A stretch of DNA of 44,836 nucleotides from contig CATJOM010000105.1 in the NCBI GenBank assembly GCA_949741915.1, positions 1-44,836 on the forward strand, in the 5' to 3' direction. Below are positions 1 to 44,836 of this stretch, piece by piece. Position 1 is the first letter of the stretch; every line of letters begins with the position of its first letter. The translations under genes and the position numbers were made by a program. The DNA is from an uncultured Candidatus Melainabacteria bacterium (GTDB lineage: Bacteria > Cyanobacteriota > Vampirovibrionia > Gastranaerophilales > Gastranaerophilaceae). Below the pieces are notes generated by a model, which was given only the letters and a program-made list of their open reading frames with translations, was not told where the DNA came from and searched no databases.

Positions 1-62
1 GGGCGCAGTTGGTTACCAATTTGGTTGTTGACGAGCTTACTGCTCATCAAGGCTAACGCCCC
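1..62. other. GC-rich foldable segment at the window edge, possibly an RNA gene or gene end
   Basis: About half G+C, against roughly a third around it. By eye it folds as GGGCG at 1-5 with CGCCC at 57-61, enclosing a hairpin at 9-19 (TTGG, three-base loop, CCAA) and another at 28-50 (8 of 9 pairs, loop 37-41). This could be the edge of a structured RNA. Alternatively, the third forward frame reads as a 17-residue protein C-terminus ending in TAA at 54-56, and the minus strand could be the start of a divergent gene. The window edge prevents a choice. From 63 to 341 the sequence is AT-rich with no gene I can support; it should contain the promoter of the mutase gene that follows. Confidence 0.3.
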
Positions 63-341
63 AAATATTCAATTTTCAAATTTTATCCAATAGGTCTATT
101 ATATTCTTAATAATTAACTTATTCCTGACAAAGCTGCTGCCTAGATTATAAAATTAGACATTTATGCTGGTAATTTTACATTCAAAAATTTGTCTGTAAT
201 TCAAAAAAGCATATATTATACCTTTTCCTAATCTACTCTAACACAGAATTAAAATTTAATCCAGTATTTAGCCATCTTTCTAATTATTATTTTTATATTC
301 ATCTCTTAATATAAATTCATAAAATAAAAAAGGGATTAAAA

Positions 342-1544
342 ATGCCTCAGATTAAAAGAAAAAACTTAGTAGTTGGCGCAGGTTTTTCTGGTGCTGTTAT
401 AGCAGAAAGACTCGCAAATATACTAAAAGAAGATGTTCTTGTGATTGACAAAAATCCATACACAGGGGGTGTCTGTCATGATTATAAAGACAAAACAGGC
501 ATTACAATACAAGAGTTTGGCTCACACATTTTTCATACAAATTTTGAATATATCTGGAAATACATAAATAAGTTTACAAAATTTAACACATACATGCACA
601 AAGTTTCAGCCTCAATAGATGGCAAAGAAACACCAATTCCTGTAAACTTCAATACAATTTATGACATTTTTTCGCCATCCTTTGCAAAAAAGCTTGAAGA
701 CAAACTAATCAAAAAATATGGTTACAATAACAAGATATCAATTTTAGAATTTAAAACAAAACCTTTTTTATGGGATAAAGATTTAGATTTTTTGGCAAGC
801 TATATATACGAAAAGCTGTTTATACATCTTGAGAAAAAACAATGGAATATGCAGCCTTATGACATCAGCCCCGCACTTGCATACAAAGTTTTCATTAAAA
901 CAAACAAAGATGACAGATACTTTGAAGATAAATATCAAGGCATACCGCTAAATGGCTATTCAAAACTTATTGAAAATTTATTGCATAATGAAAATATAAA
1001 AATATTAACAGGGGTTGACTTCAAAAGTATTGATACAAACGGTTTTGATAGAATTTTCTATACAGGCCCAATTGATGAATTTTTTGAATACAAATATGGT
1101 GTTTTAGGCTACAGAAGTGCACATTTTGAATTCTTGGAATGCGATACTGAATATTATCAAAAAAGTGCTGTTGCAAACTATCCTAATGACTATGACTTTA
1201 TAAGAATTCATGAATTCAAACATTATTTAAACGAAAAATCTTGCAAGACAATAATCGCAAAAGAATATGTTTCAGATTTTATCTTAGGAAACAATAGCGT
1301 TCAAAATAAAAGATGCTACCCTGTTTTAAACACAAAAAATAAAAAAATGTATAAATTATACAAAGATGAGGCTAAAAAAGTTAAAAATATTTATTTTCTT
1401 GGCAGACTCGGCGATTTTAAAAACTACACAATAGATGAATCCATAAAAAGAGCACTTGAGGTCTTTAATTCCATCAAATATGAAAACGCAGAACCACTGG
1501 TATCTGCACTTTATGAAGACCCAAAAGAAGCAGTTAAAGATTAA
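342..1544 (+). CDS. glf: UDP-galactopyranose mutase
   Basis: Flavoenzyme that interconverts UDP-galactopyranose and UDP-galactofuranose in the cytoplasm, supplying galactofuranose for cell-surface glycans. The 400-residue product opens with a dinucleotide-binding fold (GAGFSG at residues 12-17, acidic end of beta-2 at VLVIDK), followed by the family-typical GGVCHD and EFGSHIFHT stretches. Near the C-terminus is LGRLGDFKNYTIDESIKRAL, where the family has its closing FAD contact; the Asn-Tyr-Thr form there is slightly unusual. It is a little longer than the usual 370-390 residues. An A-rich leader with AAGGGA lies just upstream of the ATG. The GT2 gene follows after 12 bases, so the two are probably co-transcribed and this enzyme probably makes the donor for one of the neighbouring transferases. 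Confidence 0.92.
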   Translation: MPQIKRKNLVVGAGFSGAVIAERLANILKEDVLVIDKNPYTGGVCHDYKDKTGITIQEFGSHIFHTNFEYIWKYINKFTKFNTYMHKVSASIDGKETPIPVNFNTIYDIFSPSFAKKLEDKLIKKYGYNNKISILEFKTKPFLWDKDLDFLASYIYEKLFIHLEKKQWNMQPYDISPALAYKVFIKTNKDDRYFEDKYQGIPLNGYSKLIENLLHNENIKILTGVDFKSIDTNGFDRIFYTGPIDEFFEYKYGVLGYRSAHFEFLECDTEYYQKSAVANYPNDYDFIRIHEFKHYLNEKSCKTIIAKEYVSDFILGNNSVQNKRCYPVLNTKNKKMYKLYKDEAKKVKNIYFLGRLGDFKNYTIDESIKRALEVFNSIKYENAEPLVSALYEDPKEAVKD

Positions 1545-1556
1545 AAAGAGGATTTT

Positions 1557-2525
1557 ATGAACAAAAAAGCAAGTATTATAATACCACTTTACAAAGAAGC
1601 AAAAAATTTTGAACAATGCATAAAAAGCATTGTATCGCAAAGCTTAAAAGAACTTGAAATAATCTGCATTAATAACAATCAAAATGATGAAGCGGATAAA
1701 ATTTTACAAAAATTTCAAAAAAACGATAAGCGCATAAACATAATAAACAAAATGGAAGAAGGCCTTGGAAGCGCGATAAATGCAGGATTAAATGCTGCAA
1801 ATGCCGAATACATTGCAATTATTAATCCTAATGACTATATTGACAAAAAAATGCACGAAAATCTTTACAAATTAGCAAAAAAATGCGATGCAGATATCGT
1901 AAAATCTCCATACTCCAGCCTGTATCAAGAAGAAAAAAAACCAGAAAAAATCAACTGGCAAAAACGGTGTAAAATTCCTGCTTGGTTCTTTAGAATAAAC
2001 GAATGTCCATCATTTCTGGCATTTCACCCTAGCATTTTTACCTCATTATATAAAAGAACATTTCTAAACAATAACAGTATAAGATTTGTAGAGGCAAAAA
2101 ATAATGGCTTTATAGATGCTCCATTTCATATCGAAACAATGTTGCTTGCCCAAAAAATTATATACACAGATACTGCCTATTATTATAGACGCCAAAAAAC
2201 TCTTAGCTCAAATGGGGAAAAATCATTCATATTTGACAGGGCAGAAGAAATAAGTCAAATTTTATTAAGACAAAAAACCAGAGACAAAAATGTATTTGCA
2301 AATATCTATAAAAGACAGCTAAAGCTAATAGCAACAGCGCTTGATATATCTAAAGAAAATTCATGTGTTGAAATAAAGGATGTATCATATGAAGCACAGA
2401 GAAGAATTGAAATAATAGCAAAAAATATGGATGAAGACATAATAAAGAATAATCCATATATTGATGAATTTGAAAAGAGATTCTTTAGTATGCTTACAAA
2501 TATTAAAACAAAAAATACTGTTTAA
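1557..2525 (+). CDS. Family 2 (GT-A) glycosyltransferase
   Basis: Inverting sugar transferase of the GT2 family, probably acting on a surface polysaccharide at the inner face of the membrane. The N-terminus KASIIIPLYKEAKNFEQCI and the SIVSQSLKELEIICINN stretch are the classic nucleotide-sugar-binding start. At residues 88-91 the position normally occupied by the metal-binding D-x-D-D sequence reads NPND, so the first aspartate is missing. The last third (residues 150-320) is a helical extension with no motif I recognise and no membrane segment is apparent. It has a GAGG-type ribosome site eight bases upstream and follows glf by 12 bases, which suggests a galactofuranose-related substrate, but the sequence does not prove it. 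Confidence 0.85.
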   Translation: MNKKASIIIPLYKEAKNFEQCIKSIVSQSLKELEIICINNNQNDEADKILQKFQKNDKRINIINKMEEGLGSAINAGLNAANAEYIAIINPNDYIDKKMHENLYKLAKKCDADIVKSPYSSLYQEEKKPEKINWQKRCKIPAWFFRINECPSFLAFHPSIFTSLYKRTFLNNNSIRFVEAKNNGFIDAPFHIETMLLAQKIIYTDTAYYYRRQKTLSSNGEKSFIFDRAEEISQILLRQKTRDKNVFANIYKRQLKLIATALDISKENSCVEIKDVSYEAQRRIEIIAKNMDEDIIKNNPYIDEFEKRFFSMLTNIKTKNTV

Positions 2526-2532
2526 TAATGTA

Positions 2533-3648
2533 TCACTTTTCAAGAACTCTTCTTAAATCATCAAGTGATTCCTTAATTATAATATTTCTTGACTCTCTAA
2601 GATTGTTCTGAAACATTAAATACTCTTCATTAGACATATTTATGGCAAACCTCATAGCTTCCCAAAAATTGGCATTATCATTATAAATTATTGAATCAGC
2701 CATGCTAAATCCATGAGGCTTACTGAAAGCTTCATGTATTACAGGCGGCAGCAAAAAACCTCTGATTAACTGAAACGAACCAGACGTTCCCTTTGTTATA
2801 TACCTTAAATGCTCCTCTAGTTCAAAATCAAGAAGAGGAAGATAAAAATCTGCTACCTCAAGCTCTTTATATAAATCTTCAAATCCAAGTTTACCCTTAC
2901 AGACAATATATTCAGCTAATTCAGAAGGAATTGCCTCATCTGTATTCTCACCCACAGCATATACTTGAAAATCCCTAACCCCTGCCTTTAAAAGTTCTCT
3001 TACCGCATTATATAATAAATTAGAATTCTTTCTTTTGTTTTCAAGTTTTCCTATAGTTATAAATATTGTTTTTTTATTCTTATTTTTTGGGGCGTTTTCT
3101 TTAAAATAGCAAGGGTTAACAACAATAAAACTACCGTCTTGGTTTAATACCTTTGATAAAACAACAGTACCTCTTAAGGTTTTTATAAAATCATCCATAT
3201 CTTCCATATGATGAGATACCGCAATAGTCTTATCTTTTATGGCTTTATTAAATTTTATATGATCATAAAGCTTAGAGTAGAGCCTTGTTTTATCTGGATT
3301 TTTATAATATAGACGATATGATGTAAATATAATAAAATCATATTCATTCAGTTTGCTGGTTAGAAAAATTTTTTTAATAGCACTCATTGTGAAATAATAA
3401 ATCTTTTTCGCCTTCAGCCTTGGAAGAAAAGATTTTTGCTCATACGAAGCTATTATTTCAACTTCATAATTAAGTTCATTCAAGTATTTTACAAAAGATG
3501 GAAACAATTCCGTGTGGCAATTATTTGGCTCAATCAAAAGAACAGTCTTTTTTGAAACTTTATTTGCAAAATACTTTTGTAAATTAATCAAGTTTGATAC
3601 TTTGCGCCTTAATCTGTTATATATAAATTCAAAAAACAAAATACTCAT
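2533..3648 (-). CDS. GT-B-like glycosyltransferase
   Basis: A 371-residue protein that reads as a two-domain GT-B transferase. The N-terminal half has alternating strands and helices (VLLIEPNNCHTELFPSFVKYL, YDFIIFTSYRLYY). The C-terminal half starts with IFITIGKLENKRKNSNLLYNA, the usual first strand of the donor domain in GT4-type enzymes, and ends with GSFQLIRGFLLPPVIHEAFS, which sits where the donor-binding E-x7-E region belongs but matches it poorly. It faces the GT2 gene tail to tail, seven bases apart, with no obvious terminator between them. The ATG has only a weak ribosome site. The exact sugar and acceptor cannot be read; its position beside glf suggests surface glycan assembly. Confidence 0.6.
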   Translation of the reverse strand: MSILFFEFIYNRLRRKVSNLINLQKYFANKVSKKTVLLIEPNNCHTELFPSFVKYLNELNYEVEIIASYEQKSFLPRLKAKKIYYFTMSAIKKIFLTSKLNEYDFIIFTSYRLYYKNPDKTRLYSKLYDHIKFNKAIKDKTIAVSHHMEDMDDFIKTLRGTVVLSKVLNQDGSFIVVNPCYFKENAPKNKNKKTIFITIGKLENKRKNSNLLYNAVRELLKAGVRDFQVYAVGENTDEAIPSELAEYIVCKGKLGFEDLYKELEVADFYLPLLDFELEEHLRYITKGTSGSFQLIRGFLLPPVIHEAFSKPHGFSMADSIIYNDNANFWEAMRFAINMSNEEYLMFQNNLRESRNIIIKESLDDLRRVLEK

Positions 3649-3735
3649 ATTTAAACAACCGGTTATCTTTGCGTATTTTACTTAACAATTCTTAAATAAA
3701 GCCAAAAACAAACAGTATTTAAAAATCATTTCTAG

Positions 3736-3768
3736 CAAAAAGAACCCATTTGGAAGGGTTCTTTTTTA
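3736..3768 (-). terminator. Bidirectional-looking terminator after tRNA-Gly
   Basis: AAGAACCC at 3740-3747 pairs with GGGTTCTT at 3756-3763 across an eight-base loop. The flanking A run and T run make it readable as a rho-independent terminator on either strand. It lies 24 bases past the 3' end of the minus-strand tRNA, so terminating that transcript is its likely job. Confidence 0.8.
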
Positions 3769-3791
3769 TAAATAATCTCTTTAGTTTTAAA

Positions 3792-3866
3792 TGGAGCGGA
3801 AGACGAGACTCGAACTCGCGACATTTTCCATGGCAAGGAAACATTCTACCACTGAATTACTTCCGC
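3792..3866 (-). tRNA. tRNA-Gly (anticodon GCC), 3' CCA encoded
   Basis: On the minus strand the 7-bp acceptor stem GCGGAAG/CTTCCGC closes a full cloverleaf. The D arm contains CAGTGGTAG, the anticodon stem TTTCC/GGAAA holds the loop TTGCCAT with anticodon GCC, and the T arm reads GCGAG-TTCGAGT-CTCGT. The discriminator is T followed by CCA, all in the DNA. Length is 75 bases including CCA. It is a single-gene unit with its own promoter and terminator. Confidence 0.96.
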
Positions 3867-3902
3867 AAATTAATTTTTCATCGTTCGCTTTAACGTAAAC
3901 TC

Positions 3903-3931
3903 ATAATACAATACACAAAAAAAAATTTCAA
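3903..3931 (-). promoter_or_regulatory. Sigma-70-type promoter for tRNA-Gly
   Basis: On the minus strand a -35 TTGAAA (3926-3931) and a -10 TATTAT (3903-3908) are separated by exactly 17 bases. This places a start about 30 bases ahead of the mature tRNA 5' end. The remaining bases between 3932 and 4049 hold nothing I can identify. Confidence 0.65.
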
Positions 3932-4049
3932 GTAGAATTTTAAATTTTTCCACTGCATTAACTATTGAATATATTTTAAGGCAAAATTACAGTCATACTC
4001 TACTATTAGGCTTTTATCAACAACAGACATTCACAAATCAAAGACAACG

Positions 4050-5273
4050 TTAAAACAAGCTTGCACATGCTCTGACAAGGTTTTTTAAACGGCCAAACAT
4101 GCCTGTTGTTCTATCGCTTATGCAGCTTGGTTTTTCTTGCCTGTTTTCTGTTTTTGTTAATTTATCATCATCGCAAAATTCACAAAGCTCTTCTGGCTCA
4201 GCCTTTATATTTTTTGCTATAGATTTAAGTTCATCAGATGCTTTACTCAAAACCTCTACATTTCTCTTCTCTATATCACTCAATTTATCACCATCTGTTA
4301 TATCGTCCACAAGACCTTCCGTTAGAATTGAGTATAAATCTGGTTTCTTTATATCATCATAGCCATATCCTCCATCATTGGAGACATAAAGTGTTTCATA
4401 TCTTTCGTTAAATTTTTGAAGCATAGTTTGCGCAATTTTCTTTTGATAATCAAAATACAGTCTGTCCTCTGGCACAAGATGCTTATTTTCTAATGCTTCA
4501 TCAATTTTACTTTCAAATTCTTTTGTCTTTTGAATAGCAGAATTTAGATTATAAGCCCCACCCTGAATATCACCATCGTCATTTAGGCTTTCTGCTGTTT
4601 CAAAAGTATTAACTATATCAATCCTTCTTGCCTCATTCTTTATTATTCTTGATGTTGGATTAAGCATTGCTTCTGCATAATTCTTTTGAAATTTTAAAGT
4701 ATCTAAAAATTTTTCCCGCTGTTCACCCTCAAATCTGTCTTTGAAAAAATCTTGAAATTCATCAGCAAAATACAAATAAAAAATGCCCTTAGCCTTAAGG
4801 TATCTTTCAAACATTCTTAATGGCTCAACCTCATCTTCCATCCAGCCAATTGCAGCTGTTGGCAATTCTTTTGCCTCTATATCCAAAACAGAATTTTCCA
4901 CAACAAACCCAGGATAAATATCAACCGCATTATCCCTTTTTTCTAAAAACGGCATTATATATTCTTTCATGCCTAAGGCTTTAAGTTCATCAATGTTTTT
5001 TAAAACATTATTTATAACACTATTTCTTTTATCAATAACTTGTTTCTGGTTAACAAGAAAACCCGGCATTGCACAGTTTGCACGTATAATATCAGCAGCC
5101 AGCTCTGTTTCTTTTTTAATGCACTCTTTTCTTGCATCCTCTTCTTTTTGTATGTTTTCCAGGCTTTTAAGCTGTTCTTTTGCTGCTTCTTCTACTGTCT
5201 TAAACTTTGGTGTCAGTTTTTCTCTATTTAAAATATTTGTATCAAATCTTCCAGAATTAATTGTTAATGTCAT
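4050..5273 (-). CDS. Hypothetical protein, helical, Lys/Glu-rich
   Basis: 407 residues; I do not recognise the family. The sequence is mostly charged and helical. A likely coiled coil runs over about residues 20-60 (EEAAKEQLKSLENIQKEEDA) and again around 245-300. There is no signal peptide and no clear membrane segment. Near the C-terminus is a small ELCEFCDDD cysteine pair, then a basic-hydrophobic tail ending in RACASLF. The chosen ATG is the second of two overlapping ATGs at the start; the upstream one opens only a seven-codon frame. It is transcribed away from the pfp gene, with a 128-base divergent spacer. It resembles the other unknowns in this window in being soluble, polar and unaffiliated, but it lacks their N-terminal Phe motif. 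Confidence 0.7.
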   Translation of the reverse strand: MTLTINSGRFDTNILNREKLTPKFKTVEEAAKEQLKSLENIQKEEDARKECIKKETELAADIIRANCAMPGFLVNQKQVIDKRNSVINNVLKNIDELKALGMKEYIMPFLEKRDNAVDIYPGFVVENSVLDIEAKELPTAAIGWMEDEVEPLRMFERYLKAKGIFYLYFADEFQDFFKDRFEGEQREKFLDTLKFQKNYAEAMLNPTSRIIKNEARRIDIVNTFETAESLNDDGDIQGGAYNLNSAIQKTKEFESKIDEALENKHLVPEDRLYFDYQKKIAQTMLQKFNERYETLYVSNDGGYGYDDIKKPDLYSILTEGLVDDITDGDKLSDIEKRNVEVLSKASDELKSIAKNIKAEPEELCEFCDDDKLTKTENRQEKPSCISDRTTGMFGRLKNLVRACASLF

Positions 5274-5401
5274 ACGTCATACTTCTAAACTATTTCTTTT
5301 GTAATTATAAAACACAAGAATAAGAAAAATTGCTAAAAGCATGCCTTTTTATATTAATTTGTATTAAGATATTGTTATAAAAGTTTAAAGGAGATTTCAA
5401 A

Positions 5402-7084
5402 ATGAGAGATTTATCACCCCTTCACAAAGAAAGATTAGGGTATAACCCCAAACTTGCTGGTGCCTTGAAAAATGGCATTAAAGAAATAAAAGTTTCATTG
5501 GGCAAAGAAACAAGCGCTGTTAAAGATGCCGATGAAATCCAAAAATTATTCTCACACGTTTATGGTGAACCCGTTGTAACATTTGACTCTGCAAATGGTA
5601 CTGCTCTAAACCTTGAAAATAAAAACGTTGGTGTAATTCTTTCAGGCGGTCAGGCACCTGGCGGACACAACGTTATCGCAGGCTTGTATGATTCCCTTAA
5701 AGCTGCAAACCCTAAAAACGAGCTCTATGGTTTCCTTGGCGGCCCATCCGGTATTGTTGATGCAAAATATGTTAAATTTGATGACGAATTCATAGATAAA
5801 TACAGAAACACGGGCGGCTTTGATATTATAGGCTCTGGCAGAACAAAGCTTGAAACAGAAGAGCAGTTTGAAAAAACCCTATCTACATGTAAATCATTAA
5901 ACATTAGTGCAATTGTTATAATTGGCGGAGATGATTCAAACACAAATGCCTGCATGCTTGCAGAATGGCTAAAGGCTAAAAATACAGGTATTCAAGTAAT
6001 CGGCTGTCCTAAAACAATAGATGGCGACCTTAAAAATGACCAGATTGAAATCTCATTCGGCTTTGATACTGCAACAAAAACATACGCAGAATTAATTGGC
6101 AACATTCAAAGGGATGCAAACTCTGCTAAAAAATACTGGCATTTTATTAAGTTAATGGGAAGAAGCGCAACACACGTAGGTTTAGAAGTTGCACTACAAA
6201 CACAACCAAATATCTGCCTGATTTCAGAAGAAGTCGAAGCAAAAAAGCAATCTCTTGAAAGCATTGTAAACTACATTGCAGACATTATAGCAGAACGCGC
6301 AAAATCCGGCAAAAATTTTGGTGTAGCCCTCATACCAGAAGGCTTAATTGAATTTATCCCCGAAATGAAAACCATGATTGCAAATTTAAACGACCTTCTT
6401 GCAGTATTAGAAAAAGATTCAAACTTTGCAAACGCTGCAAATGTTGATAAATATCAGATAATTGCCCAAAAGCTTGATAAAGATAATGCAAAAGTCTTTA
6501 CAAGCCTTCCTGATATGATAAAGGCGCAGTTATTAATGGATAGAGACCCTCACGGCAATGTCCAGGTTTCAAAAATCGAAACTGAAAAACTTTTAATTGA
6601 AATGGTTAAGGTAAAACTTGCACAACTAAAATCAGAAGGCAAATATGACGGCAAATTCTCTGACCAGGCTCATTTCTTTGGATATGAAGGCCGCTGTGCT
6701 ATGCCATCAAACTTTGATGCTGATTACTGCTATTCATTAGGCTATAATGCCTTTGCACTAATATCTGCAGGCCTTACAGGATATCTATCTTGTGTTAAAA
6801 ACTTAACAAAACCTGCTACAGAATGGCTTGCAGGCGGTGTTCCTTTAACAATGATGATGAATATGGAAAAACGCCATGGCAAAATGAAACCTGTTATCCA
6901 AAAAGCCCTTGTAGAGCTCGAAGGACCAGTATTCAAAGAATTCGAAAGAAACCGTGAAAAATGGGCAAAAACAGACTGCTATGTTTTCCCTGGTGCTATC
7001 CAATATTTTGGCCCTTCTACAGTTTGTGACATCACAACAATGACACTTCAATTAGAATCAGAAAAGAAACCTGTGGGTGTATAA
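5402..7084 (+). CDS. pfp: Pyrophosphate-dependent 6-phosphofructokinase (long PFP type)
   Basis: Catalyses the reversible PPi + fructose 6-phosphate to fructose 1,6-bisphosphate + Pi step of glycolysis in the cytoplasm, saving ATP in fermenting cells. The 560-residue length matches the long, plant-beta-subunit-like PFP group, not the 320-residue ATP enzymes. Motifs in order: SGGQAPGG (81-88), GGDDSN (175-180, with Asp where the ATP-dependent enzymes have Gly), PKTIDGDL (203-210, catalytic Asp in TIDGD) and MGRSATH (252-258). AAAGGAG sits eight bases before the ATG. It is a single transcription unit: divergent from the unknown gene on the left and closed by hairpins on the right. Confidence 0.95.
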
Positions 7085-7106
7085 ACTACAACGCTAATAT
7101 TCAATA

Positions 7107-7184
7107 TTTTACTATGGCAAAAACCTTGTTATGATGCCATGGTAAAAATGCCAAAAAACCTCCAAAATTTTGGAGGTTTTTATT
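7107..7184 (+). terminator. Double hairpin terminator of pfp
   Basis: Two stems in a row. The first pairs 7107-7119 with 7135-7147 (13 pairs, one a G-T wobble). The second is the stronger terminator: AAAAACCTCC at 7154-7163 against GGAGGTTTTT at 7172-7181 with an AAAATTTT centre, then a T-rich tail. The second stem also works on the minus strand for the convergent gene ending at 7227. Confidence 0.8.
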
Positions 7185-7226
7185 TATGAAATACATAGAT
7201 TAATCTGAATTCAAATTCAAATATTA

Positions 7227-7700
7227 TTAAACGGCCTTATTTAAAAATGTGCCGTCACTATAATTAAAATTGCCTTCATTTATGGATTCAAGCGCCTTTT
7301 TACTATCTAATATTTGCAAATTATCAAAACCACACTCTTGCTTTATTGTAGTAAGCCACACCCTATATTGATGTAGCGCCTTATATTTCATATATTTATA
7401 AACATCTTTAAAATCATCCCTGGTAAATTTTTCAGGCATTTTTTCAGACGTCTTTTTAAAGCTGCTTGTCTCTTTTTGCTCATCAAGGGCAATAAATTTA
7501 TCATACTTATCAGTATCTTTACCTGTAGTTATAAGCAAATAAGCAGGCATATCTGCTGCAGAATATCCAAATTCAGAACCAACTATCCTGCATTCTTTAT
7601 GTTGCTTTATTTCATCTTCAACATTTTTTACATCCTCACCCCTGCCTGTTATAATATATGCACCATTAAATGCTACATTTGATATCTTGCCAACATTCAT
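7227..7700 (-). CDS. Hypothetical protein with N-terminal NVAFNG motif; paralogue of the next gene
   Basis: 157 residues, family not recognised. It aligns along its whole length with the neighbour at 7844-8347. Shared blocks are SNVAFNGAYIITG (7-19), a conserved TTGKDTDKYDKFI block around residues 58-70, and a C-terminal KKALESINEGNFNY block. No signal peptide, membrane segment or known catalytic motif is visible. The ribosome site AAGGAG lies 11 bases ahead of the ATG. The two genes point the same way with a 143-base gap, so they may be separately promoted duplicates. The NVAFNG segment near the start recurs in other unknowns of the window. Confidence 0.75.
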   Translation of the reverse strand: MNVGKISNVAFNGAYIITGRGEDVKNVEDEIKQHKECRIVGSEFGYSAADMPAYLLITTGKDTDKYDKFIALDEQKETSSFKKTSEKMPEKFTRDDFKDVYKYMKYKALHQYRVWLTTIKQECGFDNLQILDSKKALESINEGNFNYSDGTFLNKAV

Positions 7701-7843
7701 AGTAATTTTCTCCTTTTATTCTGTTGTTCATTATAAAAAATAGTAAAATTATCACGGTTTTATCTATCAGTTTTACTTCTATGGATATTCATATTGCATT
7801 AATTACTAAATTATACGCAAAGTAATGTATACAATAGCTCTAA

Positions 7844-8347
7844 TTAAAAAATATTTTGTGCCCTCCCTTCTTGCCTAATTATACCCTCAAAATAGTCAAA
7901 TTTATTTTCATCTATTGCCCGAAGTGCATCTTTTGCGGTATAGGATTTTGTTTTAGAAGAAAAATCGCAAATATTTTCAATTGCAAATAAGCATGCCTTT
8001 GCTTCTTTTTCTTCTTCTACTGCAGGGGCATCACTATTGCGCACAGCAAAGGAAGGATGATCGCCCACTATTTTTCTTAATCTCCAATACTTGGGTTTCC
8101 ATTCAGTGATAAATTTTGTATATTTTTTAGCATCTTCCCCTGTAGTCACAATAATTGCACCATACTCTGTATTTGGCCAATAATTTCCATATCCAAGATG
8201 ATCAAATTTTACTCTACTTGAAAATCTTTCACTCTGTTCTTTTTTATGAATAAATTTTTCTTCAACCTTTGAAACATCCTTCATATCACCAGATATTGTA
8301 TAAACGCTTTTAAACGATATATTTGAAACTCCTGTGTTAATATTCAT
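7844..8347 (-). CDS. Hypothetical protein with N-terminal NISFKS motif; paralogue of the previous gene
   Basis: 167 residues, family not recognised. It matches the downstream neighbour at SNISFKSVYTISG (8-20), DVSKVEEK, IIVTTGEDAKKYTKFI and KDALRAIDENKFDYFEG, with insertions between blocks. One such insertion is the basic WKPKYWRLRKIVGDHPSF and acidic EEEKEAKACLF region in the middle. The chosen start is the only ATG that keeps the NISFKS block, and TTGAGGA lies 6-12 bases ahead. No secretion signal or membrane span is visible. The duplicates have diverged strongly (perhaps 30 percent identity by eye), so the duplication is old. Confidence 0.75.
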   Translation of the reverse strand: MNINTGVSNISFKSVYTISGDMKDVSKVEEKFIHKKEQSERFSSRVKFDHLGYGNYWPNTEYGAIIVTTGEDAKKYTKFITEWKPKYWRLRKIVGDHPSFAVRNSDAPAVEEEKEAKACLFAIENICDFSSKTKSYTAKDALRAIDENKFDYFEGIIRQEGRAQNIF

Positions 8348-8503
8348 TGTTTCCTCAAGTTATATTGCACTTAACTATAAATACCGTAAATAAAAAAATT
8401 TGCTAGTTTAGCGGATATTTTTTTAAGAAATTTCATGATAAAATCAACCAAAACGCATTGACAAACCTTGTTTTAGCTAATATAGACAAAAGGATATACA
8501 AAA

Positions 8504-8986
8504 ATGATTGAAAAATTTAAAAAATGGACAGATGAATTTAAAACCTTTGCAATAAAAGGCAACGTTATTGATATGGCAGTTGGTATTATAATCGGCGCTG
8601 CATTTGGAAAAATAGTTGATTCCATGGTAAAAGACATAATCATGCCTCCTATGGGCTGGATTATGGGTAGAGTTAATTTTGCCAACCTTTATTTAACCCT
8701 GCCAAACTATGACGGCAAAATCATAAAATATCCATCATTAGAAGCAGCCCAATCCGCAGGCGCTGTCACTATTAATTACGGTCTTTTCATAAACACCCTC
8801 ATAAGCTTTATATTCGTAGCCTTTGCAGTATTTTTACTCATCAAATTTATTAACAAATTAAGAGCCGCCGTAGAAACCAAAAACGAAGCTCAGGAAATTA
8901 TCGACACAAAAGTCTGCCCCAGATGTTTCTCCACAATCAATATCAACGCCACAAAATGCCCATACTGCACAGCAGAGTTAAGTTAA
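8504..8986 (+). CDS. mscL: Large-conductance mechanosensitive channel with C-terminal zinc ribbon
   Basis: Pentameric inner-membrane channel that opens under membrane tension and releases solutes on osmotic downshock. Residues 1-120 are the MscL fold: amphipathic start, first membrane helix with VIDMAVGIIIGAAFGKIVDS (21-40), periplasmic loop with a GKIIKY insert, and second membrane helix at about 93-116. The usual charged cytoplasmic helix is followed by an appended zinc ribbon with Cys138, Cys141, Cys152 and Cys155 (CPRC...CPYC). At 160 residues it exceeds the typical 130-145. Ribbon-tailed MscL proteins exist in other bacteria; the tail's role is not established. It is a monocistronic unit with a weak ribosome site. 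Confidence 0.93.
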   Translation: MIEKFKKWTDEFKTFAIKGNVIDMAVGIIIGAAFGKIVDSMVKDIIMPPMGWIMGRVNFANLYLTLPNYDGKIIKYPSLEAAQSAGAVTINYGLFINTLISFIFVAFAVFLLIKFINKLRAAVETKNEAQEIIDTKVCPRCFSTININATKCPYCTAELS

Positions 8987-9061
8987 AACATATAAACAGC
9001 AAATTTAATAAAATCATTAATTGTGCATTTTAACAAAACTTGCCATGTTAAACATAAAAAA

Positions 9062-9108
9062 GCCATCAAAAAAATCCTCATACAAAGGCTACCTTTCTGC
9101 TTTATGGC
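9062..9108. other. Small nested hairpin in the mscL-ychF spacer
   Basis: GCCAT (9062-9066) can pair with ATGGC (9104-9108), enclosing AAAGG (9084-9088), a three-base loop and CCTTT (9092-9096). There is no T run after it, so it is a poor rho-independent terminator. It may be a processing site or chance. The rest of 8987-9254 is AT-rich spacer in which I see no gene. Confidence 0.25.
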
Positions 9109-9254
9109 AATCTCACAAAATTCGCACATAAAATGCTTGCTGGCAAATTCATATCTCTTTACATAAAAATTTTAATTAACGACATTATGCGCTTTAAAAT
9201 ATATTTTTTGTGTTACCATTAATCTTATCAGACTAATAAACAAAGGAAAAAAGA

Positions 9255-10352
9255 ATGCTGAAAGCAGGAATAGTAGGGCTTCCAAACGTTGGCAAATCAA
9301 CTCTTTTTAATGCGCTTACATTGTCATCCAATGCTCAAAGTGCTAATTATCCGTTTTGCACAATAGAGCCGAATGTAGGCGTTGTAACCGTTCCGGATGA
9401 AAGGCTCTACAAACTAAAAGATTTAGTAAAAACAGAAACCGTAATCCCTACAGCAATTGAATTTGTTGATATTGCAGGCCTTGTAAAGGGCGCAAGCAAA
9501 GGCGAAGGGCTTGGAAACCAATTCCTGCACAACATTAGAGAGGTTGATGCCATAATTCAGGTAGTAAGGTGTTTTGATGATGCTAATACAATCCATGTTA
9601 ACGGCAAAATTGACCCTATAGATGATATAGAGACAATCAATACAGAGCTTGCTCTTGCTGATATCTCAAGCCTTGAAAACCGCCTTAAAAGAATTGCAAA
9701 ACAGGTAAAAGCGGGTGATAAGGATGCAGTCCTTGAAAATTCTATCATTGAAAGACTTATGACATACCTCGAAAAGGGTGTATTTGTAAACATTAAGGAA
9801 ATATTTAATGAAGAAGAATTAAAGCTGTTGCACCATTTTCACCTCCTTATGACAAAACCTGTAATTTATTGCGCAAACGTATCAGAAAACGAACTTGCCA
9901 CAGGTAATGACTATGTTGAGCGCGTAAAAGAATACGCTAAAAAAAATAATGCAGAAGTTGTTATGATTTGTGCACAAATTGAGGCTGAACTTGTATCACT
10001 TGGCAAAGAAGAGGCTGAAAATTACCTAAAAGAACTTGGTGTAACTTCATCAGGTATAGAAAAGATGATAAAATCCGCATATGACATTCTAAACCTTCAA
10101 ACCTACATTACAGCAGGCGAAAAAGAAGTACGCGCCTGGACTATTACAAAAGGTACCAAAGCCCCCGCTGCAGCCGGTGTAATTCATACAGATTTTGAAA
10201 AAGGCTTTATTAAAGCAGAAGTTGTGTCTTATAATGATTTTATCGCTGCGGGAAGTTGGGCAGGCGCCAGAGAAAAAGGTGTTGCAAGACTTGAAGGCAA
10301 GGACTATATAGTTCAGGATGGCGATATTATGTTGTTTAGATTTAATAACTAA
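9255..10352 (+). CDS. ychF: Redox-regulated ATPase YchF (Obg family)
   Basis: Conserved P-loop NTPase of the Obg group that binds ribosomes and, in studied members, prefers ATP to GTP. The 365-residue product has the Walker [10 protein letters not shown] (8-16), the switch [11 protein letters not shown] (72-80), and NVSE in place of the canonical NKxD guanine-specificity motif, which is the family hallmark. The C-terminal TGS-like domain starts near [15 protein letters not shown] and ends with the expected [21 protein letters not shown] lies ahead of the ATG. It is a single gene with a spacer on both sides. Confidence 0.96.
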
Positions 10353-10453
10353 CTGAATTTTTTATCAGATAAACACAATAAAATCCCATAACTAATACAA
10401 AAATACCTGCTCTGATACATAAAGATTTAATACAATAAGAAAAGGAGAATAAT

Positions 10454-10846
10454 ATGAATACATTTTTTTGTTCAATGTTTGCATTTTTATCTTTAGCATC
10501 CTGCACGGGTGCAGATGCTATCAAAGGCAATGAGTATACCCTAATTGAGCCAAAATACTCTACAGAGGTAACTCTTGGCTTCGACAAAAAACAAGATTTA
10601 TACCACGGCGCTGTTTTAAACCGTTATTTTGGAAATTACGCAATTAATAAAAAAGGCGTCATAGAATTCAAAAACTCTGCATCAACCAAAATGGCAGGCT
10701 CGCCCGAGGATATGAAATCTGAGGATGAATACTTCAAGGGTTTTGGCGGCACCATGAATTTTAAAACAGAAGACGATAAGCTAATACTTACAAACAAAGA
10801 TGGAAAACAATTCATCTACAAAAAAACCCAAAACGCCGAAAAATAA
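10454..10846 (+). CDS. Small META-domain (HslJ-like) lipoprotein
   Basis: 130 residues. The N-terminus is short and hydrophobic and ends in a lipobox SLASC (Cys17), so the protein is probably lipidated and membrane anchored. The signal lacks the usual early lysines, which is odd. The mature part carries the META-domain signature: KMAGSPEDMKSEDEYFKGF, corresponding to the T-x-MAC-x5-E-x2-F-x2-L pattern of HslJ relatives, followed by KLILTNKDGKQFIYKK. META proteins are linked to heat-shock, motility or stress phenotypes in other bacteria, without a known biochemical activity. AAGGAG precedes the ATG by six bases, and a terminator follows directly. Confidence 0.7.
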   Translation: MNTFFCSMFAFLSLASCTGADAIKGNEYTLIEPKYSTEVTLGFDKKQDLYHGAVLNRYFGNYAINKKGVIEFKNSASTKMAGSPEDMKSEDEYFKGFGGTMNFKTEDDKLILTNKDGKQFIYKKTQNAEK

Positions 10847-10865
10847 AGTTTTATAAAAAATATTT

Positions 10866-10906
10866 GCCTGCCCCGGATATCTACCAAGAGCCGGCGCAGG
10901 CTTTTT
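10866..10906 (+). terminator. Rho-independent terminator after the META lipoprotein gene
   Basis: GCCTGCCCCGG (10866-10876) pairs with CCGGCGCAGGC (10891-10901), 10 of 11 positions matched, followed by TTTTT. Confidence 0.85.
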
Positions 10907-11031
10907 AAGCCATAATGTTTATCTTAAAAATTAGCGCGAACTAACGTTTCACAATAGCAACTTTTTTTATTTTCAAGTTTTATATAAATCCGCTAAATAC
11001 AAAGGAAGTTATAAAGGAAGTATTAACAAAA

Positions 11032-12000
11032 ATGAAAATAAGCCCTTCACCCATAAGATATAATATCCAAAATTCCACCTCTTCAAAACCCTTACAAACA
11101 CAGGGCAAACAGATACAGCAATACCTTGGTGAAAGTCATTTATGCGGGCTCGATGCCCTGAGTAATTACAACCTTGCATTCGCAAGAAAGAAAACTGCTA
11201 TATACGCAATTAATACAGAAACAGGCAAACGCAAAAGATTTGACACACAAAGCAAGGCAGCCGACAAACTAAACATTAGGCAGCCATGTATTTCAAGAGC
11301 AGTAAATAATGACGATGGATACGGCAAAGCAGGAAAATACATATTCATAGATGCCTCCATAGTTGAAACAATTGATAAAAACGGCAAACGTCATCCTCGC
11401 AAGGCAAAAATCAACAAAATTATTCAACAATTTACACCTACAAGTGAGGCTTATTATGCTGTAAATAAGGATGACCCAGATGATTATATGTTTTTTAATA
11501 GCAGAGATGAAGCATTACAAGGGCTAAAAACCACGCCCGCAAATTTCAAAAAACATGTTTCAGGGAAAACAAAAAATATCATGGGCCGAATCATAATACC
11601 GGCAGACAAAGTTGAATCCATAGACAAAAATGGCGAAAAAATACTCGATAAACAGCAGATAGTTCAGATAATAAAAGAAAAAAAGCCTGAAACTCAAGCA
11701 AATCCATTATACATTTACAACACCGACGGAGAGCTTGTTCCTTATTTAAATCAAGCGCAAGCCGCTAAAAGCTTGGGCCGTACAAAACAAGCTATAAGCG
11801 AACGACTTAAGCGCGGACACCTGAATGTAGATGGCAATATCCTGATAAAAGCAAGGGATATTGAATACACAAATAAAAATGGCAAAATAGAAATAGATCA
11901 CGAAAAACTCAAGAGGATTCTGGAAGAATATCTGCCTCCGCATAAAATAAAATTAATAGATATATCTGAAATAATTCAACCGCTAAAAGCCGAAGCTTAA
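11032..12000 (+). CDS. Protein with three NUMOD1-like helix-turn-helix repeats, putative DNA binding
   Basis: 322 residues. After a polar Asn/Ser/Gln-rich N-terminus (1-50) it is built from three units of about 80 residues: 55-135, 139-217 and 224-301. Each starts with a short strand pair (AIYAINTETGKRKRF, AYYAVNKDDPDDYMFF, PLYIYNTDGELVPYL). A helix-turn-helix follows, as in SKAADKLNIRQPCISRAV and QAAKSLGRTKQAISERLKRG. Each unit closes with I-x-A-x(2)-(V/I)-E-x(2)-(D/N)KNG-(K/E) and a helix. This matches the NUMOD1 type of modular DNA-binding unit known from homing endonucleases, but no nuclease domain (GIY-YIG, HNH, LAGLIDADG) is present. Unit 2 has lost the clear recognition-helix pattern. 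AAGGAAG lies upstream of the ATG. It may be a sequence-specific regulator or nucleoid protein; the function is inferred from the repeats only. Confidence 0.65.
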   Translation: MKISPSPIRYNIQNSTSSKPLQTQGKQIQQYLGESHLCGLDALSNYNLAFARKKTAIYAINTETGKRKRFDTQSKAADKLNIRQPCISRAVNNDDGYGKAGKYIFIDASIVETIDKNGKRHPRKAKINKIIQQFTPTSEAYYAVNKDDPDDYMFFNSRDEALQGLKTTPANFKKHVSGKTKNIMGRIIIPADKVESIDKNGEKILDKQQIVQIIKEKKPETQANPLYIYNTDGELVPYLNQAQAAKSLGRTKQAISERLKRGHLNVDGNILIKARDIEYTNKNGKIEIDHEKLKRILEEYLPPHKIKLIDISEIIQPLKAEA

Positions 12001-12104
12001 AAATGTTTAATAAATATCAGCATTTTAATATATAAACGTGACAATATTTCATAAAATGTTTTGCAAGAATATATATCAAAACAATATTAAACCTGAAATA
12101 AATA

Positions 12105-12560
12105 CTATCCGGCCAGATATTCAATATATTTTTCAAGCACACTGTAGCCATCATAAAGCTCACCAAGCTTTAATAATGAATTATTAGCCTGCAAAAATTT
12201 CAATTCCTTAACACGGATTTCAAAAATATTATCAGAGTGCATCTTTTTTAGTGCATCACCTGTTTTCGACCATTCTATAAGGGTTTCAAGTTCATTTACC
12301 ATAGAACGATAAGTTGTCTCTTCTAAGGGTTTTAAACTATACTGCCTCAAAAGCCCAGCTTCAGAATTTGACACTCTGGAATTCACAGCACTAAAACCAA
12401 AAATCTTCTTAATTACCATATAATTATTAGCAATTTCCTTTTGCCTTGGGGAAATCCGGCTTTTTTTAAACAAACTTTGCAGACTGATATTTTCAAACTC
12501 TGCACTTGTGTTTGAAAAATTTTTTCCGTATAACTGCTGTCTATTGCCTAAAGAGTACAT
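12105..12560 (-). CDS. Hypothetical helical protein
   Basis: 151 residues, not recognised. It is predicted mostly helical, with the heptad-like stretch MVNELETLIEWSKTGDALKK in the middle and LLKLGELYDGYSVLEKYIEY at the end. The N-terminus is polar, with an ENISLQSLF segment (24-32) that faintly resembles the Phe motif of other unknowns here. No signal peptide or membrane segment is visible. It lies downstream of the 768-residue gene on the same strand, separated by 121 AT-rich bases without a clear terminator, so co-transcription is possible. GTAAATAAGGGTAAA precedes the ATG. Confidence 0.65.
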   Translation of the reverse strand: MYSLGNRQQLYGKNFSNTSAEFENISLQSLFKKSRISPRQKEIANNYMVIKKIFGFSAVNSRVSNSEAGLLRQYSLKPLEETTYRSMVNELETLIEWSKTGDALKKMHSDNIFEIRVKELKFLQANNSLLKLGELYDGYSVLEKYIEYLAG

Positions 12561-12681
12561 TTTACCCTTATTTACTTCCTTAAAATCTTTCCTTTGATAA
12601 TCATATGAAAAAGTATTAAAAAAATAAATAAAACGTTAAGAAAACTTTAAAAAAATTTACGGGATTTACTATTGCATCCTC

Positions 12682-14988
12682 TTAAAAATTTTGCTGGCGG
12701 AATAAATTAACAAACTTGTCATACGAAGCAGCACGCTTGTAATAATCTTCATTTAGCAAACTTTCTGCACTTGCACCATATTTTTTTATAAAATCTTCCA
12801 ATACATTTATCATTTTCATTTGCTTATCAACACTATTCTCAATTTGAATTACATTCTTTATAATTTGTGTTTCAACTGCCTCATAAACCCCATAAGCACC
12901 CAAAGGTTTATTATATTTTTTATACAATTTGTCAAGTTTGGAGAAATCAGGCCTTTTTTCTATTACAACAGGGCTATTTTCAGCTATTTGCACAGGAAAT
13001 TCATCATCAGCTATTGTATACAGCATCTTTGCAATTAGTGATATTTCCTCATAGTTTAGTTCAAAAAATCTTGCAGCACTTATACAGCCATTACTTGCTT
13101 CATGTAGAACCTCAGCCAATGCTTGCTCTATCGCTCTGGTGCATCTGAAGACCTCTTCTTTATTTGTAGTTTTAGCTATTACATTTGCAAGATATACACC
13201 ATCATCCTTGCTAATACGCTCTTGATTTTCGACAATTTTATACAGCAAATATATGGCTTTCTTATCATTCAGATTTTTTCTTATAAATCCAGTATAATCT
13301 TCAAGAAAAGCATCTGGTAAAAATTCATAATGTGCGCAGTATTTATTATTAAAAAACTTATCCAATGCTCTCTTGGCTGCAGCGGAATCAATTTCTGTTT
13401 CAGGCGTGCCATCCTTTGTTGGCACAGCTGCATCAGTTTTTAAACCTGGATTATTTTTCCCCCTGTGTAGTTTCTTGCCTGCAGATTGTTTTTTTGCACT
13501 TGCACGCGCATCAAGAATTTCAAACTTCAGGTTATCAAATTTATCATTATCAATCGAATCCTTAAGCTTTTTATAAGATTCTTTTATTTCTTCCCCTAGT
13601 TTTATGGCATCTTCTGGATATTTTTGCCAAAAAGTTGTCATTATCTTTTTTTGAAACTCCGAAAAGTCAGCCTCTCTGTAAAAAAGCCCGTTAGGATTAT
13701 GGTAATTATTTTGATGCATAAAATCAGACATATGCTCCCTAATTTCGCCGCAGTTGTTCCATGCATCAATCATTATTAACCTGTGTTTTTCAGAGCCAGA
13801 CTGCATCTTTTCAATTAATGCAGTCCTTTCTTCATTTGATAAATTCTGCCACCTTGCTATCTGTCCCTGAATTCTCTTCTTATTCAGAGCCTCTTTATCC
13901 TTATCAGAAAGACCTGCCTCAAAAATCTCCAGATTTTTTCTTGCCCACTCTAAATATAAAGCATCTTCTGAAAGTGACGTTTGCATCTTAGCAGACTTGC
14001 GTTTTTTTCTAACAGATGCAGCTAGCCCATCTATAACACCACATTGTTCATCTTTATTATCTTCTTTGTTCTTCGGTTTTAAAACAGGCTTTTTTGCCTT
14101 ATCGGCATTCGCGTATGCTTTCAAAAGAGCAAGTTGATTATTCTTTGTTTCAAGCAAGGCAAGTTTTTCTTCATGCGGCAAAGAATGCCACCAGTTTTCA
14201 ATAGACAATAGGGCTTTTTTGCTTCTTTCGTACCTTTGTTCAGCTGTTAGGCTATTCCAATACCCAATAAGCCCTTCAGAAACTTTTTTACCAATCTCAT
14301 CACTATAACCTTCCCTTGTGGATTCTAAAGAGTGTTTATAGGCAGCATTCTGTCGTATTCCAAGAGATGATAAAACCTCATATGTTACATATTTTTTATC
14401 TTCATTCTTAAAAACAGGGTTTAAGTCACAGTCTAAATCGTCGTTTATCTGGTCTTTTGTTTTATTCTCAAGAAAAATTTTCTTTAGAAGATATACGGTT
14501 AAATCTTCCCCGCTCTGCAATATACCACTGCCCTCCGCCTCTAAATCAGGCTTCATTAGGCGCGCTTCATATAAAAAGCCGGTTTTTGCTACAGTTTGCC
14601 CAACCGTTTTTAGATTAGAAAACAAGACCTCATCTGGATAAAGCTCTTTCACATCATCAACATTGCTTGCCAAAAGCAGATCTTTAAAAGCCTCATACTG
14701 CGCTGCAAGCGGTGTTATCGTTTCTCTTTTATCAGAAGAAAGCGATTCAATATACCTCTTCACCGTAGATGGCATTATATTCTTGTTTCTATCATAAAAA
14801 GCCTGCATACTTTTGTCGGTTCTTGCTTCAAAGGAAATATAATATGATACGGGATAACTCATTAATGAATTACCTTGCCCTGCAGGGTTTTTAGAGTGCA
14901 CAAAAGCTAAATGATGGCCGCCGGGCAGTTTAGACGCGTTTTGGGCAGCCTGTATATTATAATTTTGAGAGATACTTGAAACTTTCAT
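12682..14988 (-). CDS. Large hypothetical protein with Trp-x-Ser-Leu repeats
   Basis: 768 residues, the largest unknown in the window. The first 50 residues are Asn/Gln/Ser-rich and lead into YISFEARTDKS (50-60), the same kind of Phe motif seen in other unknowns. A compact helical part follows. Three copies of a W-x-(S/N)-L-x-x-E-(E/Q)-(R/K) motif occur at 244-252, 267-275 and 380-388, each followed by a basic helix. A basic linker (RKKRKSAKMQ, near 328-337) and a second basic low-complexity patch (KKQSAGKKLHRGKNNPG, about 504-520) separate the domains. No catalytic motif, signal peptide or membrane span is seen. The start ATG is the first in the frame. The basic linkers and Trp motifs would suit nucleic-acid binding, but that is speculation. 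Confidence 0.7.
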   Translation of the reverse strand: MKVSSISQNYNIQAAQNASKLPGGHHLAFVHSKNPAGQGNSLMSYPVSYYISFEARTDKSMQAFYDRNKNIMPSTVKRYIESLSSDKRETITPLAAQYEAFKDLLLASNVDDVKELYPDEVLFSNLKTVGQTVAKTGFLYEARLMKPDLEAEGSGILQSGEDLTVYLLKKIFLENKTKDQINDDLDCDLNPVFKNEDKKYVTYEVLSSLGIRQNAAYKHSLESTREGYSDEIGKKVSEGLIGYWNSLTAEQRYERSKKALLSIENWWHSLPHEEKLALLETKNNQLALLKAYANADKAKKPVLKPKNKEDNKDEQCGVIDGLAASVRKKRKSAKMQTSLSEDALYLEWARKNLEIFEAGLSDKDKEALNKKRIQGQIARWQNLSNEERTALIEKMQSGSEKHRLIMIDAWNNCGEIREHMSDFMHQNNYHNPNGLFYREADFSEFQKKIMTTFWQKYPEDAIKLGEEIKESYKKLKDSIDNDKFDNLKFEILDARASAKKQSAGKKLHRGKNNPGLKTDAAVPTKDGTPETEIDSAAAKRALDKFFNNKYCAHYEFLPDAFLEDYTGFIRKNLNDKKAIYLLYKIVENQERISKDDGVYLANVIAKTTNKEEVFRCTRAIEQALAEVLHEASNGCISAARFFELNYEEISLIAKMLYTIADDEFPVQIAENSPVVIEKRPDFSKLDKLYKKYNKPLGAYGVYEAVETQIIKNVIQIENSVDKQMKMINVLEDFIKKYGASAESLLNEDYYKRAASYDKFVNLFRQQNF

Positions 14989-15096
14989 ACTAAGATAAAA
15001 ACTTGTAAATAAAATTTTTTGCCACCGCTATGGTGAGTTTTGACAATTAAATATTTTTTGTCCCCTTAATCTTTTAACTTTTTTGAACTTTTGTTA

Positions 15097-15102
15097 TATA
15101 AT
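15097..15102 (+). promoter_or_regulatory. Putative -10 element for ndk
   Basis: A perfect TATAAT lies 38 bases ahead of the ndk start, between the divergent 768-residue gene and ndk. The matching -35 is poor (TTTAAC at 15073-15078, 18-base spacing). Confidence 0.4.
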
Positions 15103-15140
15103 AAGGGCAAAACCTAGCATTACATAAGGGGAAAAGTATT

Positions 15141-16732
<1,592 letters not shown>

Positions 16733-16957
16733 AACATTATTTTTGACTTTTTTTATAAAAACAATTTATTTTTTTCTGCACGCATAAAATACTTCCCAAA
16801 GCCTGTAATCATACCTATTTTGCAGCTTTCTTCATAATACTTTACCAAATTTAATAAAATTCATCTTTACAAAAATTCACAAAATCAAAAAAAAAAAACA
16901 ATTTTTTTGGTTCACATGTTTTGTAAAAATATAAGCAAAAAAGAAAGGTATGTTACA

Positions 16958-17479
16958 ATGATTAAATTCAGTCAAGCCCCAGGAACAATCCAAAAAGCAG
17001 CTGCCACTATGGCTCAAAACATTAAAGCAGGAAAATTTGTACCACAAAGCACGCCACACAATAAAATTAACTCGCTGCTACCCAATAAAAATAATATTAC
17101 GGATACATTCAGCAAAAAAGCTGATTTTGCGCAAATAGGCCCAGACAAACCCCCAATAACACAGAATGTTCCAAGAGAAAGTCAAGCAGATTCAAACTAC
17201 TCTCTTAGGGATATTATGCCAGAAGGCCTACCTGACAGAACGTTTCAGTCACCGTGTGAAATCGCTCCAAAACTAGCGTTTTCAATGCCAGCAGAAATGT
17301 CCACTCCCAAGACTGTTTCAAATTTCTCACATAAAGGGCTTGTGCCAGAAGGAGCAAGAGGTCATAAAATGCGTTCCGCAATTGATATAACTCCAATTAA
17401 AATGCCAGCAAGCAACCTATCTGAACTAGCAGCAAAATTCAAAGAAATATTGCACAAAACCGATGACATAGGCAAATAA
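16958..17479 (+). CDS. Hypothetical proline-rich protein with an internal repeat
   Basis: 173 residues from the ATG at 16958, chosen because AGAAAGG lies 10 bases upstream; an earlier in-frame start at 16907 has no such site. The protein is not recognised. It is low in structure, rich in Pro, Lys and Ser, and contains a two-fold repeat: IMPEGLPDRTFQSPCEIAP (about 87-105) and LVPEGARGHKMRSAIDITP (about 128-146). The shared pattern is PEG, a basic stretch, Ser, Ile-x-Pro and then Met-Pro-Ala. A short amphipathic helix (LSELAAKFKEILHKT) closes it. No signal peptide is seen. It stands alone between a 225-base AT-rich spacer with long A runs and a strong terminator. Confidence 0.65.
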   Translation: MIKFSQAPGTIQKAAATMAQNIKAGKFVPQSTPHNKINSLLPNKNNITDTFSKKADFAQIGPDKPPITQNVPRESQADSNYSLRDIMPEGLPDRTFQSPCEIAPKLAFSMPAEMSTPKTVSNFSHKGLVPEGARGHKMRSAIDITPIKMPASNLSELAAKFKEILHKTDDIGK

Positions 17480-17533
17480 CAAAAATACAAAGAAACACAT
17501 AAATTAAAACCATCATTTGCAAACAAACAAATA

Positions 17534-17563
17534 TCAAAATGCCCTCCTAGGAGGGCATTTTGA
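17534..17563. terminator. Perfectly palindromic bidirectional terminator
   Basis: Thirty bases of perfect inverted repeat centred between 17548 and 17549 (core GCCCTCC-TA-GGAGGGC, flanked by AAAAT and ATTTT). It separates the plus-strand gene ending at 17479 from the minus-strand gene ending at 17700 and can serve both. Confidence 0.85.
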
Positions 17564-17699
17564 CTGTTAAATCTAAAAACTATAAAAATCTACAACACAA
17601 ACAACAATTAATTTTTACAAAAATTTACAATACATTACTGAAAAGATTCCAACATAACGCAACTACTATTTAAAATATATCACCTAAGCCCGTCTGGAA

Positions 17700-18059
17700 C
17701 TATATCATATCAAAGGGCTTTAACTTTACTTCTTTCTTTTCACGTGCTTCATTCACCCATATGCGCATAAGAATGGTTTTGTTAGAACTCTGTTTAGCCC
17801 ACTTTTGAATCATGCTTATATCATTATCTTGCAAGCCGCCCTCAATTTTTTGACCAGTTTCAATCTTAAAGCTTGCTTCAAAAGATAAAATCTGAACCCT
17901 GAAATTCGGCTCTATATTTGGTTCCCACTTAATTGTAAGAGATAAACCCTTGTATTTATAAAGGTTTATACGCTCCCTTTCGGTTACATCATCTGAATAT
18001 TCTTCTAAAATATAATCTCTGAGGGAGTTTTCAGCCCTCGCAACGTCTTTGCTTCTCAT
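17700..18059 (-). CDS. Hypothetical protein
   Basis: 119 residues, not recognised. The N-terminal third is a charged helix (SKDVARAENSLRDYILEEY); the rest alternates strands (LSLTIKWEPNIEPNFRVQILSFEASFKIE, TILMRIWVNEAREKKEVKL). This gives an alpha/beta outline without any catalytic signature or signal peptide. It is divergent from rpsL with a 135-base spacer, and ends 137 bases from the shared terminator. It is a single gene; the ribosome site is weak (TTAAGAT). Confidence 0.65.
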   Translation of the reverse strand: MRSKDVARAENSLRDYILEEYSDDVTERERINLYKYKGLSLTIKWEPNIEPNFRVQILSFEASFKIETGQKIEGGLQDNDISMIQKWAKQSSNKTILMRIWVNEAREKKEVKLKPFDMI

Positions 18060-18132
18060 ATCTTAATAATAAACCTTGGCTGCATTTTAGTCAATTTTTT
18101 ATTCGTAAAATGTTAATTTTTTCAAATATGAG

Positions 18133-18161
18133 TTGACATCAGGCTTTGTTTATTGTCAAAT
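18133..18161 (+). promoter_or_regulatory. rpsL: Putative rpsL promoter
   Basis: A consensus -35 TTGACA (18133-18138) is followed after 17 bases by TCAAAT (18156-18161, 4 of 6 to TATAAT). The predicted transcript would start about 25 bases ahead of the rpsL ATG. Confidence 0.55.
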
Positions 18162-18194
18162 TATAGAACATGTAATAGATACAAGGGAAAAGTT

Positions 18195-18575
18195 ATGCCA
18201 ACAATTAACCAATTAGTTAAAAATGAAAGAAAAAAGATTGTAGATAAAACAAAATCTCCGGCGCTTACAAACTGCCCTCAAAGAAGAGGCGTATGCACCA
18301 GGGTTTATACAACAACACCTAAAAAACCAAATTCTGCTCTTAGAAAAGTAGCCAGGGTAAGGCTTACAAATGGTTTTGAGGTAACATCATACATCCCAGG
18401 TATCGGCCACAATCTTCAAGAACACTCTGTTGTTATGATTAGAGGCGGAAGGGTAAAAGATCTTCCAGGTGTAAGATACCACATTATAAGGGGCACACTT
18501 GATACTGCAGGCGTTGCAAACAGAACGCAGAGCAGATCAAAATACGGTGCTAAAAAGGCTAAGGCTAAAAAATAA
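18195..18575 (+). CDS. rpsL: 30S ribosomal protein S12
   Basis: Decoding-centre protein of the small subunit. The start is the ATG at 18195 (MPTINQLV, the universal N-terminus), giving the usual 126 residues; the reading frame is open to a TTG at 18153, but that lies inside the predicted -10 element. Both lysines whose change gives streptomycin resistance in other bacteria are present, in [12 protein letters not shown] and [12 protein letters not shown], so this is a sensitive-type sequence. The ribosome site is AAGGGAAAAG. rpsG follows after 176 bases. Confidence 0.98.
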
Positions 18576-18751
18576 TTTTAAAAGTGCTTAAAATGCGGTC
18601 TTCGCGGCCAAAAAGCCAATGTTCAAATCCCAAAGATATAAAGATGACTGCAATAACTAACAAATCAAGAGTTGCAAACGCTGCAAAACACTTTTAGATG
18701 CAGCAAGTAATAATAAAGCATTAAAACTATAAGAAAGGTTGAATAAACAAC
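18576..18751 (+). promoter_or_regulatory. Long rpsL-rpsG spacer with competing stems, possible S7 autoregulatory site
   Basis: The 176-base intercistronic gap contains TAAAAGTG (18579-18586), able to pair with CACTTTTA (18689-18696). It also contains a local hairpin GCTGCA (18680-18685) / TGCAGC (18699-18704) whose loop holds that CACTTTTA, so the two folds look mutually exclusive. In Escherichia coli, S7 represses its own operon by binding the S12-S7 spacer. A similar role here is an inference from position and foldability. Confidence 0.35.
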
Positions 18752-19222
18752 ATGTCAAGACGCTCAAAACCAGCAAAAAGAATACCTGCACCAGACCCTA
18801 TGTACAACAGTGTAGATATTGCTAAATTTATAAACAGATTAATGAAAAGAGGCAAAAAATCAGTTGCCCAAAGAATTTTCTACTCTTCAATGGAGAGAAT
18901 TCATGAAAAAACAAAAGAAGAACCCACAGAAGTATTCAAAAAGGCTCTTACAAATGTAACTCCTTTAATTGAAGTTAAGGCAAGAAGAATCGGTGGTTCA
19001 ACTTATCAGGTTCCTGTTGAAGTAAAGCCCGAGAGAGGACAGGCACTTGGTTCTTGTTGGTTAATTGAATCTGCAAGAAAAAGAAATGCAAAATCAATGG
19101 TTGAAAAATTAACCTCTGAAATTCTTGATGCTTCAAATGGAACTGGTGCTTCTGTTAAAAAACGTGAAGACACCCACAAAATGGCTGAAGCAAACAAGGC
19201 ATTTGCTCACTATAGATACTAA
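18752..19222 (+). CDS. rpsG: 30S ribosomal protein S7
   Basis: Primary 16S-binding protein that nucleates the head of the small subunit. It is 156 residues, the standard length, with the start MSRRSKPAKRIPAPDPMYNS, the central MKRGKKSVAQRIFY and EVKARRIGGSTYQVPVEV blocks and the TGASVKKREDTHKMAEANKAFAHYRY C-terminus in order. AAGAAAGG lies upstream. It is the last gene of this ribosomal unit: a terminator follows and the next gene is on the other strand, so fusA and tuf are not in their usual place. Confidence 0.98.
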   Translation: MSRRSKPAKRIPAPDPMYNSVDIAKFINRLMKRGKKSVAQRIFYSSMERIHEKTKEEPTEVFKKALTNVTPLIEVKARRIGGSTYQVPVEVKPERGQALGSCWLIESARKRNAKSMVEKLTSEILDASNGTGASVKKREDTHKMAEANKAFAHYRY

Positions 19223-19276
19223 AAACAATCTGGCAGCCTGATAAATAAAGATTGCCATTTTAAAATAATTTCAACT

Positions 19277-19312
19277 ATGACGACCGTAAAATTCCTTACG
19301 GTCGTCATTTAT
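19277..19312 (+). terminator. Rho-independent terminator of rpsL-rpsG
   Basis: ATGACGACCGTAA (19277-19289) and TTACGGTCGTCAT (19296-19308) form a perfect 13-bp stem with a six-base loop, followed by a short T stretch. It sits between convergent genes. Confidence 0.88.
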
Positions 19313-19393
19313 TCATGTTTTTAGGAATTAACAGCTATAATATTTGTAACTAATAATTTTATAAATATTAGAGTATTTTGCTCATGCTATCTA

Positions 19394-20341
19394 TTAAAAA
19401 TCAAAATGAACATTCTTTATATTGTGCCGCCTAGCTTTCATTTTGGCCGCCATTTTTATTTGCTCCAACTGAATTGTTGAATATCTCATGCCAGGATGCT
19501 TTGTAACATACATTGTTTTACCTGTTTGCGTATCTTTTATCAATACATCTGAAATAATATTAGAGTCAAAACAGCCTTTTTTATTTTGCTCAAGAATATG
19601 TATCATGCCTTTTTCTTGAAATTTATCAGTTTGCACATGAACCCAATCAGCTATCAAAGTCTTGTTATCATCAATCATTTTTTTAAAAATCACACCAGAA
19701 GAATTATTTTTATAGAGCCTTTTGCCATTTAACAGGGCTTGCGCACCTTTTTCGTCAAGTTCCATATAATATGTTTTCATCATTTTACTAAAGCGCTCAA
19801 CATCATTATTGGTCCTTACGGAATAATCCATCATGGCATCATAAAGGCCGCTATTGCACAATGTTGCCCTCGTTCTAAAATTATTCTTAAAATAAAACAG
19901 CGCAGGCGAAGGTGTATGCGCAGCAAGAAGAGAAACCCTGCCTTTATGGCCTTTTTCCATGCTTTTTTCAACAGCTATCTTTAAAAATTCCGTGCCAATT
20001 CCTTTAAATTTTCGCTCGCTATGTTCCGCTGTTTTTAATGAATCAATATAAGCTTCATTTTCTTTATAAGAAAGCCTCATAATTCCTACATTCTTACCAT
20101 TCACATAAGCAACAATGTTTTCAACATTACTATTTGTTGAAAATTTTTCCTCAACAAAAGAAACCTCGCATGGTCGTCCTATTTTATCTTTAATCTGAGC
20201 TTTCTTTAAAAATGTCTTGCCTGTAATAATACTAAAGGTATCCGGCTCCATTCTAGAGACAGGAGCTCTTTTGCCTGTTTTATTTAATGCTGCAGGCAAA
20301 ATATTTGTTATTTTAGATGTTATTGGTGATAAAAAACTCAT
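19394..20341 (-). CDS. GNAT-like N-acetyltransferase domain protein
   Basis: 315 residues. The middle part (about 70-150) reads as a GNAT fold. VENIVAYVNGKNVGIMRLSY and EAYIDSLKTAEHSERKF are the beta strands leading to the acetyl-CoA loop FKGIGTEFLKIAVEKSMEKG (the Q/R-x-x-G-x-G/A position). The classic motif-B stretch SPALFYFKNNFR follows. The N-terminal 30 residues are basic and Ser/Thr-rich. The C-terminal 140 residues are unassigned and include a helical, basic end (LEQIKMAAKMKARRHNIKNV). The acceptor cannot be predicted. It is a single minus-strand gene, convergent with the rpsG terminator and divergent from the radical SAM gene. Confidence 0.65.
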   Translation of the reverse strand: MSFLSPITSKITNILPAALNKTGKRAPVSRMEPDTFSIITGKTFLKKAQIKDKIGRPCEVSFVEEKFSTNSNVENIVAYVNGKNVGIMRLSYKENEAYIDSLKTAEHSERKFKGIGTEFLKIAVEKSMEKGHKGRVSLLAAHTPSPALFYFKNNFRTRATLCNSGLYDAMMDYSVRTNNDVERFSKMMKTYYMELDEKGAQALLNGKRLYKNNSSGVIFKKMIDDNKTLIADWVHVQTDKFQEKGMIHILEQNKKGCFDSNIISDVLIKDTQTGKTMYVTKHPGMRYSTIQLEQIKMAAKMKARRHNIKNVHFDF

Positions 20342-20443
20342 AGCTCTTTTTTAAGATAAAATTTCTGCATTAATATAAAACCAAAACATATTAAAATTTG
20401 CTATTTTGTAATATAATTTAACCATAAAAAGAAGAGGGGTTTT

Positions 20444-21403
20444 ATGCCGCAAATCAGGCCATGCGTTGATTTTTTAATTACACAAAAATGCAATTACAGA
20501 TGCGAGTATTGCTCGCAGTCTAAAAAATTTTATACAAACACAAAAGCTGCATCAGATGAGACCATTGAGGCCTTTTTAAACTTTATAAAAACCCTTGATA
20601 AAACATTTGAAATAACAATTTCTGGCGGTGAACCTCTCACGCACCCAAGGTTTTTTGGTGTCATAGAAGAAATCAAAAAACAAAATCTAAAATTAACAGT
20701 GATTTCTAATTTTTCATACCCAATTGAAAATTATAAAAAAATTGCCGACATCATGGGCCAAAACCTAAAAGAGCTCTTTGTGTCATACCATAGCACACAG
20801 GTAAAAAATCTTGAAGAATTCAAAAGCAAAGCAAAAGAATTTAATTCATATAAGGCCAACAGTACAAATTTTTCAATAGCCTCGGTTTTGACTGATGAAA
20901 ATACAACTGCCTTAAAAGAATTATCGGTGTTTCTAAAAGAAAATAATATCAATTTCTGCCTTCAGCATATGAGAATAAAAAATTCATATGTCGAATACAA
21001 AAAAGAAGCTGCTGAATTTCTATCACAAAATGCAGCCCCTGAACCTGGGCGCATATCAAACAGTTTTGGAAAACTATGTCATTCAGGGGAAAAATTTCTT
21101 TTGATATATGAAAATGGCGATGCCTATAGATGCTACAGTTCAAGATTCAACAAGGCGCACTCTATGGGAAACATTAAAAATAAAAATTTTAAACTATTTA
21201 ATGGCCCAATGCCATGTATAAATTCAAGATGCACATGCCCAAAACCCATAAGCTATAATATGCTTGATTTCAAACATTCAAACTACATAAAGGCAACAGG
21301 TTTACTTATTAAAAATGCGATTTATCTACCCTCGCTTATGATTAAAAATTTTGATATTCTAAAAGCAAAATTTGAGCAGGGCTTGGTTTTTAAGAAAAAA
21401 TAA
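20444..21403 (+). CDS. Radical SAM protein with C-terminal cysteine cluster
   Basis: 319 residues. It has the radical SAM 4Fe-4S motif C-x3-C-x2-C in CNYRCEYC (residues 16-23), the SAM-contact ISGGEPLTHP and later barrel strands (LKLTVISNFSYP, LKELFVSYHST). The last third has further cysteines: LCHSG, YRCYS and CINSRCTCPKP. These sit like the auxiliary cluster domain (SPASM/Twitch) of enzymes that modify peptides or of heme-type synthases. AAGAGGGG precedes the ATG. No precursor-peptide gene, transporter or partner oxidase is obvious nearby, so the substrate is unknown. It is a monocistronic unit, divergent from the GNAT gene. Confidence 0.82.
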   Translation: MPQIRPCVDFLITQKCNYRCEYCSQSKKFYTNTKAASDETIEAFLNFIKTLDKTFEITISGGEPLTHPRFFGVIEEIKKQNLKLTVISNFSYPIENYKKIADIMGQNLKELFVSYHSTQVKNLEEFKSKAKEFNSYKANSTNFSIASVLTDENTTALKELSVFLKENNINFCLQHMRIKNSYVEYKKEAAEFLSQNAAPEPGRISNSFGKLCHSGEKFLLIYENGDAYRCYSSRFNKAHSMGNIKNKNFKLFNGPMPCINSRCTCPKPISYNMLDFKHSNYIKATGLLIKNAIYLPSLMIKNFDILKAKFEQGLVFKKK

Positions 21404-21571
21404 ATAGCATACTGCATTATTGATAATATATATAATTTTACACAAAATTTTAATTTGACTTTTTTCTTGCAATTTGATAAATACGAAAAATAAACACATT
21501 TATAGTTTCTCTTAAAGTCTGAAGCTATGAACGGCTCATTTTTGCATATAGCACAAAAAGGAGACATTTTA

Positions 21572-21628
21572 GTGAAATTGCAGGCAACTGCCATATTTAA
21601 TTATTGCAGCAGAGATTATAAACAATGA
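21572..21628 (+). CDS. Possible 18-residue peptide gene
   Basis: A GTG is preceded, eight bases away, by a good AAAGGAGA ribosome site and opens an 18-codon frame ending in TGA (starting MKLQATAIFNYCSRDY). The frame extends upstream to an ATG at 21527 without a ribosome site. It lies in the 300-base gap between the radical SAM gene and the small unknown. No similarity can be claimed; it may be a leader or chance. Otherwise 21404-21718 contains only AT-rich spacer. Confidence 0.2.
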   Translation: MKLQATAIFNYCSRDYKQ

Positions 21629-21718
21629 ATTCAATTTGCTTAATATTCAGTAACATTAACTAAATATTTCTGATTTTTTGCCGTAATCCATTATATATAA
21701 TAAATGAGGCAGAATATT

Positions 21719-22123
21719 ATGGAACAAAAAAATAAAGAAACAATTTTTTCAAAAGACTTACTATATAATATTATTCCAAATTCAAATAAAGATGAAAAAC
21801 CGCCATCTTGCGCGGATAGTGTCAATATTTTAAATGAAATTGAAATTCTGAGCCTAAAAGCGGAAAAAACACAGCGCCATGCGCTTTCAATAAAGAACGA
21901 CTTTCAAGATAAAACTTTAGCGAAAAATGATATTGTAGATTTAATAAAATCTGCTTGTGCGCTTCCTGTTGTAGACACTCCAGAAAAAATGCTTACTGAT
22001 TATGATAAAAAAAATAATGATGGCACAAATGCTGGAAAAGATGAAAAGACACCATATAGAATGATAAATCTCATTTCGAAAAATTATAAGCTGCCAGACA
22101 TTAGAAATGAAAATTTAAAATAA
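21719..22123 (+). CDS. Small hypothetical protein
   Basis: 134 residues from the ATG at 21719, chosen because GAGG lies 10 bases upstream; an in-frame ATG at 21704 overlaps that site. It is charged and polar with no signal peptide. There is a helical middle (VNILNEIEILSLKAEKTQRH) and a Lys/Asp/Asn-rich disordered stretch (TDYDKKNNDGTNAGKDEK). The family is not recognised. It is followed by a terminator-like hairpin and then the sigma factor gene, which makes a role as a sigma partner possible but unsupported by sequence. Confidence 0.55.
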   Translation: MEQKNKETIFSKDLLYNIIPNSNKDEKPPSCADSVNILNEIEILSLKAEKTQRHALSIKNDFQDKTLAKNDIVDLIKSACALPVVDTPEKMLTDYDKKNNDGTNAGKDEKTPYRMINLISKNYKLPDIRNENLK

Positions 22124-22183
22124 CAATCTGTATTAATGCCTGATACGCTATATGTTAAGTAAACTATTTTTAAAAAATATCAT

Positions 22184-22218
22184 GTGCAGCATTTTTTGTT
22201 AATGCTGCACTATTTATT
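22184..22218 (+). terminator. Terminator-like hairpin
   Basis: GTGCAGCATT (22184-22193) and AATGCTGCAC (22201-22210) form a perfect 10-bp stem with a seven-base T-rich loop, followed by the weakly T-rich TATTTATT. Confidence 0.65.
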
Positions 22219-22323
22219 ATGATTCCGCTCAATAATACAAGAAATGATAAATTCTTGCCAATTCAGCCATTAAAAATTAATCACTTTACAGCAGCCCAAA
22301 ATACTTCAAATGACGGGGCATGA
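22219..22323 (+). CDS. Possible 34-residue ORF abutting the sigma gene in frame
   Basis: An ATG at 22219 opens 34 codons (starting MIPLNNTRNDKFLPIQPLK) that end in TGA at 22321-22323. The same frame then continues without a stop into the sigma factor gene. No ribosome site precedes it, and it starts nine bases after a terminator-like stem. It could be a degenerate N-terminal extension of the sigma factor, a leader ORF or chance. TGA is a working stop elsewhere in the window, so recoding is unlikely. Confidence 0.25.
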   Translation: MIPLNNTRNDKFLPIQPLKINHFTAAQNTSNDGA

Positions 22324-22374
22324 TTGCAAAAAGCTTTATTTGATAGTAAAATTTATTTAAAGTATACGGTTAAA

Positions 22375-23064
22375 ATGGCGCTAAAATTGCAATCAAATAA
22401 ACTAAAAGATTATATTGATATAATTCAAAAAGTAGCAAGGGTCGAATACAGGCGCATTCCAACACATATGGTGGAGTGCGAAGAACTTGTATCAATCGGC
22501 ATTATTGCAGTGCAAGCCCTCATTAAAAATAAAACCGATGAACAATTAGAAAATTATAATATTTCATATGTTGCAACAGCCATCAGGTGGGCTATTAGAA
22601 ATGAACTTCGAAACCGTTACAAATGGTATACCCTCAAGCACAAAAAAGATGAATTAGAAGATGATAACGAAGAAGCTTCATCCAGTATGCCTGATGAAGC
22701 TTCAAGCCTGGAGGTTTCCCCACAAAAAGTAAGGGAAGCCATTTATGAAACCATTCTTTCTATTGATTCAATAGCCGCTGCTTCATCTGAAACTGACTCT
22801 CCTTTTGATTTCATAAAGGATAATTCAGCTACGCCAGACGAAAAAGCTGAAATTACGGAATTGGGACGCCTTATCAGAGAAGCCATTGCAACCCTTCCCC
22901 AAAAGGATAGAACCATTGTAGAATATAGATTTTATCGCAATATGCAGGTAAAACAGATTGCACAAATGGTTGGCCTTTCAAGTTCCAGAATCACAAGAAT
23001 TGTTCAATCTGCCCTGAATGAAGTAAGGGAATATCTTCAAAAACGGGGCTTAAATAGTTATTAA
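22375..23064 (+). CDS. RNA polymerase sigma factor, sigma-70 family (alternative group)
   Basis: Directs RNA polymerase to a subset of promoters. From the ATG at 22375 it is 229 residues; a TTG at 22324 would add 17, and neither start has a strong ribosome site. Region 2 is clear: the core-binding part (YIDIIQKVARVEYRRIP, CEELVSIGIIAVQALI) and the -10-recognition helix YVATAIRWAIRNELRNRY. A long acidic, Ser-rich linker (EDDNEEASSSMPDEASS and on) replaces a recognisable region 3. Region 4 is complete: LIREAIATLPQKDRTIVEYR, then helix-turn-helix MQVKQIAQMVGLSSSRITRI. It is thus an alternative factor, larger than an ECF type. malQ follows after 32 bases, which suggests co-expression. Confidence 0.85.
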   Translation: MALKLQSNKLKDYIDIIQKVARVEYRRIPTHMVECEELVSIGIIAVQALIKNKTDEQLENYNISYVATAIRWAIRNELRNRYKWYTLKHKKDELEDDNEEASSSMPDEASSLEVSPQKVREAIYETILSIDSIAAASSETDSPFDFIKDNSATPDEKAEITELGRLIREAIATLPQKDRTIVEYRFYRNMQVKQIAQMVGLSSSRITRIVQSALNEVREYLQKRGLNSY

Positions 23065-23096
23065 TTAGTACAAACTTTTTAGGAGGAATTCTTATA

Positions 23097-24986
23097 ATGC
23101 AAATGACGGAAAACAAAAAAGTAAACGATGATTATAAAAAAATCGTAAAAAAAGGCTTAGACGCTCTCAATAAAAAGAATATGGCCTTAATTTTACATGG
23201 TGTCAGTTTTCCATCTTTAAAGAGCGAAAATACAGGTTTTGGAACATATAATTCTAAAGGTGCAAAAAAAATAATGGATTTTGCATCCGGAATGTTTGAT
23301 GCAATTCAACTTGGGCCTAATGGTAAAACCAAGTCAAGCGATTCATCTCCTTATACAGGAACTGTTTTTTCGCAAAATCCTCTATTTATGGATTTAGCCT
23401 CTCTTGCAACAAATGAATATGATAATCTGCTTTCAGCAGTCACACTTGAAAAAATCGTAAAAGAAAACCCAAACAGATACGAAAACAGAGCAGCTTATGC
23501 TTATTCACTTGAAACATTAGAGCAGGTTATGGATGAAGTATACGAAAACTATAAAATAAATGCTTCTGCCAAATTCAAGGAAGATTTTGAAAAGTTTCAG
23601 AAAGAAAATGAATACTGGCTTAATAATGATGCACTTTATGAAGCCTTAAGCATAGAAAATAACTCAGATTACTGGCCGCAGTGGGAAAACGAATTTGACC
23701 GCGATTTACTATCTACCTGGGACAAAAACAAGGCTAATGCCAGAATTGATGAGATAAACAAAAAATACGAAGATGTAATTACAAAATATAAACTTGCACA
23801 GTTTATAACGGCTTCACAAAGCGAAAAAACAAGACAATACGCCCAAAGTAAAAACCTCAAAATGATTGCAGACAGGCAAGTTGCATTCTCCGACAGAGAC
23901 AATTGGGCATATAAATCTTTATTCCTTGAAGATTGGTGTCTTGGCTGCCCGCCAGATTATTTTTCAAAGGATGGCCAAGCATGGGGTTTTAGCGTTATGA
24001 ACCCCGAAAAAATGTTTAACGAGGATGGCACCCTTGGCGAAGGCGGAAAGCTTTTATACAGATTATACTTAAAAATGTTTAAAGAAAATCCGGGCGGTGT
24101 TAGGATTGACCATACTGTCGGATTAATTGACCCATGGGTTTATAAAAAAGGCGCTCTTCCAAAGATTGAAGAAGGAGCAGGCAGATTATATTCTTCTCCA
24201 TTCCATCCTGAATTAAGCAAATTTTCAATTGCAAGAGAGGACGACACTAATAATCAGGTAGAGCCCGATAAAGAGCAGTGGATTAAAAAACTTGATGATT
24301 CTCAGGTAGAGAGATATGCAAGGACAATAGAAAAAATAGTTATTGCTGCTGCAAAAGAGGCTGGCCTTGATAAAGATGCAATTGTGGCTGAAGACCTTGG
24401 CACGCTTACTTATCCTGTTGTAAGAGTCATGGAAAAATATGAGCTTGCAGGAATGAAACTTGTTCAGTTTGTTGTTGCCGAAGAGAGCAATCACCCATAC
24501 AGATGCTGCAATATAACAGAAAATTCATGGGCAATGGTTGGAACGCATGACAATGAACCCATCAGAATGTGGGCTCAATCAATGATAGGCAAACAAGAAT
24601 TAACACCCCATGTTAACAATCTAATGGAAGACTTGTATTCTGATGCGGAAAATAAAGATGAAGTCAGAGAAAAACTTTACACTGATGATAAATTTCTTGC
24701 ATTCTCAAAGCTTGTAGAAATTTTTGCAGGCAAAAACGAAAATGTTCAAATATTCTTTACTGATTTCTTTGGCATTTTAGATGTGTACAACCGTCCTGGA
24801 ACCTCAGGAGATCCGAATTGGACCCTAAGGCTTCCTAATAATTTTGAAGAATATTATGAAGAAAATCTTAAGGAAGGAAATGCCTTAAATCTGCCACTGG
24901 CATTGATTTATGCTATAAAGGCAAGAGGCATAGATTTTGCCCGCCAAAATGAAGAATTAATAAAAGAATTGGAATCAATAGCATAA
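23097..24986 (+). CDS. malQ: 4-alpha-glucanotransferase (amylomaltase, GH77)
   Basis: Moves alpha-1,4-glucan segments between maltodextrins, serving glycogen or maltose use in the cytoplasm. The 629 residues carry the GH77 hallmarks: FGTYNSKGAKKIMDFASGMFDAIQLGP at the start of the barrel, RIDHTVG with the nucleophile Asp338, AEDLG with the acid/base Glu432, and THDNEP (483-488) with the third carboxylate. An inserted helical segment at about 120-240, rich in Lys, Glu and Asn, explains the length above the usual 500. A consensus AGGAGG precedes tandem ATGs at 23097 and 23103. The phosphoesterase gene begins four bases after the stop. Confidence 0.92.
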   Translation: MQMTENKKVNDDYKKIVKKGLDALNKKNMALILHGVSFPSLKSENTGFGTYNSKGAKKIMDFASGMFDAIQLGPNGKTKSSDSSPYTGTVFSQNPLFMDLASLATNEYDNLLSAVTLEKIVKENPNRYENRAAYAYSLETLEQVMDEVYENYKINASAKFKEDFEKFQKENEYWLNNDALYEALSIENNSDYWPQWENEFDRDLLSTWDKNKANARIDEINKKYEDVITKYKLAQFITASQSEKTRQYAQSKNLKMIADRQVAFSDRDNWAYKSLFLEDWCLGCPPDYFSKDGQAWGFSVMNPEKMFNEDGTLGEGGKLLYRLYLKMFKENPGGVRIDHTVGLIDPWVYKKGALPKIEEGAGRLYSSPFHPELSKFSIAREDDTNNQVEPDKEQWIKKLDDSQVERYARTIEKIVIAAAKEAGLDKDAIVAEDLGTLTYPVVRVMEKYELAGMKLVQFVVAEESNHPYRCCNITENSWAMVGTHDNEPIRMWAQSMIGKQELTPHVNNLMEDLYSDAENKDEVREKLYTDDKFLAFSKLVEIFAGKNENVQIFFTDFFGILDVYNRPGTSGDPNWTLRLPNNFEEYYEENLKEGNALNLPLALIYAIKARGIDFARQNEELIKELESIA

Positions 24987-24990
24987 CATT

Positions 24991-26223
24991 ATGAAAAATA
25001 TTACAAAAACAGTAGTCTTAAAAATTTTATCAGCATTTTTATTTGCATTTTCATTTCTTGTAATACAGGAAGATTCTGCACATGCCGATTTTTCATTCAA
25101 AGAAATGGAATTAAGCTTTGTGCAGATATCAGATACTCATATATCTGACAGGGAAGATACGAGCTATAAGGCACTTTCGAGCTCTAAAATTTTACTGGAG
25201 GATGCAATTCGCCAGGTAAACAGTCTTAAACCTGTTGATTTTGTTATGTTTACCGGGGATATGGTAAACGAACCCCTGAAAGAATCATACAGAGACTTTT
25301 TTGTACTGCTTACAAAATTAAAATACCCAAGCCTTACCGTATTTGGAAACCATGATATGGCGCAACTTAAAACCCTTGACAAGGATGCTCCGCCATATAT
25401 CAATAAGACTGAAGCCCTTGAAATCATTAAAAAATGCAACCCCTTCTATATATTTGATAAGCCATATTATGCCTTTTCACCAAGAAGGGAATACCGGGTA
25501 ATTGTGCTTGATACTACTGTGGACGACAGAATAACAGCAAACGGCATACTAAAAGACGAACAGGCAGAATTTTTGAAGAATGAGATAGAAAGCCACAAAG
25601 ATAAGGTTATACTTATATTTGAACATCATCCTGTTGTAGAACCCTTTAAATCAGAACACCATAGGATTATAAATTCTGATAAATATATGGATATAATAAA
25701 AAAATACAAAAAAACGCCTATAGCAATATTTTCAGGCCATTACCATGCTGCAAAAATAATAAGGCAAGGAAATATAATTCATATCAGCACGCCATCCCTT
25801 GTCACATACCCAAATGCTTTCAGGTATGTAAATATTACAAATTACAAGGATAGAACCATATTTAATTTCAGATACATTGAAACAAGACTATATGAAGTTC
25901 AGAAAAAAAGCAAAATGAATGCCATTGCCCAGGCTGCTCTTAGAGGAATGCCAAATGACCATAATGTCACAATAACCATTAGAAAATCAAAAGACAATAA
26001 CAATGAATACAAGGAAGAAAAGCCCAAAACAATAAAGGAAGATAAAGAAATCCAAAAGGAGATGCAAAGAACCAAAAAGCAGCTCCAAAAAGAACAAAAA
26101 GCTAAAGAAAAGGCAAAGAAAAAAATTAAAAGAATAAAGGATTTAGAGGAAACACAAAAAACCCTATATGAAAATGCTGACAGCATGTCCGACAAGATAC
26201 AGCCGGTTGAAAACCCTATTTAG
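24991..26223 (+). CDS. Secreted calcineurin-like metallophosphoesterase with coiled-coil tail
   Basis: 410 residues. A Sec signal peptide is visible (positive start, hydrophobic 8-26, then ADF near residue 32-34), so the enzyme works outside the cytoplasmic membrane. The two-metal phosphoesterase motifs are in order: ISDTH (46-50), GDMVNE, GNHD, FEHHPV and GHYHAA. The last 80 residues are a Lys/Glu-rich coiled coil (KEEKPKTIKEDKEIQKEMQR and beyond), not part of the family's catalytic domain, perhaps for anchoring or oligomerisation. It starts four bases after malQ and is probably co-transcribed. The substrate is unknown; relatives include phosphodiesterases and phosphatases. Confidence 0.85.
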   Translation: MKNITKTVVLKILSAFLFAFSFLVIQEDSAHADFSFKEMELSFVQISDTHISDREDTSYKALSSSKILLEDAIRQVNSLKPVDFVMFTGDMVNEPLKESYRDFFVLLTKLKYPSLTVFGNHDMAQLKTLDKDAPPYINKTEALEIIKKCNPFYIFDKPYYAFSPRREYRVIVLDTTVDDRITANGILKDEQAEFLKNEIESHKDKVILIFEHHPVVEPFKSEHHRIINSDKYMDIIKKYKKTPIAIFSGHYHAAKIIRQGNIIHISTPSLVTYPNAFRYVNITNYKDRTIFNFRYIETRLYEVQKKSKMNAIAQAALRGMPNDHNVTITIRKSKDNNNEYKEEKPKTIKEDKEIQKEMQRTKKQLQKEQKAKEKAKKKIKRIKDLEETQKTLYENADSMSDKIQPVENPI

Positions 26224-26346
26224 CAGCGCTTTAAATACTAAATAATTCCTAGCTGCCTGCTTTGCAATAAATTAAACAGCTGGCAATAACAATAACCTCA
26301 GACGCAAACTTTACAACCCGAAAAAGAAACAGAGAAGTAAATAAAG

Positions 26347-27273
26347 ATGCAGGATTTCAAAATAAAATTCAGAGGAGTGAGGGGTTCTCACCCAACAGCA
26401 AAACAAAGCCATCTAAAATTTGGAGGAAACACAAGCTGCGTTGAAGTTTGGGTTGGGGGACATCTTATAATCCTTGATGCTGGAACGGGAATTATTGACT
26501 TAGGCCGCGATTTACAAAAAGACCACATACTATCTGGTACAGATTTATACTCAAGAAAACCTGTAGATGCCACAATAATGTTAAGCCATCTTCACCAAGA
26601 CCACACTCAGGGGCTGCAATTCTTTGCACCATTATTTATACCAACTACAAAGCTCGATATTTATGGTCTGCCATATAGCAATGAACCATTAAGCGAAACC
26701 ATATCAAATATGCTGTTTGAGCGCGTTTTCCCTGTTTCTATTGATGAAATTCAGTCAAACTTTAATATACATGATTTTGCGCTGAAAAATGTCCTTATAA
26801 TAAATCCTGATGGAGCGAAAAAATTTATCGCACAGAGCGATTTTAACCCTGATGTTCATAATGATGATATTATAATTTCAGTATACAAAACAACAGCACA
26901 CCCAAAAAACGGCTCCTTAAGTATAAAAATTCAATATAATGGCAAATCCGTTGTTTACGCCACGGACAAAGAAAGCTACATAGGCTGCGACAAAAAATTT
27001 ATAGAATTTGCACATGGAGCCAATGTCTTAATTCATGATGCCCAATACACCCAGCAGGACTATATTTCACCAATTCTTCCAAAGCAGGGCTTCGGGCATT
27101 CCACGTTTAATATGGCCACAGAGACGGCAAAGTTTGCAAAGGCTAAAACTCTGTTCTTTTTCCATTATGACCCCAATTATGATGATGGAATCCTCTCGAT
27201 GCTCGAGGATGAATACACAAATATTTCAGAAAACATAATATTTGCCAAAGAAAATCTTGAATTCACTGTATAA
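26347..27273 (+). CDS. Metallo-beta-lactamase-fold hydrolase
   Basis: 308 residues with no signal peptide. The start IKFRGVRGSHPTAKQSHLKFGGNTSCVEV matches the MBL subgroup that contains cyclic-nucleotide and phosphorylcholine-type phosphodiesterases. LILDAGTGI and SHLHQDHTQGL give the metal-binding H-x-H-x-D-H; the later ligands are probably TAHPKNGS, the VYATDKE strand and GHSTFNMATETA. FFHYDP near the end is the usual final His region. The ribosome site is weak. It may follow malQ and the phosphoesterase in one transcript, after a 123-base spacer. The substrate cannot be read. Confidence 0.85.
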   Translation: MQDFKIKFRGVRGSHPTAKQSHLKFGGNTSCVEVWVGGHLIILDAGTGIIDLGRDLQKDHILSGTDLYSRKPVDATIMLSHLHQDHTQGLQFFAPLFIPTTKLDIYGLPYSNEPLSETISNMLFERVFPVSIDEIQSNFNIHDFALKNVLIINPDGAKKFIAQSDFNPDVHNDDIIISVYKTTAHPKNGSLSIKIQYNGKSVVYATDKESYIGCDKKFIEFAHGANVLIHDAQYTQQDYISPILPKQGFGHSTFNMATETAKFAKAKTLFFFHYDPNYDDGILSMLEDEYTNISENIIFAKENLEFTV

Positions 27274-27394
27274 ATAACTCCTGTCTGCCATTGTCTTATT
27301 TGATACAGATTTTCCAAACAAATCATTACCAAAGTCCATGCCACATACCATCCTCAAATGGATTTTTATACAATAAATCATTAAAATTAAAAAT

Positions 27395-28090
27395 ATGCAG
27401 AAAAAAACTTTATTAATATTAGCTATAAGTATTGCCATTTTTGCTCCGCAAAGCTCGTCTTGGTTTCCTAAAGTCCTTGTACCGCCTGCGTTTGCAGACT
27501 TAAATCAGGTAAAAATCATAAGCCCTGTTGATGCAATGAAAAACGCAAACCAGCACAATAGGCGTGGAGTAAATTATTTTAGAGAGCAGGATTATTTTGC
27601 TGCATTAAAGGAATTTAAAATTGCAATCGCCATAAATCCAAATTCACAATCTACTGCTGTATATTACAATAATTTGGGCAAAGTGTATCTTATCTTTGGC
27701 AAAATTCAGCGAGAGAAAAATTTAACTCGCGCCGATGCCGATTTTTCGGAAATGGCCAAAACCTGCTTTGAGAGGGCAATTATGCAAGATTGCATGAAAT
27801 TTGAATATTATAAAAATCTTGTTGAATCGTATGAACTTTTAGGGATAACCGCACAAAGAAAAGATTTTTTGATGAAAAATTTAAATATAAATCCTTTTAA
27901 TGCTATAGTTGTTGCCATAATTTTTGAAAAACAGGGTAAATATGCCCCCGCCATAATGCTTTTGGATAATTTTGTATCTAAAAACCCCGGCCTTATTATC
28001 ACAAATGATGTTAAGAAATTTTTAAACACTTTAACGCAATATGAAGACAAATTTGAATATCTGGGAAAGCCGCCGGAAATAACTTTGTAA
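27395..28090 (+). CDS. Secreted TPR-repeat protein
   Basis: 231 residues with an N-terminal signal sequence (KKTLLILAISIAIFAPQ, then a second hydrophobic stretch ending near FADLNQ), so export is likely. Residues 55-130 hold TPR-type helical pairs: NRRGVNYFREQDYFAALKEF followed by IAINPNSQ, then YYNNLGKVYLIFGK and CFERAIM. Two further degenerate pairs follow (YYKNLVESYELLG, IIFEKQGKYAPAIMLLDNF). TPR proteins act as scaffolds in envelope assembly, but the partner is unknown. No ribosome site is apparent ahead of the ATG. Confidence 0.75.
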   Translation: MQKKTLLILAISIAIFAPQSSSWFPKVLVPPAFADLNQVKIISPVDAMKNANQHNRRGVNYFREQDYFAALKEFKIAIAINPNSQSTAVYYNNLGKVYLIFGKIQREKNLTRADADFSEMAKTCFERAIMQDCMKFEYYKNLVESYELLGITAQRKDFLMKNLNINPFNAIVVAIIFEKQGKYAPAIMLLDNFVSKNPGLIITNDVKKFLNTLTQYEDKFEYLGKPPEITL

Positions 28091-28407
28091 GCAACATATA
28101 TTTTTCATAATCCTGCAATACAAATTAATCTATTACTTTGTTTATGTATTTTAATCAATATTCAATAAAATCCTTTTAAGATGCGAAGTGACATTATTCC
28201 ATACTTTTGTGCTGCAAAAACATGCCTATAAAAAATTCAAAAGTTGTATCAGTTACAGATAATTTTATTGTTCAAAACGCTACAGCTATTTTTTTATATA
28301 ATATTCAAGAGCATCTTTAAAATCGTATTCATCTTTTGAATAATTTATTATGGTAATTATATATAAGTTTACACAAGAATATTGCCTTTATTTTTTCTTG
28401 TAATGAA
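28091..28407. other. Gene-free AT-rich spacer
   Basis: I see no gene, terminator or repeat here that can be supported. There are only short AT-rich stretches, in-frame stops in every frame and a few weak -10-like boxes. Confidence 0.5.
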
Positions 28408-28492
28408 AATCCCTATGCATAGAAGAGAGCCTTCTAAATAAGATTCCAGATAAAGTGAAATTTATCCCACTCTTTTTTTATACATAGGGATT
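28408..28492. other. Foldable element with nested inverted repeats
   Basis: AATCCCTATG (28408-28417) is repeated inverted as CATAGGGATT (28483-28492), a perfect 10-bp end stem around 65 bases. Inside are AGAAGAG opposite CTCTTTT (one wobble) and a hairpin GATAAA / TTTATC near 28449-28466. The nested stems suggest a structured RNA or a remnant of a small non-coding element. There is no T run placing it as a plain terminator for the small gene ending at 28511. Confidence 0.35.
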
Positions 28493-28510
28493 GAAATAAA
28501 AAGAAAACAT

Positions 28511-28743
28511 TTAATGAACAAGTATTACCTTTATTATTTTCGCAAGAGAGTGTCTTATATTAAAACTTGGCAAAAAATGTGCGCTGTCCAGCAATTTTTC
28601 AAACAAATCCTCAGGTTTACCGCTTGAATTTGATTTTATCTTATCAATGATTTCAATTCCGCTGCAAGTGCATTCTGCCTTTATTGACACTGTAGAAAGG
28701 CCCAATAAAATATAACAGCCAGGGTAAGAAAATTTTTATTCAT
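28511..28743 (-). pseudogene. Small secreted-protein gene broken by a one-base frameshift
   Basis: From the ATG at 28743, with AGAAGG nine bases ahead, the frame gives MNKNFLTLAVIF and stops after 20 codons. The neighbouring frame runs open to a TAA at 28511 and encodes a cysteine-containing domain beginning ECTCSGIEIIDKIKS. Adding one T to the T4 run at 28707-28710 (as read on the minus strand) joins the two into a 77-residue protein. Its first 23 residues are then a textbook signal peptide (LAVIFLLGLSTVSIKA). The break may be a real mutation, a phase-variable tract or an assembly error. The family is not recognised. It lies downstream of purA on the same strand. Confidence 0.6.
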
Positions 28744-28744
28744 A

Positions 28745-28798
28745 GTGAAACCTTCTATACTCTTTATATAATAAAGAATTAATTAAAAGAAGGTTCAC
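28745..28798 (-). promoter_or_regulatory. Hairpin enclosing the ribosome site of the small secreted gene
   Basis: On the minus strand GTGAACCTTCT pairs with AGAAGGTTTCAC (11 pairs, one bulged A) and an inner CTTTAT / ATAAAG stem extends it. The AGAAGG that would serve the ATG at 28743 lies in the closed strand. No T run follows, so it is not a standard terminator for purA. It could control translation, for example by melting or by ligand, but this is inferred. Confidence 0.45.
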
Positions 28799-28824
28799 AT
28801 TTTATAAAAGATGTACAGAATTCT

Positions 28825-30114
28825 CTACACAAATATCGTTTGTTCTCTATCCGGGCCTATACTTACGATTTTTATCGGGGCACCTGAAACCTCTTCAAGA
28901 CGCTTTAAATAAACTTTGGCTGCATCTGGCAAATCATCAAACCGCGTAATCTTTGTGGTATCTGACATCCAGCCCTCAAAGTCCTCATAAACTGGCTCAA
29001 AGTCCTTGTGCGTATATACATTTGTCGGATAATATTCTGTAATTTCGCCAGTCTTTCTATTTTTGTAAGCAGTGCAAAGCTTTATTGTTTCGAATGTGTC
29101 AAAAACATCGAGCTTAGTAAGCGCAATAGAAGAAATCCCTCCAACAAGCACGCTGTACTTTGCAATCACAGCATCAAACCAGCCGCAGCGTCTTGCCCTT
29201 CCAGTGGTTACGCCAAATTCCGCACCAATTTTTTGAATTTTTTCACCGGTTTTATCTAAAAGTTCCGTTACAAAAGGCCCTTCGCCAACCCTTGTAATAT
29301 ATGCCTTAAACACGCCAATAACTTCATTTATAGCTAAAGGTCCCATTGAAGCACCAACACCTGCCCCACCACCAACCGGATTAGAGCTTGTGACGAATGG
29401 GTATGTGCCGTAGTCAATGTCTAAAAGCACACCTTGAGCACCCTCAAAAAGAATGGCTCTGTTTCTTTTAGCTTCATTCAAAAGTTTTTGCCACTCAAAA
29501 CATACATATGGCGCAAAAATTTCTCTATACTTGGCACATAAAGCCATGACCTCATCTTTTGAATAAGTGTTAAGATTGTAAACTTTATCGAGCATTTTGT
29601 TTTTTAATGGCAAAATCACATCAAGTTTTTCGCTCAATGTTTCTTCATTAAATAAATCTTCAACCCTTATTCCAATGCGTGCGTATTTATCAGTATATGT
29701 AGGCCCTATGCCTTTTTTAGTTGTTCCAATTTTATTTTTTCCAAGCGAATTTTCGCTGTATCCGTCCGCTTCTGTGTGCCATGGCATAGTAATATGCGCC
29801 AAGGGATGTACTTTGAGCGCTTTTTTAAAATGCTCTTCTGAAATTCCCTGAGCCATCAAATCGCTAATTTCTTTTTGAAAATCATCTGGCTTAATCACAA
29901 CTCCTGCACCAACAAAGCAAGTTTTACCTTCGTATAAAATGCCAGATGGAACAAGGTGAAATTTATATTTTTTATCGTTGTAAACCACTGTATGGCCTGC
30001 ATTTGAGCCCCCCTGATATCTTATTATGACATCAGCATTTGATGCCAACAAATCAGTAATTTTTGCTTTGCCCTCATCGCCAAACTGGGCGCCTACTACA
30101 ACGGTATTTTCCAC
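28825..30114 (-). CDS. purA: Adenylosuccinate synthetase
   Basis: Joins IMP and aspartate using GTP, the first committed step to AMP. 429 residues, the usual length. The start codon is GTG at 30114, with AGAAAGG eight bases upstream. Active-site landmarks: GDEGKAK (12-18) with catalytic Asp13, and NAGHTVV with His41. The P-loop normally reads GDEGKGK and the preceding residue is usually Trp, so Ala17 and Phe11 are unusual. GTTKKGIGPTY, the IMP-binding GVLLDIDYGTYPFVTSSN and TTGRARRCGWFDAV follow in order. It is divergent from cysS, with a 101-base spacer holding an inverted repeat. Confidence 0.96.
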   Translation of the reverse strand: MENTVVVGAQFGDEGKAKITDLLASNADVIIRYQGGSNAGHTVVYNDKKYKFHLVPSGILYEGKTCFVGAGVVIKPDDFQKEISDLMAQGISEEHFKKALKVHPLAHITMPWHTEADGYSENSLGKNKIGTTKKGIGPTYTDKYARIGIRVEDLFNEETLSEKLDVILPLKNKMLDKVYNLNTYSKDEVMALCAKYREIFAPYVCFEWQKLLNEAKRNRAILFEGAQGVLLDIDYGTYPFVTSSNPVGGGAGVGASMGPLAINEVIGVFKAYITRVGEGPFVTELLDKTGEKIQKIGAEFGVTTGRARRCGWFDAVIAKYSVLVGGISSIALTKLDVFDTFETIKLCTAYKNRKTGEITEYYPTNVYTHKDFEPVYEDFEGWMSDTTKITRFDDLPDAAKVYLKRLEEVSGAPIKIVSIGPDREQTIFV

Positions 30115-30179
30115 ACTATTACCTTTCTACAAAGTCTGTAAGCTGTTTTGAAAGATTTTAAAATTTATCCTCCTCACCT

Positions 30180-30209
30180 ATTTTACTATAAAAAAATTTG
30201 TAGTAAAAT
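30180..30209. promoter_or_regulatory. Inverted repeat in the purA-cysS divergent spacer
   Basis: ATTTTACTA (30180-30188) and TAGTAAAAT (30201-30209) are a perfect 9-bp inverted repeat with a 12-base A/T centre, ending six bases before the cysS ATG. It could be an operator or a leader hairpin affecting cysS translation; the ATG has no other ribosome site. Confidence 0.35.
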
Positions 30210-30215
30210 CGACTT

Positions 30216-31673
30216 ATGTTAAAGCTTTTTAATACACTTTCAAAAAAATCAGAAGAATTCAAGCCGCTTACCCAAAATACAGTTAAAATGTATGTTTGTG
30301 GCCCCACAGTTTATGATAAGGCACACCTTGGGCACGCCAGATGCTATATCACATGGGATGTTTTGTACAGATATCTTAAATTTTCAGGATATGATGTTAC
30401 CTACTGCAGAAATGTAACAGATATTGATGATAAAATCCTAAAAAAAGCAGATGCAATGGGGGTTTTGCCAGAGGTTGTAACAAAAGAATTTTATGAAAGT
30501 TTTATAAATTCAATGAAGGGCTTAAATGTCTTAAACCCTGATATAGAGCCAAGGGCAACCAAAACAATCGGCGAAATGATTGCTATGACAAAAAAACTGA
30601 TTGACTCAGGCTTTGCTTACCCTGTTGATGGAGATGTTTATTTTGAAGTAGCTAAATTCCAAGATTACGGCACGCTTTCAGGCCAGCCAATTGATGACTT
30701 GATGTCAGGCGCAAGGGTGGAGGCTGACAACAAAAAGCGCTCCCCGCTTGATTTTGCACTTTGGAAAAAGGATGAAAAACACGGATATAAAAGCCCTTGG
30801 GGCATAGGCAGGCCAGGATGGCATATTGAATGCTCTGCAATGAGCAAAAAATATTTGGGAGAAACCCTTGATATACACGCGGGAGGAGCAGATTTACAGT
30901 TTCCGCATCATGAAAACGAGAGGGCGCAGTCAGAATGTGCTAATGGCTGCAAATTCGTCAAATACTGGCTGCACAATGGTTTCGTGACCATCAACAAAGA
31001 AAAAATGTCAAAATCTCTTGGCAATTTTTTAACTATCGATGATGTCTTAAAACGCTATAATTCAAATGCCATCAGGCTTTTCATCCTCACAAATCATTAT
31101 AGAATGCCTGTGGAATTTAATGATGAAGCCCTAAATGCCGCAAACACCGGAGCAAAGAGACTCATTAATAGTGTAAAAGACTACTCCAACAAGGCTATTG
31201 ACGAAAATGATTATGACAGCGAAGCTCTTTTTGTATTTAAAGAAGCCATGGATGATGATTTAAACACAGCAAAGGCACTGGCTGTCTTGTTTTCGCTAGT
31301 TAATAAACTTAAAAAAGCAGAGTTTTCGAATGATATAAATGGCGAAAAACACTCTGCCAAAGCTTCTTTGGTACAAAAAACTGCCAACACAATAATCATG
31401 CTTGGTGAAGTTTTGGGATTTAATTTTAGCCTAAAAGACAAGCAGAAGCTGAATTTAGAAGATTTACAGGCAAAAATTTTACCCCTATATGAAGAATTTG
31501 GTTATGATGATTCTATTAACCCAAAAACCTTGCTGAATAAGCTTTTAGAGGATAGGAACCACGCAAGGACTGATAAAGACTGGGCAAAATCTGATTTAAT
31601 AAGAGATAAACTTTTAGCGGTCGGCATTGTTGTAAAAGATTCTAAAGATGGCTCAAAGTGGGAATTAGCCTGA
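30216..31673 (+). CDS. cysS: Cysteinyl-tRNA synthetase
   Basis: Charges tRNA-Cys. 485 residues, class I. It has zinc-ligand Cys28 in VCGPTVYD, the HIGH box as HLGH (37-40), the further zinc site WHIECSAMS, the HHENERAQSE stretch and KMSKSLGNF for ATP. The C-terminal anticodon domain is complete. There is no clear Shine-Dalgarno sequence: the ATG follows a perfect inverted repeat by six bases. The rsmI start lies 16 bases after the TGA stop, so the two genes are probably co-transcribed. Confidence 0.97.
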   Translation: MLKLFNTLSKKSEEFKPLTQNTVKMYVCGPTVYDKAHLGHARCYITWDVLYRYLKFSGYDVTYCRNVTDIDDKILKKADAMGVLPEVVTKEFYESFINSMKGLNVLNPDIEPRATKTIGEMIAMTKKLIDSGFAYPVDGDVYFEVAKFQDYGTLSGQPIDDLMSGARVEADNKKRSPLDFALWKKDEKHGYKSPWGIGRPGWHIECSAMSKKYLGETLDIHAGGADLQFPHHENERAQSECANGCKFVKYWLHNGFVTINKEKMSKSLGNFLTIDDVLKRYNSNAIRLFILTNHYRMPVEFNDEALNAANTGAKRLINSVKDYSNKAIDENDYDSEALFVFKEAMDDDLNTAKALAVLFSLVNKLKKAEFSNDINGEKHSAKASLVQKTANTIIMLGEVLGFNFSLKDKQKLNLEDLQAKILPLYEEFGYDDSINPKTLLNKLLEDRNHARTDKDWAKSDLIRDKLLAVGIVVKDSKDGSKWELA

Positions 31674-31689
31674 ATATTTGAGGTTTAAG

Positions 31690-32520
31690 ATGGCTGAAAT
31701 TAAGCAGGGAAAACTTTTTATAGTTTCGACACCCATTGGAAACCTCTCCGATATTACGTTCCACGCCGTGGAGACTTTAAAAAACGTTGATATCATCGCC
31801 TGCGAGGATACAAGGAATACCAAAATTCTTTGTGAAAAATATGACATCAAAACACCCCTTGAAAGCTACCATAAATTTTCTGAAAGCGAAAAGAGTATCC
31901 GATTTATAAATTGTCTAAAAGCTGGTAAGAACGTAGCTTTGGTGTCTGATGCAGGTACGCCTTTAATATCAGATCCTGGCGTGAAACTTGTTCAAGAAGC
32001 ACGTTTTTCGGGTATTAAAGTGGTGCCAATCGTTGGAGCATCAGCAATTATGGCGTTACTAGCCTCAATACCCAGGCAGAGCGAGGATTTTAAGTTTATT
32101 GGTTTTCTTCCAAGGGTAAAATCTCAGATTGAAAACCTTCTAAAGGCAAATGCAGCAGAGAATTTAGTGTTTTATGAGAGTGCAAACCGTCTGATATCAA
32201 CACTTAAGACAATTGCACAAACCCAAAAGGACCGTAAAATAGCAATTGGACGCGAGTTAACGAAAAAATTTGAAGAAATAAAGATTGATTACCCCAAAAA
32301 CCTTCTTGAATACTATAATTCGCACGTATTAAAAGGCGAAATTGCTTGTATGGCCTATGCTTTGGATGAAAAATCTGTACTTCAAAATGACTTGAAAGAC
32401 AGAATTTCGCTACTTAAGGGGCTGAAACTCTCTAATAAAGACATTGTCAGCGTGCTTAATTCGTTATATTCTTACTCTAAGAATGATATTAAGGATTTTT
32501 TATTAAAAAATCCGGATTAA
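31690..32520 (+). CDS. rsmI: 16S rRNA C1402 2'-O-methyltransferase
   Basis: Methylates the ribose of C1402 in the decoding centre, using SAM. The start is set at the ATG at 31690, which has GAGG six bases before it; a TTG at 31678 is in frame but overlaps that site. The 276-residue product has LFIVSTPIGNLSDITFHAV, CEDTRNTKILCEKYDI, VALVSDAGTPLISDPG and the VPIVGASAIMALLASI pocket, the full RsmI signature. The final codons are part of the following terminator stem. Confidence 0.95.
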   Translation: MAEIKQGKLFIVSTPIGNLSDITFHAVETLKNVDIIACEDTRNTKILCEKYDIKTPLESYHKFSESEKSIRFINCLKAGKNVALVSDAGTPLISDPGVKLVQEARFSGIKVVPIVGASAIMALLASIPRQSEDFKFIGFLPRVKSQIENLLKANAAENLVFYESANRLISTLKTIAQTQKDRKIAIGRELTKKFEEIKIDYPKNLLEYYNSHVLKGEIACMAYALDEKSVLQNDLKDRISLLKGLKLSNKDIVSVLNSLYSYSKNDIKDFLLKNPD

Positions 32521-32536
32521 TAAAAATCCGGATTTT
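32505..32536 (+). terminator. Terminator overlapping the rsmI stop
   Basis: AAAATCCGGATT (ending at 32518) pairs with AATCCGGATTTT (32525-32536) over a short loop; the rsmI TAA lies at its edge. The stem's own AATCCGGATT is palindromic, so it can act on both strands and may also serve the convergent alaS. Confidence 0.8.
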
Positions 32537-32598
32537 CCACGTATAAAAACGGGCTCAAATATCATTATAGAATGGCTTTTGGCCTAATCTTACATATT

Positions 32599-35280
32599 TT
32601 AAGCCAATTTTTTCTTAATGTCAGCTTCAACTTTTTCAAAAATTTGCTTAACATTTGTAATATCTTTTGCCGAACCCTGCGCCATAGAAGGTTTTCCACC
32701 ACCTTTACCTCCCAAAAAGGCCGTTATTTCTGAAACTAGGGCCCCTGCACTTATTCCTTTTTTAACAAATGCATCACTCACTTTGACTATGACAAAACCC
32801 GCATTATCAGGCTTTTTAGAGCATAAAATTATGATAGATTCGCCAAGTTTTTTGGCAAACATTTCTAAGCCAAATTTCAATGCATTAGAATTATGGTCTT
32901 CAATCAGTGATATAAAGAGTTTTCCGGTTTTACCATCCGCCAAAGGCACATCCTGAGCTCGATTTGCCAAAGTTTCAAATCTGCTATTGGCGATTTGAGC
33001 CTCAAGCTCTTGTATGCGGGCATTTTGAGCTTTATTTTCTTCTGTTAATTTTTCAATTTTTTCCGCTACCTCATCAGTTTTAAGCTTATACTTATGGGCT
33101 ATATCATCGATTTGTCGGGCTTTTTGGGCTAGATAATCAAAGGCAGAATTTGAACATAAAATCTCTATACGCCTTACCCCAGCTGAGCTTGCGCCTTCTG
33201 AAACGATTTTTGCTAGCCTTATATCTTTTGTGTTTGCACAGTGGCAACCGCCGCAAAGTTCCTTAGAAACGCATTTTCCAGGATTATTTTCATCGAAAAA
33301 GCTTACTACACGAACTTTTTCACCGTATTTCTCGCCAAAAAGCGCCATAGCACCGGAATTTTTAGCCTCTTCTATATCCATAATTTCTGTTTTACCAGCC
33401 AGGCCTTCATTTATCCAAAAATTAATCAGGGATTCAGTTTTGGCGATTTCATCCTTTGTCATGGCGCGCTCAAAGGAAAAATCATACCTTGTTCTGTCGG
33501 GCTCCACCTGAGAACCAGCCTGATGCACCTCTTTCCCGAGTACAGAGATTAATGCAGCCTGCAATAGATGGGCTAATGAGTGATGCTTTTGGGTTTCAGC
33601 TCTTTTTGCGTTGTCAATTCTTGCCATTACAGAATCTCCCTTGCATATTGCACCTTTAACCCTGTGGGCAAAAACATTTTGTACCTTGAATGTCTTTAAA
33701 ACCTCTATAGTTTCAGCGTTTGAGAGTTCCAAAATTCCTGAATCACCTACCTGGCCACCACTTTCAGCGTAAAATGGTGTCACATCCAGTATAACATCTG
33801 CGATATCATCTTCGTTTGTACAATCAACCTCTTCGCCATTTTTAATTATAGCCAAAACCTTTGCTTTGGCTTCATTTTGAGTGTATCCAACAAAGTTTGT
33901 TGCAGGTTTATCAGCATAATTTTTGTCATCCGCTAAAACTACCTTCTGCATTGAGTTTCGAGCGCGTTCCCTTTGTTCTTCCATTAATTTTTTAAACGCT
34001 GCTTCATCAACATCTATAAAATTTTCGTTTGCGATTTCTTTAGTCAATTCTAGCGGAAAGCCGTATGTATCATAGAGTTTAAAACAATCTTCTCCTGAAA
34101 TTAGCTTACTGTCAGACTTTTTAGCATTAGTTAAAATTTCTTCCATTAAATTATAGCCGCGTTGAAGAGTTAATTTAAATCTCTCCTCCTCTAGAAGCAC
34201 TGCCCTCTGTATCTTTTCAGCTTTTTCAGATAGCTCTGGGTATGCATTTTTGTAAAGTTCAATAACCTTATCCACAACAGGTTTCAAGAAAGGAAGCTCT
34301 AAGTTCAGCATATAGCCATGCCTTAGAGCGCGTCTTAAAATCATCCTCAAAACGTAACCCCTGCCTTCATTCGAAGGTGTAATGCCATCCGCAATAAGGA
34401 ATGACACACATCTTGCATGGTCTGTAATAATTCTTAATGAAATATCTGTTTTTTCATCTTCACCATATTTTTTACCTGAAATTCTGCAAACCTCATCCAA
34501 AATTTGCCTTAAAAGGTCTGTTTCAAAGGTGGAGGCGACATTTTGGCACACCATTGCAATTCTTTCTAGGCCCATTCCTGTATCCACATTTTTCTTTTCA
34601 AGGGGTACAAGATTGCCTTTTTCATCTTGGAAAAGCTCTGTGAATACGAGATTCCAAATTTCAACCCACCTGTTGCACTCACATGTTGCGATTGAACAGT
34701 CATCAGAACACTTTAAGTGCTCACCTAGGTCATAATGAATTTCGCTGCATGGCCCGCAAGAGCCCGAAATGCCAACAGGACCCCAAAAATTATCCTTTTT
34801 ACCCTTTTTTAGGATTCTTTCCTTTGGCACGCCGACTTTTTGCCAAATTTCACCGGCTTCGTCATCATTTTCGTATATTGTAATCCAGAGCCTATCTTTA
34901 TCAAGACCTAAATAATTTGTTACAAAATCCCATGACCAGGGAATAATTTCTTCCTTAAAATAGTCTCCAAAGCTGAAATTGCCGAGCATTTCAAAGAAGG
35001 TATGATGCCTTGGGGTTCTTCCCACGTTTTCAATATCAGAATCTTTACCGCCGGCACGGGCACATTTTTGGCATGATGTAGCACGGTGCGGCTTATAGGG
35101 CGGGGTTTCAATTCCCAAAAAATATGGTATAAACTGAACCATACCAGCAGTTGTAAGCAGTATTGTCGGATTATTAGGCACAAGCGATGAGCTTTTTACC
35201 CTTGTGTGCTGATGTTTTTTTTCAAAAAAGTTTAAAAATGCTTCCCTTATTTCATCACAGGTTTTTGGCATATTTTCCAT
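32599..35280 (-). CDS. alaS: Alanyl-tRNA synthetase
   Basis: Class II synthetase with an editing domain; 893 residues, standard for bacteria. Visible are the N-terminal FLNFFEKKHQHTRVKSSSLVP motif 1 region, the GPVGISGSCGPCSEIHYDLG loop and TGMGLERIAMV. The editing-site histidines in HSLAHLLQAAL and CGGCHC follow, with the usual Thr replaced by Cys in CGG-T-H. The C-terminal glycine-rich GGKGGGKPSMAQGS completes the DHHA1-type oligomerisation part. A middle segment (about 720-760) is a coiled coil. It is divergent from the fixC gene. Confidence 0.97.
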   Translation of the reverse strand: MENMPKTCDEIREAFLNFFEKKHQHTRVKSSSLVPNNPTILLTTAGMVQFIPYFLGIETPPYKPHRATSCQKCARAGGKDSDIENVGRTPRHHTFFEMLGNFSFGDYFKEEIIPWSWDFVTNYLGLDKDRLWITIYENDDEAGEIWQKVGVPKERILKKGKKDNFWGPVGISGSCGPCSEIHYDLGEHLKCSDDCSIATCECNRWVEIWNLVFTELFQDEKGNLVPLEKKNVDTGMGLERIAMVCQNVASTFETDLLRQILDEVCRISGKKYGEDEKTDISLRIITDHARCVSFLIADGITPSNEGRGYVLRMILRRALRHGYMLNLELPFLKPVVDKVIELYKNAYPELSEKAEKIQRAVLLEEERFKLTLQRGYNLMEEILTNAKKSDSKLISGEDCFKLYDTYGFPLELTKEIANENFIDVDEAAFKKLMEEQRERARNSMQKVVLADDKNYADKPATNFVGYTQNEAKAKVLAIIKNGEEVDCTNEDDIADVILDVTPFYAESGGQVGDSGILELSNAETIEVLKTFKVQNVFAHRVKGAICKGDSVMARIDNAKRAETQKHHSLAHLLQAALISVLGKEVHQAGSQVEPDRTRYDFSFERAMTKDEIAKTESLINFWINEGLAGKTEIMDIEEAKNSGAMALFGEKYGEKVRVVSFFDENNPGKCVSKELCGGCHCANTKDIRLAKIVSEGASSAGVRRIEILCSNSAFDYLAQKARQIDDIAHKYKLKTDEVAEKIEKLTEENKAQNARIQELEAQIANSRFETLANRAQDVPLADGKTGKLFISLIEDHNSNALKFGLEMFAKKLGESIIILCSKKPDNAGFVIVKVSDAFVKKGISAGALVSEITAFLGGKGGGKPSMAQGSAKDITNVKQIFEKVEADIKKKLA

Positions 35281-35387
35281 ATTTTCCCCTATTTTTAATC
35301 ATTAAACTTAACCCGATTTTACCATAAAAAAATATACCAATATAACTTAATTGTAATAATGTACGATTGATTGTATAATTATAAATT

Positions 35388-36731
35388 ATGGAGGAAATTA
35401 GAAAAAATATTGATGCAATTGTTGTAGGTGCAGGCCCAGCCGGGATTAGCGCTGCTCTTGCGATAAGAAGAGGGGGCAAAAGCGTTGTGGTGCTTGAAAG
35501 GGCATCAAATGCAGGCACTAAAAATATGTTTGGCGGTGCGGTTTATTTAAATTCTATAAAATCAATCCTGCCAAATTCCTTTCAAAATGCACCGTATGAA
35601 AGGTTTATGGCCCATCATACATATTCTTTCCTAAATGAGAAAGGCTCTGTTAATATAAAATCTTCAGATTATGAAGACAAAACAACGGCAACCGTCATGA
35701 GGCCTAAATTTGATGCCTGGCTTTTAGAAGAGGCTAAAAAAGAGGGTGTTTTTATTGCACCAAAAACGCTTGTTAAAAAATTAATATTTAAAAACGGTGC
35801 AGTTGTTGGCGTTAAAACCGAATTAGAAAAATATTATGCGCCGATAGTAATTTTAGCAGATGGCGTAAATTCCCTTCTTGCAAAAGAAATTGGGTTAAAA
35901 CGCGAATATTTTCCAAAGGATGTTGTTTTATCTGTTAAAGAAACTCTGAAACTTGATAAAAATATATTAGAAGAAAGATTTCACCTTCAAAAAGGCTCTA
36001 ATGAAGGGGCCATGTATGAATTTTTCGGGGGGCTTTCAGGTTTTTGTAAGGGGGACACCAAGAAAAAACGAACCGTAGTGCCTTTTGCAATTGGTTTTTT
36101 ATACACTTTTAAAGACACAATCTCAATCGGCCTTGGCGTATCTCTGGAAGATTTGTGCGAGTATAAGACAAAACCATATGAAATATTGGAAAAATTAAAA
36201 TCGCATCCAGATGTTAAAAATTTGATAGAAGGGGCAGTTGAATCAGAATATTCAGCACATTTAATTCCTGAGGGCGGATATAACAATCTGCCAAAACTAT
36301 ATGCAAATGGCGTAATGGTGGTTGGTGATGCTGCAGGCCTTATAAATAGTGCACATTTTGAAGGTACAAATTTTGCCATTGAAAGTGGAAAGCTTGCAGG
36401 AGAGACTGCTGTAATAGCACTTAATTTAGGGAATTACAGGCATAATATCTTAAAAATTTATGAAGATAAACTCAAAAAAAGTTTTATTTTCAAAGACATG
36501 AAAGCATACAGAAATGTAGTTGAAACCATTTACAAGAGAAAAAAATCCATGCTTAAATATTACCCTGAAAAAATGGGAGAATTTTTTGAACTCATAAATC
36601 ATGTTGACAATATACCCAAAAAGCAGAAATTCAGAGGCTTTATAAGAAAATTTTTCACAGAAAGAAGCATTGTTGAATTATTCAGAGACTTCAAGGCAGC
36701 ACTTAAATTATTCATAGATATCATATGCTAA
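35388..36731 (+). CDS. fixC: FixC-like flavoprotein (ETF-quinone oxidoreductase family)
   Basis: FAD enzyme of the FixC / geranylgeranyl-reductase family that passes electrons to quinone or other acceptors. Of 447 residues, 1-40 hold the dinucleotide-binding GAGPAGIS (14-21) and its acidic partner LERAS. GTKNMFGGAVY is the usual FAD loop. VVGDAAGLINSAHFEGTNFAIESGKLAGE is the second FAD-binding block. The C-terminus is basic and helical (FRGFIRKFFTERS). A GGAGG-like ribosome site is not obvious. fixX follows after 43 bases. fixA and fixB are absent from the window, so the partner flavoprotein is either encoded elsewhere or replaced. Confidence 0.85.
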   Translation: MEEIRKNIDAIVVGAGPAGISAALAIRRGGKSVVVLERASNAGTKNMFGGAVYLNSIKSILPNSFQNAPYERFMAHHTYSFLNEKGSVNIKSSDYEDKTTATVMRPKFDAWLLEEAKKEGVFIAPKTLVKKLIFKNGAVVGVKTELEKYYAPIVILADGVNSLLAKEIGLKREYFPKDVVLSVKETLKLDKNILEERFHLQKGSNEGAMYEFFGGLSGFCKGDTKKKRTVVPFAIGFLYTFKDTISIGLGVSLEDLCEYKTKPYEILEKLKSHPDVKNLIEGAVESEYSAHLIPEGGYNNLPKLYANGVMVVGDAAGLINSAHFEGTNFAIESGKLAGETAVIALNLGNYRHNILKIYEDKLKKSFIFKDMKAYRNVVETIYKRKKSMLKYYPEKMGEFFELINHVDNIPKKQKFRGFIRKFFTERSIVELFRDFKAALKLFIDIIC

Positions 36732-36774
36732 AACGCTTCTTACATTAAAACCAAAATCATTAAGGGAAAGAAAA

Positions 36775-37080
36775 TTGGATATAGAAAAAAAACTCATAAA
36801 TGTTAAATATATAACAGATAAAACCAGCCATCTAATATTAAACCAAGAGATTTGCAAAGTTTGTGAAGATAAAGTTTGCCTAAATATTTGCCCTGCAAAT
36901 GTGTATAAACAGTGCGTTTCAAACGAAAATGAAACAGAGGGCACTAAAAATAATGATACAATAGAGGTGGAGTATGAAAATTGTCTTGAATGCGGCGCAT
37001 GTAAAATCGCATGTCCGTATGGCGCAATTGAATGGAGATACCCTTCATCCGGCTCCGGCGTGATTTACAAATTCAGCTAA
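36775..37080 (+). CDS. fixX: FixX-like ferredoxin with two cysteine sets
   Basis: 101 residues, starting at a TTG with AAGGGAAAG ahead. Two possible 4Fe-4S sites: Cys27, 30, 35 and 39 (CKVCEDKVCLNICPAN), and Cys70, 73, 76 and 80 (CLECGACKIACPYG). The C-terminal WRYPSSGSGVIYKF is the FixX hallmark. The Escherichia coli and rhizobial forms that I remember lack the complete first set, so this is the two-cluster type. It sits immediately after fixC and probably forms a complex with it, delivering or receiving electrons at the membrane. Confidence 0.85.
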   Translation: MDIEKKLINVKYITDKTSHLILNQEICKVCEDKVCLNICPANVYKQCVSNENETEGTKNNDTIEVEYENCLECGACKIACPYGAIEWRYPSSGSGVIYKFS

Positions 37081-37149
37081 ATTATCCGCCTTTTAAGCCT
37101 TTAATGGCTCACTAAATTATTATGCATGTAAACAACGAGGAGAATAAAT

Positions 37150-37569
37150 ATGTCAAATGAATACTTTTCACGCTGGTATGACAAAGACCCTGTTCTTTCC
37201 ATGTCAATGAGAACTCTAGCAAATTCCGATGATGCAAGCCAAATCGCGGTTGCACTTAATTTAATCAAAGTAATTATAGAGCACAATATTGATAATAATG
37301 AGTTTTCAAATATTGAAGATATTATGGGCGCTGTTGAGGATGGCCTCATCCAAAAAGGTACAAATAGATGGTATGACCTTGATGCCACTATAAGAACAGC
37401 TATTCAGATGCTTGAAAAATGCTCAAATGAAACAAGACAAAAGGTAGCTCTTGATATGGCACAGCTTGTTATTGAAAAAATCGTTCAGGATGCTGATACC
37501 ATGTCTGATGAGGATGCAATTGAAGCAAGTGTATTAGACCTTGACGAGGAAGAACAAGTTCAAGAATAG
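37150..37569 (+). CDS. Hypothetical protein with duplicated RWYD units
   Basis: 139 residues built as a tandem duplication. The first copy (8-48) reads RWYDKDPVLSMSMRTL and ends in a helix LNLIKVIIEHN. The second (73-113) reads RWYDLDATIRTAIQML and ends in MAQLVIEKI. A linker (49-72) and an acidic tail (DEEEQVQE) complete it. It looks like a compact all-helical protein with an Arg-Trp-Tyr-Asp signature at the start of each unit. AAACGAGGAG gives a good ribosome site. The TPR gene follows after three bases, so the four genes to topA look like one operon. The function is unknown; context suggests a genome-maintenance or DNA-uptake setting. Confidence 0.72.
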   Translation: MSNEYFSRWYDKDPVLSMSMRTLANSDDASQIAVALNLIKVIIEHNIDNNEFSNIEDIMGAVEDGLIQKGTNRWYDLDATIRTAIQMLEKCSNETRQKVALDMAQLVIEKIVQDADTMSDEDAIEASVLDLDEEEQVQE

Positions 37570-37572
37570 CCC

Positions 37573-39087
37573 ATGAATGATGTTCAGAGGTTTGAAAGTT
37601 TAAAAAAAACCATAGAAAATGACCCTGCAAATTTTCAGGCAAGGCGCGAGCTTGCTGTTATGTGTCTTGATTTGGGGTTTGATGCTATGGCATTAAAGCA
37701 TCTGAATTATCTAAAAAATATATTCCCAGATGACGCAAATCTTTATTTTAACATTGGAATATGCTGGGAAAAATTAAAAGAATATAATTATGCGCTTGAT
37801 TCTTACAAAAAGGCTGTAGAGCTTCGCAAGGATGAACCGGATTTTATTTATAATCTTGCACTGGCATATGAAAATTCAGGGATGGATGATGAGGCACTTG
37901 CTCAGTTTAAAAGGGTGATTTGTCTTGAAAATGACGATTCGAATTCCTTTTTTTGCATTGGGTGTCTTTTTGTTAAGAAAACAGACTACGACAAAGCAAT
38001 AAAATGCTTTAAGAAAGCCATAGAATACAATTATAGTGATTATTTTGCTCATTTTCATCTAGCAAATGCATATAAAGCCACAGGTGAAATTGATAAAGCA
38101 ATTGATGAGTATAAAAAGGTAATTCAGCTTTCTGCGAATTATTCCTGGGCTTATTTTAATCTAGCTCAGATATTCTATGAAAGAGAGCAATTTGAAAATG
38201 CAGTAATAATGCTAAATTTTACAATTGAAAAAAATCCCAAAGACAAGGAAGCTTATAGATTATTAGCACAGCTTTACATAAAGCTTAATGATATAGACTC
38301 AGCTCGAGATATCTTAAATAAAATGAGGAAAAATCTTTCAGAAAGCGGAGATTTTTATTTTCTTTATGGTAAAATTTATGAAACAAAAGGCGATTTTAAG
38401 GGCTATAAAAAATGTCTTGAGTTTGCCTTAAAGAATGAGGAAAGTTTATCTTTTAGCAAATATGCAATAATAAAAGAGTTAAAAGAATGCTCAGATTCTA
38501 TTGATACCACAGACATTTCAGAGGCTGATTTATTTAGTGAAACATTCAAGAGTGAAGAATTAAAAGTGCAAAATCCTAATGAGCAGAGTAATAATTTTGA
38601 TGACAATCCTCATACGACACAAAATGCTTCACAAACTGGAATTTCAACCATAGAAAACAATAACATCGATGGCAGTAAATCTTCAGATAAACCTTCTGAA
38701 CAAAATAATGATTCAATAAATGAACCTACACACCCCAAAAATTCAACACCAAATGTTAAAAAGGAAACTTCTTCTGAAAAAGATGAGGAATTTGGGGAAG
38801 ATGATTTTATAAACACCAAAAATACAGATGGTGAAAACCAACATGAGAACAAAGAAGAATCTGCTAGTGAATATATGGAAGATAACTCCAGCAAAGAGCG
38901 TGGCCTTGCTGGTTTGAAGGATAACGACGAAGAAAATAACGAAGAAGAAGATGATGAAGAAGAAGATGATGAAGAAAATGAAGATTATCTTGACGAAGAA
39001 AACACTATTCAGCCTAGTTTAAACCCTGATGAGGATGACGAGGATGAATATGAAGAAGATGATGATGAAGATGAGGAAGATGAATAA
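37573..39087 (+). CDS. TPR protein with a long acidic tail
   Basis: 504 residues. At least seven TPR units span 10-310 (for example AVMCLDLGFDAMALKHL, NIGICWEKLKEYNYALDSYKKAVEL, FHLANAYKATGEIDKAIDEYKKVIQL). A Ser/Asn/Pro-rich linker and an acidic tail (about 440-504) of Glu/Asp runs follow. No signal peptide is seen, so it is probably cytoplasmic. The stop codon overlaps the dprA start (TAATG), so translation of dprA is likely coupled. The acidic end could mimic nucleic acid or bind basic proteins; that is inference. Confidence 0.82.
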   Translation: MNDVQRFESLKKTIENDPANFQARRELAVMCLDLGFDAMALKHLNYLKNIFPDDANLYFNIGICWEKLKEYNYALDSYKKAVELRKDEPDFIYNLALAYENSGMDDEALAQFKRVICLENDDSNSFFCIGCLFVKKTDYDKAIKCFKKAIEYNYSDYFAHFHLANAYKATGEIDKAIDEYKKVIQLSANYSWAYFNLAQIFYEREQFENAVIMLNFTIEKNPKDKEAYRLLAQLYIKLNDIDSARDILNKMRKNLSESGDFYFLYGKIYETKGDFKGYKKCLEFALKNEESLSFSKYAIIKELKECSDSIDTTDISEADLFSETFKSEELKVQNPNEQSNNFDDNPHTTQNASQTGISTIENNNIDGSKSSDKPSEQNNDSINEPTHPKNSTPNVKKETSSEKDEEFGEDDFINTKNTDGENQHENKEESASEYMEDNSSKERGLAGLKDNDEENNEEEDDEEEDDEENEDYLDEENTIQPSLNPDEDDEDEYEEDDDEDEEDE

Positions 39088-40211
39088 TGCCAATATTTAA
39101 TAATGACATTAAATATTTTCTTTCCATGAGCAACATTTGCCTTACAAATCCTCTTTTTAAAGCAAAGCTTTTTGAATATTTTGACTTTGACATCAAGAAA
39201 ACTTTTGAAGCCTCAAGCAATGATTTAAAATTAGCCTCAAAATATTTTGATGAAACCTGCGGTCATATTACAGTTCCTAGAAATTTTTTAAAGGAGCGGG
39301 ATTCAATTAACCCAGATGAGGTTTATGGGGAATTTATATGTATCGCACAAAAAGAAGACATAGGCTTTGTTTCATACAATGAACCGCTTTATCCTAAGGA
39401 ACTTAAAAATATACCAGATTTTCCCTTGGGGCTTTATTACAAGGGCAATTTTGACGATGTTAATTTCGAAAGGGCAATTGCATTTGTTGGTTCAAGAAAG
39501 GCATCACTTTATGCCAAAGAGGCACTTCATAAAATAATTTCAGAATTCAAAGGACTTGATATTGTTATTGTTTCAGGGCTTGCTGAGGGAATTGACGCTA
39601 AAAGCCACAGAAGTGCTATTGAAAATAATCTTAAGACAATCGCCGTGATAGGTTCTGGATTTAAGTTTCAGTATCCCTCAACAAATAAAGACCTGTATAA
39701 CAAGATTCCAGATGGTTTTGGACTCATATTTAGCGAGTACCCTTATGAGACACCGCCTATGCCTTATCAATTCCCGCAAAGAAACAGGATTGTGACAGGA
39801 ATTGCATTCGGCACAGTTGTAGCCGAGGCCAGAATGAAATCAGGCGCTATGATTAGCGCAAGACTGACTTTAGAAAATAACAGAGAATTAATGTGCATTC
39901 CTGGGCTAATCTCAAACCCAAATACTGAAGGAATTTACCATCTTTTAAAAAATGGAGCTTCAATGGTGACGAATGCTTGTGATATTATAGATGCCATGAA
40001 TTGGGATATTGCGGTGAAAAGGGAGGAAAAAGCACCCCTGAACGATGTTGAAAGACTTCTTCTTGATGAGATTTCAACTGATTCAAAAAATATTGAAGAT
40101 TTGAGCACAAACCTCAACATGGATATTAATGATTTAATGGTGAACTTGACATCAATGGAACTTAAAGGTTTAATAAAACAAGCCGGCGGAAATTATTTTA
40201 TTTCGGGCTAA
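39087..40211 (+). CDS. dprA: DNA processing protein DprA
   Basis: Binds incoming single-stranded DNA and loads RecA in natural transformation. 374 residues. The Rossmann-like core has AFVGSRKASLYAKEAL, VIVSGLAEGIDAKSHRSAI, TIAVIGSGF and FPQRNRIVTGIAFGTVVAEARMKSGAMISARL, the DprA signature; the usual R-x-x-A-x-Y stretch is represented by GSRKASLYAKEAL. A winged C-terminal domain (LLLDEISTDSKNIEDLSTNL) is present. Start overlaps the previous stop by one base; topA starts 33 bases later. Presence of dprA does not prove competence, and no com genes are in the window. Confidence 0.95.
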   Translation: MPIFNNDIKYFLSMSNICLTNPLFKAKLFEYFDFDIKKTFEASSNDLKLASKYFDETCGHITVPRNFLKERDSINPDEVYGEFICIAQKEDIGFVSYNEPLYPKELKNIPDFPLGLYYKGNFDDVNFERAIAFVGSRKASLYAKEALHKIISEFKGLDIVIVSGLAEGIDAKSHRSAIENNLKTIAVIGSGFKFQYPSTNKDLYNKIPDGFGLIFSEYPYETPPMPYQFPQRNRIVTGIAFGTVVAEARMKSGAMISARLTLENNRELMCIPGLISNPNTEGIYHLLKNGASMVTNACDIIDAMNWDIAVKREEKAPLNDVERLLLDEISTDSKNIEDLSTNLNMDINDLMVNLTSMELKGLIKQAGGNYFISG

Positions 40212-40244
40212 AATTTTGATATTATTATAATTTATGGCGAAGAT

Positions 40245-42581
40245 ATGGCAAAAGCAACAGTAAAAAAGACTACAACAAAGGCAGCGGGCAAGACCGCATC
40301 TAAAGCGGGCGAAAAGAAGGAGAGCGCAAAGGGTAAAAACCTTGTAATAGTAGAGTCTCCGGCAAAATCCAAGACAATTAAGAAAATTTTGGGAAATGAA
40401 TACATTATTGAGGCAAGTTTCGGGCACATTAGAGACCTTCCTCCAAAGGGCCTTGGCTTTGATGTTGAGGATGATTTCAAGCCCACATTTGCCATAATTC
40501 CAGAAAAGCAAAAGGTTGTAGACAATTTAAATAAAATCGCAAAAAATGCTGACAAAATATTCCTCGCATCCGACCCTGACCGCGAGGGAGAAGCCATTGC
40601 CTGGCATATAAAAGAGGTTTTAAAGGTGCCTGAAGATAAAATATTCAGGATAGTATTCAATGAAATCACCCCAAAGGCCATAAAAGATGCTGTTATTAAT
40701 TATCATGAAATTGATATGCTAAAGGTGAAAGCTCAACAGACAAGGCAAATTTTAGATAGACTTGTAGGGTTTAAGATAAGCCCCATCCTATGGGAAAAGC
40801 TTAAGAATTACAGGCTTTCAGCAGGAAGGGTACAATCGGTTGCGCTTAGAATGATATGCGAAAGAGAGGCTGAAATTGAAGCCTTTGTGCCTGTTGAATA
40901 TTGGAGTATTGATGCACTTCTTGCCAAAGATAATTTCCAGTTTCTTGCCGAATTATCAAGAAAGAAGGCAGGTTCTAAGGATGAGAAGATTGAAATAAAG
41001 AACAAAGATGAGGTCGATAAAATCCTAAAAGAGCTTGAGGGCGCAAAGTATCAGGTTTCAAAGATTACAACGAGGGATTCACAAAGAAAGCCGCAGGCGC
41101 CTTTTATAACATCAACTCTGCAGAGAGAGGCAAGCTCAAAGCTTGGCTATGGTGTTTCAAAAACTATGCAGATAGCGCAAAAATTGTATGAAGGTATTGA
41201 ACTGGGCGAAGAGGGCGCAATTGGCCTTATAACCTATATGAGAACAGATTCTGTGAGGATTTCTGATGATGCAAGGGATGCTGCAAAGGAATATATAACG
41301 TATAATTTTGGCGAAAAATATTATCCAAAGACACCAAATGACTATAATAAGGGCAAAAAGAAGAATGTGCAGGACGCGCATGAGGCTATACGTCCTTCAT
41401 ATGTTGAAAGAACACCTGAGAGCATCAAAAAGTATCTTTCAAGCGAACAATACAGGCTCTATAAGCTTATTTGGTCAAGGTTTATGGCATCCCAGATGGA
41501 GAATGCCAAAATTAAAAATCATACAGTTGACATTGAGGCGAATGATTATATATTCAAAATTGGCTCCTCAAAGGTGGAATTTGACGGCTTTTTAAAGGTT
41601 TATCAGGATGATGAAGAAGAGGCCCAGATGAAATTCCCTGACCTTAAGGAAGGGGATATACTTGATTTTATTAAGCTTGATGCTAAGCAGCATTTTACCC
41701 AACCGCCGCCAAGGTTTTCAGAGGCTTCCTTGGTAAAACAGCTTGAAGAGTATGGAATCGGCCGCCCGTCTACTTATGCGCCGATTATTACAAAAATCCA
41801 GCAGCGAGGTTATGTGGAAAAACTTGATAAGGCCCTGAAACCAACAATTTTGGGCAGAACAATTTCAGATCAGCTTGTAAAACATTTTACTGATATTATG
41901 GATTATCAGTTTACAGCCTCAATGGAATTGAAACTTGATGATATAGCAGATGACAAGGCAGAGTCTGTAAATGTTTTGAAGGATTTTTACGCACCGTTCA
42001 GCAAAACCGTTGAAAGCGCCAAAACCAATATGGAAAGGGTAATCATAGAATCTGATGTGGTTTGCCCGAATTGCGGCAAGAAGATGGTTGTAAAAACAAG
42101 CCGTTTCGGCAAGCAATTTTTAGGATGCCAAGGATACCCTGAATGCAAGACTATGATGCCATTAGAGGGCGGCGAGGCAAAAGCGCCAGCACAAGATGAA
42201 GAAACCGATGTAAAATGTGAAAAATGCGGCGGCAAAACTGTAATTAAAACCGGGCCGTACGGGAAATATTACCAGTGCCTTGATGAAAAGTGCAAGGCAA
42301 GAAAATCCATTGTGATTTCATCCGGCGTAAAATGCCCAAAATGTACTGATGAAGGCCGTGATGGCGAGTTAATCCAGAGAAGATCACGGTATGGTAAAAC
42401 ATTTTATGGCTGTTCAAAGTATCCTGACTGCGATTTTGCCGTGTGGAATGAGCCAACCGGCGAAAAATGTCCTGATTGCGGCAGTTTGCTTGTTAAAAAA
42501 TTCTTAAAGAGCGGAAATAAGATTGGCTGCTCAAGCAAAACCTGTAAATTCTCTAAGCCCATGGCTGATGATGAGGCGTGA
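40245..42581 (+). CDS. topA: DNA topoisomerase I with Lys-rich N-terminal tail and zinc-finger C-terminus
   Basis: Relaxes negative supercoils by cutting one strand through a 5'-phosphotyrosine. 778 residues. An Ala/Lys/Thr-rich, histone-H1-like tail (1-31) precedes the usual start VIVESPAKSKTI of the Toprim domain, which ends in DPDREGEA (110-117, metal and acid/base residues). The active tyrosine is Tyr331 in LITYMRTDS. The C-terminal part has four cysteine-rich zinc-finger units (CPNCGKKM, CEKCGGKT, CPKCTDEG, CPDCGSLL), more than some relatives have. It is the last of the four-gene operon and ends in TGA. Confidence 0.96.
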   Translation: MAKATVKKTTTKAAGKTASKAGEKKESAKGKNLVIVESPAKSKTIKKILGNEYIIEASFGHIRDLPPKGLGFDVEDDFKPTFAIIPEKQKVVDNLNKIAKNADKIFLASDPDREGEAIAWHIKEVLKVPEDKIFRIVFNEITPKAIKDAVINYHEIDMLKVKAQQTRQILDRLVGFKISPILWEKLKNYRLSAGRVQSVALRMICEREAEIEAFVPVEYWSIDALLAKDNFQFLAELSRKKAGSKDEKIEIKNKDEVDKILKELEGAKYQVSKITTRDSQRKPQAPFITSTLQREASSKLGYGVSKTMQIAQKLYEGIELGEEGAIGLITYMRTDSVRISDDARDAAKEYITYNFGEKYYPKTPNDYNKGKKKNVQDAHEAIRPSYVERTPESIKKYLSSEQYRLYKLIWSRFMASQMENAKIKNHTVDIEANDYIFKIGSSKVEFDGFLKVYQDDEEEAQMKFPDLKEGDILDFIKLDAKQHFTQPPPRFSEASLVKQLEEYGIGRPSTYAPIITKIQQRGYVEKLDKALKPTILGRTISDQLVKHFTDIMDYQFTASMELKLDDIADDKAESVNVLKDFYAPFSKTVESAKTNMERVIIESDVVCPNCGKKMVVKTSRFGKQFLGCQGYPECKTMMPLEGGEAKAPAQDEETDVKCEKCGGKTVIKTGPYGKYYQCLDEKCKARKSIVISSGVKCPKCTDEGRDGELIQRRSRYGKTFYGCSKYPDCDFAVWNEPTGEKCPDCGSLLVKKFLKSGNKIGCSSKTCKFSKPMADDEA

Positions 42582-42625
42582 AAATCTTATCAGGTGAATA
42601 TTTTACGTAGCATAAAATCTGAAAA

Positions 42626-42748
42626 ACCTTGATGGATAAGCTTATTAGCTGTCGGTTAAAATGACATGTGAACCCCGTGGCCGGATGCAACAAGGAAATC
42701 ACGCAAACAGGGTATTGTTAAAGTCCTTGTACTAAGGGATATTGAGGT
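42626..42748 (+). ncRNA. Candidate structured RNA between topA and aroE
   Basis: The middle part of this 194-base spacer is GC-richer (about 45 percent by eye) than other spacers and folds well. ACCTTGAT (42626-42633) pairs with ATTGAGGT (42741-42748), including two G-T wobbles, as a closing stem. ACCC-CGTG (42672-42679) pairs with CACG (42700-42703) and GGGT (42710-42713). ACAAGGA (42690-42696), in the loop of that stem, can pair with TCCTTGT (42724-42730), a pseudoknot. I tried but could not match it to 6S, tmRNA, SRP, RNase P, T-box, GEMM or other common riboswitch classes. It may be a leader of aroE or a separate small RNA. Confidence 0.4.
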
Positions 42749-42775
42749 ATTTATACACTAATAGAGTAAAAAAAG

Positions 42776-43645
42776 ATGAAAGACAATAGCAAAAAAGATA
42801 CATATTATAAATTTGGAATCATTGGATATCCCCTCGGGCACTCATTAAGCCCAGTAATGCACAATGCAGCGCTTAAATCTTTGGGCCTAAAGGGTGAGTA
42901 CCAGATACTTGAAACAAGCCCCGAGGATTTAATTGACAGAATAAAGATGCTAAAGAGGGATAATTTTTTCGGCTTTAATGTCACAATTCCGCACAAGGTG
43001 CCGGTTTCACTTTTTTTGTCGAAGGTGGATGAGTATGCAAACCTGGCGGGGTCTGTTAATACGGTGAGAATTCTTGAAGATAAGTCCTTAGAGGGGTTTA
43101 ATACAGATGTTTACGGCTTTGTGAAACCCTTAGAAAATATTGATTTAAAGGGCAAAAAAGGGGCGGTGCTTGGCACGGGCGGTGCTTCAAGGGCTGTTAT
43201 TGTAGGGCTAAAGAGCCTTGGTGTCACTGAAATCAGCCTGTATACCAGAAATATTATTGATTCGCACAGGACGGCTGAAAGTTTCAGGCAAAAATTTCCC
43301 GATGCGAAGATAAATCTTGTGCAGAATGAGTTTTTGACGTCTTTAGAGGAATTTTCAATTGTCGTCAATACTACGCCTTTGGGGATGAAGGGCAAGTTTA
43401 TTGATGAGAGCCCTGTTGGCGATAACACCATAAGAACACTTTCTAATGACGGGGTTATTTATGATATTGTGTATAATCCCTTAAAGACAAAGCTTATACG
43501 GCAGGCTGAAAAGGCCGGCAAAAAAACTATTGGCGGGATTGATATGCTTGTGCACCAAGGGGCAAGGGCGTTTGAGATTTGGACAGGGAAGGCGCCAAAT
43601 ACAGATAAGATGAAGATTGCAGCACTGGAAAAATTGTGCGGATAG
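42776..43645 (+). CDS. aroE: Shikimate dehydrogenase (NADP)
   Basis: Reduces 3-dehydroshikimate in the aromatic amino acid pathway. 289 residues. The substrate site is GYPLGHSLSPVMHNAAL, with the catalytic Lys in NVTIPHKV. The NADP fold is KKGAVLGTGGASRAVIVGLKSLG, and the later NTTPLGMKG and GGIDMLVHQGARAFEIWTG are family blocks. No clear Shine-Dalgarno is present: the start follows an A-rich stretch and the candidate RNA above, so regulation through that leader is possible. It stands alone at the end of the topA region. Confidence 0.96.
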   Translation: MKDNSKKDTYYKFGIIGYPLGHSLSPVMHNAALKSLGLKGEYQILETSPEDLIDRIKMLKRDNFFGFNVTIPHKVPVSLFLSKVDEYANLAGSVNTVRILEDKSLEGFNTDVYGFVKPLENIDLKGKKGAVLGTGGASRAVIVGLKSLGVTEISLYTRNIIDSHRTAESFRQKFPDAKINLVQNEFLTSLEEFSIVVNTTPLGMKGKFIDESPVGDNTIRTLSNDGVIYDIVYNPLKTKLIRQAEKAGKKTIGGIDMLVHQGARAFEIWTGKAPNTDKMKIAALEKLCG

Positions 43646-43741
43646 CGTGCGGTTTGGTTTGAAAAGTTGCAAAACAGTCTATAGAATAATTATGCACCCA
43701 CCCTTTTTTATGTGTAGAGACTTCCATTACAAGAAAGCAGA

Positions 43742-43757
43742 ATCGATACCTATCGAT
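43742..43757. repeat. Short palindrome ATCGATA-CC-TATCGAT
   Basis: A seven-base perfect inverted repeat with a two-base centre in the aroE-downstream spacer. It may be a protein-binding site or chance. The rest of 43646-43867 is AT-rich with nothing else I can support. Confidence 0.25.
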
Positions 43758-43867
43758 ATTTGCTACGATTTTATTTTATAAAAATTTTGCTTAAATTTAA
43801 GCTTTAGTTAATGAACTGTTTTTATGATTATGCTTGGTGTTCTGATTAAATTACATAAATTTTAAAG

Positions 43868-43893
43868 GGGCTTATGATTTTTGTCATAAGCCC
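43868..43893 (-). terminator. Terminator of the final minus-strand gene
   Basis: GGGCTTATGA (43868-43877) and TCATAAGCCC (43884-43893) form a perfect 10-bp stem with a six-base loop. Read on the minus strand it is followed by CTTTAAAATTT, placing it just after the gene that ends at 43916. Confidence 0.75.
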
Positions 43894-43915
43894 TTCGCAA
43901 TAATATTGTCGGTTT

Positions 43916-44656
43916 CTAAATTTGCAATATTTTTGTCCTCCAAGCTACTATTTCGGTTGGGGCCTTCAAACTTGTTTTGAATTTTTCTTCTAAATCAGTT
44001 ACTGCTTCTAAGCCATTTTTAGCAGCTTTTATTTGTTTGTCGGCCTGTTCAGAAGGATATATTTTTCTAATTTGTTCTTCTCCACCAAGTATGCGATTTA
44101 GCTCAGCCTTTCTATCTGATAACTTTCCGCAAGTTGTTGTGTTTCTATCCGCATTGGCCCATATTGTAACATCTTCCAGGCGTTGTTTAAATTTCTCAAC
44201 ATCTGTTTTGAATTGTTCATCAACCTCTTTGTGAAGCTTTTGTGCATTTTCATACATCTTTTCAGCTTCTTCCACCTTGCCCTGCTCTTTTAGGCGTTCT
44301 GCTTCGGTTTCAAGATGCCTTGCTTCTTCATCTTGTTCTTTATTAATATGGCAAGAGATATCTTTTAGGGCTCCCTTTTTGTTATCTACAAAAAGTGCAT
44401 TGTATCCTACACATTTTGAATTTATGCCACCTTGTTTTAGTTTAAATATCCATATATCAAAACCTTTCGCAGTGCTTGCTAAATCATAAGAATTCACCTT
44501 GTTTCCTAAAATCTCATCAACTGCGTCCTGGTTTTCTTTGCTTTCGCACATAACACCTTGAAAGCTTACATTGGTATTTTGTTTCACATTATTCTTACTT
44601 GCGTTATTCTTTACCGTAAAAGCATTGTAATTGTTATAGTTTGAGCCTATTCTCAT
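43916..44656 (-). CDS. Hypothetical protein with N-terminal NVSFQG motif and a coiled coil
   Basis: 246 residues, not recognised. The first 28 residues are almost entirely polar (Asn, Lys, Gln, Ser) and lead into NVSFQG (29-34), the same type of Phe motif found in the 7.2-8.3 kb pair and the 768-residue protein. A small alpha/beta part follows (FDIWIFKLKQGG, VGYNALFVDNKKG). A long Glu/Lys coiled coil then runs over roughly residues 105-160 (EARHLETEAERLKEQGKVEE). The end is helical with a Trp (IVAWRTKILQI). No signal peptide or membrane span is seen. AAGGAG lies 11 bases ahead of the ATG. The remaining bases to 44836 are AT-rich and hold its promoter region. Confidence 0.72.
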   Translation of the reverse strand: MRIGSNYNNYNAFTVKNNASKNNVKQNTNVSFQGVMCESKENQDAVDEILGNKVNSYDLASTAKGFDIWIFKLKQGGINSKCVGYNALFVDNKKGALKDISCHINKEQDEEARHLETEAERLKEQGKVEEAEKMYENAQKLHKEVDEQFKTDVEKFKQRLEDVTIWANADRNTTTCGKLSDRKAELNRILGGEEQIRKIYPSEQADKQIKAAKNGLEAVTDLEEKFKTSLKAPTEIVAWRTKILQI

Positions 44657-44836
44657 TTCTTATTTTTCTCCTTTTTCAGCGAATACAATTTATGTTGTTA
44701 ATGTATTTTTATTAAAACAGGTGAATATTATTTTTTGCTACTGTAGGGGTATTAAAAAAATAATTGTAACAAATATTAATATATAATTAATATATCTGTT
44801 ATATATATTTTAAACGTGGAATTATATAAGTGGTTA

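What the first reader, a model, noticed from the sequence alone, without database searches (positions are those of the whole stretch)
7227..8347. Unrelated unknown proteins share a polar N-terminus and a short N-(V/I)-(S/A)-F-(K/N/Q/E) motif
Four minus-strand unknowns carry such a segment in the first 60 residues: NVAFNG, NISFKS, NVSFQG (gene at 43916-44656) and YISFEA (768-residue gene). In each, a leader rich in Asn/Ser/Gln precedes it and no Sec signal is visible. The downstream domains differ, except for the tandem pair here. A shared short N-terminal tag on otherwise unrelated proteins looks like a sorting, secretion or anchoring signal, perhaps lineage specific.
Basis: partly seen in the sequence, partly recalled or inferred. 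Interest (0 to 1): 0.65.

Follow-up and report, generated by a model that had tools for sequence, protein, structure and literature searches.

The report
Shared N-terminal protein address tag
Dozens of otherwise unrelated proteins in a gut-dwelling bacterial order (non-photosynthetic relatives of cyanobacteria) start with the same short, flexible address tag, which is probably a signal for sorting them, possibly out of the cell through a stripped-down flagellar export machine that these non-swimming bacteria have kept.

Summary
A refined two-part form is robust: M-[KRNQT]-[IVL], then an Asn/Ser/Gln-rich, acid-poor leader of 5-60 residues, then [VIL][STN]-F-[GKTQE]-[GKRA]. It is 4.1-fold enriched in the first 60 residues (p=5e-6), only with Phe at the centre, in two separate halves of the data, and not in outgroup bacteria. 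The start and the Phe motif co-occur in the same proteins (p=1.6e-6). In a 22-member family at about 20% identity, the tag Phe is invariant between hypervariable flanks, and AlphaFold leaves the tag disordered. The genome belongs to Candidatus Gastranaerophilales. Tagged proteins include orphans, a calpain-like protease, CheR-like methyltransferases, a glycogen branching enzyme and the flagellar export substrate FliK. The best machine candidate is a flagellar-type type III export apparatus: 57 of 59 relatives keep FlhA-family genes, including nearly all that lack flagellin. No type IV secretion ATPase or microcompartment shell was found. The tag is well supported; its reading by type III export is inferred (about 0.4), and an intracellular docking motif is the main rival.

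The parts
7227..7700 (-). 157-aa orphan protein with tag (MNVGKIS-NVAFNG-AYIITG...); paralogue of its neighbour
   Evidence: no homologue in 38 relatives
7662..7679 (-). tag element NVAFNG, residues 8-13
   Evidence: coordinates derived from the ORF
7844..8347 (-). 167-aa orphan protein with tag (MNINTGVS-NISFKS-VYTISG...)
   Evidence: AF2 model: residues 1-9 pLDDT below 50, first strand 14-21, so the tag lies before the fold (low-confidence model, pTM 0.60)
8306..8323 (-). tag element NISFKS, residues 9-14
12682..14988 (-). 768-aa protein, 49-residue leader, tag YISFEA, then a domain conserved in 11 of 38 searched relatives
   Evidence: most alignments with relatives begin at query residues 41-59, i.e. 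at or next to the tag, not in the leader
14824..14841 (-). tag element YISFEA, residues 50-55
43916..44656 (-). 246-aa protein with Asn-rich leader (MRIGSNYNNYNAFTVKNNASKNNVKQNT) and tag NVSFQG
   Evidence: no Pfam family above cut-off
44555..44572 (-). tag element NVSFQG, residues 29-34
11032..12000 (+). possible further member: MKISPSPIRYNIQNSTSS... leader and near-match NLAFARK at about residue 47; NUMOD/HTH-like repeats
   Evidence: does not match the refined motif, weak

Best explanation
The segment is a modular N-terminal address tag of the order Gastranaerophilales: a polar start with an aliphatic residue at position 3 (M-[KRNQT]-[IVL]), a flexible Asn/Ser/Gln-rich, acid-poor leader of 5-60 residues, and a short aliphatic-[STN]-Phe-x-[Gly/Lys/Arg/Ala] motif just before the folded part. 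SHOWN: existence, positional enrichment, two-part co-occurrence, lineage restriction in my samples, and conservation of the Phe in one family with variable flanks. INFERRED: the tag is read by the flagellar-type type III export apparatus that the order keeps even where flagellin is lost; the unfolded leader is threaded first and the Phe motif docks at an export-gate or targeting component (FlhB/FlhA, or the unusual free-standing FlhA C-domain protein). The passengers would then be exported proteins and effectors.
For: Tag: motif 4.1-fold enriched at N-termini, Phe-specific, 0.97-fold in outgroup; co-occurrence with M-[KRNQT]-[IVL] p=1.6e-6, none at internal windows or in outgroup, replicated in other genomes. 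In the 700-aa family the tag Phe is one of 16 invariant positions among 22 sequences at about 20% identity, with flanks variable in sequence and length, and lies in a disordered stretch (residues 1-20 pLDDT below 50). Type III link: leaders have N 3.3x, Q 2.2x, S 1.8x, D 0.29x, E 0.17x of interior frequency (the N/S/Q figures are partly inflated by the selection rule); in a selection blind to residues 1-9, Ile at position 3 is 39% against 12% (p=3.5e-6), the position-3 Ile bias published for type III effectors of two organisms (PMC2668754). FlhA-family proteins are in 57 of 59 genomes, flagellin in only 36: nearly all flagellin-negative members, own genome included, keep a full-length FlhA. 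The conserved cluster FliE-FliF-FliG-FliH-FlhA with rod genes is in named Gastranaerophilales contigs. FliK of G046, a member of a known export-substrate family, carries LSFKA at residue 12. Tagged GlgB and GH77 parallel Chlamydia, where GlgA, GlgB, GlgX, GlgP and MalQ N-termini are type III-secreted (PMC4829429). VirB4 is in 0 of 59, BMC shell in 0 of 29, tail sheath in only 6 of 29.
Against: No secretion data. Known type III signals are not known for a strict linear consensus. The rod/hook proteins read here do not show the tag. Sole-copy metabolic enzymes such as GlgB carry it, which would be odd if they are needed inside. In one family the motif recurs in a central linker. No needle, translocon or effector-chaperone set was identified. 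One class-level outgroup sample is thin evidence for lineage restriction. FliK is a single sequence.
Confidence: 0.4

Rival explanations
1. Intracellular docking motif: the Phe motif binds a cytoplasmic or membrane scaffold (a receptor, condensate or storage granule) and keeps tagged enzymes together; nothing is exported.
For: Motif recurs before the second module of the 700-aa family (22 internal hits against 6.3 expected); tagged glycogen branching enzyme and GH77 enzyme; AAA ATPase and CheR-like methyltransferases among the tagged; short motifs in disordered stretches are typical docking sites (general knowledge).
Against: Strict N-terminal placement in nearly all other tagged proteins (no downstream excess), coupling to the very first residues, and acid-poor leaders fit export better; no shell protein found.
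Confidence: 0.3
2. A different Sec-independent export or surface-anchoring route reads the tag (an unknown system, or a T2SS/type IV pilus related one).
For: Secretins occur in 58 of 59 genomes, so other outer-membrane routes exist.
Against: T2SS substrates normally need Sec or Tat signals (general knowledge), which the tagged proteins lack; VirB4 absent; contractile systems sporadic.
Confidence: 0.12
3. No address function: a lineage habit of Asn-rich disordered N-termini (low G+C codon use), with the Phe motif a minor by-product or simply the first strand of each domain.
For: Genome is 33% G+C; the literal motif is only marginally enriched; in the tandem pair the motif abuts the first strand.
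Against: Enrichment is Phe-specific; invariant Phe between hypervariable flanks in a deep family; coupling with position 3; tag lies outside the folded part in both models.
Confidence: 0.15

Closest known systems
N-terminal type III secretion signals (effectors)
   Same: First tens of residues, disordered, rich in polar residues, poor in acidic ones, Ile favoured at position 3
   Different: Here a recognisable Phe motif closes the leader; secretion not tested
Two-part export signal of flagellar rod/hook subunits (N-terminal hydrophobic residues 2-5 plus gate recognition motif; PMC8983047)
   Same: Hydrophobic residue near the start, polar spacer, then a short hydrophobic/aromatic motif
   Different: At least 26 residues are required between the two parts in FlgD; leaders here are often 8-15 residues. 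Flagellar rod proteins in this order do not carry the tag
Type III-secreted glycogen enzymes of Chlamydia (PMC4829429)
   Same: Branching enzyme and amylomaltase-type enzymes with N-terminal export signals and no Sec peptide
   Different: Different phylum, different apparatus, no experiment here; the GlgX-like enzyme here has an ordinary start
Bacterial microcompartment or encapsulin cargo-loading peptides
   Same: Short terminal tags on unrelated enzymes
   Different: No BMC shell gene in 29 genomes; encapsulin not searched
Contractile injection system cargo leaders
   Same: Disordered N-terminal packaging leaders (general knowledge)
   Different: Sheath gene in only 6 of 29 genomes while the tag is found in sampled members that lack it, such as G007

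Membership tests
Type III secretion substrate | Signal in the first tens of residues, not cleaved by Sec, no hydrophobic core | tested here: met
   Motif N-terminal; the blind-selected tagged set passes a no-hydrophobic-stretch filter
Type III secretion substrate | Composition: Ser/Asn/Gln rich, acid poor, Ile at position 3 | tested here: met
   literature rule from PMC2668754. Asn at position 5 and Ser/Gly at position 8 were not enriched
Type III secretion substrate | A type III export apparatus in the same genome | tested here: met
   FHIPEP in own genome (C88, C68); FlgF/G-type rod genes in L021 confirmed by Pfam; FlgC- and FlhB-like ORFs in L021 and L037 recognised by sequence only
Type III secretion substrate | Secretion that depends on the apparatus | not testable with these tools
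   needs an experiment
Flagellar early-subunit two-part signal | N-terminal hydrophobic signal and gate recognition motif at least about 26 residues apart | tested here: not met
   Tag leaders range from 5 to 59 residues, many below 20
Type IV secretion substrate | VirB4-type ATPase present | tested here: not met
   0 of 59 genomes
Microcompartment cargo | BMC shell protein present | tested here: not met
   0 of 29 genomes
   BLASTP joins only the tandem pair among the window proteins; Pfam hits differ
Sec/Tat secreted protein | N-terminal hydrophobic core or twin-arginine signal | tested here: not met
   Hydrophobicity filter in the blind selection; no signal peptide visible in the four leaders; no dedicated predictor available

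The most novel reading that the evidence does not exclude
The incomplete flagellar gene set of non-motile Gastranaerophilales, read in 2014 as not encoding a functional flagellum, is a working protein-export machine with its own linear address tag, exporting dozens of proteins (orphans, calpain-like protease, methyltransferases, glycogen enzymes) into the gut environment or host cells, with a free-standing FlhA C-domain protein as cytoplasmic reader of the tag.
Probability: 0.28. Interest if true: 0.85.

Novelty: new variant of a known kind. Interest (0 to 1): 0.66.

Why it matters
Gastranaerophilales are common gut bacteria, mostly known from genome assemblies. An address tag would let one list, from sequence alone, the proteins they sort or export, many of which have no recognisable domain. 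If the reader of the tag is the flagellin-less export apparatus, it would give a function to gene sets dismissed as incomplete flagella and provide a type III signal with a visible motif, which is long sought after. Full-text searches found no paper that describes such a tag in this group.

Tried and rejected
Unfiltered triple-residue enumeration was swamped by signal peptides; polar-leader enumeration was dominated by Asn-rich patterns, with n.SF among the significant ones. Pfam on the four window proteins and most tagged ones: nothing above cut-off. Foldseek with both models: no match. Homologues of the tandem pair: none in 38 relatives or viral contigs. Rejected as false positives: GlgX RFGA (L020, looks like the ordinary isoamylase start), NAD synthase ITFQG (L049), ribosomal-type and Sec-signal hits. 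Type IV secretion, BMC cargo and contractile-injection cargo rejected as order-wide readers. Published type III positional rule: position 3 Ile confirmed, positions 5 and 8 not.

Full report
What was checked. The window is contig C105 of a 2.45-Mb bacterial genome. Named loci in public genomes that share its relatives' gene clusters are Candidatus Gastranaerophilales, non-photosynthetic cyanobacterial relatives of animal guts. The two proteins at 7227-8347 are paralogues at 29% identity. They have no detectable homologue in 38 relatives, so they are fast-evolving or young genes. BLAST joins neither of the other two tagged window proteins to them or to each other.

Is the motif more than chance? 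I took stretches of the own genome (about 0.85 Mb) and two relatives (G046, G007), plus named contigs, called ORFs with a simple caller and removed redundancy. Looking at the N-termini showed a broader and clearer shape: M-[KRNQT]-[IVL] at the start, a polar leader, and [VIL][STN]F[GKTQE][GKRA]. The latter is 4.1-fold enriched in residues 6-60 (21 against 24 hits in a fivefold larger interior, p=5e-6). The excess vanishes if Phe is replaced by any other large residue, and it is absent from an outgroup set (0.97-fold). It holds separately in the own genome (3.8-fold) and in the other genomes (4.2-fold, p=4e-4). The start element and the Phe element occur in the same proteins far more often than expected (odds ratio 10, p=1.6e-6), with no such link for internal copies or in outgroup proteins. 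Caveats: the refined pattern was shaped on these data, start codons were chosen by rule, and the outgroup set is rich in flagellar neighbourhoods plus one class-level relative.

Is it a modular tag or part of a domain? The best test is a 700-aa family found in 44 of 59 genomes. In 22 sequences of about 20% identity the tag Phe is one of 16 invariant positions and the following Gly is over 90% conserved. The leader before it varies in length up to about 80 residues, and the linker after it also varies strongly. The AlphaFold model leaves residues 1-20, tag included, below pLDDT 50. For the window's 768-aa protein, most alignments with relatives begin at residues 41-59, at or next to the tag at 50-55, and not in the leader. 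A low-confidence model of the 167-aa window protein puts the tag just before the first strand. Two further small-protein groups keep MRI...(N-rich)...[VI][NSA]FG[KR] while the spacer between start and motif changes length. In the 700-aa family the motif also recurs in the central linker ahead of the second half (22 internal hits against 6.3 expected); other tagged proteins show no downstream excess.

Who carries it? Roughly 3% of sampled proteins. Most have no Pfam family. Those that do include a calpain-type protease, two CheR-like methyltransferases, an ABC1-kinase-like protein, an AAA ATPase, a glycogen branching enzyme, a GH77 glucanotransferase (tag less perfect, IAFQR) and, in a flagellated relative, the hook-length protein FliK (LSFKA at residue 12; PF02120 E=2e-18).

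What reads it? VirB4 is absent from all 59 genomes, BMC shell proteins from 29, and a contractile sheath is found in only 6 of 29. FlhA-family proteins are in 57 of 59, in three classes: one at E about 1e-263 that tracks flagellin, one at E about 1e-215 in nearly every genome, and a roughly 495-aa protein holding only the C-terminal half. Flagellin is in 36 of 59. Nearly all flagellin-negative members, including the own genome, still keep the second class; the order-level exceptions (G001, G032) are incomplete assemblies. The conserved cluster holds FliE, FliF, FliG, FliH, FlhA and often FliI and rod genes. [quoted passage not shown] Conservation across dozens of genera argues that the subset still works. 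The leaders also look like type III signals: N 3.3-fold, Q 2.2-fold and S 1.8-fold up, D and E 3- to 6-fold down (part of the N/S/Q excess comes from the selection rule). With a selection that ignores residues 1-9, Ile at position 3 is 39% against 12% (p=3.5e-6). Isoleucine at position 3 is a published shared feature of type III signals in two pathogens (PMC2668754). Chlamydia exports its glycogen enzymes, GlgB and MalQ included, by type III signals (PMC4829429), a parallel to the tagged glycogen enzymes here. In G007 the tagged GH77 gene lies next to the free-standing FlhA C-domain gene on the same strand, 41 bases apart.

Verdict. The tag is real as a lineage-level N-terminal short linear motif (my confidence about 0.85). 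That it is an export signal of the flagellin-less type III apparatus is the best-supported mechanism, at about 0.4. A docking motif inside the cell is the main rival, supported by the internal copies and the sole-copy metabolic passengers. No experiment exists either way.

Noticed in passing
L114:13541-15019(-), L162:10727-12202(-); own G000:C68:33211-34254: A free-standing protein of about 495 aa that holds only the C-terminal cytoplasmic half of FlhA (PF00771 positions about 310-655), found in nearly every genome of the order, also where flagellin is missing.
   Followed up: partly
59 relatives: Two full-length FlhA classes: one tracks flagellin, the other is order-wide and kept in flagellin-less genomes, which suggests a non-flagellar export role.
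   Followed up: partly
L078:7135-9234(+), L063:13506-15569(-) and homologues (alignment A1): Order-wide 700-800-aa helical family made of two similar halves, no Pfam or PDB match, with the tag and a second copy of the motif in the linker; some members end in [VI]NFTN.
   Followed up: partly
L036:20326-21531(-), L034:8259-9761(+), L021:19140-19874(-): Several calpain-like protease paralogues in one gut bacterium, one with what looks like an EF-hand stretch (the first is in merged coordinates of G000:C35).
   Followed up: no
window 11032-12000(+): 322-aa protein with weak NUMOD/HTH-like matches (repeat-like) and an Asn/Ser-rich MKIS leader, without a nuclease domain recognised by Pfam.
   Followed up: no
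L250 (IMGVR_UViG_3300006133_000071): A viral-collection contig that appears to run past a recombinase gene into host DNA with two tagged host genes, one a short-leader relative of own L081:3029-3673.
   Followed up: partly
L170 (ONVC01000010.1): Record titled uncultured Acinetobacter sp. carries a Gastranaerophilales-type flagellar cluster (80% FlhA identity to G046); probably mislabelled.
   Followed up: no
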